Of a DNA stretch of 42,464 nt, positions 1 to 42,464 are shown piece after piece. Under the pieces are notes generated by a model. That model searched no databases and had not been told where the DNA came from. It saw only the letters and a list, made by a program, of their open reading frames with translations. The translations under genes were made by a program, and so were the position numbers. This stretch comes from Spirochaetales bacterium (lineage in GTDB: Bacteria; Spirochaetota; Spirochaetia; DSM-2461), in contig JAQQAM010000001.1 in NCBI GenBank assembly GCA_028532905.1, positions 1-42,464 on the forward strand, given 5' to 3'. How positions within the stretch are numbered: the first letter of the stretch is position 1; the number at the start of each line of letters is the position of its first letter.

Positions 1-11
1 CAGGAGGAAAT

Positions 12-1040
12 ATGAAGCAGACGGTAACATTGAAGAATCTACTGCTTACTGCCGCCCTGCTCATTACAGTAACTATGAGTTCATGCGCAAATGATAAAAC
101 AAACCTGGAGGACGGCCTCTACGCCCTTATCAATACAGACAGAGGGGAGATTCTGATCTCCCTGGAGTACGAAAAAACTCCCCTGACTGTTATCAACTTT
201 ACAGGTCTGGCCGAAGGCAAACTGGATGCCGCCAGCGGAAAGCCCTACTACGACGGTCTTAAATTCCACAGAGTTATTGATGATTTTATGATTCAGGGCG
301 GAGATCCCACCGGAACCGGTTCCGGCGGACCCGGCTACAACTTCCCCGATGAAATTGACAACAGCCTCAAGTTTACCGGCCCCGGTGTACTGGCTATGGC
401 CAATGCAGGACCCGGAACAAACGGCAGCCAGTTCTTCATCACCCATGTGGCCACCGACTGGCTTCAGGGAAAACACACCATTTTCGGTCATGTTACCGAA
501 GGCCAGGATGTTGTGGACAGCATCAAACAGAACGACAAGATGAAGTCCGTTGAGATTATTCGTGTCGGTGCAGCAGCTGAAGCCTTCGAAAACGATCAGA
601 AAGCCTTCGACAAAGCCCTTGAGGAGCTTGCAGGAGAAGAGATCAGACGCCGTGAAGCCGCTCAGAAAGAGATGCTGGATGAGATCAATAAAAAATGGCC
701 CGACACAGAGGTTTCCGATTCAGGAATCCGCTATATCATTGAGAAGGAAGGCTCCGGTTCCAAACCGGCTCCCGGCACAAATGTGAAAGTCCATTACACC
801 GGTATGTTCCTGGACGGAAGAGTCTTTGACAGCTCCGTACAGAGAGGGACACCCTTTGAGTTCCCCGCCGGAGGCGGACGTGTTATTGCCGGTTGGGATG
901 AAACCCTTCTGGATATGAAAAAGGGAGAGAAGAGAACCATCATCCTTCCCCCTGAACTGGCCTACGGAAGCAGAGGTGCCGGCGGAGTGATTCCCCCCGA
1001 TGCATGGCTGGTTTTCGAGGTTGAACTTCTCGATTTCTAA
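12..1040 (+). CDS. Lipoprotein peptidyl-prolyl isomerase, cyclophilin + FKBP fusion
   Basis: 342 aa. The N-terminus has a signal peptide ending in a lipobox-like MSSC, so it is probably a lipoprotein; Met at -3 fits the relaxed spirochaetal lipobox. Residues about 38-190 form a cyclophilin domain with FHRVI, MIQGGDPTG, GSQFFIT and KHTIFG, matching the catalytic Arg, Gln, Phe and His of the family. Residues about 250-342 form an FKBP domain with VHYTG, VFDSS, RVIAGW, LAYG and LVFEVEL, covering the usual pocket residues. A charged helical linker joins them. Both domains therefore look active as proline isomerases, presumably on exported proteins in the periplasm. A strong ribosome site (AGGAGG) lies just before the ATG. 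The next gene is a paralogue 29 bases downstream. The fusion assignment is firm; lipidation is inferred. Confidence 0.93.
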   Translation: MKQTVTLKNLLLTAALLITVTMSSCANDKTNLEDGLYALINTDRGEILISLEYEKTPLTVINFTGLAEGKLDAASGKPYYDGLKFHRVIDDFMIQGGDPTGTGSGGPGYNFPDEIDNSLKFTGPGVLAMANAGPGTNGSQFFITHVATDWLQGKHTIFGHVTEGQDVVDSIKQNDKMKSVEIIRVGAAAEAFENDQKAFDKALEELAGEEIRRREAAQKEMLDEINKKWPDTEVSDSGIRYIIEKEGSGSKPAPGTNVKVHYTGMFLDGRVFDSSVQRGTPFEFPAGGGRVIAGWDETLLDMKKGEKRTIILPPELAYGSRGAGGVIPPDAWLVFEVELLDF

Positions 1041-1069
1041 ACAACAAAAAGACCTGGAGATAATTTTTT

Positions 1070-2086
1070 ATGAAAAAGAAAATTCTTTGGATTCTGATGA
1101 TCCTTTTCCTGATCAGCCCGGTTCTCATTTCCGCGGAAGACCTGGTACTCCCTCAGGGATTATATGCCCGTTTTTCAACTAATAAGGGAGATCTTCTTTT
1201 CCTGTTGAACTATGAGCGTCTTCCCCGGACAGTGGGCAACTTTGTGGCTCTGGCAGAGGGCAGGATGGATACCGGAGAAACTTCAGGTCCCTACTATACA
1301 AATCAGGATTTTTTCCGGGAAATCAAGGGCTACGCCCTTTTTCTCGGAGATCCCACAGGTACAGGAGACGGGGGAGTGGACTATACCTTTCCCAGAGAAA
1401 AGGGCGCTCTTCTTTCCACCGGGACACCCGGATCTCTTGTGATGATGTCCAATGGCGGAGAGGATCACGGCAGCCAGCTGATGATCATGATATCCGGAGA
1501 TCCTTTTCTGGACAGAAAGTATACAGCCTTCGGTCAGCTTCAGTCGGGGGAAAAGACTCTGAGCAAGCTGAAAAGAGGAGATACGGTCAACTCTGTCAGC
1601 ATTATCAGAGTCGGAAGCAAAGCAGAAGCCTTCCGGCCGGATGCAGACTCTGTCAATAAACTGATCCGGGAAGCCCGCATCGAAGAGAGACAGATTTTTG
1701 CAGAAGAGCATCCTGATGTGGCAGCCTATCTGGAAACCATGGGTGATGATGTCAAGAAGTCTGAGACCGGCATTTACTACTCCATTACCCAGGCCGGAGA
1801 GGGAGCCAAGCCCCGTCCCGGGAGCACGGTTCGCATGCACTATTCCGGACGTCTTTTGAACGGACAGGAGTTTGACAGCTCCTACCGCAGAGGGGAAACC
1901 TTCCAGTTCACCATTGGTGTGGACGGTGTTATTCCCGGATGGGTGGAAACCGCCATCAGTATGCAGACCGGAGAGAAACGAACCATCATTCTCCCTCCCG
2001 AGCTGGCCTACGGAAAGAACGGCTATGGACCCATCCCTCCCGACTCCTGGCTTGTTTTTGATATAGAACTGGTTGACTTTCAGTAG
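1070..2086 (+). CDS. Secreted cyclophilin-like (eroded) + FKBP prolyl isomerase
   Basis: 338 aa paralogue of the preceding gene with the same domain order. It starts with a signal peptide (MKKKILWILMILFLISP, cleavage near SAED) and has no lipobox Cys, so it is secreted rather than lipidated. The cyclophilin-like part (about 30-180) keeps the frame of the fold (GDPTGTGDGG, HGSQ, FGQL). Several active-site positions differ from its neighbour: the MIQGG stretch is ALFLG, GSQFF is GSQLM, and KHTIFG is KYTAFG. The FKBP part (about 245-338) retains VRMHYSG, EFDSS, GVIPGW, LAYG and LVFDIEL. It probably isomerises proline bonds through FKBP alone, with the cyclophilin part perhaps serving as a binding module. 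Ribosome site GGAG lies upstream. It is probably cotranscribed with both neighbours. Confidence 0.9.
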   Translation: MKKKILWILMILFLISPVLISAEDLVLPQGLYARFSTNKGDLLFLLNYERLPRTVGNFVALAEGRMDTGETSGPYYTNQDFFREIKGYALFLGDPTGTGDGGVDYTFPREKGALLSTGTPGSLVMMSNGGEDHGSQLMIMISGDPFLDRKYTAFGQLQSGEKTLSKLKRGDTVNSVSIIRVGSKAEAFRPDADSVNKLIREARIEERQIFAEEHPDVAAYLETMGDDVKKSETGIYYSITQAGEGAKPRPGSTVRMHYSGRLLNGQEFDSSYRRGETFQFTIGVDGVIPGWVETAISMQTGEKRTIILPPELAYGKNGYGPIPPDSWLVFDIELVDFQ

Positions 2087-2101
2087 GATCCCCTGGATCC
2101 T
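2085..2101 (+). other. Short perfect hairpin between ppiase 2 and radA
   Basis: AGGATCC, a three-base spacer (CCT), then GGATCCT form a 7-bp perfect inverted repeat. It begins inside the stop codon of the upstream gene and ends seven bases before the radA ATG. No T-run follows, so it is not a terminator. It could affect radA translation initiation, but this is speculative. Confidence 0.4.
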
Positions 2102-2107
2102 GAGGGA

Positions 2108-3484
2108 ATGGCAAAATCAAAAAATAAAACCGTTTTCTGCTGTTCCTCCTGCGGCCATGAAGAGCCGAAGTGGCTGGGAAGATGTCCCGGCTGCGGAGAG
2201 TGGAACAGCTTTAAAGAGAGATCTCTTCCTTCCGCACCCCTTACTCCCTCCGGGTTTACAGAGCCCGCAGCGGAACCGAGCCGTCTGAGCAGCATCACCA
2301 TAGAGAGTAAAAACCGCAGCAGTACGGGAATACCCGAAGCCGACCAGGTACTGGGAGGTGGGCTGGTGGAAGGCTCTGCCGTCCTTCTGGGAGGAGAACC
2401 GGGAATCGGAAAATCCACCCTGATGCTGCAGATCGCCATGGAGGCTGCAAAAGAGAAAGAGGTTCTCTATATTTCGGGAGAAGAATCTCCTGCCCAGATT
2501 AAAATGAGAGCCGACCGCCTGGGAATCAATTCGGACAACCTTATCCTGTTCTGCGAATCCAGGGTGGAAGAGATTCTGGAAACCCTGGAGAAAAGAAAAC
2601 CGGGAATGGTGATCATTGACTCCATCCAGACCATTCAATCCCCCTCACAGGGTCTTGTGCCCGGAACGGTTAACCAGCTTAAGTATGGATGCTTCGAGCT
2701 GATTAATTGGGTCCGCCGCCGGAATTCCACACTCTTTCTTATTGCCCATGTCACCAAAGAAGGATCCATCGCCGGCCCCAAGGTTATTGAGCATATGGTA
2801 GATACGGTCCTTTATTTTGATCACTCCGGCAATGAACTCCGGATCCTCCGATCCACCAAGAACAGATTCGGTTCGGTGGATGAAATCGGTATTTTTAATA
2901 TGAGCGCCAGAGGACTGGAACAGGTCAGCCACCCGGAGGGACTGTTTCTGGAAAACCGAGACGGTGAACTGCCCGCGGGTATCTCCGTAGCCCCCGTTTT
3001 TGAAGGGTCCCGTGCTCTGCTTGTAGAAATCCAGGCATTGACTGTACCGGCCAAGGGAGCCGTATCCCGTATTTTTTCCGACAGAGTGGAGAGCGGCAGA
3101 ATCTCAAGAGTCGCCGCCATTATGGAGAAACATCTGGGCATCAAATTCTCAGACCAGGATATCTATATCAATGTGGCGGGAGGGATGAAAATCGCCGAGA
3201 TCGGTATGGAGCTTCCTCTGGCACTGGCAGTCTATTCCGCCAGAACCGGCATTCAGCTTCCCTCCGATCTGATTGCTCTGGGAGAGATGAGTCTGACCGG
3301 GGAGATCCGGCCGGTTCCCCACCTCCGGAGGCGGCTGAAGGCCGCAGAAGAGATGGGATTCAAACGGATTCTTCTGTCAGGGAAATCAAAGGACGCCCGG
3401 GACTGGAAGGGAAAAACTCCCCTTATTGCCCGGGACATTAAAGAAGCGGTCCGGCTGGTATTCTCAGCCTCCCAAAAGGAGTGA
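2108..3484 (+). CDS. radA: DNA repair protein RadA/Sms
   Basis: 458 aa, the usual length for RadA. The N-terminal zinc finger has Cys12, Cys15, Cys26 and Cys29 with the family phrase KWLGRCPGCGEWNSF. A Walker A motif GGEPGIGKST sits at 95-104, the RadA-specific KNRFG motif is near residue 255, and the C-terminal third is the Lon-protease-like domain without its protease function. RadA is a hexameric helicase-like ATPase that promotes branch migration during recombination. The start is fixed by the zinc finger beginning ten residues in. The GAGGG ribosome site ends only one base before the ATG, which is unusually close, so translation may be coupled to the upstream gene that ends 21 bases earlier. 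The 3' end overlaps the convergent traB-family gene by 21 bases. Confidence 0.96.
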   Translation: MAKSKNKTVFCCSSCGHEEPKWLGRCPGCGEWNSFKERSLPSAPLTPSGFTEPAAEPSRLSSITIESKNRSSTGIPEADQVLGGGLVEGSAVLLGGEPGIGKSTLMLQIAMEAAKEKEVLYISGEESPAQIKMRADRLGINSDNLILFCESRVEEILETLEKRKPGMVIIDSIQTIQSPSQGLVPGTVNQLKYGCFELINWVRRRNSTLFLIAHVTKEGSIAGPKVIEHMVDTVLYFDHSGNELRILRSTKNRFGSVDEIGIFNMSARGLEQVSHPEGLFLENRDGELPAGISVAPVFEGSRALLVEIQALTVPAKGAVSRIFSDRVESGRISRVAAIMEKHLGIKFSDQDIYINVAGGMKIAEIGMELPLALAVYSARTGIQLPSDLIALGEMSLTGEIRPVPHLRRRLKAAEEMGFKRILLSGKSKDARDWKGKTPLIARDIKEAVRLVFSASQKE

Positions 3485-4669
3485 GATACGGGGCAGTGCA
3501 TAAAATGTCCCGATGGAGCTTCCCAGAGACGAGAAGAAGAACACCAGAAGGATTCTGGAAATCCGGTTTCTGTACCAGCCCTTTAAGCTGGTAACATCAT
3601 CCTGAAGACTCTCCATATCATGCACTCTGGGCTTTCTGAAGAAATACTCCATAATGCCCGATACCATCCCGACACCGATAGTAGGGTTCATACTCGTAAT
3701 GGGGGCGGCCAGAAAGGAGCCCAGAACTGTCAGGGGGTGACCCAGAGCCAGAAGAGCCCCGATGGCTGCCAGAGTTCCGTTTGACAGAACCCATACCAGG
3801 AGCATTTTGAATCCCACTTCCACACCGGAAGTGACAAAACCGGTCACAACAATGGCCAGGATAAGAGCCGGGATAATCCAGGGGATCATCCTGCTTCCCA
3901 CGGAACGGGGAGGCAGAGAGGAGATTTCCTGAAGATCCACTTTTTTGTTTCCCTTATAAAGGTCTTCAATCCAGCGGATAATACCCTTCATATGTCCGGC
4001 GCCCACAACGGCAATAACCTTGTTGCCGGGAGCTTCAAAAATATTGCTGGCCAGGTACTGATCCCTCTCGTCAATAAGGACCTCTTTGACTGACGGAAGA
4101 TAATCAGACAGTTCTTCCATCATATCCTCCAGAGCACCCTTCTCTTTCAGGGACTCCACTTCTGCAGCATCCACTTTCTCATTTGTAAAAACAGAACTGA
4201 TCAGGGATGCCAGCAGCTTCATCTTGTTCCAGAATCCGCTCTTGGCCCAGGCTCTCTGAAGAGTCATCTGAACAGGACGGTCACTGAAGGAAAAGGGAAT
4301 GGAGAGCTCATTGGCCACTTCCACAGCCATCTTCATATCTTCTCCGGGTTTGATCCCCGTGTTGTTACCCACTTTTCTCTGAAAGGATGTGAGGACCAGA
4401 TTGGCCAGAAGAAGGAAACCCTTTTTCTCCCGGAATACTTTGGTCAGGTCCATCTGCTGCCACTTCTCATCCTTGGAGAGAGTCTTGTACCGGCCTGCGT
4501 CGATTTCGACACAGATTCGGTCGGGAAGTTCTTCCCGGATGATATTGGTTACTTCCTCAACACTGTCAATGGAGACATGAGCTGTCCCCAGGATGAGGAT
4601 TTCCCGTTCTCCCAGAGTAATCCGGCTGACCGTATCGCTCTCATTTACTACACTGAATTCTTCACTCAT
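3464..4669 (-). CDS. TraB/PrgY family membrane protein
   Basis: 401 aa. The first ~235 residues are a TraB domain: the GTAHVS motif near residue 30, an acidic ICVEID motif near 52, then a VGAGHMKGI motif near 220. The rest holds about four hydrophobic membrane segments, including IPWIIPALILAIVVTGFV. This matches the bacterial TraB/PrgY family, named for the enterococcal pheromone-shutdown protein; related TIKI/GumN proteins have metallopeptidase-like residues. The molecular activity of bacterial members is not settled. The start ATG overlaps the stop codon of the upstream TPR lipoprotein gene (ATGA), with AAAGGA seven bases before it, so the two are translationally coupled. The last 21 bases overlap the end of radA on the other strand. 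Confidence 0.88.
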   Translation of the reverse strand: MSEEFSVVNESDTVSRITLGEREILILGTAHVSIDSVEEVTNIIREELPDRICVEIDAGRYKTLSKDEKWQQMDLTKVFREKKGFLLLANLVLTSFQRKVGNNTGIKPGEDMKMAVEVANELSIPFSFSDRPVQMTLQRAWAKSGFWNKMKLLASLISSVFTNEKVDAAEVESLKEKGALEDMMEELSDYLPSVKEVLIDERDQYLASNIFEAPGNKVIAVVGAGHMKGIIRWIEDLYKGNKKVDLQEISSLPPRSVGSRMIPWIIPALILAIVVTGFVTSGVEVGFKMLLVWVLSNGTLAAIGALLALGHPLTVLGSFLAAPITSMNPTIGVGMVSGIMEYFFRKPRVHDMESLQDDVTSLKGWYRNRISRILLVFFFSSLGSSIGTFYALPRISLLLGG

Positions 4670-6108
4670 GGATTATTCCTTTCCCAGTCTGCCAGATCAG
4701 ATTCAAAAAAATCTGTTTCTTCAACCATTTCATAACTGGCAAGAGCTGTTTTTCTCAGACCTTTCAGGTCGTCTCTGGCTCCCAGATAGAAATACATCCG
4801 GCTGCGGAGGTCTTCGTTTTTTTCCTTTTTAATTTTATCTGTGATAAAGAAATTGGAGCCTGGCTGGAGATAGTAGCGGAACATTTCATATTCCACCGTA
4901 TCTCTGGTTACTTTCCGGGCAACCTCTTTTAATAGAGATTCAGCACTTCTTCTGTCTCCGGACTTTTCCATGCACAGAGCGGCGGCCAGAGCCAGAAGAG
5001 GATCTCTGTCATCAAACTGGTAGGCCTGAAGAAAATAATTTCTGGCGGCAGAAAAATCCCCTTGCATATAGGCAATCTTGGCCAGAGGCTCAAAGGCATA
5101 TCCGTAATCAGGACGGGCGGCGATGACCTTTTCATAGTATTCTTCGGCTTCATCATACTGTTTCCACTCATCCAGAATGCCGGCCATATAGATATTGGCA
5201 AAAAGGTTGTCGGGATTTATGGATTCCAGAGTCCTGAGGTCTTTCATAGCCCCTTCCAGGTCGTAGAAGTACTGGATACGGACTCTGGACCGGTCCAGAT
5301 AATGCCACTCCACATCCGGTTCCAGTTCGATAGCTCTGCCGTAATCTTCTTCTGCATTACCATAGTTTTTCAGGCCCTTCCAGGCACGGGCTCTGTCCAC
5401 ATACAGATAGGCGAACTCAGGTTCCTGGTCTATGGCCCGGTCCAGCAGTTTGACTGCCGATTCCAGCCGGTCCAGATTCATCTGGGCGGTTGCTCCTCCC
5501 GAGAGGGCCATGAAATTGTCCGGGTTTTCCTTGAGAATCGTCAGAAAACTTTCATTGGCCTGGGCATAGCGTTTCGCAGCAAGGTCAACTGTTCCCTTCA
5601 TCAGAAGAGCCCCTTCATGATCGGAATTTGCTTTCAGAATGTCTGCGACAATCCTGTCTCTCTGAGAACTGTTGCCAAGAGCATGTTCCAGAAGTGCCTG
5701 GTTGTATAAAACATCCGGATGCCCGGGATTGTCTGATAAAAGCTGATCCAGCTCACTTTCCGCCTTCTCATACTGACCTTCCGAAATCATCAGGGCGGCT
5801 CTGAGAATCTGTTCTTCCAGGCTCAGTTCCTCTGCCTCTTCCAGAAGAGCCAGGGCCTCGGCACTGTTATCAACAGAACTCAGTTCATCCAGGGATTCGG
5901 CAATACTCTTTTCTTCCTCCGGTTCTTCGGGAACTGGAGTCTCAATCACTGTCTCTTCAGGCTTTTCAACCGCGGATTCTCTCTCTACGGGTTTCTCAAC
6001 CGCAGCATCAGCCGGTTTCTCCCTGGGAGTACTGACACAACTACAGGAAACTATAAAAACAAGGGCAAGCAGAAAAGCCCCGGTCATTCTGACTCTGCTT
6101 TTAAACAT
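4666..6108 (-). CDS. TPR-repeat lipoprotein
   Basis: About 480 aa from the ATG at 6108, chosen because AAAGGAG precedes it and a signal peptide starts there (MFKSRVRMTGAFLLALVFIV then SCSC). A longer reading frame to 6156 would bury that signal. After the likely lipidated Cys comes a Pro/Glu-rich stretch with repeated EKPxE units (about 25-65). Roughly ten tetratricopeptide repeats follow, with the pattern A-x-x-x-Y-x-x-A and NPD or EPD turns, covering most of 80-430. TPR lipoproteins act as protein-binding scaffolds at the membrane; the partner is unknown. The four-base overlap with the TraB-family gene suggests they function together. The TPR call is firm; the function is not known. Confidence 0.88.
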   Translation of the reverse strand: MFKSRVRMTGAFLLALVFIVSCSCVSTPREKPADAAVEKPVERESAVEKPEETVIETPVPEEPEEEKSIAESLDELSSVDNSAEALALLEEAEELSLEEQILRAALMISEGQYEKAESELDQLLSDNPGHPDVLYNQALLEHALGNSSQRDRIVADILKANSDHEGALLMKGTVDLAAKRYAQANESFLTILKENPDNFMALSGGATAQMNLDRLESAVKLLDRAIDQEPEFAYLYVDRARAWKGLKNYGNAEEDYGRAIELEPDVEWHYLDRSRVRIQYFYDLEGAMKDLRTLESINPDNLFANIYMAGILDEWKQYDEAEEYYEKVIAARPDYGYAFEPLAKIAYMQGDFSAARNYFLQAYQFDDRDPLLALAAALCMEKSGDRRSAESLLKEVARKVTRDTVEYEMFRYYLQPGSNFFITDKIKKEKNEDLRSRMYFYLGARDDLKGLRKTALASYEMVEETDFFESDLADWERNNP

Positions 6109-6327
6109 TGGGTCTCCTTTTTTATTCCTCTCAAAGCCGGATGAGGGCAATGACAACTGTTCAGGATAGGCAGAGGGCCTTACGGAACAGGAGCTATCAG
6201 GTGTTCAAAGATTATTTTATCTTCAGCGGAAACGGGAAAAAACCCGAATACAGAAGTAAATATACCTCTGTAATCTGATTTGGACAAGGTTGCTTTTTTA
6301 CTTTCCTGTTGGTAAGATTCGAGCCAT

Positions 6328-8130
6328 ATGAAGCAAAAGATCAGTCCTATTCTCAAAGCATTGCCAATACTATATCTGGTATTCATTATTCTTCTGTTGT
6401 TTTACCATTTTTCCATGATCGAAGAGATGTCCCGTGTCATCGAGAATATATCCTATAAAGGAACGAAAACAGTAGAGACTGGTCTGTCTCCCGCGTCGAT
6501 ACAGAAACTCTCGGTTTTCACAAACGGTCTGAAGATTAATTTTTCTAAACGGAACAAACTCAAACTGATTACAGTTGACGGCATTGTCAGAGAGCTGCAG
6601 GTTCAGGATCTGGTTCAGAACGAAACCGGCATTACTCTCAACTTTAAATATGATATCAGTCTGGAATTCAGCTCCAGAAACAGTGACAGCAGCATTCTGG
6701 TCAATGTACCCCGGACCAGACCCCCTGTCAGAGAAATTGTTGTCAGTGCAGATGCATCTGAAAATTTTCAGATCAGCCAGGATGATCAGGGGCGCATCAT
6801 ACTCAGTGACGGTACCAGCAGCTTCTTCCTGGACAGCAATACAGATATAGAATACAGAGAAGGGGCTCTGACCATATCTCTCCTGGACAGTGTTTCATCA
6901 AGAATCAGCCTGAAGGATGAGGCTCCCGGACTGGGAAGAACAGCCATCGAGTGGCTGGCTAACACGGATAAGACCGTTCCGGAAAAATACGATTCCATTA
7001 CACAGTTCAGGGATAAAGCCTATAAGGGCTGGACCCAGCGGTTTGACAAAAGCACAGGGGCTCTTAAAATGCCTGACGGTCCGCCTGCTTTTTCCGAAAA
7101 GGCTCTGGTGTACTACCTGTCAGAAATTTACAGCAGAAATGAAGAAACCCTGTATGCTTCCGATCTTCTCAAGGCTGCAGAAAGACAGAGCTCTCAGCTG
7201 TCCTGGTATTCCAGTCCCTATACGGGTGATATCGTCAACAGAACAGCCGCTCTGGTGAGAACCGCCCCGTCTGCCCTTCTGAAAGACATGAGCTCTCTGG
7301 AAACAGGGCAGAATATTGAGATAACACCCTACAGGGAAATCAGAGCCCTTCAAGAGCTCCTGGCGGATTCCTCTGTTACGGATCCCGTTCCCTGGATTGA
7401 AGAAAACATCTACCCCCTGATTGTCTGGCTGGACGAGGGACTGTACCTTTTCCATCCTGATAATCCTGAAGCAGATACCCTGTACTCCCTGGTAGCGGCA
7501 GAACTTCTGGATGAAGCGGCCGATAAAACCGGTGCCACAGATCTGCTGGATCTGTCCAATGCCCTCAGACACTCCCTGCTCAGCAGAGCCGCTGAAGACG
7601 GAACCCTTCCCGGCAGCATCACCTTTTCCAGAGAACATCCCTCCAAAGAGACAGGCAGCCTTCCCGCTGAACGTGTATACGCTCTGTATCAGCCGGAAAA
7701 ATTTTCTCCTTATGTTGTCGAACTGGATAACGAGTTGAGCAACGGTGCCTGGCTCTTTACAGTGGCAGAGAACAGCACGGTAAGAAAACTATCCCAGTCT
7801 GTGGAAATTGATCTTGATTTCCCGGTTGGCCAGATTCACCATCTGGTGATAAAGGGCGTGGAACCCTTTGACAGAATCTTTCTGCATGGAATCCGCTGGA
7901 AAAGCGACCCCCGGTTTCAAAGATACTCAGACGGCTGGGCTTATAATTCGGTCAGCAAAACCCTTTATGTGAAACTGAAACACAGGAACAGAAAAGAAAC
8001 AATTCAGATTCTGTACTCTCCTCCCGCTCCTCCGGCAGCCCCGGCAGCTGCGGTTCCTGCAGAGGCTCCTGTATCAGAAAATACCCCTTCACAGGCCGGG
8101 GCAGCGGGAGCAGAATCCACAACTCCCTGA
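6328..8130 (+). CDS. Unrecognised 600-aa membrane-anchored protein
   Basis: I do not recognise this family. Residues about 9-28 form one hydrophobic segment (ALPILYLVFIILLLFYHF) that should anchor the protein with the bulk outside. Residues 35-210 look rich in alternating beta strands; 215-470 look helical; 500-575 return to beta character with the phrase SDGWAYNSVSKTLYVKL, resembling small beta-sandwich modules appended to carbohydrate-active enzymes. The last 30 residues are Ala/Pro rich. No catalytic motif was seen. The ATG has no clear ribosome site. A candidate promoter (TTGCTT, 17 bases, TAAGAT at 6290-6318) would place the transcript start within a few bases of the ATG. It heads a same-strand run including the 90-aa protein and the NAD(P)HX repair gene. 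Confidence 0.72.
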   Translation: MKQKISPILKALPILYLVFIILLLFYHFSMIEEMSRVIENISYKGTKTVETGLSPASIQKLSVFTNGLKINFSKRNKLKLITVDGIVRELQVQDLVQNETGITLNFKYDISLEFSSRNSDSSILVNVPRTRPPVREIVVSADASENFQISQDDQGRIILSDGTSSFFLDSNTDIEYREGALTISLLDSVSSRISLKDEAPGLGRTAIEWLANTDKTVPEKYDSITQFRDKAYKGWTQRFDKSTGALKMPDGPPAFSEKALVYYLSEIYSRNEETLYASDLLKAAERQSSQLSWYSSPYTGDIVNRTAALVRTAPSALLKDMSSLETGQNIEITPYREIRALQELLADSSVTDPVPWIEENIYPLIVWLDEGLYLFHPDNPEADTLYSLVAAELLDEAADKTGATDLLDLSNALRHSLLSRAAEDGTLPGSITFSREHPSKETGSLPAERVYALYQPEKFSPYVVELDNELSNGAWLFTVAENSTVRKLSQSVEIDLDFPVGQIHHLVIKGVEPFDRIFLHGIRWKSDPRFQRYSDGWAYNSVSKTLYVKLKHRNRKETIQILYSPPAPPAAPAAAVPAEAPVSENTPSQAGAAGAESTTP

Positions 8131-8157
8131 CGGAAGCCGGGAAAGTGCTCTATTTTT

Positions 8158-8177
8158 AATGAAAAAGGTGTTTCATT
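8158..8177 (+). other. Inverted repeat upstream of the 90-aa gene
   Basis: AATGAAA, six bases, then TTTCATT make a perfect 7-bp inverted repeat. It lies 12 bases before a TATAAT box and between two genes. No T-run follows it. It could be an operator or an mRNA hairpin; nothing in the sequence decides which. Confidence 0.35.
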
Positions 8178-8188
8178 CCCTGTTCAAG

Positions 8189-8194
8189 TATAAT
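8189..8194 (+). promoter_or_regulatory. Candidate -10 box before the 90-aa gene
   Basis: A perfect TATAAT lies 38 bases before the ATG at 8232, in the only sizeable gap of this run of genes. No good -35 hexamer sits 16-18 bases upstream, so a promoter here would need an activator or another form of recognition. Confidence 0.3.
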
Positions 8195-8231
8195 ACTATT
8201 GATAGAGTGATCAGCTTCACGGAGGAACCCT

Positions 8232-8504
8232 ATGAAAAGTTGTGTATTTCACGTAGTTATCAGAGAGAATTATGACAGCGATCATAATGATTTTTTTCCC
8301 TATATTTCCTCAGAATACGTCAAAATAGCCAAGAACTTCAGGAAAGGGGTGAAATATCCTGTTCTGGCGGTTAAGGATGTCACAATTGTGGCTGAAGACG
8401 AGAGTGTTGTGGAAACCTCTCAGTTTCTTGTCCCTACAGAAAACAGAAACTTTATGTGGGTTCAGTCAGAAATTTTCAAGTTTGCAGGCATAAATCCGGA
8501 ATAA
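8232..8504 (+). CDS. Unrecognised 90-aa protein
   Basis: 90 aa and soluble, with no signal peptide or membrane segment. GGAGG lies just upstream of the ATG, supporting a real start. The protein is mixed alpha/beta with several aromatic residues (YISSEYVKIAKNF, NFMWVQSEIFKFAG). I see no catalytic motif and do not recognise the family. Its stop is three bases before the ATG of the NAD(P)HX repair gene, which itself has only a weak ribosome site, so the two are probably translationally coupled. The two Asp/His-rich positions near the N-terminus (DSDHND) could bind a metal, but this is a guess. Confidence 0.7.
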   Translation: MKSCVFHVVIRENYDSDHNDFFPYISSEYVKIAKNFRKGVKYPVLAVKDVTIVAEDESVVETSQFLVPTENRNFMWVQSEIFKFAGINPE

Positions 8505-8507
8505 TCA

Positions 8508-10040
8508 ATGAAGGTTCTCAGTCCTGACGAAATGCGTCTGATGGATGAGAACTGCATCCGTCATACCGGAATCCCTGCTCTGGTTCTGATGGAGAATGCC
8601 GCCTCTGCGGCTATGACCCATATTTTAAGCAGCTATACCCCCCGACATGTACTGATTGTCTGCGGCAGCGGCAATAACGGTGGAGACGGACTGGCTCTGG
8701 CCCGAAAACTGCATAGCTGGGGTGTGGATGTGAGCATTCTTGTATCCGGATCCAGAGACAGAATGGCCGAAGCCCCGCGGACAAATCTGGAAATCCTTGA
8801 CAATCTGAATCTTCCCTTGTATTTCGATCCGGCAGCAGAAGAGAGACAAACCCTTTTTCACAGATCCGATCTGATTGTGGACGCCCTCTTCGGAACCGGG
8901 CTGAACAGAGAGATTACAGGGGAAAAAAGGCTGATCATTGAGGAGATGAACAGAAGCGGATCTCCTGTTGTCTCTCTGGATATCCCCTCCGGAATCAATG
9001 GAGAAACCTCAAAAATAATGGGAACTGCCGTACAGGCGGACAGTACGGTCTGCTTCGGGGCACCCAAAAAGGGAAATGTCTTAGCTCCCGGTTATTTAAA
9101 CAACGGGAAACTCTGCTGTTCCCGGATCTCTTTTCCGCCGTCCCTCTATGACCATGAACAATATAAGACAGCCCTGAACCTCCCGGGAGATCTGAAAGAC
9201 AGAGACCCCCTGGGATACAAAAACAGTTTCGGAAAAGTTCTGATTATCGGGGGGGCTGAAAACTATACAGGAGCCCCGGCTCTGGCTGCCCGGGGGGCAT
9301 ACCGGGGGGGCGCCGGATATGTGACCGCGGCGGTTCCCGTATCCATCAGCACCCTTTTTTCCCTCCACTCCCCCGAGGCCGTTATCAGACCCCTGGCCGA
9401 AACGGCGCATAACACCATTGCAGACAGGAATTTTGAAGACCTGCTGGCTCTGGCCTCAAAGCAGGATGCCGTGGTTCTTGGTCCCGGACTATCCCGTGAT
9501 ACAGAAACCATGACCCTGGTCAGGCGCCTGATCCCGTCCATTGAGGCAGCGCTGGTCATCGATGCGGATGCCTTATATGCCCTGGCCGGCCATCCGGAAC
9601 TCACAGCAGACCGCCGGAAGCCGACGGTCCTGACTCCCCATGCAGGAGAACAGAAAAATCTGCATCAAAATATGAGTCAATCCATTGAAGAGAGCTATAA
9701 CGCCCTGTGCGTCTATAAAGGACCCCGGTCTGTCATCGCCCTGCCCGACGGCAGGAAGTTTATCAACATGACCGGCAATGAGGCTCTGGGAACTGCCGGA
9801 ACAGGAGACGTTCTTGCCGGTATGACTGGTGCCTTTCTGGCTGGTGAAGACCCGGAGGAGGCTGTACAGAAAGCTGTTTTACTCCATGGCCTCAGTGCGG
9901 ACCTGTACCGGGGAGGACGGGAGAGTTTTACAGCCTCAGATATTATTGATCTTTTGCCCCGGTGTTTTGAAGAATACAGGAACAGGTACCGGGAATGGAC
10001 GGATTCAGCCTACGGCAGAATACAGATGATCCCGGGCTGA
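8508..10040 (+). CDS. nnr: Bifunctional NAD(P)H-hydrate epimerase / ADP-dependent dehydratase
   Basis: 510 aa, the usual length for the fused YjeF protein. Residues 1-210 are the epimerase domain, with GSGNNGGDGL at about 53-62 and the conserved SPDEMRLMDE start. Residues 220-495 are the dehydratase domain of the ribokinase-like fold, with VIDADALYAL, LTPHAGE and the GTAGTGDVLAGM motif near 430-440. Together they repair hydrated NADH and NADPH: the first domain interconverts the R and S forms, the second dehydrates the S form using ADP. Cytoplasmic housekeeping function. The gene follows the 90-aa protein by three bases. A 7-bp GC-rich hairpin lies eight bases after its stop. Confidence 0.95.
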   Translation: MKVLSPDEMRLMDENCIRHTGIPALVLMENAASAAMTHILSSYTPRHVLIVCGSGNNGGDGLALARKLHSWGVDVSILVSGSRDRMAEAPRTNLEILDNLNLPLYFDPAAEERQTLFHRSDLIVDALFGTGLNREITGEKRLIIEEMNRSGSPVVSLDIPSGINGETSKIMGTAVQADSTVCFGAPKKGNVLAPGYLNNGKLCCSRISFPPSLYDHEQYKTALNLPGDLKDRDPLGYKNSFGKVLIIGGAENYTGAPALAARGAYRGGAGYVTAAVPVSISTLFSLHSPEAVIRPLAETAHNTIADRNFEDLLALASKQDAVVLGPGLSRDTETMTLVRRLIPSIEAALVIDADALYALAGHPELTADRRKPTVLTPHAGEQKNLHQNMSQSIEESYNALCVYKGPRSVIALPDGRKFINMTGNEALGTAGTGDVLAGMTGAFLAGEDPEEAVQKAVLLHGLSADLYRGGRESFTASDIIDLLPRCFEEYRNRYREWTDSAYGRIQMIPG

Positions 10041-10048
10041 AAATCAAA

Positions 10049-10078
10049 CCGGAGGCACCCCTGTAGTCAAACCTCCGG
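10049..10078 (+). other. GC-rich hairpin after nnr
   Basis: CCGGAGG and CCTCCGG pair across a 16-base loop, starting eight bases after the nnr stop codon. No T-run follows, so it is not a classical terminator. It may protect the 3' end of the upstream message or partly attenuate transcription. Confidence 0.4.
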
Positions 10079-10113
10079 CAGTGGCAGTGACACTGGCAGT
10101 GAAAGTGAAAAAG
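10078..10113 (+). repeat. Short GGCAGTG direct repeats
   Basis: The leader of the ABM-domain gene has iterated GGCAGTG / GCAGTGA units (GGCAGTGGCAGTGACACTGG, then GGCAGTGAAAGTG). These are about three imperfect copies of 6-12 bases. The stretch also contains the short palindrome CAGTGACACTG. Its significance is unknown; it could be a binding site or slippage-prone sequence. Confidence 0.45.
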
Positions 10114-10138
10114 CACAAGCAGATAAGGAGAAAAAGAG

Positions 10139-10447
10139 ATGATTGTATACTGTGTGGAAGTCCAGGTGGTCCCAGGTAAGGAAGAAGACTTTAAAGCGGC
10201 GTCCCTGAAGAATCACCAGGAGACCAGAAAGGAGCCGGGAAACATCCGCTTTGATGTTCTTCAGCAATCGGAAGACAAATCCCGCTTTTTTCTGTATGAG
10301 GCCTACAGCTCACAAGAGGCTGTCATAGCCCATAAGGAAACGGCCCACTACCTGGAGTGGAGAGAAACCGTCGCCCCCTGGATGGCGGCCCCCCGGAAAG
10401 GAACATCCCATTCAGTCTGTGCCCCTCTGGAGCCCGGTCAATGGTAG
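10139..10447 (+). CDS. ABM-domain (LsrG/YgiN-like) monooxygenase
   Basis: 102 aa, the size of a single antibiotic-biosynthesis-monooxygenase ferredoxin-like domain. The pattern VPGKEEDFKAASLKNHQETR, then E-PGNIRFDVLQQ, then RFFLYEAYSSQEAVIAHKET, is typical of the YgiN/LsrG group. These small cofactor-free proteins act on quinols, autoinducer derivatives or related small molecules. The substrate cannot be told from sequence. AGGAG lies upstream of the ATG. The stop codon overlaps the start of the alcohol dehydrogenase gene by seven bases, pointing to coupled translation and perhaps a shared pathway. Confidence 0.82.
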   Translation: MIVYCVEVQVVPGKEEDFKAASLKNHQETRKEPGNIRFDVLQQSEDKSRFFLYEAYSSQEAVIAHKETAHYLEWRETVAPWMAAPRKGTSHSVCAPLEPGQW

Positions 10448-11613
10448 ATTTCTCCTTCGCCGCAAACCGGAAGATCATATTCGGCAGAAACAAAACCCTC
10501 TCTCTGGCGGGCGTACTGAATCACGGACCGATACTGGCTGTTACCGGACAGAACGTCAGCAGGTCGGAAAACTGGAACTCTCTGAAACAGGAAATTGAAA
10601 AAAAGGGGCTGCCCCTGATTCATAAAATCCTCTCGGGGGAACCTTCTCCAGATGATGTGGATGCCCTGTGCCGTGAAACTGTTTCCGAACATCCCGCGGC
10701 CGTACTGGCCCTGGGGGGCGGCAGTGTGCTGGATGCGGGGAAAGCTGTGTCCGCCATGCTCTGTGAACCGGCGGTGGCAGAGGGAATCGCCTCGGTACAG
10801 GATTTTCTGGAGGGAGTGGGAACAAGAGAGCCCTCGGGAGCCAGACTCCCCCTCTATGCGGTTCCCACAACCGCCGGGACGGGAAGTGAGTGCACCAAAA
10901 ATGCGGTCATCAGCCGGCCGGGAGCCGATGGATTCAAAAAATCTCTCCGCCACGACAACTATATCCCTGATCTGGCAGTGATTGACTCTGCCTGGCTGAA
11001 CAGCCTTCCTCAGAAAACGGCGGCCTCCTGCGGAATGGATGCCTTCTCACAGCTTCTGGAATCCTATCTTTCAACAGCTTCGTCTCCCTTCACCGATGCT
11101 CTGGCTCTGGAAGGACTGATCCGTTTTTCAGAGTCCTTCAGCACGCTCCTGGATGGAAAAGCCTCGGATGCAGATTATGACAATATAGCCCTGGGGGCTT
11201 GTATTTCGGGACTGACTCTGGCCAATGCCGGTCTGGGAACCGTTCACGGAATCGCTGGAACACTGGGAGGCCTGGGAGCGCTTCCCCACGGTACTGCCTG
11301 CGGCCTCCTGCTGCCTCCGGTGATGAAGAGTACCTTCGGAAAACTTCTGGCGGGAGATAAACAGAATGAAGCCCTTCTGAAAGTGCAGCGTCTTATGAAC
11401 AGGGACGGGAAAGGGCTTTCAGTATATGAATCGGTTGAACAGCTGGTGGATCAGCTGCAGACCTGGTCCGAACAAGCCGATCTTCCCGGACTGGGAAGCT
11501 TCGGTTTCAGCCCGGAGCTCTTGAAAAAAGCGGCAGAGACATCGGGAGACAAAAACAACCCCTGTCCCTTCACTCCGGATGAACGCCTGGAATTTCTTCA
11601 TGAAATCTACTGA
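10441..11613 (+). CDS. Iron-type (group III) alcohol dehydrogenase
   Basis: 390 aa from the ATG at 10441, chosen because the family starts with a short beta strand and IIFG; an in-frame start at 10357 would add a run inside the previous gene. The N-terminal Rossmann part has LGGGSVLDAGKAV (91-103) and VPTTAGTGSE (141-150) for NAD(P) binding. The metal ligands of FucO-type enzymes align as Asp200, Gln204 (usually His), His269 and His283. Thus three of four ligands are kept. It reduces an aldehyde or oxidises an alcohol of unknown identity. It overlaps the ABM gene by seven bases and the next gene by about 14, so it sits in a tightly coupled unit. Confidence 0.9.
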   Translation: MVDFSFAANRKIIFGRNKTLSLAGVLNHGPILAVTGQNVSRSENWNSLKQEIEKKGLPLIHKILSGEPSPDDVDALCRETVSEHPAAVLALGGGSVLDAGKAVSAMLCEPAVAEGIASVQDFLEGVGTREPSGARLPLYAVPTTAGTGSECTKNAVISRPGADGFKKSLRHDNYIPDLAVIDSAWLNSLPQKTAASCGMDAFSQLLESYLSTASSPFTDALALEGLIRFSESFSTLLDGKASDADYDNIALGACISGLTLANAGLGTVHGIAGTLGGLGALPHGTACGLLLPPVMKSTFGKLLAGDKQNEALLKVQRLMNRDGKGLSVYESVEQLVDQLQTWSEQADLPGLGSFGFSPELLKKAAETSGDKNNPCPFTPDERLEFLHEIY

Positions 11614-12457
11614 CACCTCCCTTCCTCTAACAGATTTTTTCTCCCCCATGCCCCGCTCTCTGGCTCACCGCGGGAACAGTGTGGATTTTCCGGAAAACAC
11701 GGAAGCCTCTTTCCGCTCCGCCAATGAGATGGGAGTGGATGTGATCGAAACTGATGTGCGTCTGATGAAAGACGGAGAGGTGCTGATTTCCCACGATCCG
11801 GATTTAAAGCGCTGTGCCGGTGATGAACGCCTGATCAGTTCACTGACAGGGGATGATCTTTCGTCTATAGATATGGGCCGCCTCTTTACAAAAGACCAGG
11901 GGAGGACCTTTCCACACAAGGACAAAGGCATCACTCCTCTTCTCCTCCGGGACGCTCTTGCACTCTTCCCGGAGACACGGTTCAATATCGATCTGAAAGA
12001 TCCGGGTTCAGAGCTGGCAGAACAGACCGCCCGGATCATACAGGGGGCTTCTGCTGAAAAAAGAGTCTGTGTTGGATCCTTTCACCACAGCAGTATAAAG
12101 GCCTTCAGGAGATTTCTGCCGGAAACAGCCACCTCCCTCTCACAGAAAGAGATGCTCATGGTGATTCTGTTCTACAGACTGGGATGGTCCCCGGCAGCAG
12201 TCCGACGGGGACGGGTCCGGGCGGTTCAGATTCCGGAGTATGCCGGTCCCTACAGGCTGATCCGTCCGGGGTTCATCAGATGGTGCGGTGCGCACAATCT
12301 GGTTCTCCAGGTCTGGACGGTCAATGAGAAAGAGAAGATGCAGCAGCTCTTTTCCGAGGGGGTGGAGGGTATTTTTTCAGATATCCCCGGACTGCTTCTG
12401 GAAGTCTGCCGGGACTATTCTATTCTGGCTCCCCCCAGACAGATATCACCTTCATAG
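11600..12457 (+). CDS. Glycerophosphodiester phosphodiesterase
   Basis: 285 aa from the ATG at 11600; a start at 11579 is also possible. The GDPD TIM-barrel motifs are complete: LAHRG (His23, Arg24), ENT (Glu32), ETDV (Glu50, Asp52), SHDP (His65), then LQVWTVNE and GIFSDIP near the end. It hydrolyses glycerophosphodiesters to glycerol-3-phosphate and an alcohol. No signal peptide is seen, so it looks cytoplasmic (UgpQ-like) rather than periplasmic. The start lies inside the alcohol dehydrogenase gene, and the last 43 bases overlap the convergent mnmA gene. Confidence 0.9.
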   Translation: MKSTDTSLPLTDFFSPMPRSLAHRGNSVDFPENTEASFRSANEMGVDVIETDVRLMKDGEVLISHDPDLKRCAGDERLISSLTGDDLSSIDMGRLFTKDQGRTFPHKDKGITPLLLRDALALFPETRFNIDLKDPGSELAEQTARIIQGASAEKRVCVGSFHHSSIKAFRRFLPETATSLSQKEMLMVILFYRLGWSPAAVRRGRVRAVQIPEYAGPYRLIRPGFIRWCGAHNLVLQVWTVNEKEKMQQLFSEGVEGIFSDIPGLLLEVCRDYSILAPPRQISPS

Positions 12458-13467
12458 AAGACGGCAAACTGCCCGGGAGCGATTCCTTTATCCCCTTCAT
12501 CCATGGTGACCTCCAGCCTGTCGGCTGAGAGCCATTTGATCCGGCAGCTGTTCAGCCGGGGGCCGTGTCTCAGTTTGAGGGAAAGTTCTTCCCCCCGGGG
12601 CTTCCGGCTGATCCAGTTGGGTTCACAAACAGTAAAAACATGTCTCTTCTGTTCCAGAATATTCCGGCTTGAGGAAACATAGATGATATTATTCTCCAGA
12701 TCCTTTCCCGTAACATACCAGGGGCCGTTGCTCAGGCCCAGCCCCTGACGCTGACCGATTGTATGAAACCAGAATCCCTTGTGTTTTCCCAGAACCTTGC
12801 CGGTTTCCTGTTCCCGGATCTCGCCTTCTTTTTCTCCCAGGTAATGTTTAACAAAATCCGAGTATTTGATCTTTCCCAGAAAACAGATTCCCTGGCTGTC
12901 TTTCCGTTCCTTGTTGGGGAGGTCATATTTCTGTGCCAGAGCTCTGACCTCCTCCTTCATCAGCGACCCGATGGGAAACATGATCTTACTGATCTGATCC
13001 TGTGACAGGTGGGAAAGGAAATAACTCTGATCCTTGACGGGATCCGGCGAACGGCGCAGGTAGGTCAGGCCCTCAATCTCTTCCACCACGCCGTAATGGC
13101 CTGTGGCCACTTTATCGTAGTGTTCATTGACCTTGTCGTAAAAGGCTCCGAATTTAACCCTCTGATTACAGAAAATATCGGGGCTGGGGGTCCGGCCTTT
13201 TTTCAGCTCTGAAATGGTATAGGAAACCACTCGGTCAAAGTACTCCTGCTGCAGAGGCAGAACTTTGAGGGGGACATTTTTTTTCTCACATACAGCCCGG
13301 GCATATTCCAGATCTTCCTCCCAGGGACAGGTCCCCAGAAAGCTGAGTTCATCTTCCAGCCAGATCTTGAGATAATAAGCTGTTATATCGGTATAACCTT
13401 GTTCAAGGAGCCTGTAGAGAGCAACAGAGCTGTCCACACCTCCCGATAGTAATAGGGCAATCTTCAT
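12415..13467 (-). CDS. mnmA: tRNA-specific 2-thiouridylase MnmA
   Basis: 350 aa, the normal length. The PP-loop SGGVDSSV is at 8-15. The two catalytic cysteines are visible: Cys100 in DIFCNQRVKF and Cys195 in SQGICFLGKI. The C-terminal part has TIGQRQGLGL and the tRNA-binding beta barrel. MnmA installs the 2-thio group on the wobble uridine of Lys, Glu and Gln tRNAs, taking sulfur from a persulfide relay. The gene stands alone on its strand. Its 3' end overlaps the phosphodiesterase gene by 43 bases. A 221-base gap separates it from the divergent activase gene and must hold promoters for both; I see no convincing hexamer pair there. Confidence 0.96.
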   Translation of the reverse strand: MKIALLLSGGVDSSVALYRLLEQGYTDITAYYLKIWLEDELSFLGTCPWEEDLEYARAVCEKKNVPLKVLPLQQEYFDRVVSYTISELKKGRTPSPDIFCNQRVKFGAFYDKVNEHYDKVATGHYGVVEEIEGLTYLRRSPDPVKDQSYFLSHLSQDQISKIMFPIGSLMKEEVRALAQKYDLPNKERKDSQGICFLGKIKYSDFVKHYLGEKEGEIREQETGKVLGKHKGFWFHTIGQRQGLGLSNGPWYVTGKDLENNIIYVSSSRNILEQKRHVFTVCEPNWISRKPRGEELSLKLRHGPRLNSCRIKWLSADRLEVTMDEGDKGIAPGQFAVFYEGDICLGGARIE

Positions 13468-13688
13468 GCCATCAGATTCTTTCAGACTTGTACCGCTTTA
13501 TCAAGATCTTCAAAGCCCTGAATCCCAAATATGACACATAGACAAAAGTTCTATTCTCCTCGATAATGTCAGGTAAACATCAGCTTATTGGACATAAACA
13601 CCTTTTTTGTCAAACACCTCTTTATGCCCGTATTCCAGAGGTTGCACAGGAAAGGTTTGGACATATTCTCCTTATTAAGAGGTCATGT

Positions 13689-16600
13689 ATGAAAAGTATA
13701 GGAATCAATATCGGCAGCTCCAGTCTCAAAACCGTTGTCATAGAAGACGGTAAGGAACTGTGGAGTGAAGTGATCCCCCATGAGGGGGATTTCCAGAATG
13801 CTGTTATCAGCATGCTGAATGAAAAAAAACCTGATCCTGGAATTCCTCTTCTGGTCACAGGAACAGAAGGGCGCTATCTGCTGGCGGCCAATTCGGTCAT
13901 CGAGCCTGTCTGTGTGGAAAAAGCTCTGGAAAAAACAGGCCACACCGTAGACGCTGTGGTCAGTATGGGCGGTGAAGATCTGGTGGTCTACACTGTGGAC
14001 AGGAACGGAAAAATCACCAACAATTTTTCAGGCAGTAAATGTGCTTCGGGAACCGGAGAGTTCTTCAAGCAGCAGCTGGCCCGTATGGATATGACTCTGG
14101 ACAATGTGAACAGAGTCTCCGAAGAGAGCAAGGTCTGTTCCCTTTCCGCCCGGTGCTCGGTTTTCATGAAAAGCGACTGTACCCACAAGCTGAATAAAAA
14201 GGAAGCCACCAAAGATGATATCGTGGTCTCCTTAAGCGATGTGATGGCCACCAAGGTCTGTGACTTTCTGAACAGAGCCAAAATAGAATCCGGCCGTGTC
14301 CTTCTCAGCGGCGGGATCACCAGAAACAAGCACATCCTCCGGTATATGAAGGAGAAAACTCCGGATATTGAATATATAATCCCCGAGGAAGCCCCCTATT
14401 TTGAGGCTCTGGGAGCGGCTCATCTGGCTGTTGAAAATGGTTCTCCCCTGCCGAAGAGCAGCCATATTCTGAAAGACAGCAAGATCCGGTTCGACCGTTA
14501 TAAGGATCTCAAATCGGCCGCCGAAAAAGTACAGTACTTCGAGACGGAAATCGGTACGGTCAAAAAAGACCGGGAATACATCCTGGGAATTGACGGGGGC
14601 TCCACAACCACCAAGGCCTGCCTGGTGGATATTGAGACCTATGAGATTGTTGCCGCCCACTACGGCCGGACCCATGGTGATCCGGTAAGGGCACTTCAGA
14701 ACTGTATCATCGAACTCCGCAAGAAGATCAACAAGGATGTAGGGGATCCCTCGGCCATCAAAATATCTCTGGCAGCAACCACGGGTTCCTCCCGGGAAAT
14801 ACTGGGTGTATTTATGGAGACCGGTGCCGTATACAATGAGATTATCGCCCACTCCTATGGAACCACCTTCTTCAGCAAAGACGTGGATACCATCTTCGAA
14901 ATAGGCGGCCAGGACGCCAAATATGTTCTCCTGGAAAACAAGGTTCCTGTAGACTACGCCATGAACGAAGCCTGTTCCGCTGGGACAGGATCCTTTCTGG
15001 AAGAGTCTGCGGCTGGAGACCTGAATATCGCTCATGCCTGGGAAATCGGCGAGATCGCCCTGAAAGCGGAAAATCCACTGAAGTTCGGTGAACACTGCAG
15101 CGCCTTTATCAACTCCGATATCAGAAAAGCCATTCAGCAGGGAGCCCGACGGGAAGATATTACCGCGGGAATCGTCACCTCCATTGTTTCCAACTATCTG
15201 AACAGAGTTGTGGGAAACAGAACCATCGGTAAAAAAATCTTCCTCCAGGGGGGCGTTGCCAAGAACAAGGCTGTACCTCTGGCCTTTGCCATGCTGCTGG
15301 ACAAGGAGATCCTTGTGCCTCCCGCCCCCGAACTGATGGGCTGTTTCGGTGTCGCTGTTCTGGCAGGACAGAAACTTCAGGAAGGTCTGATTGAAAAGAA
15401 AATGATAGACCTGGGAGCGGCTCTGGATACAGAGATAAAGTACGAGAAAGTTTTTACCTGTAAATCCTGTGAAAACTTCTGCCCCATACAGGTTCTGAAC
15501 GTAAACGGCCACAAGTATATGTTCGGCGGACGCTGCAGCAAATACGCCAACTCAAAAAAGAAAACCGAATCCCATGCGGAAGTGATCAACTATATTGATA
15601 AGCGGAATGAGATGATGTTCAACACCTTCGCTCCTCCTGCTGAAGATTTCAACCAGAAACGAGCCTTTACCGTGGGAATTCCCCGCTGTTTTTCCATACA
15701 CAGCCTCTATCCCCTGTATTCCTGGTTCTTTCATGAGCTGGGAATCAAAACCGTTCTGTCAGACGAGATCGCCCATGAGGGTGTGGCCCGTGCCGAAAGT
15801 ACCTACTGCTTCCCTGCCGAAATTGCCCACGGAGCCGTACAGGATATTATCAACAAAAAAACGGATTATATCTTTGTCCCCCATTTCAGGGATATGCCGA
15901 GCATGGAGAAGGATGTTCACGCCAACTTCTGTCCCATAACCCAGAGCCTTCCCTACTACATCAAGAAGGCCTTTCCCCATGTTCCCGAGGAAAAACTGAT
16001 ACCTCTGATTGTGACCTTTAAATTCGGAGAAGCCAAGGCTCTTGAGTTTTTCTATAAACTGGGTGAGCAGCTCTCTATCCCTGAAAGTGAAATAAAGTCT
16101 GCTTTCCGCAAGGGAGTGAAAAAACAGGAAGAGTACCTCAAGGCATCCCGGAAAATGGGAAAAGAGGCTCTGGAAAGGGCCCGGGAAGAGGACCATCCGG
16201 TCATTGCCCTTCTGGGCCGTCCCTATAACGCCTTCACTCCCGAAGCCAACATGGGAATCCCCCGGAAATTCAGCAGCCGCGGTTTTTCCATTATTCCCTT
16301 TGATATTCTTCCCGAAGGGGATGAAGAGATCTTTGAGAACATGTACTGGTATTACGGCCAGCTGGATATGAAGGCAGCCGCCCGGCTCAAAGACGAACCC
16401 AATGTCTATGTGACCTTTATCACCAATTTCTCCTGTGCCCCCGACTCTTTTATTCTACATTATCTGAAGTGGATGATGGGAACCAAGCCCTTCCTGATCC
16501 TGGAACTGGATTCCCATTCCGCCGATGCGGGAGTGGACACCCGAATCGAAGCCTTTCTGGATATTATCGAGGGCTACCGGTCCAGGCAGAACACGGGTAT

Positions 16601-18005
16601 AACAGAGCGCTATGACAACGGTCTCCGTTTTATCAACAATGGCAAAGACCCCCTGCATCTGATGAATGAGCACAACGGGGAAAGCATTCCCATCATGAAC
16701 AATAAAAAGGTCAAAATGCTCCTCTCCAATATGGGAGATCTGTCCACAGCCATGATGGCGTCCATCGTCAGAAAAACCGGGATCAATGCCCAGGCCCTGC
16801 CGGTTGCCGACTCCCGGACTCTGCAGCTGGCCAGAAGCCATGCTTCCGGAAAAGAGTGTGTTCCCTCCCATCTGGTTCTGGGCTCGGCGTTGAAATTCAT
16901 AAACTCCGAGGAGTACAGAAAGGACGAGATCTATCTCCTCTTTGTACCGATCACAACCGGCCCCTGCCGGACAGGGCAGTATTTTGTTTTCTATGAAAAC
17001 CTCTTCCGTGATATGCGGCTGGAGAATATTGTCGTGGTGACCCTGAGTGCGGACAACTCTTATACGGAACTGGGTCCGAATTTTTCAAAGCATATGTGGC
17101 ACGGTCTTGTCATTTCTGACTACATGAAGGATGTTCAGACCTCTCTGCGGGCCTGTGCGGAAGATCCCGACAAGGCGCTGCAGATTTACACCAACCTGTG
17201 GCATGATATGATCAGAGCCATTGACGAGGACTTCAAAAATGCCTACCCCGCTCTGAAGAAAGCGGCACAGCAGATAGCACAGATTCCTCTGAAAAAAACA
17301 ATCCATGAAGTTCCCCGGGTTCTCATTGTGGGTGAAATTTACGTCCGCCGGGATGATTTTGCCGTTGATGAACTGGTCGAACTGATGAGCCGTAAAAACA
17401 TCATTGCCAAGGTCTCTGGTATTTCCGAATGGATTCATTATCTGGACTTTGTCCGGGAATATGATCTGAAAAAGAGACTGAAACTCAAACCCTGGTATGC
17501 CCGCCCCTTTGCCGAAGAGAGGAGAAAACTGATCACCCTCTCCATTGAATCGGCCTGGAAACATGCTGTGGAACGGAAGGCGAAGAGGATGCTGAAATCA
17601 ACGGATCTGATTCCCCACACCCCCCATGATATGAAGAAGATCATGCACAATACCAGTGAGAACTTTGTAAACCTGGAACTCAACTCTGAAATTGCCATTT
17701 CCAGCGGTGTGGCGGCTACGGCCATGGAGGAAGGCTATTCAGGTATAGTCAATATTTCTCCCTTTGCCTGTCTGATCGGTAGGGTTATCGAAGGATTGAT
17801 CACACCCTGGGCACGGGAAAAGAACTACCCTGTGTTCTCCCTGGAGGTGGACGGGAATATCCTGCCGCCCAATATTGTGAATAAACTGAATATTTTTATG
17901 ATGAATGTACTGCGCTTCAATACCGATCCCGATTCTTCCGAGCTTATCGAGTTCGGAGAAGAGGAAAAGCAGGGAGAAGAAGCACTGGTATCCGGAAACG
18001 ACTGA
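13689..18005 (+). CDS. Large acyl-CoA dehydratase activase (double BadF ATPase fusion)
   Basis: 1438 aa from the ATG at 13689, chosen for its GAGG ribosome site and because MKSIGINIGSSSLKTVV is the true ATPase start. Residues 1-300 are a BadF-type ATPase with Cys118 (SKCASGTG) and Cys156 (ARCSVF). Residues about 300-585 are a second copy with GIDGGSTTTK, EIGGQDAK, Cys near 428 (EACSAGTG) and Cys near 467 (EHCSAF). In both, the Cys positions match ligands of the bridging [4Fe-4S] cluster of HgdC. A CxxCxxxC cluster is at about 590. The remainder is DUF2229 plus a 2-hydroxyacyl-CoA dehydratase-like part. Known activators use ATP to drive an electron from ferredoxin into a dehydratase. The substrate of this fused group is not established. 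The regulator and NfnAB genes follow. Confidence 0.9.
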   Translation: MKSIGINIGSSSLKTVVIEDGKELWSEVIPHEGDFQNAVISMLNEKKPDPGIPLLVTGTEGRYLLAANSVIEPVCVEKALEKTGHTVDAVVSMGGEDLVVYTVDRNGKITNNFSGSKCASGTGEFFKQQLARMDMTLDNVNRVSEESKVCSLSARCSVFMKSDCTHKLNKKEATKDDIVVSLSDVMATKVCDFLNRAKIESGRVLLSGGITRNKHILRYMKEKTPDIEYIIPEEAPYFEALGAAHLAVENGSPLPKSSHILKDSKIRFDRYKDLKSAAEKVQYFETEIGTVKKDREYILGIDGGSTTTKACLVDIETYEIVAAHYGRTHGDPVRALQNCIIELRKKINKDVGDPSAIKISLAATTGSSREILGVFMETGAVYNEIIAHSYGTTFFSKDVDTIFEIGGQDAKYVLLENKVPVDYAMNEACSAGTGSFLEESAAGDLNIAHAWEIGEIALKAENPLKFGEHCSAFINSDIRKAIQQGARREDITAGIVTSIVSNYLNRVVGNRTIGKKIFLQGGVAKNKAVPLAFAMLLDKEILVPPAPELMGCFGVAVLAGQKLQEGLIEKKMIDLGAALDTEIKYEKVFTCKSCENFCPIQVLNVNGHKYMFGGRCSKYANSKKKTESHAEVINYIDKRNEMMFNTFAPPAEDFNQKRAFTVGIPRCFSIHSLYPLYSWFFHELGIKTVLSDEIAHEGVARAESTYCFPAEIAHGAVQDIINKKTDYIFVPHFRDMPSMEKDVHANFCPITQSLPYYIKKAFPHVPEEKLIPLIVTFKFGEAKALEFFYKLGEQLSIPESEIKSAFRKGVKKQEEYLKASRKMGKEALERAREEDHPVIALLGRPYNAFTPEANMGIPRKFSSRGFSIIPFDILPEGDEEIFENMYWYYGQLDMKAAARLKDEPNVYVTFITNFSCAPDSFILHYLKWMMGTKPFLILELDSHSADAGVDTRIEAFLDIIEGYRSRQNTGITERYDNGLRFINNGKDPLHLMNEHNGESIPIMNNKKVKMLLSNMGDLSTAMMASIVRKTGINAQALPVADSRTLQLARSHASGKECVPSHLVLGSALKFINSEEYRKDEIYLLFVPITTGPCRTGQYFVFYENLFRDMRLENIVVVTLSADNSYTELGPNFSKHMWHGLVISDYMKDVQTSLRACAEDPDKALQIYTNLWHDMIRAIDEDFKNAYPALKKAAQQIAQIPLKKTIHEVPRVLIVGEIYVRRDDFAVDELVELMSRKNIIAKVSGISEWIHYLDFVREYDLKKRLKLKPWYARPFAEERRKLITLSIESAWKHAVERKAKRMLKSTDLIPHTPHDMKKIMHNTSENFVNLELNSEIAISSGVAATAMEEGYSGIVNISPFACLIGRVIEGLITPWAREKNYPVFSLEVDGNILPPNIVNKLNIFMMNVLRFNTDPDSSELIEFGEEEKQGEEALVSGND

Positions 18006-18024
18006 TACGGAAAAGGAGGGAGAA

Positions 18025-18459
18025 ATGCAGCCTGATGATATTGACTGGAAAATAATCAATCTTTTACGGGACAGTCACCAGAACAACAATGCCATTGCCA
18101 GACAACTTGGTATTTCAGAGGGAACAGTCCGCCAGAGGCTGAAGAAACTCAAGGAATCCAATGTTATCAAGATCAAGGCTCTGATCAACCCTGAGGTGCT
18201 GGCGAACCAGCAGTTGGCGACCATTGCCGTGAATGTCAGTGAATCCTCTCTCCTGGAATCCAAGGCCAGAGAACTGGCAGAACTGCCCAATGTACTGGAT
18301 GTGTCCATCACATCCGGGCGGTATGACCTGTTTGTGGAAGTCCTGGTGGACTCCAACAGAGGTCTGGTCCACTTTCTGACAGAAGAACTGGCAGCTGTGA
18401 AGGGTGTCAGCTCCACAGAGAGTTTTCTTATGCTGAAAAGCTTCAACAAGTATGTTTAG
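18025..18459 (+). CDS. Lrp/AsnC family transcriptional regulator
   Basis: 144 aa from the ATG at 18025, which has a perfect AAAGGAGG five bases upstream; a longer frame reaches back into the activase gene. Residues 3-60 are the AsnC-type winged helix (DDIDWKIINLLRDS, AIARQLGISEGTVRQRLKKL). Residues 65-140 are the RAM ligand-binding domain, with SGRYDLFVEVLVDS. Such proteins form dimers to octamers and sense amino acids or other small metabolites. The gene is 19 bases after the activase and about 100 bases before nfnA, whose promoter overlaps an 18-bp palindrome. Regulation of one or both neighbours is a reasonable inference. Confidence 0.92.
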   Translation: MQPDDIDWKIINLLRDSHQNNNAIARQLGISEGTVRQRLKKLKESNVIKIKALINPEVLANQQLATIAVNVSESSLLESKARELAELPNVLDVSITSGRYDLFVEVLVDSNRGLVHFLTEELAAVKGVSSTESFLMLKSFNKYV

Positions 18460-18491
18460 CTTTTCAAGATGGTAAAAGAGATTTATCTTTA

Positions 18492-18509
18492 TTTGATCAA
18501 CTGATCAAA
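18492..18509. promoter_or_regulatory. Perfect 18-bp palindromic operator candidate before nfnA
   Basis: TTTGATCA, a two-base spacer (AC), then TGATCAAA. It overlaps the -35 region and spacer of the likely nfnAB promoter, a classic repressor position. It resembles an FNR/CRP-like site (TTGAT...ATCAA), but the half-sites are six rather than four bases apart. The AsnC-type regulator encoded just upstream is another candidate binder. Confidence 0.5.
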
Positions 18510-18520
18510 AACTGTTTAAT
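18493..18520 (+). promoter_or_regulatory. Candidate nfnAB promoter
   Basis: TTGATC, 16 bases, TTTAAT: four of six and five of six matches to the sigma-70 hexamers. It lies about 40 bases before nfnA. The palindrome at 18492-18509 covers its -35 box. Confidence 0.45.
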
Positions 18521-18521
18521 A

Positions 18522-18545
18522 CCCGCTGTCTTTTCAACAGGCGGG
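18522..18545 (+). other. Leader hairpin upstream of nfnA
   Basis: CCCGCTGT pairs with ACAGGCGGG (one bulged G) across a seven-base loop. It sits in the nfnA leader, immediately before the GGAAAGGA ribosome site, and shares its last two bases with that site. It could modulate translation or stabilise the 5' end. Confidence 0.4.
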
Positions 18546-18560
18546 AAAGGAATTTTGCAC

Positions 18561-19409
18561 ATGAATAGAATACTGGAAAAAAGACAGCTTTCCGCAGATG
18601 TTTTCCGGATGAAAATAGAAGCCCCCCTTATTGCCGAGGAGAGGCAGGCCGGTCAATTTCTGATTCTTCAGGTAGACAGGGATATGGGTGAGCGGATTCC
18701 CCTGACCATTGCCAATGCTGATGCAGCAGAAGGTTTTATCGAGATTATCTTTCAGGCTGTCGGCGCCACCACACAGAAGCTGAGCCGCAAAGAGGCCGGA
18801 GAAAGCATCGAAGCTGTTCTGGGTCCGCTGGGTACCCCCACCCTGATCGAAAAGAAGGACGGCCCCGTTGTCTGTGTAGGGGGAGGCATCGGCGTTGCCC
18901 CCATGCACCCCATCGTAAAAGCCCATAAGGAGATCGGAAACCGTGTGATCACCATAATGGGGGCCAGAAACAAGGACCTTCTCATTATGGAAGAGGAGAT
19001 GAAAGCCCTGTCGGATGAGCTGATTATCTGTACCGATGACGGCTCCTACGGCAGAAAAGACCTGGTGACAGTTCCTCTGAAGGAGCTTTGTGAATCCGAA
19101 ACGCCTCCTGCGGAAGTGGTGGCCATCGGTCCTCCCATTATGATGAAATTCTGTGCGGAAACCACAAGACCCTACAAGGTCCATACCATGGTGTCTCTGA
19201 ACACAATAATGGTAGACGGAACCGGAATGTGCGGTGGATGCCGGGTCTCTGTGGGGGGAGAAACAAAATTTGTCTGTGTGGACGGACCGGAGTTTGACGG
19301 CCATAAAGTCGATTTTGACAATATGATGCTCCGTCTAAAATCCTACAAGGAAGAAGAAGCACACCGCTGCCGTCTGGATAAAGCGGCCGAAGATCTGGAG
19401 GCAAAATAG
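18561..19409 (+). CDS. nfnA: NfnA: ferredoxin-NADP+ bifurcating oxidoreductase small subunit
   Basis: 282 aa from the ATG at 18561 (GGAAAGGA eight bases upstream; a TTG six bases earlier is the alternative). The N-terminal FAD barrel includes GERIPLTIAN, followed by the NAD-binding part with CVGGGIGVAPMHP (105-117). The C-terminus binds a [2Fe-2S] cluster: Cys224, Cys227 and Cys239, with Asp219 in the position of the unusual aspartate ligand known from Thermotoga NfnA. It resembles PyrK and sulfide dehydrogenase subunits, but pairing with NfnB makes NfnA the best call. The complex couples NADPH oxidation to reduction of ferredoxin and NAD+, reversibly. One base separates it from nfnB. Confidence 0.92.
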   Translation: MNRILEKRQLSADVFRMKIEAPLIAEERQAGQFLILQVDRDMGERIPLTIANADAAEGFIEIIFQAVGATTQKLSRKEAGESIEAVLGPLGTPTLIEKKDGPVVCVGGGIGVAPMHPIVKAHKEIGNRVITIMGARNKDLLIMEEEMKALSDELIICTDDGSYGRKDLVTVPLKELCESETPPAEVVAIGPPIMMKFCAETTRPYKVHTMVSLNTIMVDGTGMCGGCRVSVGGETKFVCVDGPEFDGHKVDFDNMMLRLKSYKEEEAHRCRLDKAAEDLEAK

Positions 19410-19410
19410 T

Positions 19411-20898
19411 ATGAGTGAATATAAATCCCCTGAACATCTGGCCCGGGAGGCTGCGGAACTGTGGAAGAATTTGGACCCCTCAGCTCTGAATGCCAAAAGC
19501 AGAAAAGATATACCCCAGCAGGATATGCCCAGCCAGGATCCCTCAATCCGGAGATCCAATATGCAGGAAGTGGCCACCGGTTATACGGAAGAGCAGGTAT
19601 TTGTGGAGTCAGCCCGCTGTCTTCAGTGCAAGAATGCCCCCTGTATTCAGGGCTGTCCCGTCAGCATCAATATCCCCGGATTCATTGAAAAAGCAGGGCA
19701 GGGCCGGTTCGGGGAAGGAATCGACATTATTAAAGAGAGCAGCATGCTCCCGGCCATCTGCGGACGGGTCTGTCCCCAGGAAAAACAGTGTATGGAAACC
19801 TGTACCCTTGGTAAGATTCTCAAAGATCCTGAAAAATCTGTCGCCATCGGCCGGATTGAGCGCTTTTTGGCAGACTGGGAGAGTGAGAACCGTCCGGAAG
19901 GTAATATTACCGTCAAAGCGGACAGCGGGAAGAAAGTCGCCATTATCGGAAGCGGACCTTCCGGACTGACAGCGGCAGCGGACCTGAGAAAAGAGGGACA
20001 CCATGTCACCATTTTTGAAGCCTTTCATAAACCCGGCGGAGTAACGGTATACGGAATCCCCGAGTTCAGACTGCCCAAGGCCATTGTGGAAAAAGAGGTG
20101 GAAGGCCTGATGAAAATGGGAGTCAAATTCGAAAATAACTTCCTGGTGGGACGGACACGAAAACTGAAGGATCTGATGGAGAAAGACGGATTCAACGCCG
20201 TCTATATAGCCTCGGGAGCCGGACTGCCCAAATTCATGCATATTGAAGGGGAAAACCTGGTGGGGGTGTTTTCGGCAAATGAGTTTCTGACCCGCTCCAA
20301 CCTGATGAAAGCCTATGACAGTAATGCGGAAACCCCCATTTACAAAGCGAAAAATGTGGCAGTCTTCGGGGGCGGTAACGTCGCTATGGATGCTGCCAGA
20401 ACCGCTGTCCGGATGGGCGCCGAAAAGGTATACATCATCTACAGAAGAACAGAAAAGGAGATGCCCGCCCGGGTTGAAGAAATTCACCATGCCCACGAAG
20501 AAGGCGTTATCTTCAAGATTCTGACCAATCCGGTACGGATCATCGGAGATGATCAGGGCCGGGTCAGAGCCATCGAATGCCAGAAATATGAGCTGGGAGA
20601 ACCGGATGCTTCCGGCAGACGCCGTCCGGTTCCCATCGAAGGCAGCGAGTTTGAAATAGAGGTGGAAACCTGTATTCCCGCCATCGGCAATGCCTCCAAC
20701 CCCCTGATCAGGCAGACCACTCCCGGTCTGGAATTTTCAGAGAGGGGAACAGTCCTGGTCAATGATGATCAGAAAACCAGTCTGGACCATGTTTATGCCG
20801 GGGGAGACATCTCCCAGGGAGCTGCAACGGTCATCCTGGCTATGGGAGACGGCCGGCGGGCAGCGGCCGCTATCAATAAAGATCTGGAAAAGATGTAA
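19411..20898 (+). CDS. nfnB: NfnB: NADPH-binding large subunit, GltD-like
   Basis: 495 aa. Two N-terminal [4Fe-4S] sites are visible: Cys70, Cys73, Cys78, Cys82 and Cys117, Cys121, Cys127, Cys131. The FAD motif VAIIGSGPSGLTAAADL is at about 176-192, and the second dinucleotide motif VAVFGGGNVAMDAARTAV is near 315. The C-terminal GDISQGAATVILAMGDGRRAA completes the GltD-type fold. Alone it could be read as the glutamate synthase small chain, but no large chain gene is nearby, and the NfnA gene one base upstream with GGAGG coupling supports NfnB. The transcript ends at the strong hairpin immediately downstream. Confidence 0.92.
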   Translation: MSEYKSPEHLAREAAELWKNLDPSALNAKSRKDIPQQDMPSQDPSIRRSNMQEVATGYTEEQVFVESARCLQCKNAPCIQGCPVSINIPGFIEKAGQGRFGEGIDIIKESSMLPAICGRVCPQEKQCMETCTLGKILKDPEKSVAIGRIERFLADWESENRPEGNITVKADSGKKVAIIGSGPSGLTAAADLRKEGHHVTIFEAFHKPGGVTVYGIPEFRLPKAIVEKEVEGLMKMGVKFENNFLVGRTRKLKDLMEKDGFNAVYIASGAGLPKFMHIEGENLVGVFSANEFLTRSNLMKAYDSNAETPIYKAKNVAVFGGGNVAMDAARTAVRMGAEKVYIIYRRTEKEMPARVEEIHHAHEEGVIFKILTNPVRIIGDDQGRVRAIECQKYELGEPDASGRRRPVPIEGSEFEIEVETCIPAIGNASNPLIRQTTPGLEFSERGTVLVNDDQKTSLDHVYAGGDISQGAATVILAMGDGRRAAAAINKDLEKM

Positions 20899-20904
20899 GT
20901 GATG

Positions 20905-20936
20905 AGAGGCAGCTGAAATCAGCTGTCTCTTTTTTT
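20905..20936 (+). terminator. Rho-independent terminator after nfnB
   Basis: A 12-bp stem (AGAGGCAGCTGA with TCAGCTGTCTCT, one G-U pair) and a two-base loop, followed by six further T. The stem lies seven bases after the nfnB stop. Its right arm and T-run are the last codons of hisE on the other strand. The minus-strand direction lacks a T-run. Confidence 0.85.
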
Positions 20937-21494
20937 CAGTTCTCCCAGAACCTCGGACATAGACAGCCCCTGGTCTTCCAGAAGAACCATCAGGTGATAG
21001 ATCAGATCGGCGGATTCATAAACCAGATCTTCAGGATTCTCGGAGAGAACCAGTTCAATCGCCTCTTCTCCGCATTTCTTTTTGATCTTTCCTGTCCCTT
21101 TCTCGAACAGGTGGGTGGTATAGGATCCGGCGGGCATTTCCTTATGTCTTTTCTTAATGGTGGATGTCAGGGAAGCGAGAATTCCCTCCTCCAGTTCGGA
21201 GCTCTGTTCCAGCGCATCATGCTCTTCAATGTCCTGTTCGGCTATAACTCCCTCGTAGGCCCGTCCCCGGGCACCGGCTGGGAGAAGGGCATAGTAATGA
21301 TTGTCCCTTTTTTCCAGAACCTTGAAGGCACCGTCCCCTGCGTAGGGAAGGATTCTGCCGGTTTCCGGATGGGTCAGCCAGAGGAGTCCCTGTTCCCGGC
21401 TTTTGGAAAAACCCTTTTCATCCATCAGAGCAGCGCTGGTCTGCCCCCCTTCCACTTCAATAACCAGTCCCAGTACTGTTCCGCGGCTCACCAC
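20919..21494 (-). CDS. hisE: Phosphoribosyl-ATP pyrophosphatase with eroded HisI-like domain
   Basis: 191 aa, the length of a HisIE fusion. Residues about 100-190 are a clear HisE domain (KKKCGEEAIELVL, ESADLIYHLMVLLEDQGLS), which hydrolyses phosphoribosyl-ATP to phosphoribosyl-AMP in histidine synthesis. Residues 1-95 align in spacing with HisI (SREQGLLWLTHPETG where HisI has TLETGxxHYWSRSR, then KVLEKRDNHYYALL where HisI has the DCD metal motif). The zinc- and magnesium-binding Cys and Asp residues (DCD, CHTG, SCF) are absent. Cyclohydrolase activity is therefore unlikely. The start is GTG with GAGGAG upstream, overlapping the hisA stop by seven bases. A separate hisI should exist elsewhere if the pathway is complete. 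Confidence 0.87.
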   Translation of the reverse strand: MVSRGTVLGLVIEVEGGQTSAALMDEKGFSKSREQGLLWLTHPETGRILPYAGDGAFKVLEKRDNHYYALLPAGARGRAYEGVIAEQDIEEHDALEQSSELEEGILASLTSTIKKRHKEMPAGSYTTHLFEKGTGKIKKKCGEEAIELVLSENPEDLVYESADLIYHLMVLLEDQGLSMSEVLGELKKRDS

Positions 21495-22234
21495 TTATAC
21501 TCCTCGTCTTCACTCTGAAAATCAGCCAGAGCTTTTTTCAGATCAATTCGCCCTTCATAGAAGGCCTTGCCCGTAATGATTCCTTTTACAAGAGAGTCAC
21601 CCTTTTCACAGACTTCAGCCAGATCCTCCTGGCTGCTGATCCCGCCGGACAGGGTGATGACCAGACCTGTTTCCCGGGCCATTCTGTTTGTACTGTCCAG
21701 ATCGGGTCCGGCCAGGGTGCCGTCCCGGTCAATATTTGTGTAGATGATGTTCTCAATACCCATGGCGGCGCAGGTTTTTCCGAGATCTGAATCTTTCAGA
21801 GCCGTTCCTTTTTCCCAGCCCGAGACTTTAACCTCTCCCTCCAGTGCATCAATCCCGGCAACAAAAACCTTGCCGTATGTTTCAATCCAGGAGGCAACCA
21901 GTTCCGGATTTCTGGCCAGCACCGTTCCGACAATCAGTTTTTCCACACCGATTTCAAGAAGTTCCTTCACATCTTCTTCCGTGCGGACACCGCCGCCTAG
22001 CTCCAGAACTCCGGAAAAGACTTCCCGGATACGGCGCACTGCGTCCCGGTTGTTTTTTCCCTCTCCCCGGGCGGCATCCAGATCAACCAGATGAAGGCGT
22101 TTCACTCCCAGCTCTTCAAATACTTTCGCCGCGGCAGCGGGATCCCTTTCATAGGATTTCACTTCGTTGTAATCGCCTTTAAAAAGACGGACACATTCTC
22201 CGCCCAGCAGGTCAATTGCAGGTATTATTACCAT
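21488..22234 (-). CDS. hisA: ProFAR isomerase HisA
   Basis: 248 aa, the usual length of the TIM barrel. IPAIDLLGGECVRL carries the first catalytic Asp (residue 8). FVAGIDALEGEV and NIIYTNIDRDGTLAGPD carry the second-half catalytic residues and phosphate contacts. HisA opens the ribose ring of ProFAR to PRFAR in histidine synthesis, an Amadori rearrangement. AGGAAGGA precedes the ATG. It is 22 bases after pyrC and overlaps hisE, so pyrC-hisA-hisE form one unit. Confusion with HisF is unlikely because the start is MVIIPAIDLLGG rather than the HisF form. Confidence 0.96.
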   Translation of the reverse strand: MVIIPAIDLLGGECVRLFKGDYNEVKSYERDPAAAAKVFEELGVKRLHLVDLDAARGEGKNNRDAVRRIREVFSGVLELGGGVRTEEDVKELLEIGVEKLIVGTVLARNPELVASWIETYGKVFVAGIDALEGEVKVSGWEKGTALKDSDLGKTCAAMGIENIIYTNIDRDGTLAGPDLDSTNRMARETGLVITLSGGISSQEDLAEVCEKGDSLVKGIITGKAFYEGRIDLKKALADFQSEDEEYKW

Positions 22235-22256
22235 ATTTTCCTTCCTGTATTATTTT

Positions 22257-23258
22257 TCAGCTTGAGATTTTCCAGCTGAGGGTTTCTCCTGCCAGCAGGG
22301 GAACCGCACCGCCGATCAGATCAGGAACGGTCCAGGGCTCTTTCACAAGGGTCAGAGACTCTTTATTCAGGGGCAGCCCGTAGAAATCAGCCCCTTTGCG
22401 GCTGACAAAGTCCTCAAGCCTGTCCAGAGCGTCCTCCTGTTCAAAGAGTTCGGCCAGCAGAGGGAGAGCCACGGGGGAGGTAAACGCTCCGGCTCCGCAG
22501 CTGCCGCTCTCCTTGGATTCCTTCAGATGGGGCGCACTGTCAGAGCCGTAAAAAAGCCGGGGATGACCGCTGCACACAGCATCCACCAGGGCTCTCCGGT
22601 CCTCCTCTTTCTTGACAACAGGCTTGCAGAAAAGATGGGGGTTTAAAGAACCTCCCATCAGATCATCCAGTGTGAACAGAAGATGGTGGGTTGTGACGGT
22701 GCCTCTGACATGATCAGGCGTCTGCTCCAGAAAGCGGAGGCTCTCCCGGCAGCTCAGATGTTCCAGTACAATCGGGAGTTTCGGATAATCCCTGATAATC
22801 TGTTCCAGTTCAGTCAGATAGGAGATTTCCCTCTCCAGCACCGGTTTTTCCGGATGCTCTCCGTGAATGCTCAGAACCATCCCCTCAGCCTCCATGGCTT
22901 CCAGAACGTCAGGAATCTGCCGGTAGGAGGAAATGCCGTCTTCCGCATTGGTTGTGGCACCGGCGGGGTACAGTTTTCCGATAACAGCTCCCGCCTTCTT
23001 CATTTCCGGCACAATCCCGGCAGGCATATCCGGCAGCAGTTTAAATGCCATCAGAGCTTCCAGACCGGGAGCTTCTGTCTCAATAGCCTTTTTATAGGCC
23101 TCCATGCCCGCAGGGTCTGTTACAGGCGGCAGTGTATTGGGCATCACAAGAGCCCTGGCAAAGGATCGTGCTGTTTCTCTGGCATAATCCCCCATGCGCT
23201 CCCCCTGCCTCAGATGGAGATGAAAATCATCCGGTTTTCTGATGGTCAGTGTTTTCAT
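22257..23258 (-). CDS. pyrC: Dihydroorotase, E. coli PyrC type
   Basis: 333 aa, close to the E. coli enzyme. Metal ligands are recognisable: His13 and His15 (DFHLHLR), the carbamylated Lys95 (GKLYPAGATTN), IHGEHPEKP, VLEHLSC and the catalytic Asp in YGSDSAPH. It closes carbamoyl-aspartate to dihydroorotate in pyrimidine synthesis. The ATG has GGAGGAG upstream, lying in the last codons of the WG-repeat gene three bases away, so expression is tied to that gene. The pairing with histidine genes may reflect shared need for PRPP, but this is inference. Confidence 0.96.
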   Translation of the reverse strand: MKTLTIRKPDDFHLHLRQGERMGDYARETARSFARALVMPNTLPPVTDPAGMEAYKKAIETEAPGLEALMAFKLLPDMPAGIVPEMKKAGAVIGKLYPAGATTNAEDGISSYRQIPDVLEAMEAEGMVLSIHGEHPEKPVLEREISYLTELEQIIRDYPKLPIVLEHLSCRESLRFLEQTPDHVRGTVTTHHLLFTLDDLMGGSLNPHLFCKPVVKKEEDRRALVDAVCSGHPRLFYGSDSAPHLKESKESGSCGAGAFTSPVALPLLAELFEQEDALDRLEDFVSRKGADFYGLPLNKESLTLVKEPWTVPDLIGGAVPLLAGETLSWKISS

Positions 23259-23261
23259 AAA

Positions 23262-24239
23262 CTACTCCTCCAGATCCTGCGGAGGATCTGCTTTCCACAC
23301 AACAACACCCTCTTTGTTGATATACACCAGCAGGTCATCTTTCACCATCAGGGCAAGATCACCTTTAAAATCTTCACCGTATTCAAAGACAGGGTCAATA
23401 ACCAGTTCTCCCTCTTTATTGATGAACCCCATCCCCTCTTCCAGCTGAACACGGGCCAGTCCGCCGGAAAAATCACCGGCAAAGCTGTACTGAGGCTCAA
23501 TAACCCGTTCTCCCTTCCTGTTGATATATCCGGCCTTTCCGTTCTCAACAATCAGAATGAGTCCATCCTTCAGGGAAGATGAATAGCTGTAGCTGTGGGG
23601 AATTATGAGTTTTCCTTTTTTATCGATGTACCCTCCCAGACCGTTATGCACCACCAGGGCGGTTCCTTCAGAAAAATCACCGGCAAACTCATACTCGCAG
23701 GGAATAACCAGATCCCCCTTCCTGTTGATGAACCCGCTTTTGCCGTTTTCCACCACCAGGGCCAGACCGTCATGGAAATCGCCCATATATTCATAGGGAA
23801 GTTCTACGGTCAGTTCTCCCTTCTTATTGATCAGATATGTTTTTCCATCTTCAAAAAAGACAGGACAGAGGCCTTCAGAGAAGCTGCCCCCTCTCAGATA
23901 GACGGCGGGAATCACCGGCTCACCCTTTGTATTGATATATCCCACCCGGCCTTTTTCAACATACAGAGCCATCCCTTCGGAAAAAGAAGATGCCGATTCC
24001 ATATCGGGTGTGTTCAGAAACAGACCCTCCTCATTGATAAAGCGCAAAGCTCCTGCTGTAGAAACCAGGGCAAACCCCTCGGAGAAATTGTCTCCCTTAT
24101 CATAAAGAGCATCCAGAACCATATTGCCTTCCCGGTCTATATAACCGACTTTCTCAGCCGTATATACGGGATACAGATCCTTGGTGCAGGATTGAAAAAA
24201 AAGTGCAAGCAGAAGCACAGCAGGAAGATATCGCCTCAT
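23262..24239 (-). CDS. WG-repeat lipoprotein
   Basis: 325 aa from the ATG at 24239 (GAGGA upstream). A longer frame to 24338 would hide the lipoprotein signal MRRYLPAVLLLALFFQSC; Phe at -3 fits the spirochaetal lipobox. The mature part is about nine repeats of roughly 38-43 residues with the core G-[YF]-I-[ND]-[RK]-x-G, then VIxPxYxxxxDFSEGLA. This is the WG-repeat family, though here the Trp-Gly pair is mostly replaced by another residue plus Gly. WG repeats are thought to form a binding surface; function is generally unknown. It leads the unit pyrC-hisA-hisE with only three bases before pyrC, an unexpected partner for nucleotide and amino acid genes. Confidence 0.9.
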   Translation of the reverse strand: MRRYLPAVLLLALFFQSCTKDLYPVYTAEKVGYIDREGNMVLDALYDKGDNFSEGFALVSTAGALRFINEEGLFLNTPDMESASSFSEGMALYVEKGRVGYINTKGEPVIPAVYLRGGSFSEGLCPVFFEDGKTYLINKKGELTVELPYEYMGDFHDGLALVVENGKSGFINRKGDLVIPCEYEFAGDFSEGTALVVHNGLGGYIDKKGKLIIPHSYSYSSSLKDGLILIVENGKAGYINRKGERVIEPQYSFAGDFSGGLARVQLEEGMGFINKEGELVIDPVFEYGEDFKGDLALMVKDDLLVYINKEGVVVWKADPPQDLEE

Positions 24240-24409
24240 GAAAATCCTCTTTTCTGAAATTTTGACACCATTGTATAGAATTCCGTCCCTTAATGTAATA
24301 CATCTCTTGTCCCGGGGCGGAGAAATCGCTATTCCCAAGGCAGAGGATTTGTCATAGAATATCCCTCAACAGTTCTTTATGAAAAATTTACTCTGACAGG
24401 AGAGCTTCA

Positions 24410-24589
24410 ATGACACGTCATGAAAGCATCCGCTACATCCATCTTCGAGCGGAGGAGTGCGGATATTCCAGTGAGATACTGGACACCGTTAGAAAAAGAC
24501 TTGATTCTCTTCAGGAGGAAGAGCTGGAGAATTTAAAGAAGATTTCCGAGCCTGCATTCCGAGCCTGGTGTACAGAGAGCGGAAAATAA
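24410..24589 (+). CDS. Small 59-aa protein upstream of lysA
   Basis: A 59-residue reading frame starts at an ATG with AGGAG eight bases upstream and ends 13 bases before lysA. The product begins MTRHESIRYIHLRAEECGY and is mostly helical and charged (LDTVRKRLDSLQEEELENLKK), with two Cys (residues 17 and 54). I do not recognise it. Good ribosome site, tight spacing and helix-like composition support a real gene. It could be a small regulatory or structural protein. Confidence 0.6.
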   Translation: MTRHESIRYIHLRAEECGYSSEILDTVRKRLDSLQEEELENLKKISEPAFRAWCTESGK

Positions 24590-24602
24590 AACAGAGGATA
24601 CC

Positions 24603-25856
24603 ATGAGCAGAAGAACAATACCTTTTACCAGAGACGACCTTGAAAGGATTTCAGCCAACCACAGCACTCCTTTTCATATCTATGACCGGGATGCCATTGA
24701 ATCAAATGCCCGGATGATAAACGATGCTTTTTCCTGGGTTCCCGGAGGATTCAAAAACTACTTTGCCGTCAAGGCCCTCCCCAATCCCCATATTATCAAG
24801 ATGCTCAAAGGACTGGGCATGGGAGCGGATTGCTCCTCTCTTCCCGAGCTTCTCCTTGCCGAAAAAGCGGGACTCAAGGGGGAGGAGATTATGTTCACCT
24901 CCAACGACACCCCCATGGCAGAGTATGAGAAGGCGCTGGAACTGGGAGCCGTTATCAATCTGGATGACATCACCCACCTGGATTTTCTTCAGAACGGACC
25001 CGGCCTCCCCGAGCTGATCTGTTTCCGTTACAACCCCGGCCCTCTGAAAGAGGGAAATGCCATCATCGGTTCTCCTGAAGAAGCAAAATACGGTTTTACC
25101 AGAGAGCAGTTGAAAGAGGGGTATAAAAAGGCCGCATCCCTGGGAGTAAAGCGCTTCGGCCTCCATACCATGGTTGCGTCCAATGAGCTGGAATCCGCCT
25201 ACTTTGTAGAGACCGCTCTGATTCTTCTGGAACTGGTGAACGAAATATCTGAAGAAGCCGGCATAAGCTTCGAGTTCATCAACCTCGGGGGCGGCGTGGG
25301 AATCCCCTACAAACCGGAAGACAAACCCGTTGATATTCCTTTTATATCCTCAGGGATAGAAAAAGCCTATAAGGAAAAACTGGCGGGAACGGCCAATGAA
25401 GGGATGAGAATCCTGATGGAGTGCGGCCGTGTTATCACCGGTCCCTACGGCTATCTGGTAACCAGAGCCATCCACCGGAAGGACACCTATAAACACTACA
25501 TCGGCGTTGATGCCTGTATGGCGGATCTGATGAGACCGGGAATGTACGGTGCCTATCACCATATCACCATACCTGGAAAAGAAAATGAAGCGGCAGACCA
25601 CACCTATGATGTGGCAGGTTCCTTGTGTGAAAACAATGACAAGTTTGCCATAGACAGAAAGCTTCCCCTTATTGAAACAGGCGATTTTATTGTCATTCAT
25701 GATACAGGGGCACACGGCCACGCCATGGGCTTCAACTACAATGGAAAACTGCGGCACGCCGAACTTCTGATGAACAAGGATAAGACCGTCAGACAGATCA
25801 GACGGGCGGAAACCATAGAAGACTACTTCGCCACCCTCGATTTTTCAGAGCTTTAA
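24603..25856 (+). CDS. lysA: Diaminopimelate decarboxylase
   Basis: 417 aa. The PLP-binding lysine is Lys57 in YFAVKALPNP. INLGGGVGIPY is the glycine loop, MECGR contacts the phosphate, ADLMRPGMYGAYHHI matches the substrate/dimer segment, and GSLCENND supplies the catalytic Cys from the other subunit. It converts meso-diaminopimelate to lysine, the last step of lysine synthesis. Other fold-type III decarboxylases (ornithine, carboxynorspermidine) lack this MRPxxYGAYH form. GAGGA precedes the ATG. It follows the 59-aa gene and is followed by the GH13 gene after 12 bases. Confidence 0.93.
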   Translation: MSRRTIPFTRDDLERISANHSTPFHIYDRDAIESNARMINDAFSWVPGGFKNYFAVKALPNPHIIKMLKGLGMGADCSSLPELLLAEKAGLKGEEIMFTSNDTPMAEYEKALELGAVINLDDITHLDFLQNGPGLPELICFRYNPGPLKEGNAIIGSPEEAKYGFTREQLKEGYKKAASLGVKRFGLHTMVASNELESAYFVETALILLELVNEISEEAGISFEFINLGGGVGIPYKPEDKPVDIPFISSGIEKAYKEKLAGTANEGMRILMECGRVITGPYGYLVTRAIHRKDTYKHYIGVDACMADLMRPGMYGAYHHITIPGKENEAADHTYDVAGSLCENNDKFAIDRKLPLIETGDFIVIHDTGAHGHAMGFNYNGKLRHAELLMNKDKTVRQIRRAETIEDYFATLDFSEL

Positions 25857-25868
25857 TACGGTAAATCT

Positions 25869-28800
25869 GTGACCGGCTGCCTGTATCTGGAACGAACCAT
25901 TCGTGATTCTCTTACTGCGGAATCCCGACTCTCTCCGGGATGTCTCCCGGTGGGAAGCCAGAGAGAAGCCAGAGACATTGCCGATCAGCTCCGGAAATCG
26001 GATGCCTCCCGGTCCAGACTGAAAGCCGGGGAAATCTATCTCCTCTCCCTTTTAAGCCGTTTTTACAAGGATCTGATTCAGGGGTATATGGACAGCCTGC
26101 GGGAAGAGGAGAAAGACCTCAGTCTGAAAGAGATGATTACACCCGGAGAAGAGCCCAGCTGGAACGCCCTTCTGAAGCGTCTGGACAGCAGTTTTCCTGC
26201 CCAATCCCCGATTGATCTGGACTCCCCCGGGGATCTTGTTGAAAAAAGAATCCGGGACTCTCTGGTCCTGGGACTGTTAAACAAGAACAAAGGCTGCCGT
26301 GAGCTGAAAGCCCTTTTCAGGGATACCAGGATAAGAGGGAAGGCCTACAACAGCCAGTTTGAACAGCTGAAATCCTTTATCTCCGGACACAGGATTCCGG
26401 AACGGTGGGACTCGGATCTGATGACTCTTTTACACGCCCCGGAAGAGTATTTTCCCGATTCCCTGGAAGAACAGATCAGGTTTATCAGCAGCTCCCGTCT
26501 GTACCCCTTTTTGAAGGACAGAACAGAATTCCTGTCGGCTCTGGATCTGATGCGGGAGGACAGCAAGATCGGCCTCAGCGGACCGGGACCTGTGGAGGGG
26601 ATCGACTTCTCCTGGCATGAGGACGATGAAGCTCACTTTTCGGTCGATTCCGACTGGATGCCCAATCTGATTCTCATTGCCAAGAACTGTTTTGTCTGGC
26701 TGTATCAGCTGTCCCGAAAGTACAGAAGGCCCATCGAAACCCTGAACGATATTCCTTCAGAAGAGCTGGACGAACTCAGACGCCGGGGCATCAGCGGTTT
26801 GTGGCTGATCGGGATATGGGAAAGAAGTACAGCCTCAAAAACCATTAAAAGAATTTGCGGGAATCCTGAAGCCGAAGCCTCCGCCTACTCTCTGAAAGAC
26901 TACAGGATATCCGATATTCTGGGGGGAGAGGAGGCTCTCAATGCCCTGAGGGACCGCTGCCTGCAGAAGGGACTCCGTCTGGCCAGTGATATGGTTCCCA
27001 ACCATACAGGTCTGGATTCTGTCTGGATGGAAGAGCATCCGGAATATTTCCTGCAGCTTCCTGAACCGCCCTATCCCAACTACAGCTTCAACGGTCCTGA
27101 CCTGAGCACAAACCCTGATATCAGCCTCCATATTGAGGATGGTTACTACAACCGGAGCGACGCGGCTGTGGTTTTTCAGAGACAAGACAACAAGACGGGA
27201 GATAAGCAGTACATCTATCATGGAAATGACGGCACATCCATGCCCTGGAATGACACGGCCCAGCTGGATTTCCTGAATCCTGAGGTCCGGGAACAGCTTA
27301 TCCGGCAAATACTGCTGGTAGCCGAAAAATTTCCCATAATCCGCTTTGATGCAGCCATGACCCTGGCCCGGAAACATGTACAGCGCCTGTGGTATCCCAA
27401 ACCGGGAGAAGGCGGAGCCATCCCGTCCCGGTCGGAACACAGTTTGAACGAGAAGGAATTCCGGGAAAAGATGCCCGAAGAATTCTGGAGAGAAGTGGTT
27501 GACCGGATCAACACAGAAGCCCCGAACACCCTCCTGCTGGCCGAAGCCTTCTGGATGATGGAAGGTTTTTTTGTCCGGAACCTGGGGATGCACCGGGTAT
27601 ACAATTCCGCCTTTATGAACCTCCTGAAAACCGAAAACAACAGTGAATACAGAAAGATCCTGAAGGAGACACTGAAGAGCAACCCCCGGATTCTCAAGCG
27701 CTTTGTCAACTTTATGAACAACCCCGATGAAGATACGGCTGTCACCCAGTTCGGTAAGGGAGATAAGTACTTCGGAATCTGTACTCTTATGGTAACCCTC
27801 CCCGGTCTTCCCATGATCGGCCACGGTCAGATGGAAGGCCTCACAGAAAAATACGGAATGGAATACAGACGCTCCTATTTTGAAGAGGAAGAGGACAGAG
27901 ACCTTCTGGAGCGCCATGAGAAAGAGATCTATCCCCTGATGAAGAAAAGGCTCTCCTTTGCCAGTGCCAGACGGTTTCATCTCTTCGATTTTCAGACCCC
28001 GAACAAGGTGGACGACAATGTCTACGCCTTCAGTAATTCCAGGGACGGTCATCATGTTCTGGTCTTCTACAACAACAGCAACACCCTCACAGAGGGTAAA
28101 ATTATTACTGAATGCCCCAAAGCTCTGACCAGTGAGGAAGGGGAGATTCTGGGAGAAGAGAAGTCAGATATTGCCGGCATAATGGACCTGAGTGAAACAG
28201 GTTATACCCTGCTGTTCGAGAACAGAAAGAGACTCTGGTATATTCACAGAAACAGAGATCTCCGTAAGGACGGGCTCCCGGTTAAACTCTATGGCTATCA
28301 GTCCAAAGTCTTTTATCCCGTACGACATCAGGAGGATGATGAAGAGAAACGGCTGGAAAAGCTGAAGCTGAAAGTCGGTAACAGGGGTGTACCGAACCTG
28401 GAGCGAGCCCTCCGTTATTCTGAACTGGAGCCACTGATCCATATGCTCCAGTCCTTTATGGCAACAAAGAGAATTGACACTGCTGTTATGAGTGACCTGA
28501 TCACAATGTTCTCAAAAGATCTGAACCGTATCAGAAAAATCCTTATGCCTGTAAAACAGTCTGTCCGGGAGGAACACAGACTTCTTGAAGATATTATCCG
28601 CCCGTCCTTCATGTCTCTTCAGCTCTGTGACATAAAGGACATGTTTTATATGATCCGTTTCTATCAGCTCTGGATGGAAGAAAAAATGCCCGCCCTGGAG
28701 TTCTGGAACAGGATTCTGAGGGATGATGATTTTGCTCCCTGGCTGGGCATCAACAGATACAAGGATATAATCTGGTACAACAAGGAAGGGATGGATGAAG

Positions 28801-28979
28801 CCTTCTGGTGGTTCAGCATTCTCTCATCCCTGCGCCTTCTGAATAAACGGTCGGCAGAACTCGACAAAGAGGCTGTAGAGAAACACATACAGGAACTGAA
28901 CAGACTGCAGTGCCGTCTGGGAGAATCAGAATACAGGCTGTCCCATGTTCTGAATGACGGACCCGGGAACATAGAATAA
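25869..28979 (+). CDS. Large GH13 alpha-amylase-family protein
   Basis: 1036 aa with a GTG start; no strong ribosome site is visible, so coupling to lysA is likely. Residues 1-290 are mostly helical and unrecognised. About 300-760 form a GH13 barrel: GISGLWLIGIWERS, LASDMVPNHTG, RFDAAMTL (nucleophile Asp), LLLAEAFW (acid/base Glu), FMNNPDEDT in place of the usual NHD segment, then LPGLPMIGHGQMEGLTEK. A beta domain follows, and the last ~270 residues are again helical. No signal peptide, so it should act in the cytoplasm on alpha-glucans or related sugars. The exact reaction (hydrolysis or glucosyl transfer) cannot be read from sequence. The size is about twice that of ordinary amylases. Confidence 0.85.
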   Translation: MTGCLYLERTIRDSLTAESRLSPGCLPVGSQREARDIADQLRKSDASRSRLKAGEIYLLSLLSRFYKDLIQGYMDSLREEEKDLSLKEMITPGEEPSWNALLKRLDSSFPAQSPIDLDSPGDLVEKRIRDSLVLGLLNKNKGCRELKALFRDTRIRGKAYNSQFEQLKSFISGHRIPERWDSDLMTLLHAPEEYFPDSLEEQIRFISSSRLYPFLKDRTEFLSALDLMREDSKIGLSGPGPVEGIDFSWHEDDEAHFSVDSDWMPNLILIAKNCFVWLYQLSRKYRRPIETLNDIPSEELDELRRRGISGLWLIGIWERSTASKTIKRICGNPEAEASAYSLKDYRISDILGGEEALNALRDRCLQKGLRLASDMVPNHTGLDSVWMEEHPEYFLQLPEPPYPNYSFNGPDLSTNPDISLHIEDGYYNRSDAAVVFQRQDNKTGDKQYIYHGNDGTSMPWNDTAQLDFLNPEVREQLIRQILLVAEKFPIIRFDAAMTLARKHVQRLWYPKPGEGGAIPSRSEHSLNEKEFREKMPEEFWREVVDRINTEAPNTLLLAEAFWMMEGFFVRNLGMHRVYNSAFMNLLKTENNSEYRKILKETLKSNPRILKRFVNFMNNPDEDTAVTQFGKGDKYFGICTLMVTLPGLPMIGHGQMEGLTEKYGMEYRRSYFEEEEDRDLLERHEKEIYPLMKKRLSFASARRFHLFDFQTPNKVDDNVYAFSNSRDGHHVLVFYNNSNTLTEGKIITECPKALTSEEGEILGEEKSDIAGIMDLSETGYTLLFENRKRLWYIHRNRDLRKDGLPVKLYGYQSKVFYPVRHQEDDEEKRLEKLKLKVGNRGVPNLERALRYSELEPLIHMLQSFMATKRIDTAVMSDLITMFSKDLNRIRKILMPVKQSVREEHRLLEDIIRPSFMSLQLCDIKDMFYMIRFYQLWMEEKMPALEFWNRILRDDDFAPWLGINRYKDIIWYNKEGMDEAFWWFSILSSLRLLNKRSAELDKEAVEKHIQELNRLQCRLGESEYRLSHVLNDGPGNIE

Positions 28980-28997
28980 CAGAAATAAGGATTCAAT

Positions 28998-29660
28998 ATG
29001 AGTAAAACAGTTCTGATTATAGGCAGTGAAACATTACTGGGAAGAAAGCTGATTGAAATATACCTGAACAGCGGCTACAAAGTCATCGCACCGGTAATGA
29101 CAACTCAGGAAACTCTGAAAACCTCGGAAAAGACAAATCTCATGGTGATTCCCTGGAACAGAAGCTCCCTTGTTTCCGCCAAGACAGTCATCCGGGAAGT
29201 GATGAGAAACGTTAACACACTGGACAAGGCTGTGGTTGTGAATCCCGAATCTGCCGAAACGGCTGTTCTGGAAGATCTGGAGACCGAATTTCTGGATGAG
29301 GCCCTGTACAGTTTTACCCACGGAACCCTGTATCTGATCAAGGAGATTCTGGATTTCTTCAGAACACAGGAGGCAGGGCTCATGGCCTTTGCCGAGACAG
29401 AAAAGGCTCTATCCTCAGAGTCTCTGGTTCCCTCTATCCTGAGAGGAGCCTTTCATAATATGGCAGAAGCCGTCATCCTTGCCGGCAACGGCGAAAGTGT
29501 CCGCTGCGGATTCACATCCCGCTTGACGGAAATGGAAGACTATGCACAATTCATCAAGGGGATTCTGGAATCGGAAGATCCGAAGATCAATGGTGAATGG
29601 CTTCAGTTTTCTGAGAAGAAGACTATTTTTCAGTCTCTGCCCATTATCAAAAGAAAATAA
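28998..29660 (+). CDS. Rossmann-fold SDR-like protein without catalytic Tyr-Lys
   Basis: 220 aa. The start VLIIGSETLLGRKLIEIYLNSGYKVIAPV reads as a nucleotide-binding Rossmann beta-alpha-beta unit, with a G-x5-G spacing instead of TGxxxGxG. The later SDR landmarks are altered: NNAG is missing and the segment where YxxxK should be reads LVPSILRGAFHNMAEAV. It may bind NAD(P) or a nucleotide sugar without catalysing oxidoreduction. AAGGA precedes the ATG. It lies 18 bases after the GH13 gene, suggesting a joint role in carbohydrate metabolism or its control. Remote homology only. Confidence 0.65.
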   Translation: MSKTVLIIGSETLLGRKLIEIYLNSGYKVIAPVMTTQETLKTSEKTNLMVIPWNRSSLVSAKTVIREVMRNVNTLDKAVVVNPESAETAVLEDLETEFLDEALYSFTHGTLYLIKEILDFFRTQEAGLMAFAETEKALSSESLVPSILRGAFHNMAEAVILAGNGESVRCGFTSRLTEMEDYAQFIKGILESEDPKINGEWLQFSEKKTIFQSLPIIKRK

Positions 29661-29699
29661 GCTGCCTCTTCAAGTGCAGATTAATCCTGGAGGATTTCG

Positions 29700-30953
29700 G
29701 TGAAACTTTGGATGAAATATACTATCTCTGCTGTTCTGGGTGTCGGACTGGCCCTGCTGCTTCCCGACAGCAGTCTCATTGACAGCATATTCAGGACAAT
29801 CGCTGAAATAACCCTCCGGGCAGGCCGGTTTATTGCTTTTCCCCTTGTTTTTTTCACACTGAGTGTTTCGGTATGCCAGCTGCGCCGCTCCCGGGATCTT
29901 CTGAAGATTTCCCTCAAGCTGTTGGCTCTGAGTGCCGGCGCAGTTCTTCTGTACACTGTGGTTGCCGTAGGGCTCTCGTTTATTCTGCCTGTACAGCGGA
30001 TTCCGATTCTCACAGATTCCACAGGCTGGCAGTCTGCCATCCCTTTCCGGAACAGTGTTTTCAACCCGGGGGCCGCCGAATCTCTGAGAGCACTCCTTCC
30101 TGTTAACAGTTTTGAGATTTTTCAGAACCCCGGGGACTTTATACTTCCCGCTCTGCTGTTTGCCTTTATACTGGGAACACAGCTTTACAGAGACAGAGAG
30201 GAAGCGGAGCCTGTGTTCAACCTCTTTGATTCCTTCAGCCGCATGTTCTACATGATGACCGGTCTTTTCACAACTCTCCTTGTGTTCACGGTCTTCAGTC
30301 TGAGTTATGATGCGGTGAGACTCATCAATGAGATTCCGGATATGAGTTCCTACTTCAGTCTGATCCGCCTGGTGGGAGCCGCCTCACTACTTCTTCTGTT
30401 TGTACTGCAGCCTCTTGCCCTTTATCTCCTTACAAAAAGAAATCCCTACAAGGAGATGATGACCTTTCTTCCGGGGCTGATAACCGCCCTGTTCAGCGGG
30501 GACAGTTTTATCAACATGCTTGTCCTTATCAAGACTCTGAAAGAAAACGGCGGCGTGAAGCGCAAACTCTCGGGTTTATCCATTCCTTTTTTCACTTTGT
30601 TCTCCCGGTCCGGTTCTGCAATGATTACAGCCATTAGCATGCTGACCATTCTGAAGTCCTATTCCAGTCTTGAGCTGACGGCCTTTCAGATATTCTGGAT
30701 TATCGGAATCTCAATTCTGGTGTCCTATACTCTTTTTGCACAGTCCTACCTGGGAATTTATACAGCCCTCATCACAGCCTGTTCTCTGTATGGCAGAGGA
30801 CTGACTGACGGTTATGTTCTGATTCTTCCCCTTCTGCCGGTGCTGACACTGACAGCCGGGCTTCTGGATACGGCGAACACCGCCTTTCTGACTCTCTGTT
30901 TTGGAGAAGACAAGGATTTAAGAATACCCGAAGAACAGGAAGACTTTATTTAA
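29700..30953 (+). CDS. Divergent SDF-family (dicarboxylate/amino acid:cation symporter-like) transporter
   Basis: 417 aa with a GTG start behind GGAGG. It has about eight hydrophobic segments. RAGRFIAFPLVFFTLSVSV and LPVNSFEIFQNPGDFILPALLFAFILGT match the SDF (GltPh) family in place and sequence. The binding motifs are changed: the serine-rich HP1 tip reads FSGDSFINML, NMDGT reads SRSGSA, and the TM8 segment DMGRTxxNVTGD reads DTANTAFLTLCF. Thus the Arg that holds the acidic side chain and the Asn/Asp that bind sodium are missing by this alignment. It should still be an inner-membrane transporter, but probably not for aspartate or glutamate. The end overlaps the next convergent gene by eight bases. 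Confidence 0.75.
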   Translation: MKLWMKYTISAVLGVGLALLLPDSSLIDSIFRTIAEITLRAGRFIAFPLVFFTLSVSVCQLRRSRDLLKISLKLLALSAGAVLLYTVVAVGLSFILPVQRIPILTDSTGWQSAIPFRNSVFNPGAAESLRALLPVNSFEIFQNPGDFILPALLFAFILGTQLYRDREEAEPVFNLFDSFSRMFYMMTGLFTTLLVFTVFSLSYDAVRLINEIPDMSSYFSLIRLVGAASLLLLFVLQPLALYLLTKRNPYKEMMTFLPGLITALFSGDSFINMLVLIKTLKENGGVKRKLSGLSIPFFTLFSRSGSAMITAISMLTILKSYSSLELTAFQIFWIIGISILVSYTLFAQSYLGIYTALITACSLYGRGLTDGYVLILPLLPVLTLTAGLLDTANTAFLTLCFGEDKDLRIPEEQEDFI

Positions 30954-31599
30954 CAAGAACTCTGATTCCCACCTGAAAGCTCACCATAAGACCGTCTGTG
31001 AAGGGCAGATCGTTGTCCAGCCAGAGGTTGTAGACCGGGAGACCCGTCTCCAGCTTGAAGTTGAAACCGAAACGCTCGGTCAGGGGATTGTAGTACCAGG
31101 CTCCCACTGTAAAATACAGAAACTCCTTAATCAGAGCTTTGAACATGTCTCCCCTGTCGTCTGCACCCGGACCGAACAGGGGTATCTGAAAGTTCAGAGC
31201 CGGAGCTGCCTGAAGCCCTATAAAATGCCTCTCTCCCAGGATAAAACGGTACCCCGCCGCGGGCTGCATAAAAAGAGAACTCACCGAAAGGGAATTGATA
31301 TTTGAGTAATCCACCGGAATGGTATATCCCCTGTCGGGAAGGTATTCCAGTGTCTGATTGTAGTAGAACAGAGACGGTCTGAAAAACCAGTTTTCATTGA
31401 AACTGAAAAAAACCGAGACTCCCGGGATAAACGTCAGCGTATCGGGTCCGCTGTCCCCCTCCTCTGTATCGTAACCGTCATTATTTTTCCAGAGGAATCC
31501 CATTTCACCGTCAATCCCTTCATAGGTCAGAGACAGGGCGGGGAGCAATGCCGCGGCAGAGAACAGCAGTATGAGAGTAATAAACAGAGACTTTCTCAT
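30946..31599 (-). CDS. Probable outer-membrane beta-barrel protein
   Basis: 217 aa from the ATG at 31599; a TTG nine bases upstream is the other possible start. A signal peptide (MRKSLFITLILLFSAAALLPALS) is followed by alternating hydrophobic/polar strands with many aromatics (FIPGVSVFFSFNENWFFRPSLFYY, GYRFILGERHFIGLQAAP). The final strand is LMVSFQVGIRVLVK. The pattern suggests an 8- to 10-stranded barrel with a periplasmic start. No specific family recognised. It is a single gene, and the proS terminator lies just upstream. Its 3' end overlaps the SDF transporter gene by eight bases. Confidence 0.65.
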   Translation of the reverse strand: MRKSLFITLILLFSAAALLPALSLTYEGIDGEMGFLWKNNDGYDTEEGDSGPDTLTFIPGVSVFFSFNENWFFRPSLFYYNQTLEYLPDRGYTIPVDYSNINSLSVSSLFMQPAAGYRFILGERHFIGLQAAPALNFQIPLFGPGADDRGDMFKALIKEFLYFTVGAWYYNPLTERFGFNFKLETGLPVYNLWLDNDLPFTDGLMVSFQVGIRVLVK

Positions 31600-31625
31600 G
31601 CCTTTCAATATATATCGCTTTAGCC

Positions 31626-31669
31626 AAAAAAAAAAGCAGAGAAAAACCTGACGGTCTTATCCCTGCTTT
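31626..31669 (-). terminator. Terminator of proS
   Basis: On the minus strand AAAGCAG and CTGCTTT pair across a 23-base loop that has its own small ACC/GGT pairing. They run into ten consecutive T. It begins 26 bases past the proS stop codon. Confidence 0.7.
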
Positions 31670-31695
31670 CCTGTCCTTATTTTAAGAAGGAAGAA

Positions 31696-33420
31696 TCAGT
31701 CTGCCGACTTTTCCTCTTTCAGAAAGTTTTCTACAAAAGACTTTACTTCTGCCAGAGGAATATTTTTCTTCTCACCGGTTTTTCTGATCTTCAGTTCCAC
31801 CTCTCCCGCTTCCAGAGAACGGGCTCCGATTACGATCTGCAGGGGGTATCCCAGAAGGTCGGCATCCTTGAACTTGAATCCCGCTCTTTCTTCCCTGTCA
31901 TCCAGAGCCACATCCATTCCGGCATCCCTGAGGCTTGTATAGAGGTCTTCACCGGCCGCAACAACCTCATCCTTGTTCATCTGAAGGGGGAGTATCACAG
32001 CCTCATAGGGGGCAATGGCTGCGGGCCAGATCATACCGTCCTCATCGTGATTCTGTTCAATGGCTGCCGCCATGGTCCGTCCGACTCCGATTCCATAACA
32101 GCCCATCACAGCAGGATGTGATTTTCCGTCCCGGTCCAGATAATTACACTCCATGGGCTCGCTGTATTTGGTACCCAGATAAAAAACCTGTCCCACCTCA
32201 ATACCTCTGTGATCTTCTAGCTTTCCCTCGCATTTGGGACATTTGTCGCCGGGCTGTGCAAAACTCAGATCCCCCAGAACATCCGCTTTGTAATCCCGTC
32301 CGTAATTGACATTCACCTTGTGGTAATCATCTTTATTGGCACCGCTGACCATATTCTTGCCTTCGGTAACAGAGTAGTCAGCCACGATTTTAACCTGCTT
32401 TTTAAGTCCCACAGGACCGGCAAAACCGGTACCCGCACCGCTGACCTCCTGTACCAGGGCATCATCGGCAAGAAAGACGCCATTGGCCGAGAGAGCGGTC
32501 TGGAGCTTGGATTCATTAATATCCAGATCTCCCCGGATCAGGACCAGCACAGGTTCCTCATCCACCACATAGATAATACTCTTAATAAAATCCGATGCAG
32601 GCCGCTTCAGATAATCCGCAATTTCCTCAATGGTTCTGCAGGCGGGGGTATGGACATCTTCGGTCTGTTCCATTCCCTCTTCCGTCAGTTCCTGCGCAGA
32701 ACGGGGAGTCACGGCTTTTTCGGCATTGGCTGCATAATCACAGCTGTCACAGCTCAGAATCAGGTCTTCACCGCTCTGTGCCAGAACCTGAAATTCATGG
32801 CTCATATCACCGCCGATATTACCTGTTGCCGCATCAACGGCCCTGAAGCTCAGTCCGCAGCGTTTGAAAATGGCTGTATAGGCATCGTACATTTTCCAGT
32901 ACATCACCTTTGATGCTTCTTCATCCACATCAAAGCTGTATCCGTCTTTCATGGTGAATTCACGGCCTCTCATAAGACCGAAGCGGGGGCGTACTTCATC
33001 CCTGAATTTCGTCTGAATCTGAAAGAGATTCCAGGGGAGCTGTTTATAGGATTTCAGAACCTTGGAAACCATATCGGTTATGACTTCCTCATGGGTGGGT
33101 CCCAGACAGAAATCATTGTCCTTTCTGTCCTTGAGACGGAGCAGCTCGGGACCATAGTATCCCCAGCGGCCGCTTTTTTCCCAGAGTTCGGAAGGCTGTA
33201 CAACAGGGAGCAGCACTTCCTGACATCCCTTTTTCTCCAGCTCCTCCCGGATGATGGTTTCAATTTTACTGAGACTTTTCTTTGCCAGAGGAGTGTAGTT
33301 ATAGATGCCGCTGGCCAGCTGCTGTATCATCCCAGCACGAAACATAAGCTGATGGCTTGGAACCTGAGCCTCCCGGGGTACTTCTTTCATTGTCTGATAA
33401 AAGAGCTGACTGATACGCAT
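31696..33420 (-). CDS. proS: Prolyl-tRNA synthetase, bacterial type
   Basis: 574 aa, the usual size for the bacterial form with an inserted editing domain. Class II motifs are seen: motif 1 around GCQEVLLPVVQPSELW, motif 2 in LRLKDRKDNDFCLGPTHEEV with the RFRDEVRPRFG-like stretch TKFRDEVRPRFGLMRGREF, and motif 3 near GCYGIGVGRTMAA. The editing (INS/YbaK-like) domain spans about 230-390 with LKRPASDFIKSIIYVV. The C-terminal anticodon-binding domain ends the protein. It charges tRNA-Pro and clears misacylated alanine. It stands alone with its own promoter (33475-33502) and terminator (31626-31669); GAGGAG precedes the ATG. Confidence 0.97.
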   Translation of the reverse strand: MRISQLFYQTMKEVPREAQVPSHQLMFRAGMIQQLASGIYNYTPLAKKSLSKIETIIREELEKKGCQEVLLPVVQPSELWEKSGRWGYYGPELLRLKDRKDNDFCLGPTHEEVITDMVSKVLKSYKQLPWNLFQIQTKFRDEVRPRFGLMRGREFTMKDGYSFDVDEEASKVMYWKMYDAYTAIFKRCGLSFRAVDAATGNIGGDMSHEFQVLAQSGEDLILSCDSCDYAANAEKAVTPRSAQELTEEGMEQTEDVHTPACRTIEEIADYLKRPASDFIKSIIYVVDEEPVLVLIRGDLDINESKLQTALSANGVFLADDALVQEVSGAGTGFAGPVGLKKQVKIVADYSVTEGKNMVSGANKDDYHKVNVNYGRDYKADVLGDLSFAQPGDKCPKCEGKLEDHRGIEVGQVFYLGTKYSEPMECNYLDRDGKSHPAVMGCYGIGVGRTMAAAIEQNHDEDGMIWPAAIAPYEAVILPLQMNKDEVVAAGEDLYTSLRDAGMDVALDDREERAGFKFKDADLLGYPLQIVIGARSLEAGEVELKIRKTGEKKNIPLAEVKSFVENFLKEEKSAD

Positions 33421-33474
33421 TATGTCTCCTCAAAATGAACTCGTTCTGTTCTTTAATTGTGTATTGGTCTGACT

Positions 33475-33502
33475 ATTATAACCAAAGCCGTGTATTTCTC
33501 AA
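33475..33502 (-). promoter_or_regulatory. proS promoter
   Basis: On the minus strand TTGAGA (33502-33497), 16 bases, then a perfect TATAAT (33480-33475). The hexamers match sigma-70 at five... of six and six of six positions respectively, allowing one off at -35 by a single base shift; the leader to the proS ATG is about 50 bases with no obvious T-box. Confidence 0.7.
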
Positions 33503-33532
33503 TATAGAACAGAATTGATTTCATTCAGAAAT

Positions 33533-33562
33533 AAAAAAAACCGCCTTAAGTGCAGGCGGTTT
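33533..33562 (-). terminator. Terminator of the DUF2259-like gene
   Basis: On the minus strand AAACCGCC, a nine-base loop, GGCGGTTT, then continuing T to eight in a row. It lies 21 bases past the stop codon of the upstream gene and just before the proS promoter, insulating the two. Confidence 0.88.
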
Positions 33563-33570
33563 CTCTCAAT

Positions 33571-33585
33571 GAATCCTTCGGATTC
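33571..33585 (-). other. Short hairpin across the DUF2259-like stop codon
   Basis: GAATCC, TTC, GGATTC form a perfect 6-bp inverted repeat overlapping the stop codon. Together with the terminator hairpin eight bases further on it makes two stacked stem-loops at the transcript end. Confidence 0.45.
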
Positions 33586-34276
33586 AGCGGATCCGAACAG
33601 TCTCTACCATGTAGCGGATATTCAGATCGTTATCGATCTTGGCCACAATGATGATAATGGACTTGTTCTCAGGATCAGTCAGCACTCTTTCAATTCTGTA
33701 GGACCCTATTCCTTTTCTTTTGAAATCCGGATGGCCGATCACAAAGGGAACTTCCACTCCACCGGAACCTGTAAAGGTCATTTCTATATAAAAGGAGGAA
33801 TCTATAGCCCTGTCATTCTCATCCATCTGTGCACTCTGAATCAGTTCCATGGAAAAGCGGGAGCCCGTCTCAAAATCTCTGAATTCCAGAGTATCGATGG
33901 ATTCTCCACTGTCGCTGATTCTTATATAAAGAGGACGGCCCTTTTTAATATAATCGATATTGTATTTTTTTCTGGCGGAAACAGATGTCTCCAGCAGAGA
34001 GAAAAGAGCTCCGTCGGGAGACTGGCCGGGTTCGATAATGCCCGTATATTCACCGGAAAAAACACCGGCTGGTACAAACTTGTTCTTACTGACATCCACA
34101 AGATAGAGGTCTGCATAACTTTGGGACTTTTCTGCTGCATAGCCATACTGTCCAAAGAAAAAATAGTGACCGTCAGGAGAAAAACCCAGATTTACAAATT
34201 CTGCCTTATCGCCGGCTGATACTGAATGCAGGAAACCCAGCCCAAGAACCGCCAGGAATAGTAATGTCTTCTTCAT
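33584..34276 (-). CDS. Secreted protein, probably DUF2259 family
   Basis: 230 aa. A signal peptide (MKKTLLFLAVLGLGFLHSVSAG) is followed by FVNLGFSPDGHYFFFGQYGY and ADLYLVDVSKNKFVPAG, phrases typical of DUF2259, a predicted secreted family. The phrase also resembles one blade of a WD40/TolB-like propeller. Later parts have SYRIERVLTDPENKSIIIIVAKID. No catalytic motif; function unknown. GAGG lies before the ATG. A strong terminator follows, so it is transcribed on its own. The DUF number is from memory of the family phrase and should be treated as probable. Confidence 0.68.
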   Translation of the reverse strand: MKKTLLFLAVLGLGFLHSVSAGDKAEFVNLGFSPDGHYFFFGQYGYAAEKSQSYADLYLVDVSKNKFVPAGVFSGEYTGIIEPGQSPDGALFSLLETSVSARKKYNIDYIKKGRPLYIRISDSGESIDTLEFRDFETGSRFSMELIQSAQMDENDRAIDSSFYIEMTFTGSGGVEVPFVIGHPDFKRKGIGSYRIERVLTDPENKSIIIIVAKIDNDLNIRYMVETVRIR

Positions 34277-34337
34277 GATTTTACCTCATTAACATTATCG
34301 AACTTCTGAAATCATTCTGTAGAAAAAATTTCATATT

Positions 34338-34367
34338 TTGACGTTTTCGGGGAATTGGTTTTTAATA
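34338..34367 (+). promoter_or_regulatory. Candidate promoter giving a leaderless message
   Basis: TTGACG, 18 bases, TTAATA. The transcript start expected 6-7 bases after the -10 box falls on the ATG at 34374. Weak -10 match, so tentative. Confidence 0.3.
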
Positions 34368-34373
34368 AGAGGT

Positions 34374-35183
34374 ATGATCCTCATATTCAGAAAATACATT
34401 GTCCGCATACTTCTCTACCTTTCCGGACTCACACTTGTTGCCGTTGCCCTCTGGTCGTATCTGAATTACGGAACCGAAGTGTATCAGACCTGGGGAGAGG
34501 AGCAGATCTGGTGGACTATTTATGCAGAAGCCTCGGACGGTCCGCTTCTGAAGGCGGTATCCCTCACAGGACAGCTGGTTCTGGCCTTTCTGATGGGCCT
34601 GATTCTCTCCCGGCAGATAAAAAGAAATCCCTCGGCGGAACTCTCCTTTTTTTATCTCTTTCTGTTTACTTTTTCACTTCAGATATTCAGGCTTCCCCAT
34701 CTCTTTGACCTTTCCTTTATTCAGACAACCAGCGGACTCATAACCCGTATTGTCTATTTCAGCAGGCTCCTGGCTCTCACATCCCTGTTTGCGGCGTCTC
34801 TGTTCAGCTCAGGTCTGCAGATACAGAAATTCGGAATGGTATTGCTCCTGACAATCCTCACGGCTTTTACCCTTTCAAGCATACTGCCCCTGAATATCAG
34901 TTCTATCAGCGGAGCCCTGTTAAACAGAGTTGCCCGGGAGGAATATCTGGCCCTCCTGTGTATCATTCTTGAGCTGATGACGGTTCTGACATACATTTCC
35001 GCCGCCTATAATCAGGGAAGACCCGAATATTACCGCCTGGCCCTTCTCAGTATCCTGATCATTGCCGGGTATGAGTTTCTGTTTTTCCTTCACATCCCCT
35101 TCATTCTGCCGGGATTTGCCTGTCTTGTTCCCGGAGTGATCCTGTTTATCAGGACGAGTAGAAAACTGTTTCTCTGGAGTTGA
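34374..35183 (+). CDS. Multi-pass membrane protein, unrecognised
   Basis: 269 aa from the ATG at 34374; a TTG at 34338 is the alternative. About seven hydrophobic segments are visible, including ILLYLSGLTLVAVALWSYL, LTGQLVLAFLMGLILS, FFYLFLFTFSLQIF, MVLLLTILTAFTLSSIL and LLSILIIAGYEFLFFLHI. Soluble loops are short. No transporter or enzyme motif seen. GAGG ends only one base before the ATG, and a TTGACG/TTAATA pair at 34338-34367 would start transcription nearly at the ATG. Single gene on this strand, flanked by divergent and convergent neighbours. Confidence 0.65.
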   Translation: MILIFRKYIVRILLYLSGLTLVAVALWSYLNYGTEVYQTWGEEQIWWTIYAEASDGPLLKAVSLTGQLVLAFLMGLILSRQIKRNPSAELSFFYLFLFTFSLQIFRLPHLFDLSFIQTTSGLITRIVYFSRLLALTSLFAASLFSSGLQIQKFGMVLLLTILTAFTLSSILPLNISSISGALLNRVAREEYLALLCIILELMTVLTYISAAYNQGRPEYYRLALLSILIIAGYEFLFFLHIPFILPGFACLVPGVILFIRTSRKLFLWS

Positions 35184-35822
35184 TCAGAAAAGAATAGACT
35201 GGGCAATCAGCCCCGTACCGATAGGTATGATTATATTATCCAGATCCTTGGAAGGAAGGGCTTCCAGAACTGTAGCTGATGCCGCCACAATCAATACGGC
35301 TGATGCGTTTCCGGATAAGGTAAGACCGGCAATAAAAACCGAAACAAAACAGACAAGGGAACCGCTGAGGGTTTTGCCGCCTGTATAAGGAATCCTGTAG
35401 CCTCCGAGAAGCTTGCCGGCAAGACTGGAAAGACCGTCACCGAAGGCAAGTGCGTAAATGGCAATAGTCGCCGCAGGATGGGGATACAGAAGAAGGGCTG
35501 CCAGGGCGCCCAGACCCAGTGTAACGGGTCCCAGAACAAAATGTCCTTTGTCCCTGTCTCTGGAAGCCAATGCGGTAATATCTGAAATAAGAGGAACATG
35601 ATGTCCTTTTCCTCTTAAATATTCGGCATAGGTATAAACAAGAATTCCTGCCACAAGCAGTGATACTGTGAGGTTATAGTTCCAGGCAGCAAGAGTGGGA
35701 ACCAGAGCAATCATAAGGTGTATGGATTTTCTTACAAATTCTTTTTGTACAGTATCCAGAATCAGTCTCTTTGTGCTTACTGAACCATCATTGTGGAACA
35801 GGATATTATCTCTTCCAGGCAT
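35184..35822 (-). CDS. Dolichol/phytol kinase-like CTP-dependent membrane protein
   Basis: 212 aa from the ATG at 35822; the upstream extension to a TTG at 35897 has Cys/Trp-rich sequence unlike a start, but the ATG also lacks a good ribosome site. The family marks are VRKSIHLMIALVP at the start, an acidic YALAFGDGLSSLAGKLLG segment and PYTGGKTLSGSLVCF, shared by SEC59/DGK1/VTE5 and CdsA-like enzymes. About six membrane segments. Such proteins phosphorylate polyprenols, phytol or diacylglycerol with CTP; the lipid substrate here is unknown. Its upstream gap (156 bases) is AT rich. Confidence 0.8.
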   Translation of the reverse strand: MPGRDNILFHNDGSVSTKRLILDTVQKEFVRKSIHLMIALVPTLAAWNYNLTVSLLVAGILVYTYAEYLRGKGHHVPLISDITALASRDRDKGHFVLGPVTLGLGALAALLLYPHPAATIAIYALAFGDGLSSLAGKLLGGYRIPYTGGKTLSGSLVCFVSVFIAGLTLSGNASAVLIVAASATVLEALPSKDLDNIIIPIGTGLIAQSILF

Positions 35823-35978
35823 ACACACTTTAAAGCAAGTACCGTACCAACAGACAGAACAAAGCCAAGAAGAATCTAAATCGATATATATAAACAACTT
35901 ATATAATTACTACTGTTTACTTAAAGCACTTTGCCTGCCAACTGTATCCTTTTGTATACAGCCGATATTCAAATATTA

Positions 35979-37139
35979 CTATTCCCCCAGGGCCAGTTGT
36001 CCCTGGTTATAACCTTCAAAAGGAATAATCACCCATTTGCTGATATCTGCCATTTCGGCAGCAATCTGTCCCAGAGCCACATTCTTTGTCATTTCAGCCA
36101 CCACAAAGCGCTGGTTTTCAAAGGAGAATCCGGCTCCCTCTGCGGGAACGGCTACAGCAGCCATGGCGTGACTGAACTCTCTGGAGACCATCAACAGTGA
36201 AGGAACACCCATTTTATTTAAAAGGGTAATATAGATGATAGCCAGAGAATCACAGTCTCCGGTTCGGGCCAGAAGTGATTCCGTGCTGGTCATCAGGTCC
36301 GAGAAGCGGTCTGTACTGCCGTATTCAAAGTCCTGAAGCCACTGCAGCAGGATTTTCGCTTTCTCCGTATCATCCAGATCTGAAAGGACTCTCTCCAGCT
36401 GCCGGGCCAGATCATCCAGATCTCCCGCACTGTTTCTGTAGATAAGCTGATAATACCGTTTCCAGGCTTCATCAAAAACTTCAGGCGTATTGTAGCCCGA
36501 CAGAATCGCCGCCTCTCTTTCAATAAGGAGACGTCCGGCCTCTTCGGTCACATCATTCCAGGTATACTCAAGAGCTCCCAGGGGAAACTCCAGAACGTCT
36601 CTTCTGTCTGATCCTCCCGCCGACCGGATCAATGTGCTGACAGCTCCCGGTTGCTTTCGGGATTCTTCATCCGGAGAAAATCCGTCTAAACAGGAAAGGA
36701 TCAGAGGCAGGGCTCTCTCATAGTTATCTGGTGAGGTTATAGCTGTCAGATAATAGTCATAGTCCTCCCGGTCAATAAACAGAAACCATCCTCTCACCGG
36801 AATTCCCTCAGAATCCAGGGTCAGGTCCGCCAGAGAACAGGAACGTCCCCTGTAGAGAAACTGGGACTGATCCGCTTCGAGAATCGTCAGACCGGCCAGA
36901 TGATCCTCCATCATCAGAGTATCCGAAGCATACAGATCTCCCGGATAAACAGAAACCTGATATATAACGTCCCCTTCGGGACTGATAAATGAAATCCGAT
37001 CCCTATCCTCCCGTGAAAAAATCGTCCATCCCTCGGGGAGGAAGGCGGAACAGCCGCTGTCTCCCAGATACCACTCCCCGGCAGAAAGGTTCAGACTGAA
37101 AGAGATAAGAAGCAGCACAGCAAGAACCGTTTTTTTCAA
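35979..37139 (-). CDS. Secreted transglutaminase-like protein
   Basis: 386 aa if started at the TTG at 37139, which gives a compact signal peptide (MKKTVLAVLLLISFSLNLSAG) and a TTGA overlap with the lgt stop. A GTG at 37178 would extend it 13 residues into lgt. The N-terminal half (about 22-155) is beta rich (GEWYLGDSGCSAFLPEGWTIF). The C-terminal part carries a transglutaminase-like triad: Cys in RTGDCDSLAIIYITLL, His in REFSHAMAAVAV, and an acidic residue in FVVAEMT. The fold includes peptidases and amidases, so the reaction is open. Position after lgt suggests an envelope role. The cysteine-His pair is a firm observation; activity is not. Confidence 0.75.
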   Translation of the reverse strand: MKKTVLAVLLLISFSLNLSAGEWYLGDSGCSAFLPEGWTIFSREDRDRISFISPEGDVIYQVSVYPGDLYASDTLMMEDHLAGLTILEADQSQFLYRGRSCSLADLTLDSEGIPVRGWFLFIDREDYDYYLTAITSPDNYERALPLILSCLDGFSPDEESRKQPGAVSTLIRSAGGSDRRDVLEFPLGALEYTWNDVTEEAGRLLIEREAAILSGYNTPEVFDEAWKRYYQLIYRNSAGDLDDLARQLERVLSDLDDTEKAKILLQWLQDFEYGSTDRFSDLMTSTESLLARTGDCDSLAIIYITLLNKMGVPSLLMVSREFSHAMAAVAVPAEGAGFSFENQRFVVAEMTKNVALGQIAAEMADISKWVIIPFEGYNQGQLALGE

Positions 37140-38092
37140 AGGAATAAACCCGTTCCCTCTCGCCGGCTGCTTCTCCACCTGAAGAAAAGCAGGCAGAGAA
37201 TTCCCGACAGTATCATCAGAAAACAGAAGATCTGTCCTGTGGTGAAGTTCAGCAGGGAACTGAAAATATAATTGGGAGATGGGTCTCCCAGGAGAATGGG
37301 AAAGTCCAGGCCTTCATCGGGCTCTCTGAAATACTCGATAATAAAGCGGAAGGTGCCGTATCCGATCAGATACCATCCGGTGACAGCCCCTTCATATTTT
37401 TTCCGCTTTCTGATTATAAACCAGAGAATCAGCCACAGAAGAATTCCTTCTGCAAAGGCTTCATACAGTTGTGAAGGGTGCCTGGGCAGGTTGACGGAAG
37501 ACATGGCCGAAATATCCATTCCAATTTCAGCGGCCACATCTTTAACCCATTGCATATCGGGTGAAAACCTCTGGGCATGAGGAAAAACGATTCCGATTCT
37601 GGATGTTGTGACCCTGCCAAAAAGCTCCCCATTAATAAAATTTCCCAGCCTGCCGAAGGTATAGCCCAGAGGAACCCCCAGAAGGATTCTGTCGGCCATG
37701 GCCGGAAAATAGAGCTTTTTCCTCCAGGAAAAGATCATTCCCCCCAGAACAGCCCCAATCAGTCCTCCATGATAGGACATCCCCTGGAGCCCGACAAACT
37801 GTCCGTTCATAAAGGGCCAGAATATGAGCCAGGGCTTTCTCCAGTAAATACCGGAAGTATCATAAACCAGGGCAGACAGGATTCTTGCCCCCAGAATCAG
37901 TCCGAGAATCAGAGCAAAGAAGAGGTTGGACACATCATCGTCACTCATTTCAATTTTCTCTTCCTTCATCTGCTTTCTGAAAAGAAGATAGGTAACAGCA
38001 AAAGCCAGCAGGTACATCAGTCCGTACCAGCGAACAGGAAGTCCCGGAATGATCTCCGGCTTAATCCAATCTGGAAAATATACAAAAAGCAT
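37136..38092 (-). CDS. lgt: Prolipoprotein diacylglyceryl transferase
   Basis: 318 aa, slightly longer than E. coli Lgt. The family signature GRLGNFINGELFGRVT is near 150-165 with the essential Arg and Asn; HPSQLYEAFAEG follows near 210, and MSYHGGLIGAVLG near 105. Seven membrane segments are visible. Lgt moves diacylglycerol from phosphatidylglycerol onto the lipobox Cys of prolipoproteins, the first step of lipoprotein maturation; at least three substrates are encoded in this window. AAGGA precedes the ATG and lies just after the fapA stop. The start of the transglutaminase-like gene overlaps its end. Confidence 0.97.
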   Translation of the reverse strand: MLFVYFPDWIKPEIIPGLPVRWYGLMYLLAFAVTYLLFRKQMKEEKIEMSDDDVSNLFFALILGLILGARILSALVYDTSGIYWRKPWLIFWPFMNGQFVGLQGMSYHGGLIGAVLGGMIFSWRKKLYFPAMADRILLGVPLGYTFGRLGNFINGELFGRVTTSRIGIVFPHAQRFSPDMQWVKDVAAEIGMDISAMSSVNLPRHPSQLYEAFAEGILLWLILWFIIRKRKKYEGAVTGWYLIGYGTFRFIIEYFREPDEGLDFPILLGDPSPNYIFSSLLNFTTGQIFCFLMILSGILCLLFFRWRSSRREGTGLFL

Positions 38093-38101
38093 TGTTTATC
38101 C

Positions 38102-40975
38102 TTATGAGCTTAGTGGTTTTGTTTTAATCTTACCGCTTGAACTGTCAAAAAAGACGATGACAGATGTGAGTTTTTCCTTAATTTCCAAAGATCGTCCATG
38201 ACTTTCAAATATAACTCCCGGATAGATCTCATGGTTCACCCTGATCTCCGATTCATGGTGTATTTCAAATTTCTCCTTCAGGAAGAAGTTTTTGATTCCT
38301 TTTTTCTCCAGAATTTTAAGCATCTGAACCTTCTTTCTGCGGAGAGCCATCAGCCTTTTCTGATTTCTCTTCTCTTCTGCCAGAACCAGCTGGGAGTCTA
38401 TTTCCGGAAGCTGTTCATTTATTTTTTCAATTTCCCGGGTGACCACATTTATCTGATCCTCCACAAGATAATCCTGTCCAAAGGAAATATGGGTTTTCAC
38501 TTCCCTCTCTGATCCGAGAGTCCCGGCACTGAGTCCGTTCTTCACCTTCAGATTTCCGCCGATGATCTTTGTGTCCTCTGTTTCTGATACCAGCTTGCCG
38601 TTACATTTTACAATGCTGTTCATCAGGGCTTTTTTTACTTTCAGAATATCGCTGACCATAATATTGGTGGCTTCGGCAAAGCCGAGGGAGATACTGCCTC
38701 CGGCCCGGAGAACAGCTTTCCTGTCTCCCTTGACTCCTTTGCCGATCATAATATTTCCCCCTGCGGAAAGCAGAGCCGCTTCAACCACTTCCATGACGGT
38801 CAGATCCTTGCCGGCATTCACAAAAATACCCGACAGAACAGAGCCGGATATGGCGACTGAGCCGGGAAACTGAATATTGCCGGTTGTTCTGGAAACATCA
38901 CCTCTGATGGTCTGTTTTTCTTTTATATAGATTCTGTCATTTTCCAGGCAGAGGAGCCCTTTGACACCGGCTTTCAGAACAAGCTGGCCGTCCCGGTTTT
39001 CCTCCAGAATATTCTTTTCCCGTTCAATGCCCTTATCTCCCTCTGAATAAAGCTCTTCCCCCAGAACATTGAATCCGACGGATGACGCCTCCCCTTTCTT
39101 TCCCAGTTCGGCAACCAGATCGCCTTCTTCCACAGGGACTGTATTCTTCTTTCCCGGTTCAATGTCTACCAGAAATTTAAGCGCCTGTTCTCCCTGGAAA
39201 GGGATCTGCCCCTGGGCTATGAGCTGATCCGTCACAATCTTTTCTTCTGCACCAAGAGCACTTAAGCGTTCGATCTCATCTTCCAGGATTCCCTTGACCA
39301 CTCCATTTTCTTCCAGAGCCTCTCTGATTCTGTCGGCAGAGACAGGATTTCCGCTTCCGTGGGGAGGAAGAAAAGAAAGGGTGGCAGACATGCCGTTATC
39401 AGACACGGACACAACAATCTTTGCATCCTGATGTTCCCTGACCCGGAGGGAGTAAACCATCTCTTTGCAGCTGTAATCCAAAATGCCGTCTATCTTGGAC
39501 GTGGCGACCCCTTCCTGAATACTGATGTTTTCATATACATTCAGAATGGGATCATTCCCCTCAATTCCCTTAATGACATTTCCGAAAATATCCTTTCCGT
39601 CCTTACCGCCTTTCTGCTGACCGATATGGAATAACTTGGAGCCCCTGGTGACCAGAGCCATTTTTTCAATACCTTCAGCCGGAAAATCCTTGAAGGAAGA
39701 CAGACTCTGCTGTTTACCTCTGAGGCGTCCTTTTATTGTTTCGACCTCTTCATCAGGCAGATATTCTGTTTCCAGAACGATTTCCCTGTCGTCCCCTCTT
39801 CTGGGATCTTCTCCCCGGGCCAGAAAAATCGTAACTTCTTTTTCCTGGGAATTGTTAAAATCAAGTATTTCCTTTTTTACCCGTTCGGCTTCGAACCCGG
39901 CTATCTTGAGTTCCACCACCCTGGCCCAGGCCTGTTTGAGGTTCAGAGCCCTGCCGCTGCCGGAACCTTTATAAAGATGCAGATTGGCTTCGGTTTTCAG
40001 TGAATTGATCTCTATCTCAAAGGAACCGTCCCGGTCTCTGGTCAGACAGAAAGACTGGGCGCCCTCCGACCGGCAGCCTGACAGGATCAGCTTTCGGATA
40101 TGGTTCTCATCCAGCAGACTCTCTTCGGGAAGAGACAGTTTACGTACGGCCTGCATGACATCCCCCATATCCGGAGGGGGGGCTGATTTATGTCCTGCCA
40201 CAATATCTATATAACAATCCATTTTATTGTCGCTGACCCGAAGACTCCAGCTGTGATTCTTAAAGGGAATCAGATCCAGCCAGTTTTCACCTTTTCTGAC
40301 AAATCCGTCCTCTTCAGCAATAAATTCGGTTTTCTCTCTCTTAATATTCCGTCCCGGATAAAATGTCCCCTCAATGGCCGTAGGTGCTTTGAGAACATTT
40401 CCCTTGATGTCTTTCCCGTCAGAAGGCTCACCGGTCCCGGTTACAACCGTACAGACCACATCCCCTTTTTTAAAAAAACCGACCTCCTTTACAGCAGGAG
40501 AGACATCCACCCGGATTTTTTTATCTTCTTCCTCTTCAACACTGACAATTTTTTCCTTCCCGCTTTTGAAAAGGCCTTTATCCTTTACTCTTTTATCCCT
40601 GGTTACGGTTACCCTGATGGTGTCATAGATCAGGGGCGCCTTGTTCATAGACAGAATTTTATCGGCTACTTTCTGCAGGTTTGAGGGATATTTGAATTCG
40701 GAGAAGTTATAGGTTTCACCGCTTCCCGGTCTGGCTGGCTCACCGCTGGCAACAACATCCGAGAGATAGGGTTCCATGGACTCGGCAAACTCTCTGGCCG
40801 CTTCTTCCAGCTTTTCCTGGTCAATGCCATGTACAACCCCTTCAGCGGCAAGCAGATCCTTCAGACTGTCCAGAGTATAGGGGTCAGCACTGTCCCGGGG
40901 AGTAAAATGTATTTTTGCCGACAGACCGTCCTTGTCAATTTCGACTTTCAGGCTGCCTCTGAATTCTTCACTCAT
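38102..40975 (-). CDS. FapA family (DUF342) protein with duplicated N-terminal domain
   Basis: 957 aa, longer than typical FapA proteins. Residues about 1-310 carry one FapA N-terminal domain (VEIDKDGLSAKIHFTP, FFKKGDVVCTVVTGTGEPSDGKDIKG). A second copy spans about 510-650 (VSVSDNGMSATLSFLPP, PVEEGDLVAELGKKG). The region after 670 has the stacked short beta repeats of the FapA helix (GDVSRTTGNIQFPGSVAISGSVLSG, GGNIMIGKGVKGDRKAVLRAGGSISLG), then a coiled coil (about 860-910). FapA-type proteins act as scaffolds; in Vibrio one binds the phosphotransferase EIIA-Glc. Here it sits seven bases from a MinD-like ATPase, a pairing also known near flagellar genes in Borrelia. Function here is inferred only as scaffold. 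Confidence 0.87.
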   Translation of the reverse strand: MSEEFRGSLKVEIDKDGLSAKIHFTPRDSADPYTLDSLKDLLAAEGVVHGIDQEKLEEAAREFAESMEPYLSDVVASGEPARPGSGETYNFSEFKYPSNLQKVADKILSMNKAPLIYDTIRVTVTRDKRVKDKGLFKSGKEKIVSVEEEEDKKIRVDVSPAVKEVGFFKKGDVVCTVVTGTGEPSDGKDIKGNVLKAPTAIEGTFYPGRNIKREKTEFIAEEDGFVRKGENWLDLIPFKNHSWSLRVSDNKMDCYIDIVAGHKSAPPPDMGDVMQAVRKLSLPEESLLDENHIRKLILSGCRSEGAQSFCLTRDRDGSFEIEINSLKTEANLHLYKGSGSGRALNLKQAWARVVELKIAGFEAERVKKEILDFNNSQEKEVTIFLARGEDPRRGDDREIVLETEYLPDEEVETIKGRLRGKQQSLSSFKDFPAEGIEKMALVTRGSKLFHIGQQKGGKDGKDIFGNVIKGIEGNDPILNVYENISIQEGVATSKIDGILDYSCKEMVYSLRVREHQDAKIVVSVSDNGMSATLSFLPPHGSGNPVSADRIREALEENGVVKGILEDEIERLSALGAEEKIVTDQLIAQGQIPFQGEQALKFLVDIEPGKKNTVPVEEGDLVAELGKKGEASSVGFNVLGEELYSEGDKGIEREKNILEENRDGQLVLKAGVKGLLCLENDRIYIKEKQTIRGDVSRTTGNIQFPGSVAISGSVLSGIFVNAGKDLTVMEVVEAALLSAGGNIMIGKGVKGDRKAVLRAGGSISLGFAEATNIMVSDILKVKKALMNSIVKCNGKLVSETEDTKIIGGNLKVKNGLSAGTLGSEREVKTHISFGQDYLVEDQINVVTREIEKINEQLPEIDSQLVLAEEKRNQKRLMALRRKKVQMLKILEKKGIKNFFLKEKFEIHHESEIRVNHEIYPGVIFESHGRSLEIKEKLTSVIVFFDSSSGKIKTKPLSS

Positions 40976-40982
40976 ACAGTTT

Positions 40983-42125
40983 TTACACTTTGAATCCTGC
41001 TTCAGAAGCCTTCACGAGCTTAGCTTTGATAAAGCGGTTCTCTTTTTTCAATTTGTTTATTTCATACTGCTGCATTCTGATGGTTTCAATCAGGTCTCCC
41101 TGGGTCAGAGCTCCGCTGTGAAGCAGTTCCTCAAGGGACTGTACCTTATCGTTGAAATCCGACTCGGCCTCCATCTCGGCAGACTGGTAGGAAAATTCGG
41201 CTTCAAGGTTAGACAGATTTATTTTATCTTCCATCTGAATCTCAAGAACCTTGTCACAGATTCTGTAAATCCCCTGGGAAACAACAGCAGCCGGTTTATA
41301 TTTGATTACGGGAAGTCGGGAATTCAGAGCCTTTTTCTGAAACTCATCCCTGTAGAGAACACCCAGAAACTCCAGATTGACTCCCAGGTAATCCCTGACC
41401 GAAATAATCAGTTTATCCACTTTCTGAAGATCATCAGGATTATCCATCATGTTCATAACAAGTCTGGGCTGAAAGTATTTTTTCTTTTCTTCAAAAAGGT
41501 CCGCACCCGCCGGATCAAGATCTCTGAGTTTATCCACAAGATTGGAAAGGTAGACTTTCTGCAGGGAGACACCGTCCTTCCGCAGGGTTTCCAGATAATT
41601 CATGGCCGGTGATTTTCTGTTGAAGGATGTATACAGCATTCTGAACAGTACATTTTTAATAAACAGATAGGCGTTGAGGGTCGCTGTGAGTGTGGGAGTT
41701 GTCACAATGACACCGCATCCCGACAATAGAAAGAAATCCAGGATTGTATTGTTGGAGCCTGCCCCCAGATCCATTATCAGGTAATCGGCATCAAGAGAGG
41801 TCATTCTGTTAATGAGCTTTTTCTTTTGTGGTGTGGTAATATTGGCCGCGCCGGGAACTTCCCCCTCACCGGAGATGAAACGGAGGTTTTTATAATCCGT
41901 ATCCTGAATAATGTCTTCAATTTTCTGTTTGGGATTGTTTATAAAGGATCCAAGGCCCACGGGTGATGGTTTCTGTCCGATCACCAGATGAAGATTGGAT
42001 CCCCCAAGGTCCAGATCCGCGAGAATTACTTTCTTATCATTTTCGGCTAAACCGATAGCCATATTGGATGCCAAGAGGGATTTACCCACACCGCCCTTAC
42101 CACTGGCGACAGCAATTACTTGCAT
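40983..42125 (-). CDS. MinD/FlhG-like P-loop ATPase with C-terminal coiled coil
   Basis: 380 aa. The deviant Walker A motif GKGGVGKSLLASNMAIGLA is at 10-28, LADLDLGGSNLHLVIG is switch I and the surrounding Asp, and DYLIMDLGAGSN is the Walker B region. This is the ParA/MinD/FlhG group. The last ~70 residues form a heptad coiled coil (NDKVQSLEELLHSG, then MQQYEINKLKKENRFIKAKL), unlike MinD, which ends in an amphipathic membrane helix. Such ATPases position cell structures such as flagella or divisomes. GGAG precedes the ATG. It starts the unit with fapA, lgt and the transglutaminase-like gene, divergent from the gene at 42305. Confidence 0.86.
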   Translation of the reverse strand: MQVIAVASGKGGVGKSLLASNMAIGLAENDKKVILADLDLGGSNLHLVIGQKPSPVGLGSFINNPKQKIEDIIQDTDYKNLRFISGEGEVPGAANITTPQKKKLINRMTSLDADYLIMDLGAGSNNTILDFFLLSGCGVIVTTPTLTATLNAYLFIKNVLFRMLYTSFNRKSPAMNYLETLRKDGVSLQKVYLSNLVDKLRDLDPAGADLFEEKKKYFQPRLVMNMMDNPDDLQKVDKLIISVRDYLGVNLEFLGVLYRDEFQKKALNSRLPVIKYKPAAVVSQGIYRICDKVLEIQMEDKINLSNLEAEFSYQSAEMEAESDFNDKVQSLEELLHSGALTQGDLIETIRMQQYEINKLKKENRFIKAKLVKASEAGFKV

Positions 42126-42145
42126 GAATCAAACTCCCGTTTAAA

Positions 42146-42151
42146 ATTATA
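42146..42151 (-). promoter_or_regulatory. Candidate -10 box of the minD-like unit
   Basis: A perfect TATAAT reads on the minus strand 20 bases before the ATG, preceded by TGAT. The best -35 (TGAACC, 18 bases upstream) matches three of six. The leader would be only about 14 bases. Confidence 0.35.
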
Positions 42152-42255
42152 ATCATAACCTGTTACTGGTTCATCGAAACCGGAAATCCAGAATGGGTCC
42201 GGGACATGACTGTTTTAAGTGTAATTCTGTTTGAAATACTGGTCAAGTGAAGGTG

Positions 42256-42283
42256 TTGACAAAGAATGCCCTGCATCTACAAT
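42256..42283 (+). promoter_or_regulatory. Strong sigma-70-type promoter of the gene at 42305
   Basis: A perfect TTGACA, 16 bases, then TACAAT (five of six). The start would be near 42290, just before AAAGGA and the ATG at 42305, so the leader is very short. This is the best -35/-10 pair in the window. Confidence 0.75.
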
Positions 42284-42304
42284 ACTTTCCAAAGGATAAA
42301 AAAA

Positions 42305-42464
42305 ATGAAAAGAAAGACTGAACGGGTATTATGGCTTTCCGTAACTCTCTCACTGATTATGGCTCTGGCAGTTGTCGTACTGGCTCCCACTGTTTTTGCA
42401 CAGTCTTCAGGAATGAGCACCGAAAACTATCTCAGACTTTTTGAAACCGCTTATTATCTGATAC
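42305..42464 (+). CDS. 5' part of a secreted protein, probably S41 processing protease
   Basis: Only the first 53 residues lie in the window; no stop is reached. The start is MKRKTERVLWLSVTLSLIMA, followed by a hydrophobic segment to VFAQ, i.e. a signal peptide or anchor. Next comes NYLRLFETAYYLI, which resembles the conserved start of the mature part of C-terminal processing peptidases (Ctp, family S41). No catalytic residue is in view, so the call rests on that short stretch. AAAGGA lies nine bases before the ATG and a strong promoter just upstream. Confidence 0.5.
   Translation, partial: MKRKTERVLWLSVTLSLIMALAVVVLAPTVFAQSSGMSTENYLRLFETAYYLI

Follow-up and report, generated by a model that had tools for sequence, protein, structure and literature searches.

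A giant fused activase in Spirochaetales, probably self-contained, beside an AsnC regulator and NfnAB

In the window (the whole stretch of 42,464 nucleotides of a Spirochaetales bacterium analysed here), a gene for a giant activase is followed by genes for a Lrp/AsnC regulator and for the two subunits of NfnAB, which raises the question of whether these genes serve one reaction together or whether the giant protein works by itself. The preliminary description combined both ideas. Our analysis upholds its view of the protein as a double ATPase with a dehydratase-like C-terminus that is probably self-contained, but not its proposal that this protein, AsnC and NfnAB together make up a redox module.

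Four genes on one strand

The four genes are consecutive on the plus strand, as had been described: the giant fused activase (13689-18005, an open reading frame above cut-off for TIGR00241 and PF09989), the Lrp/AsnC regulator (18025-18459, PF13412/PF01037), NfnA, the small subunit of ferredoxin:NADP oxidoreductase (18561-19409, NF004862; 5jca_S, E 4e-82), and the large subunit NfnB (19411-20898, TIGR01316/NF009414; 4ylf_B, E 4e-164). The promoter-like element, the protein domains and the hairpin given below are on this strand as well. A candidate sigma-70-like activase promoter, TAGACA-N17-GATAAT, was found by consensus scan at 13539-13567; this is a pattern match, with both hexamers kept in all five congeners. 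For the activase we prefer the start at 13689 (1438 amino acids) and dropped the longer ATG at 13566, because the latter overlaps the promoter-like element and because the ATGAAAAGTAT start is conserved. A near-palindrome in the asnC-nfnA gap, TTTGATCAACTGATCAAA (about 18494-18511), occurs in this genome only and is absent from the congeners.

NfnA and NfnB are, by sequence, nearest to the solved bifurcating NfnI (NADH-dependent ferredoxin:NADP oxidoreductase) and not to other Nfn or GltD types, with 279 bits to 5jca_S versus 169 to 5vj7_B for NfnA, and 550 bits to 4ylf_B versus 424 to 5vj7_A for NfnB. The string of four genes is thus real, yet gene order alone does not make a module.

The neighbours and the module question

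The hypothesis of a module would have NfnAB supply reduced ferredoxin to the activase and AsnC control both, in one operon for one reaction. It can call upon the single strand, the short gaps (19 nt between activase and AsnC, 101 nt between AsnC and NfnA), the strong terminator-like hairpin after nfnB (20904-20931, a 12-bp stem followed by TTTTT), the retention of the order in four congeners, and the NfnI type of NfnAB, which can reduce ferredoxin. However, these four congeners are the only genomes with the activase-AsnC-NfnAB order, and the flanking mnmA, hisE, hisA and pyrC are syntenic too, so that synteny of the whole block suffices to explain the conserved order. The preliminary description had itself set beforehand, as the result that refutes a module, the lack of conservation of these neighbours, and this is what the survey gave: AsnC or NfnAB adjoins the activase as here at none of 88 loci outside the genus, 53 of which hold at least 3 kb downstream. 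Moreover, a fifth congener, G005, which lacks the activase, has the arrangement mnmA<>ald-AsnC-nfnAB-hisE, with ald, the gene for alanine dehydrogenase, exactly in the slot of the activase; AsnC-NfnAB is therefore retained without it. Conversely, complete genomes exist with an activase but without NfnAB: of eight good genomes without a strong NfnA, five have the giant (G009, G030, G034, G035 and G036), and G035, 99% complete, has a 65% identical activase and neither an NfnA nor an AsnC orthologue. The genome under study also encodes a second NfnAB, whose NfnA copy (G000:C148) is 74% identical. The regulator and the NADPH/ferredoxin enzyme are neighbours of the activase in one genus only and form no conserved module with it, we reject NfnAB as a dedicated donor on neighbourhood and presence pattern, and we consider the module as a whole highly improbable.

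Where does the regulator come from? In eight relatives its orthologue lies directly 3' of ald, a likeness to AldR-type Lrp/AsnC regulators of ald, and AsnC is therefore a predicted ald regulator by descent; in the window, the activase holds the slot of ald. This invites the idea of a recruitment restricted to this genus, in which an amino-acid-sensing AsnC came to govern the activase after the displacement of ald, with a possible role in the fermentation of alanine or other amino acids. The 19-nt gap, the presence in all four congeners with type A, and the former occupancy of the slot by ald are consistent with such a scenario, as is a second giant in genome G002, located 60 nt downstream of another ald. 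Yet no operator common to the activase promoter and the region upstream of the G005 ald stood above shuffles, ald persists elsewhere in the genome, and other giants occur in unrelated contexts, so that we hold recruitment to be rather unlikely. Elsewhere, the constant neighbours of giants are lineage-specific only (their genes were named by sequence reading, not from profiles): 14 termite-gut Treponema-type loci have a serine acetyltransferase-like gene downstream, with a Fur/PerR-like gene upstream in 10, and Syntrophaceae-type loci have an atpB-like gene upstream (nine loci) and a MobA-like one downstream (10 loci). We took no clue to function from them.

Two ATPases and two dehydratase-like domains in one chain

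The double ATPase announced by the preliminary description is clearly present, since residues 1-566 consist of two activase ATPases. The giant scores 176.2 bits against PF01869 (BadF/BcrA/HgdC-type ATPases; curated cut-off 31.5). Domain 1 (residues ~1-250, 13689-14438) is MbdP-like by phmmer and has Asn7 in place of the phosphate-1 aspartate; the residue at this position is N in all 90 type-A proteins that have a residue there, versus D in 19 of 20 of type B. Domain 2 (residues ~296-566, 14574-15386) matches TIGR00241 with 238.5 bits (curated cut-off 125.4), resembles HadI, HgdC and MbdQ in both sequence and fold, and has intact catalytic motifs, with D302 and GGQD 406-409 invariant. Each ATPase unit carries two invariant cysteines, C118/C156 and C429/C470, which could share a putative bridging [4Fe-4S] cluster. 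The ATPase part closes with C591-x2-C594-x3-C598-x17-C616 (15459-15536), a probable extra [4Fe-4S] site, a cluster type deduced from the cysteines; this site is invariant in 111 giants and C-terminal in 12 of 12 stand-alone ATPases.

The dehydratase-like part that had been suspected is borne out by profile and fold. D1 (residues ~655-1000, 15651-16688) contains DUF2229 (PF09989, 193 bits against a curated cut-off of 29.4) and aligns with HGD-D proteins at an hhalign E of 1e-12. D2 (residues ~1003-1425, 16695-17963) is a second copy of D1 within the chain (the two align at an hhalign E of 4e-8, three cysteines in register), and its end matches HGD-D at E 1.8e-5. The giant was modelled with AF2 as two separate, overlapping parts: residues 1-640 (pLDDT 87.4) have HadI, MbdQ and HgdC as nearest folds, and residues 565-1438 (pLDDT 85.6) have HadBC, BzdNO, DCCP and MbdON as closest solved folds. 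For D1, Z is 14.1 with HadBC (2-hydroxyisocaproyl-CoA dehydratase; 269-271 residues superposed, rmsd 4.2), 13.6 with BzdNO and 13.1 with DCCP. The Pfam HGD-D profile (PF06050) gave no match to the giant at E 0.001, so that the giant is not filed as an HGD-D member, and a profile of residues 565-1438 gave none to PDB sequences; for this part, kinship with solved structures is visible by fold comparison alone.

All 14 cysteines are invariant across 91 type-A and 20 type-B giants (n=111); their number would allow for up to four [4Fe-4S] sites, or about 16 Fe. C707/C748/C916 in D1 and C1057/C1093/C1361 in D2, candidate ligands of one site-open [4Fe-4S] per domain, are also kept in 12 of 12 split proteins. 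We rejected a double-cubane [8Fe-9S] site, which needs six cysteines in one subunit; D1 and D2 have three invariant ones each. In this the giant differs from DCCP, which binds [8Fe-9S] (DCCP:DCCP-R shares the fold of D1 and of the ATPase part), and from BzdN with its six-cysteine [8Fe-9S] site. Class I benzoyl-CoA reductases (BzdNOPQ, MbdONPQ) likewise combine two unlike ATPase units with two unlike dehydratase-fold units, ATPase 1 of the giant matching MbdP and ATPase 2 matching MbdQ, but the giant unites these in one chain and adds the CxxCxxxC-x17-C site. The spacing of the three cysteines in D2 (36 and 268 residues) resembles that of Cys95/128/380 in BzdO (PMC11971306). The best fold matches remain the 2-hydroxyacyl-CoA dehydratases (HadBC + HadI, HgdAB + HgdC; HadBC Z 14.1, HadI E 1e-20), with three-cysteine sites in both halves as in the giant; these systems, however, have separate subunits and a homodimeric activator, whereas the giant is fused and has two unlike ATPase domains.

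Distribution, possible mechanism and meaning

Membership of the ATPase domain in this activase family could mean that the giant activates subunits of a separate 2-hydroxyacyl-CoA dehydratase or benzoyl-CoA reductase whose genes lie at other sites. But HGD-D dehydratase subunits are absent from its own genome and from five congeners, which contradicts this for the present organism, barring an unrecognised or unassembled subunit. The giant is present in 36 of 41 genomes, versus four with HGD-D above cut-off, one of these hits being the giant itself; separate HGD-D subunits thus occur in three of 41 genomes, and we regard such activation as extremely improbable. Orthologues with 62-89% identity were found in 12 of 40 relatives, and there are 80 further loci; the protein is common among anaerobes. 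In Clostridia, the same parts form a three-gene operon, D1-D2-ATPase, with the 12 corresponding cysteines kept (12/12 loci, no other constant neighbour seen). This split form of the DUF2229 family has a single ATPase, whereas in the giant the ATPase comes first and is duplicated. The suggestion that the fused protein is self-contained gains from both the missing subunits and these operons.

The giant's presence tracks pyruvate:ferredoxin oxidoreductase (PFOR), not NfnAB. Giant and PFOR are missing from the identical three of 23 good genomes, with a chance of 1/1771 if genomes were independent, which they are not, and the correlation rests on these three absences. DUF2229 is also found in Thermus, Deinobacterium and Lactococcus; strict ferredoxin anaerobiosis is therefore not required across the family.

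We think, with a probability of roughly 0.6, that the giant is a self-contained reductase or dehydratase, which works at low potential in one chain, is driven by ATP and draws its electrons from reduced ferredoxin, with AsnC and NfnAB as its neighbours by local history. The observations behind the proposed route are the domains, fold and duplication, the invariant cysteines, the unfused three-gene form, the missing dehydratase subunits and the presence pattern. An electron at the level of ferredoxin, supplied by PFOR-type metabolism and not by a dedicated partner, would enter the ATPase part, possibly via the four-cysteine site 591-616, and would then reach a [4Fe-4S] that C118/C156/C429/C470 hold between the ATPase domains. 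The binding and hydrolysis of ATP, mainly in domain 2, would push it onto the [4Fe-4S] of D1 (C707/C748/C916), and next to the three-cysteine cluster of D2 (C1057/C1093/C1361), where a substrate may be reduced or dehydrated. We infer the cluster types from the cysteines, and likewise the direction and order of electron flow and the domain of the active site. As for the local history, the activase would have taken ald's slot beside the old ald regulator, upstream of a pre-existing nfnAB.

Two other readings deserve mention. The giant may be a reductive maturation or repair ATPase whose target is another metalloprotein and not a small molecule. Cofactors bound to proteins, e.g. corrinoids, are reduced by some of the ATP-dependent activating enzymes, and the variable gene contexts, the lack of an assigned substrate and a wide distribution that takes in genomes with little else in common are compatible with such a role; yet the giant bears its own dehydratase-like pair with three-cysteine sites, as in substrate-acting enzymes, and no constant protein partner was found, which makes this role doubtful. 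A bolder idea, which we consider rather unlikely, is that of a nitrogenase-like one-chain machine, kept by many ferredoxin-based anaerobes: an asymmetric double ATPase, whose domain 1 bears a D-to-N change at the catalytic aspartate throughout type A, would pump electrons along four Fe-S sites of its own to a reaction outside the known radical dehydratases and reductases.

That the activase group has no assigned target, as the preliminary description stated, agrees with our search of openly accessible papers, in which we found no study of the fused family and no biochemistry for the family. The analysis removes a tempting wrong lead, NfnAB as dedicated donor, and the locus illustrates that a gene swap beside an old regulator can mimic an operon. 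The giant is also a testable object, with all parts in one gene, a clostridial three-gene form offering separable subunits, and 14 invariant cysteines as targets for mutants. An enzyme that so many organisms keep, with a chemistry driven by ATP at very low potential and no assigned substrate, represents a real gap in anaerobic metabolism.

The fused activase and its split counterpart

The activase of the window, a fused protein of 1438 aa (hereafter the giant), consists of four parts: two ATPases, a four-cysteine motif and a D1/D2 pair. By sequence match, ATPase domain 1 (residues 1-250, C118/C156) resembles MbdP and ATPase domain 2 (residues 296-566, C429/C470) resembles HadI, HgdC and MbdQ; the CxxCxxxC-x17-C motif (residues 591-616) is followed by D1 (residues 655-1000; C707, C748, C916) and D2 (residues 1003-1425; C1057, C1093, C1361). 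D1 and D2 are duplicates of each other (hhalign E 4e-8, with the three cysteines of each in register), and both align with the dehydratase subunits of HGD-D, the Pfam family of 2-hydroxyacyl-CoA dehydratase and class I BCR subunits (E 1e-12 for D1; 2e-5 for D2, in its last 60 residues). The folds nearest to an AlphaFold model of residues 565-1438 (mean pLDDT 85.6) are HadBC (Z 14.1), BzdNO (13.6), DCCP (13.1) and MbdON (12.2); unrelated folds score clearly lower. The giant matches neither the Pfam model of HGD-D nor the six-Cys pattern of double-cubane proteins, and it is therefore filed as an uncharacterised fused variant outside the HAD/BCR and double-cubane enzymes; by analogy, we take it to work like a HAD/BCR system.

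The earlier suggestion that the fused protein is self-contained has gained ground. No HGD-D subunits were found in its genome or in five congeners; among 41 genomes, HGD-D exceeds the cut-off in four (one hit being the giant itself), and the giant family is present in 36. Clostridia encode these parts in three overlapping genes, arranged D1-D2-ATPase at 12/12 loci read, with the four-cysteine motif at the C-terminus of the ATPase and all 12 corresponding cysteines invariant (two of ATPase 2, four of the motif, three in D1 and three in D2); no further partner accompanied these genes consistently at the 12 loci. The giant is probably self-contained, and it is a fusion of this three-part system, its ATPase duplicated and moved first.

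The 14 cysteines are all invariant or close to it (at least 98%) in 91 giants of the window's subfamily (type A) and in 20 of a second type (B), of much lower identity to it. Residue 7 (window 13707-13709), which belongs to the ATPase 1 phosphate-1 motif, is Asn in 90/90 type-A giants with a residue there, and Asp in 19/20 of type B; Asn7 is a diagnostic mark of type A. With Asn in place of Asp, and the ATPase 2 motifs retained in type A, domain 1 may bind ATP but not readily hydrolyse it.

The window's genome has a second giant, of type B and 26% identical (G000:C23:1035-5324, L047), with two small genes upstream, the nearer one overlapping it, as also in a congener (G004, L195). Giants of Syntrophaceae (Smithella; deltaproteobacterial loci L074, L083, L085, L096, L107, L119, L123, L127 and L128) are 63-65% identical to the window's spirochaete type, a likeness that suggests passage between phyla.

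Gene neighbourhood of the activase

The four genes are present on the forward strand at 13689-20898 as first described: the activase (13689-18005; domains TIGR00241 and PF09989 from NCBIfam and Pfam), then an Lrp/AsnC regulator (18025-18459), NfnA (18561-19409) and NfnB (19411-20898), all three named by Pfam/NCBIfam, with a terminator-like hairpin after NfnB (20904-20931). Upstream lies mnmA, divergent; downstream are hisE, hisA and pyrC, convergent, the last two named from sequence alone. An alternative activase start at ATG 13566 was rejected, being overlapped by a promoter-like element (13539-13567) kept in 5/5 congeners compared, which makes 13689 the likely start. The solved enzymes nearest to NfnA/NfnB are NfnI 5jca and 4yry/4ylf, and a second NfnAB exists in the genome (G000:C148:7340-9693, L174; 74%/68% identical). 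The HisE-like gene (20919-21494, reverse strand) carries about 100 N-terminal residues for which Pfam gives no match at E 0.001 and which may be the decayed remnant of a HisI half.

The further proposal, that activase, AsnC and NfnAB form one redox module, is not supported. Activase orthologues (62-89% identity) occur in 12/40 relatives, and the activase in 80 further loci, mostly of Spirochaetes and Syntrophaceae. AsnC and NfnAB adjoin it in four congeners only, and because mnmA, hisE, hisA and pyrC are also in place there, this conservation is one of general synteny. The arrangement was found at 0/88 loci outside the genus (with at least 700 nt available downstream of the activase in 74, and at least 3 kb in 53); the nearest exceptions have NfnAB about 2 kb downstream (L065) or a 38% AsnC about 3 kb away (L055), each on the opposite strand. 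In another relative (G012) NfnAB lies near hisE and pyrC without activase or AsnC, and is therefore part of an older neighbourhood.

The regulator may have had another partner. Congener G005, in which the type-A activase is missing, retains the order mnmA, AsnC, NfnAB, hisE, hisA, pyrC, with an alanine dehydrogenase gene (ald, TIGR00518) in the slot between mnmA and AsnC. The ald-AsnC pair recurs in G009, G011, G019, G021, G029 and G040, the two genes a few nucleotides apart or slightly overlapping, and in G023 with a partial ald; the window's genome has a different ald, on C281. Elsewhere ald is reportedly under Lrp/AsnC control (AldR of Mycobacterium tuberculosis). Most simply, these arrangements would have arisen when the activase took the place of ald upstream of its old regulator.

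In G002 another ald is followed, after 60 nt, by a further giant (L191, C288). In the same block of the window's genome (L192, C281) and of G004 (L197, C15), ald is directly followed by a MATE-type transporter gene, with no giant between; in G003 (L050) a giant precedes the transporter gene and ald is missing. It seems that giants are gained and lost as single genes, in two cases at an ald slot. At one clostridial locus (L250, G065:C7) an ald-like gene start (7639-7998) lies a few kb downstream of the split operon, with a corrinoid-protein-like gene between them.

Electron source and proposed mechanism

In the set of 23 genomes with completeness of 90% or more and contamination of no more than 5%, the giant family and pyruvate:ferredoxin oxidoreductase are missing from exactly the same three (G033, G037, G038), a coincidence of 1/1771 if genomes were independent, although they are related and the absences few. 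A strong NfnA is missing in 8 of the 23, five of which have a giant; in G035 (99% complete) a 65% type-A activase is present, with NfnA and AsnC both missing. Since the giant follows pyruvate:ferredoxin oxidoreductase and persists without NfnA, we think that reduced ferredoxin from general metabolism is the more likely donor, although DUF2229 is found in Thermus, Deinobacterium and Lactococcus as well, which limits this inference.

What the analysis shows is the layout of the domains, their folds and duplication, the invariance of the cysteines, the split form and the pattern of presence; the electron path through the giant is a proposal. A ferredoxin-level electron would enter the giant and be received by a [4Fe-4S] cluster held by the ATPase part; ATP-driven transfer would then carry it to a D1 cluster and on to a D2 cluster, where the substrate would be reduced or dehydrated. 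That D2 is the active site is a guess by analogy with BzdO, whose Cys95/128/380 (spaced by 33 and 252; PMC11971306) are set apart similarly to the three cysteines of D2 (36 and 268).

The activase family is known but unstudied. The analysis of the giant's parts sharpens the idea of a self-contained activase and makes the family testable.
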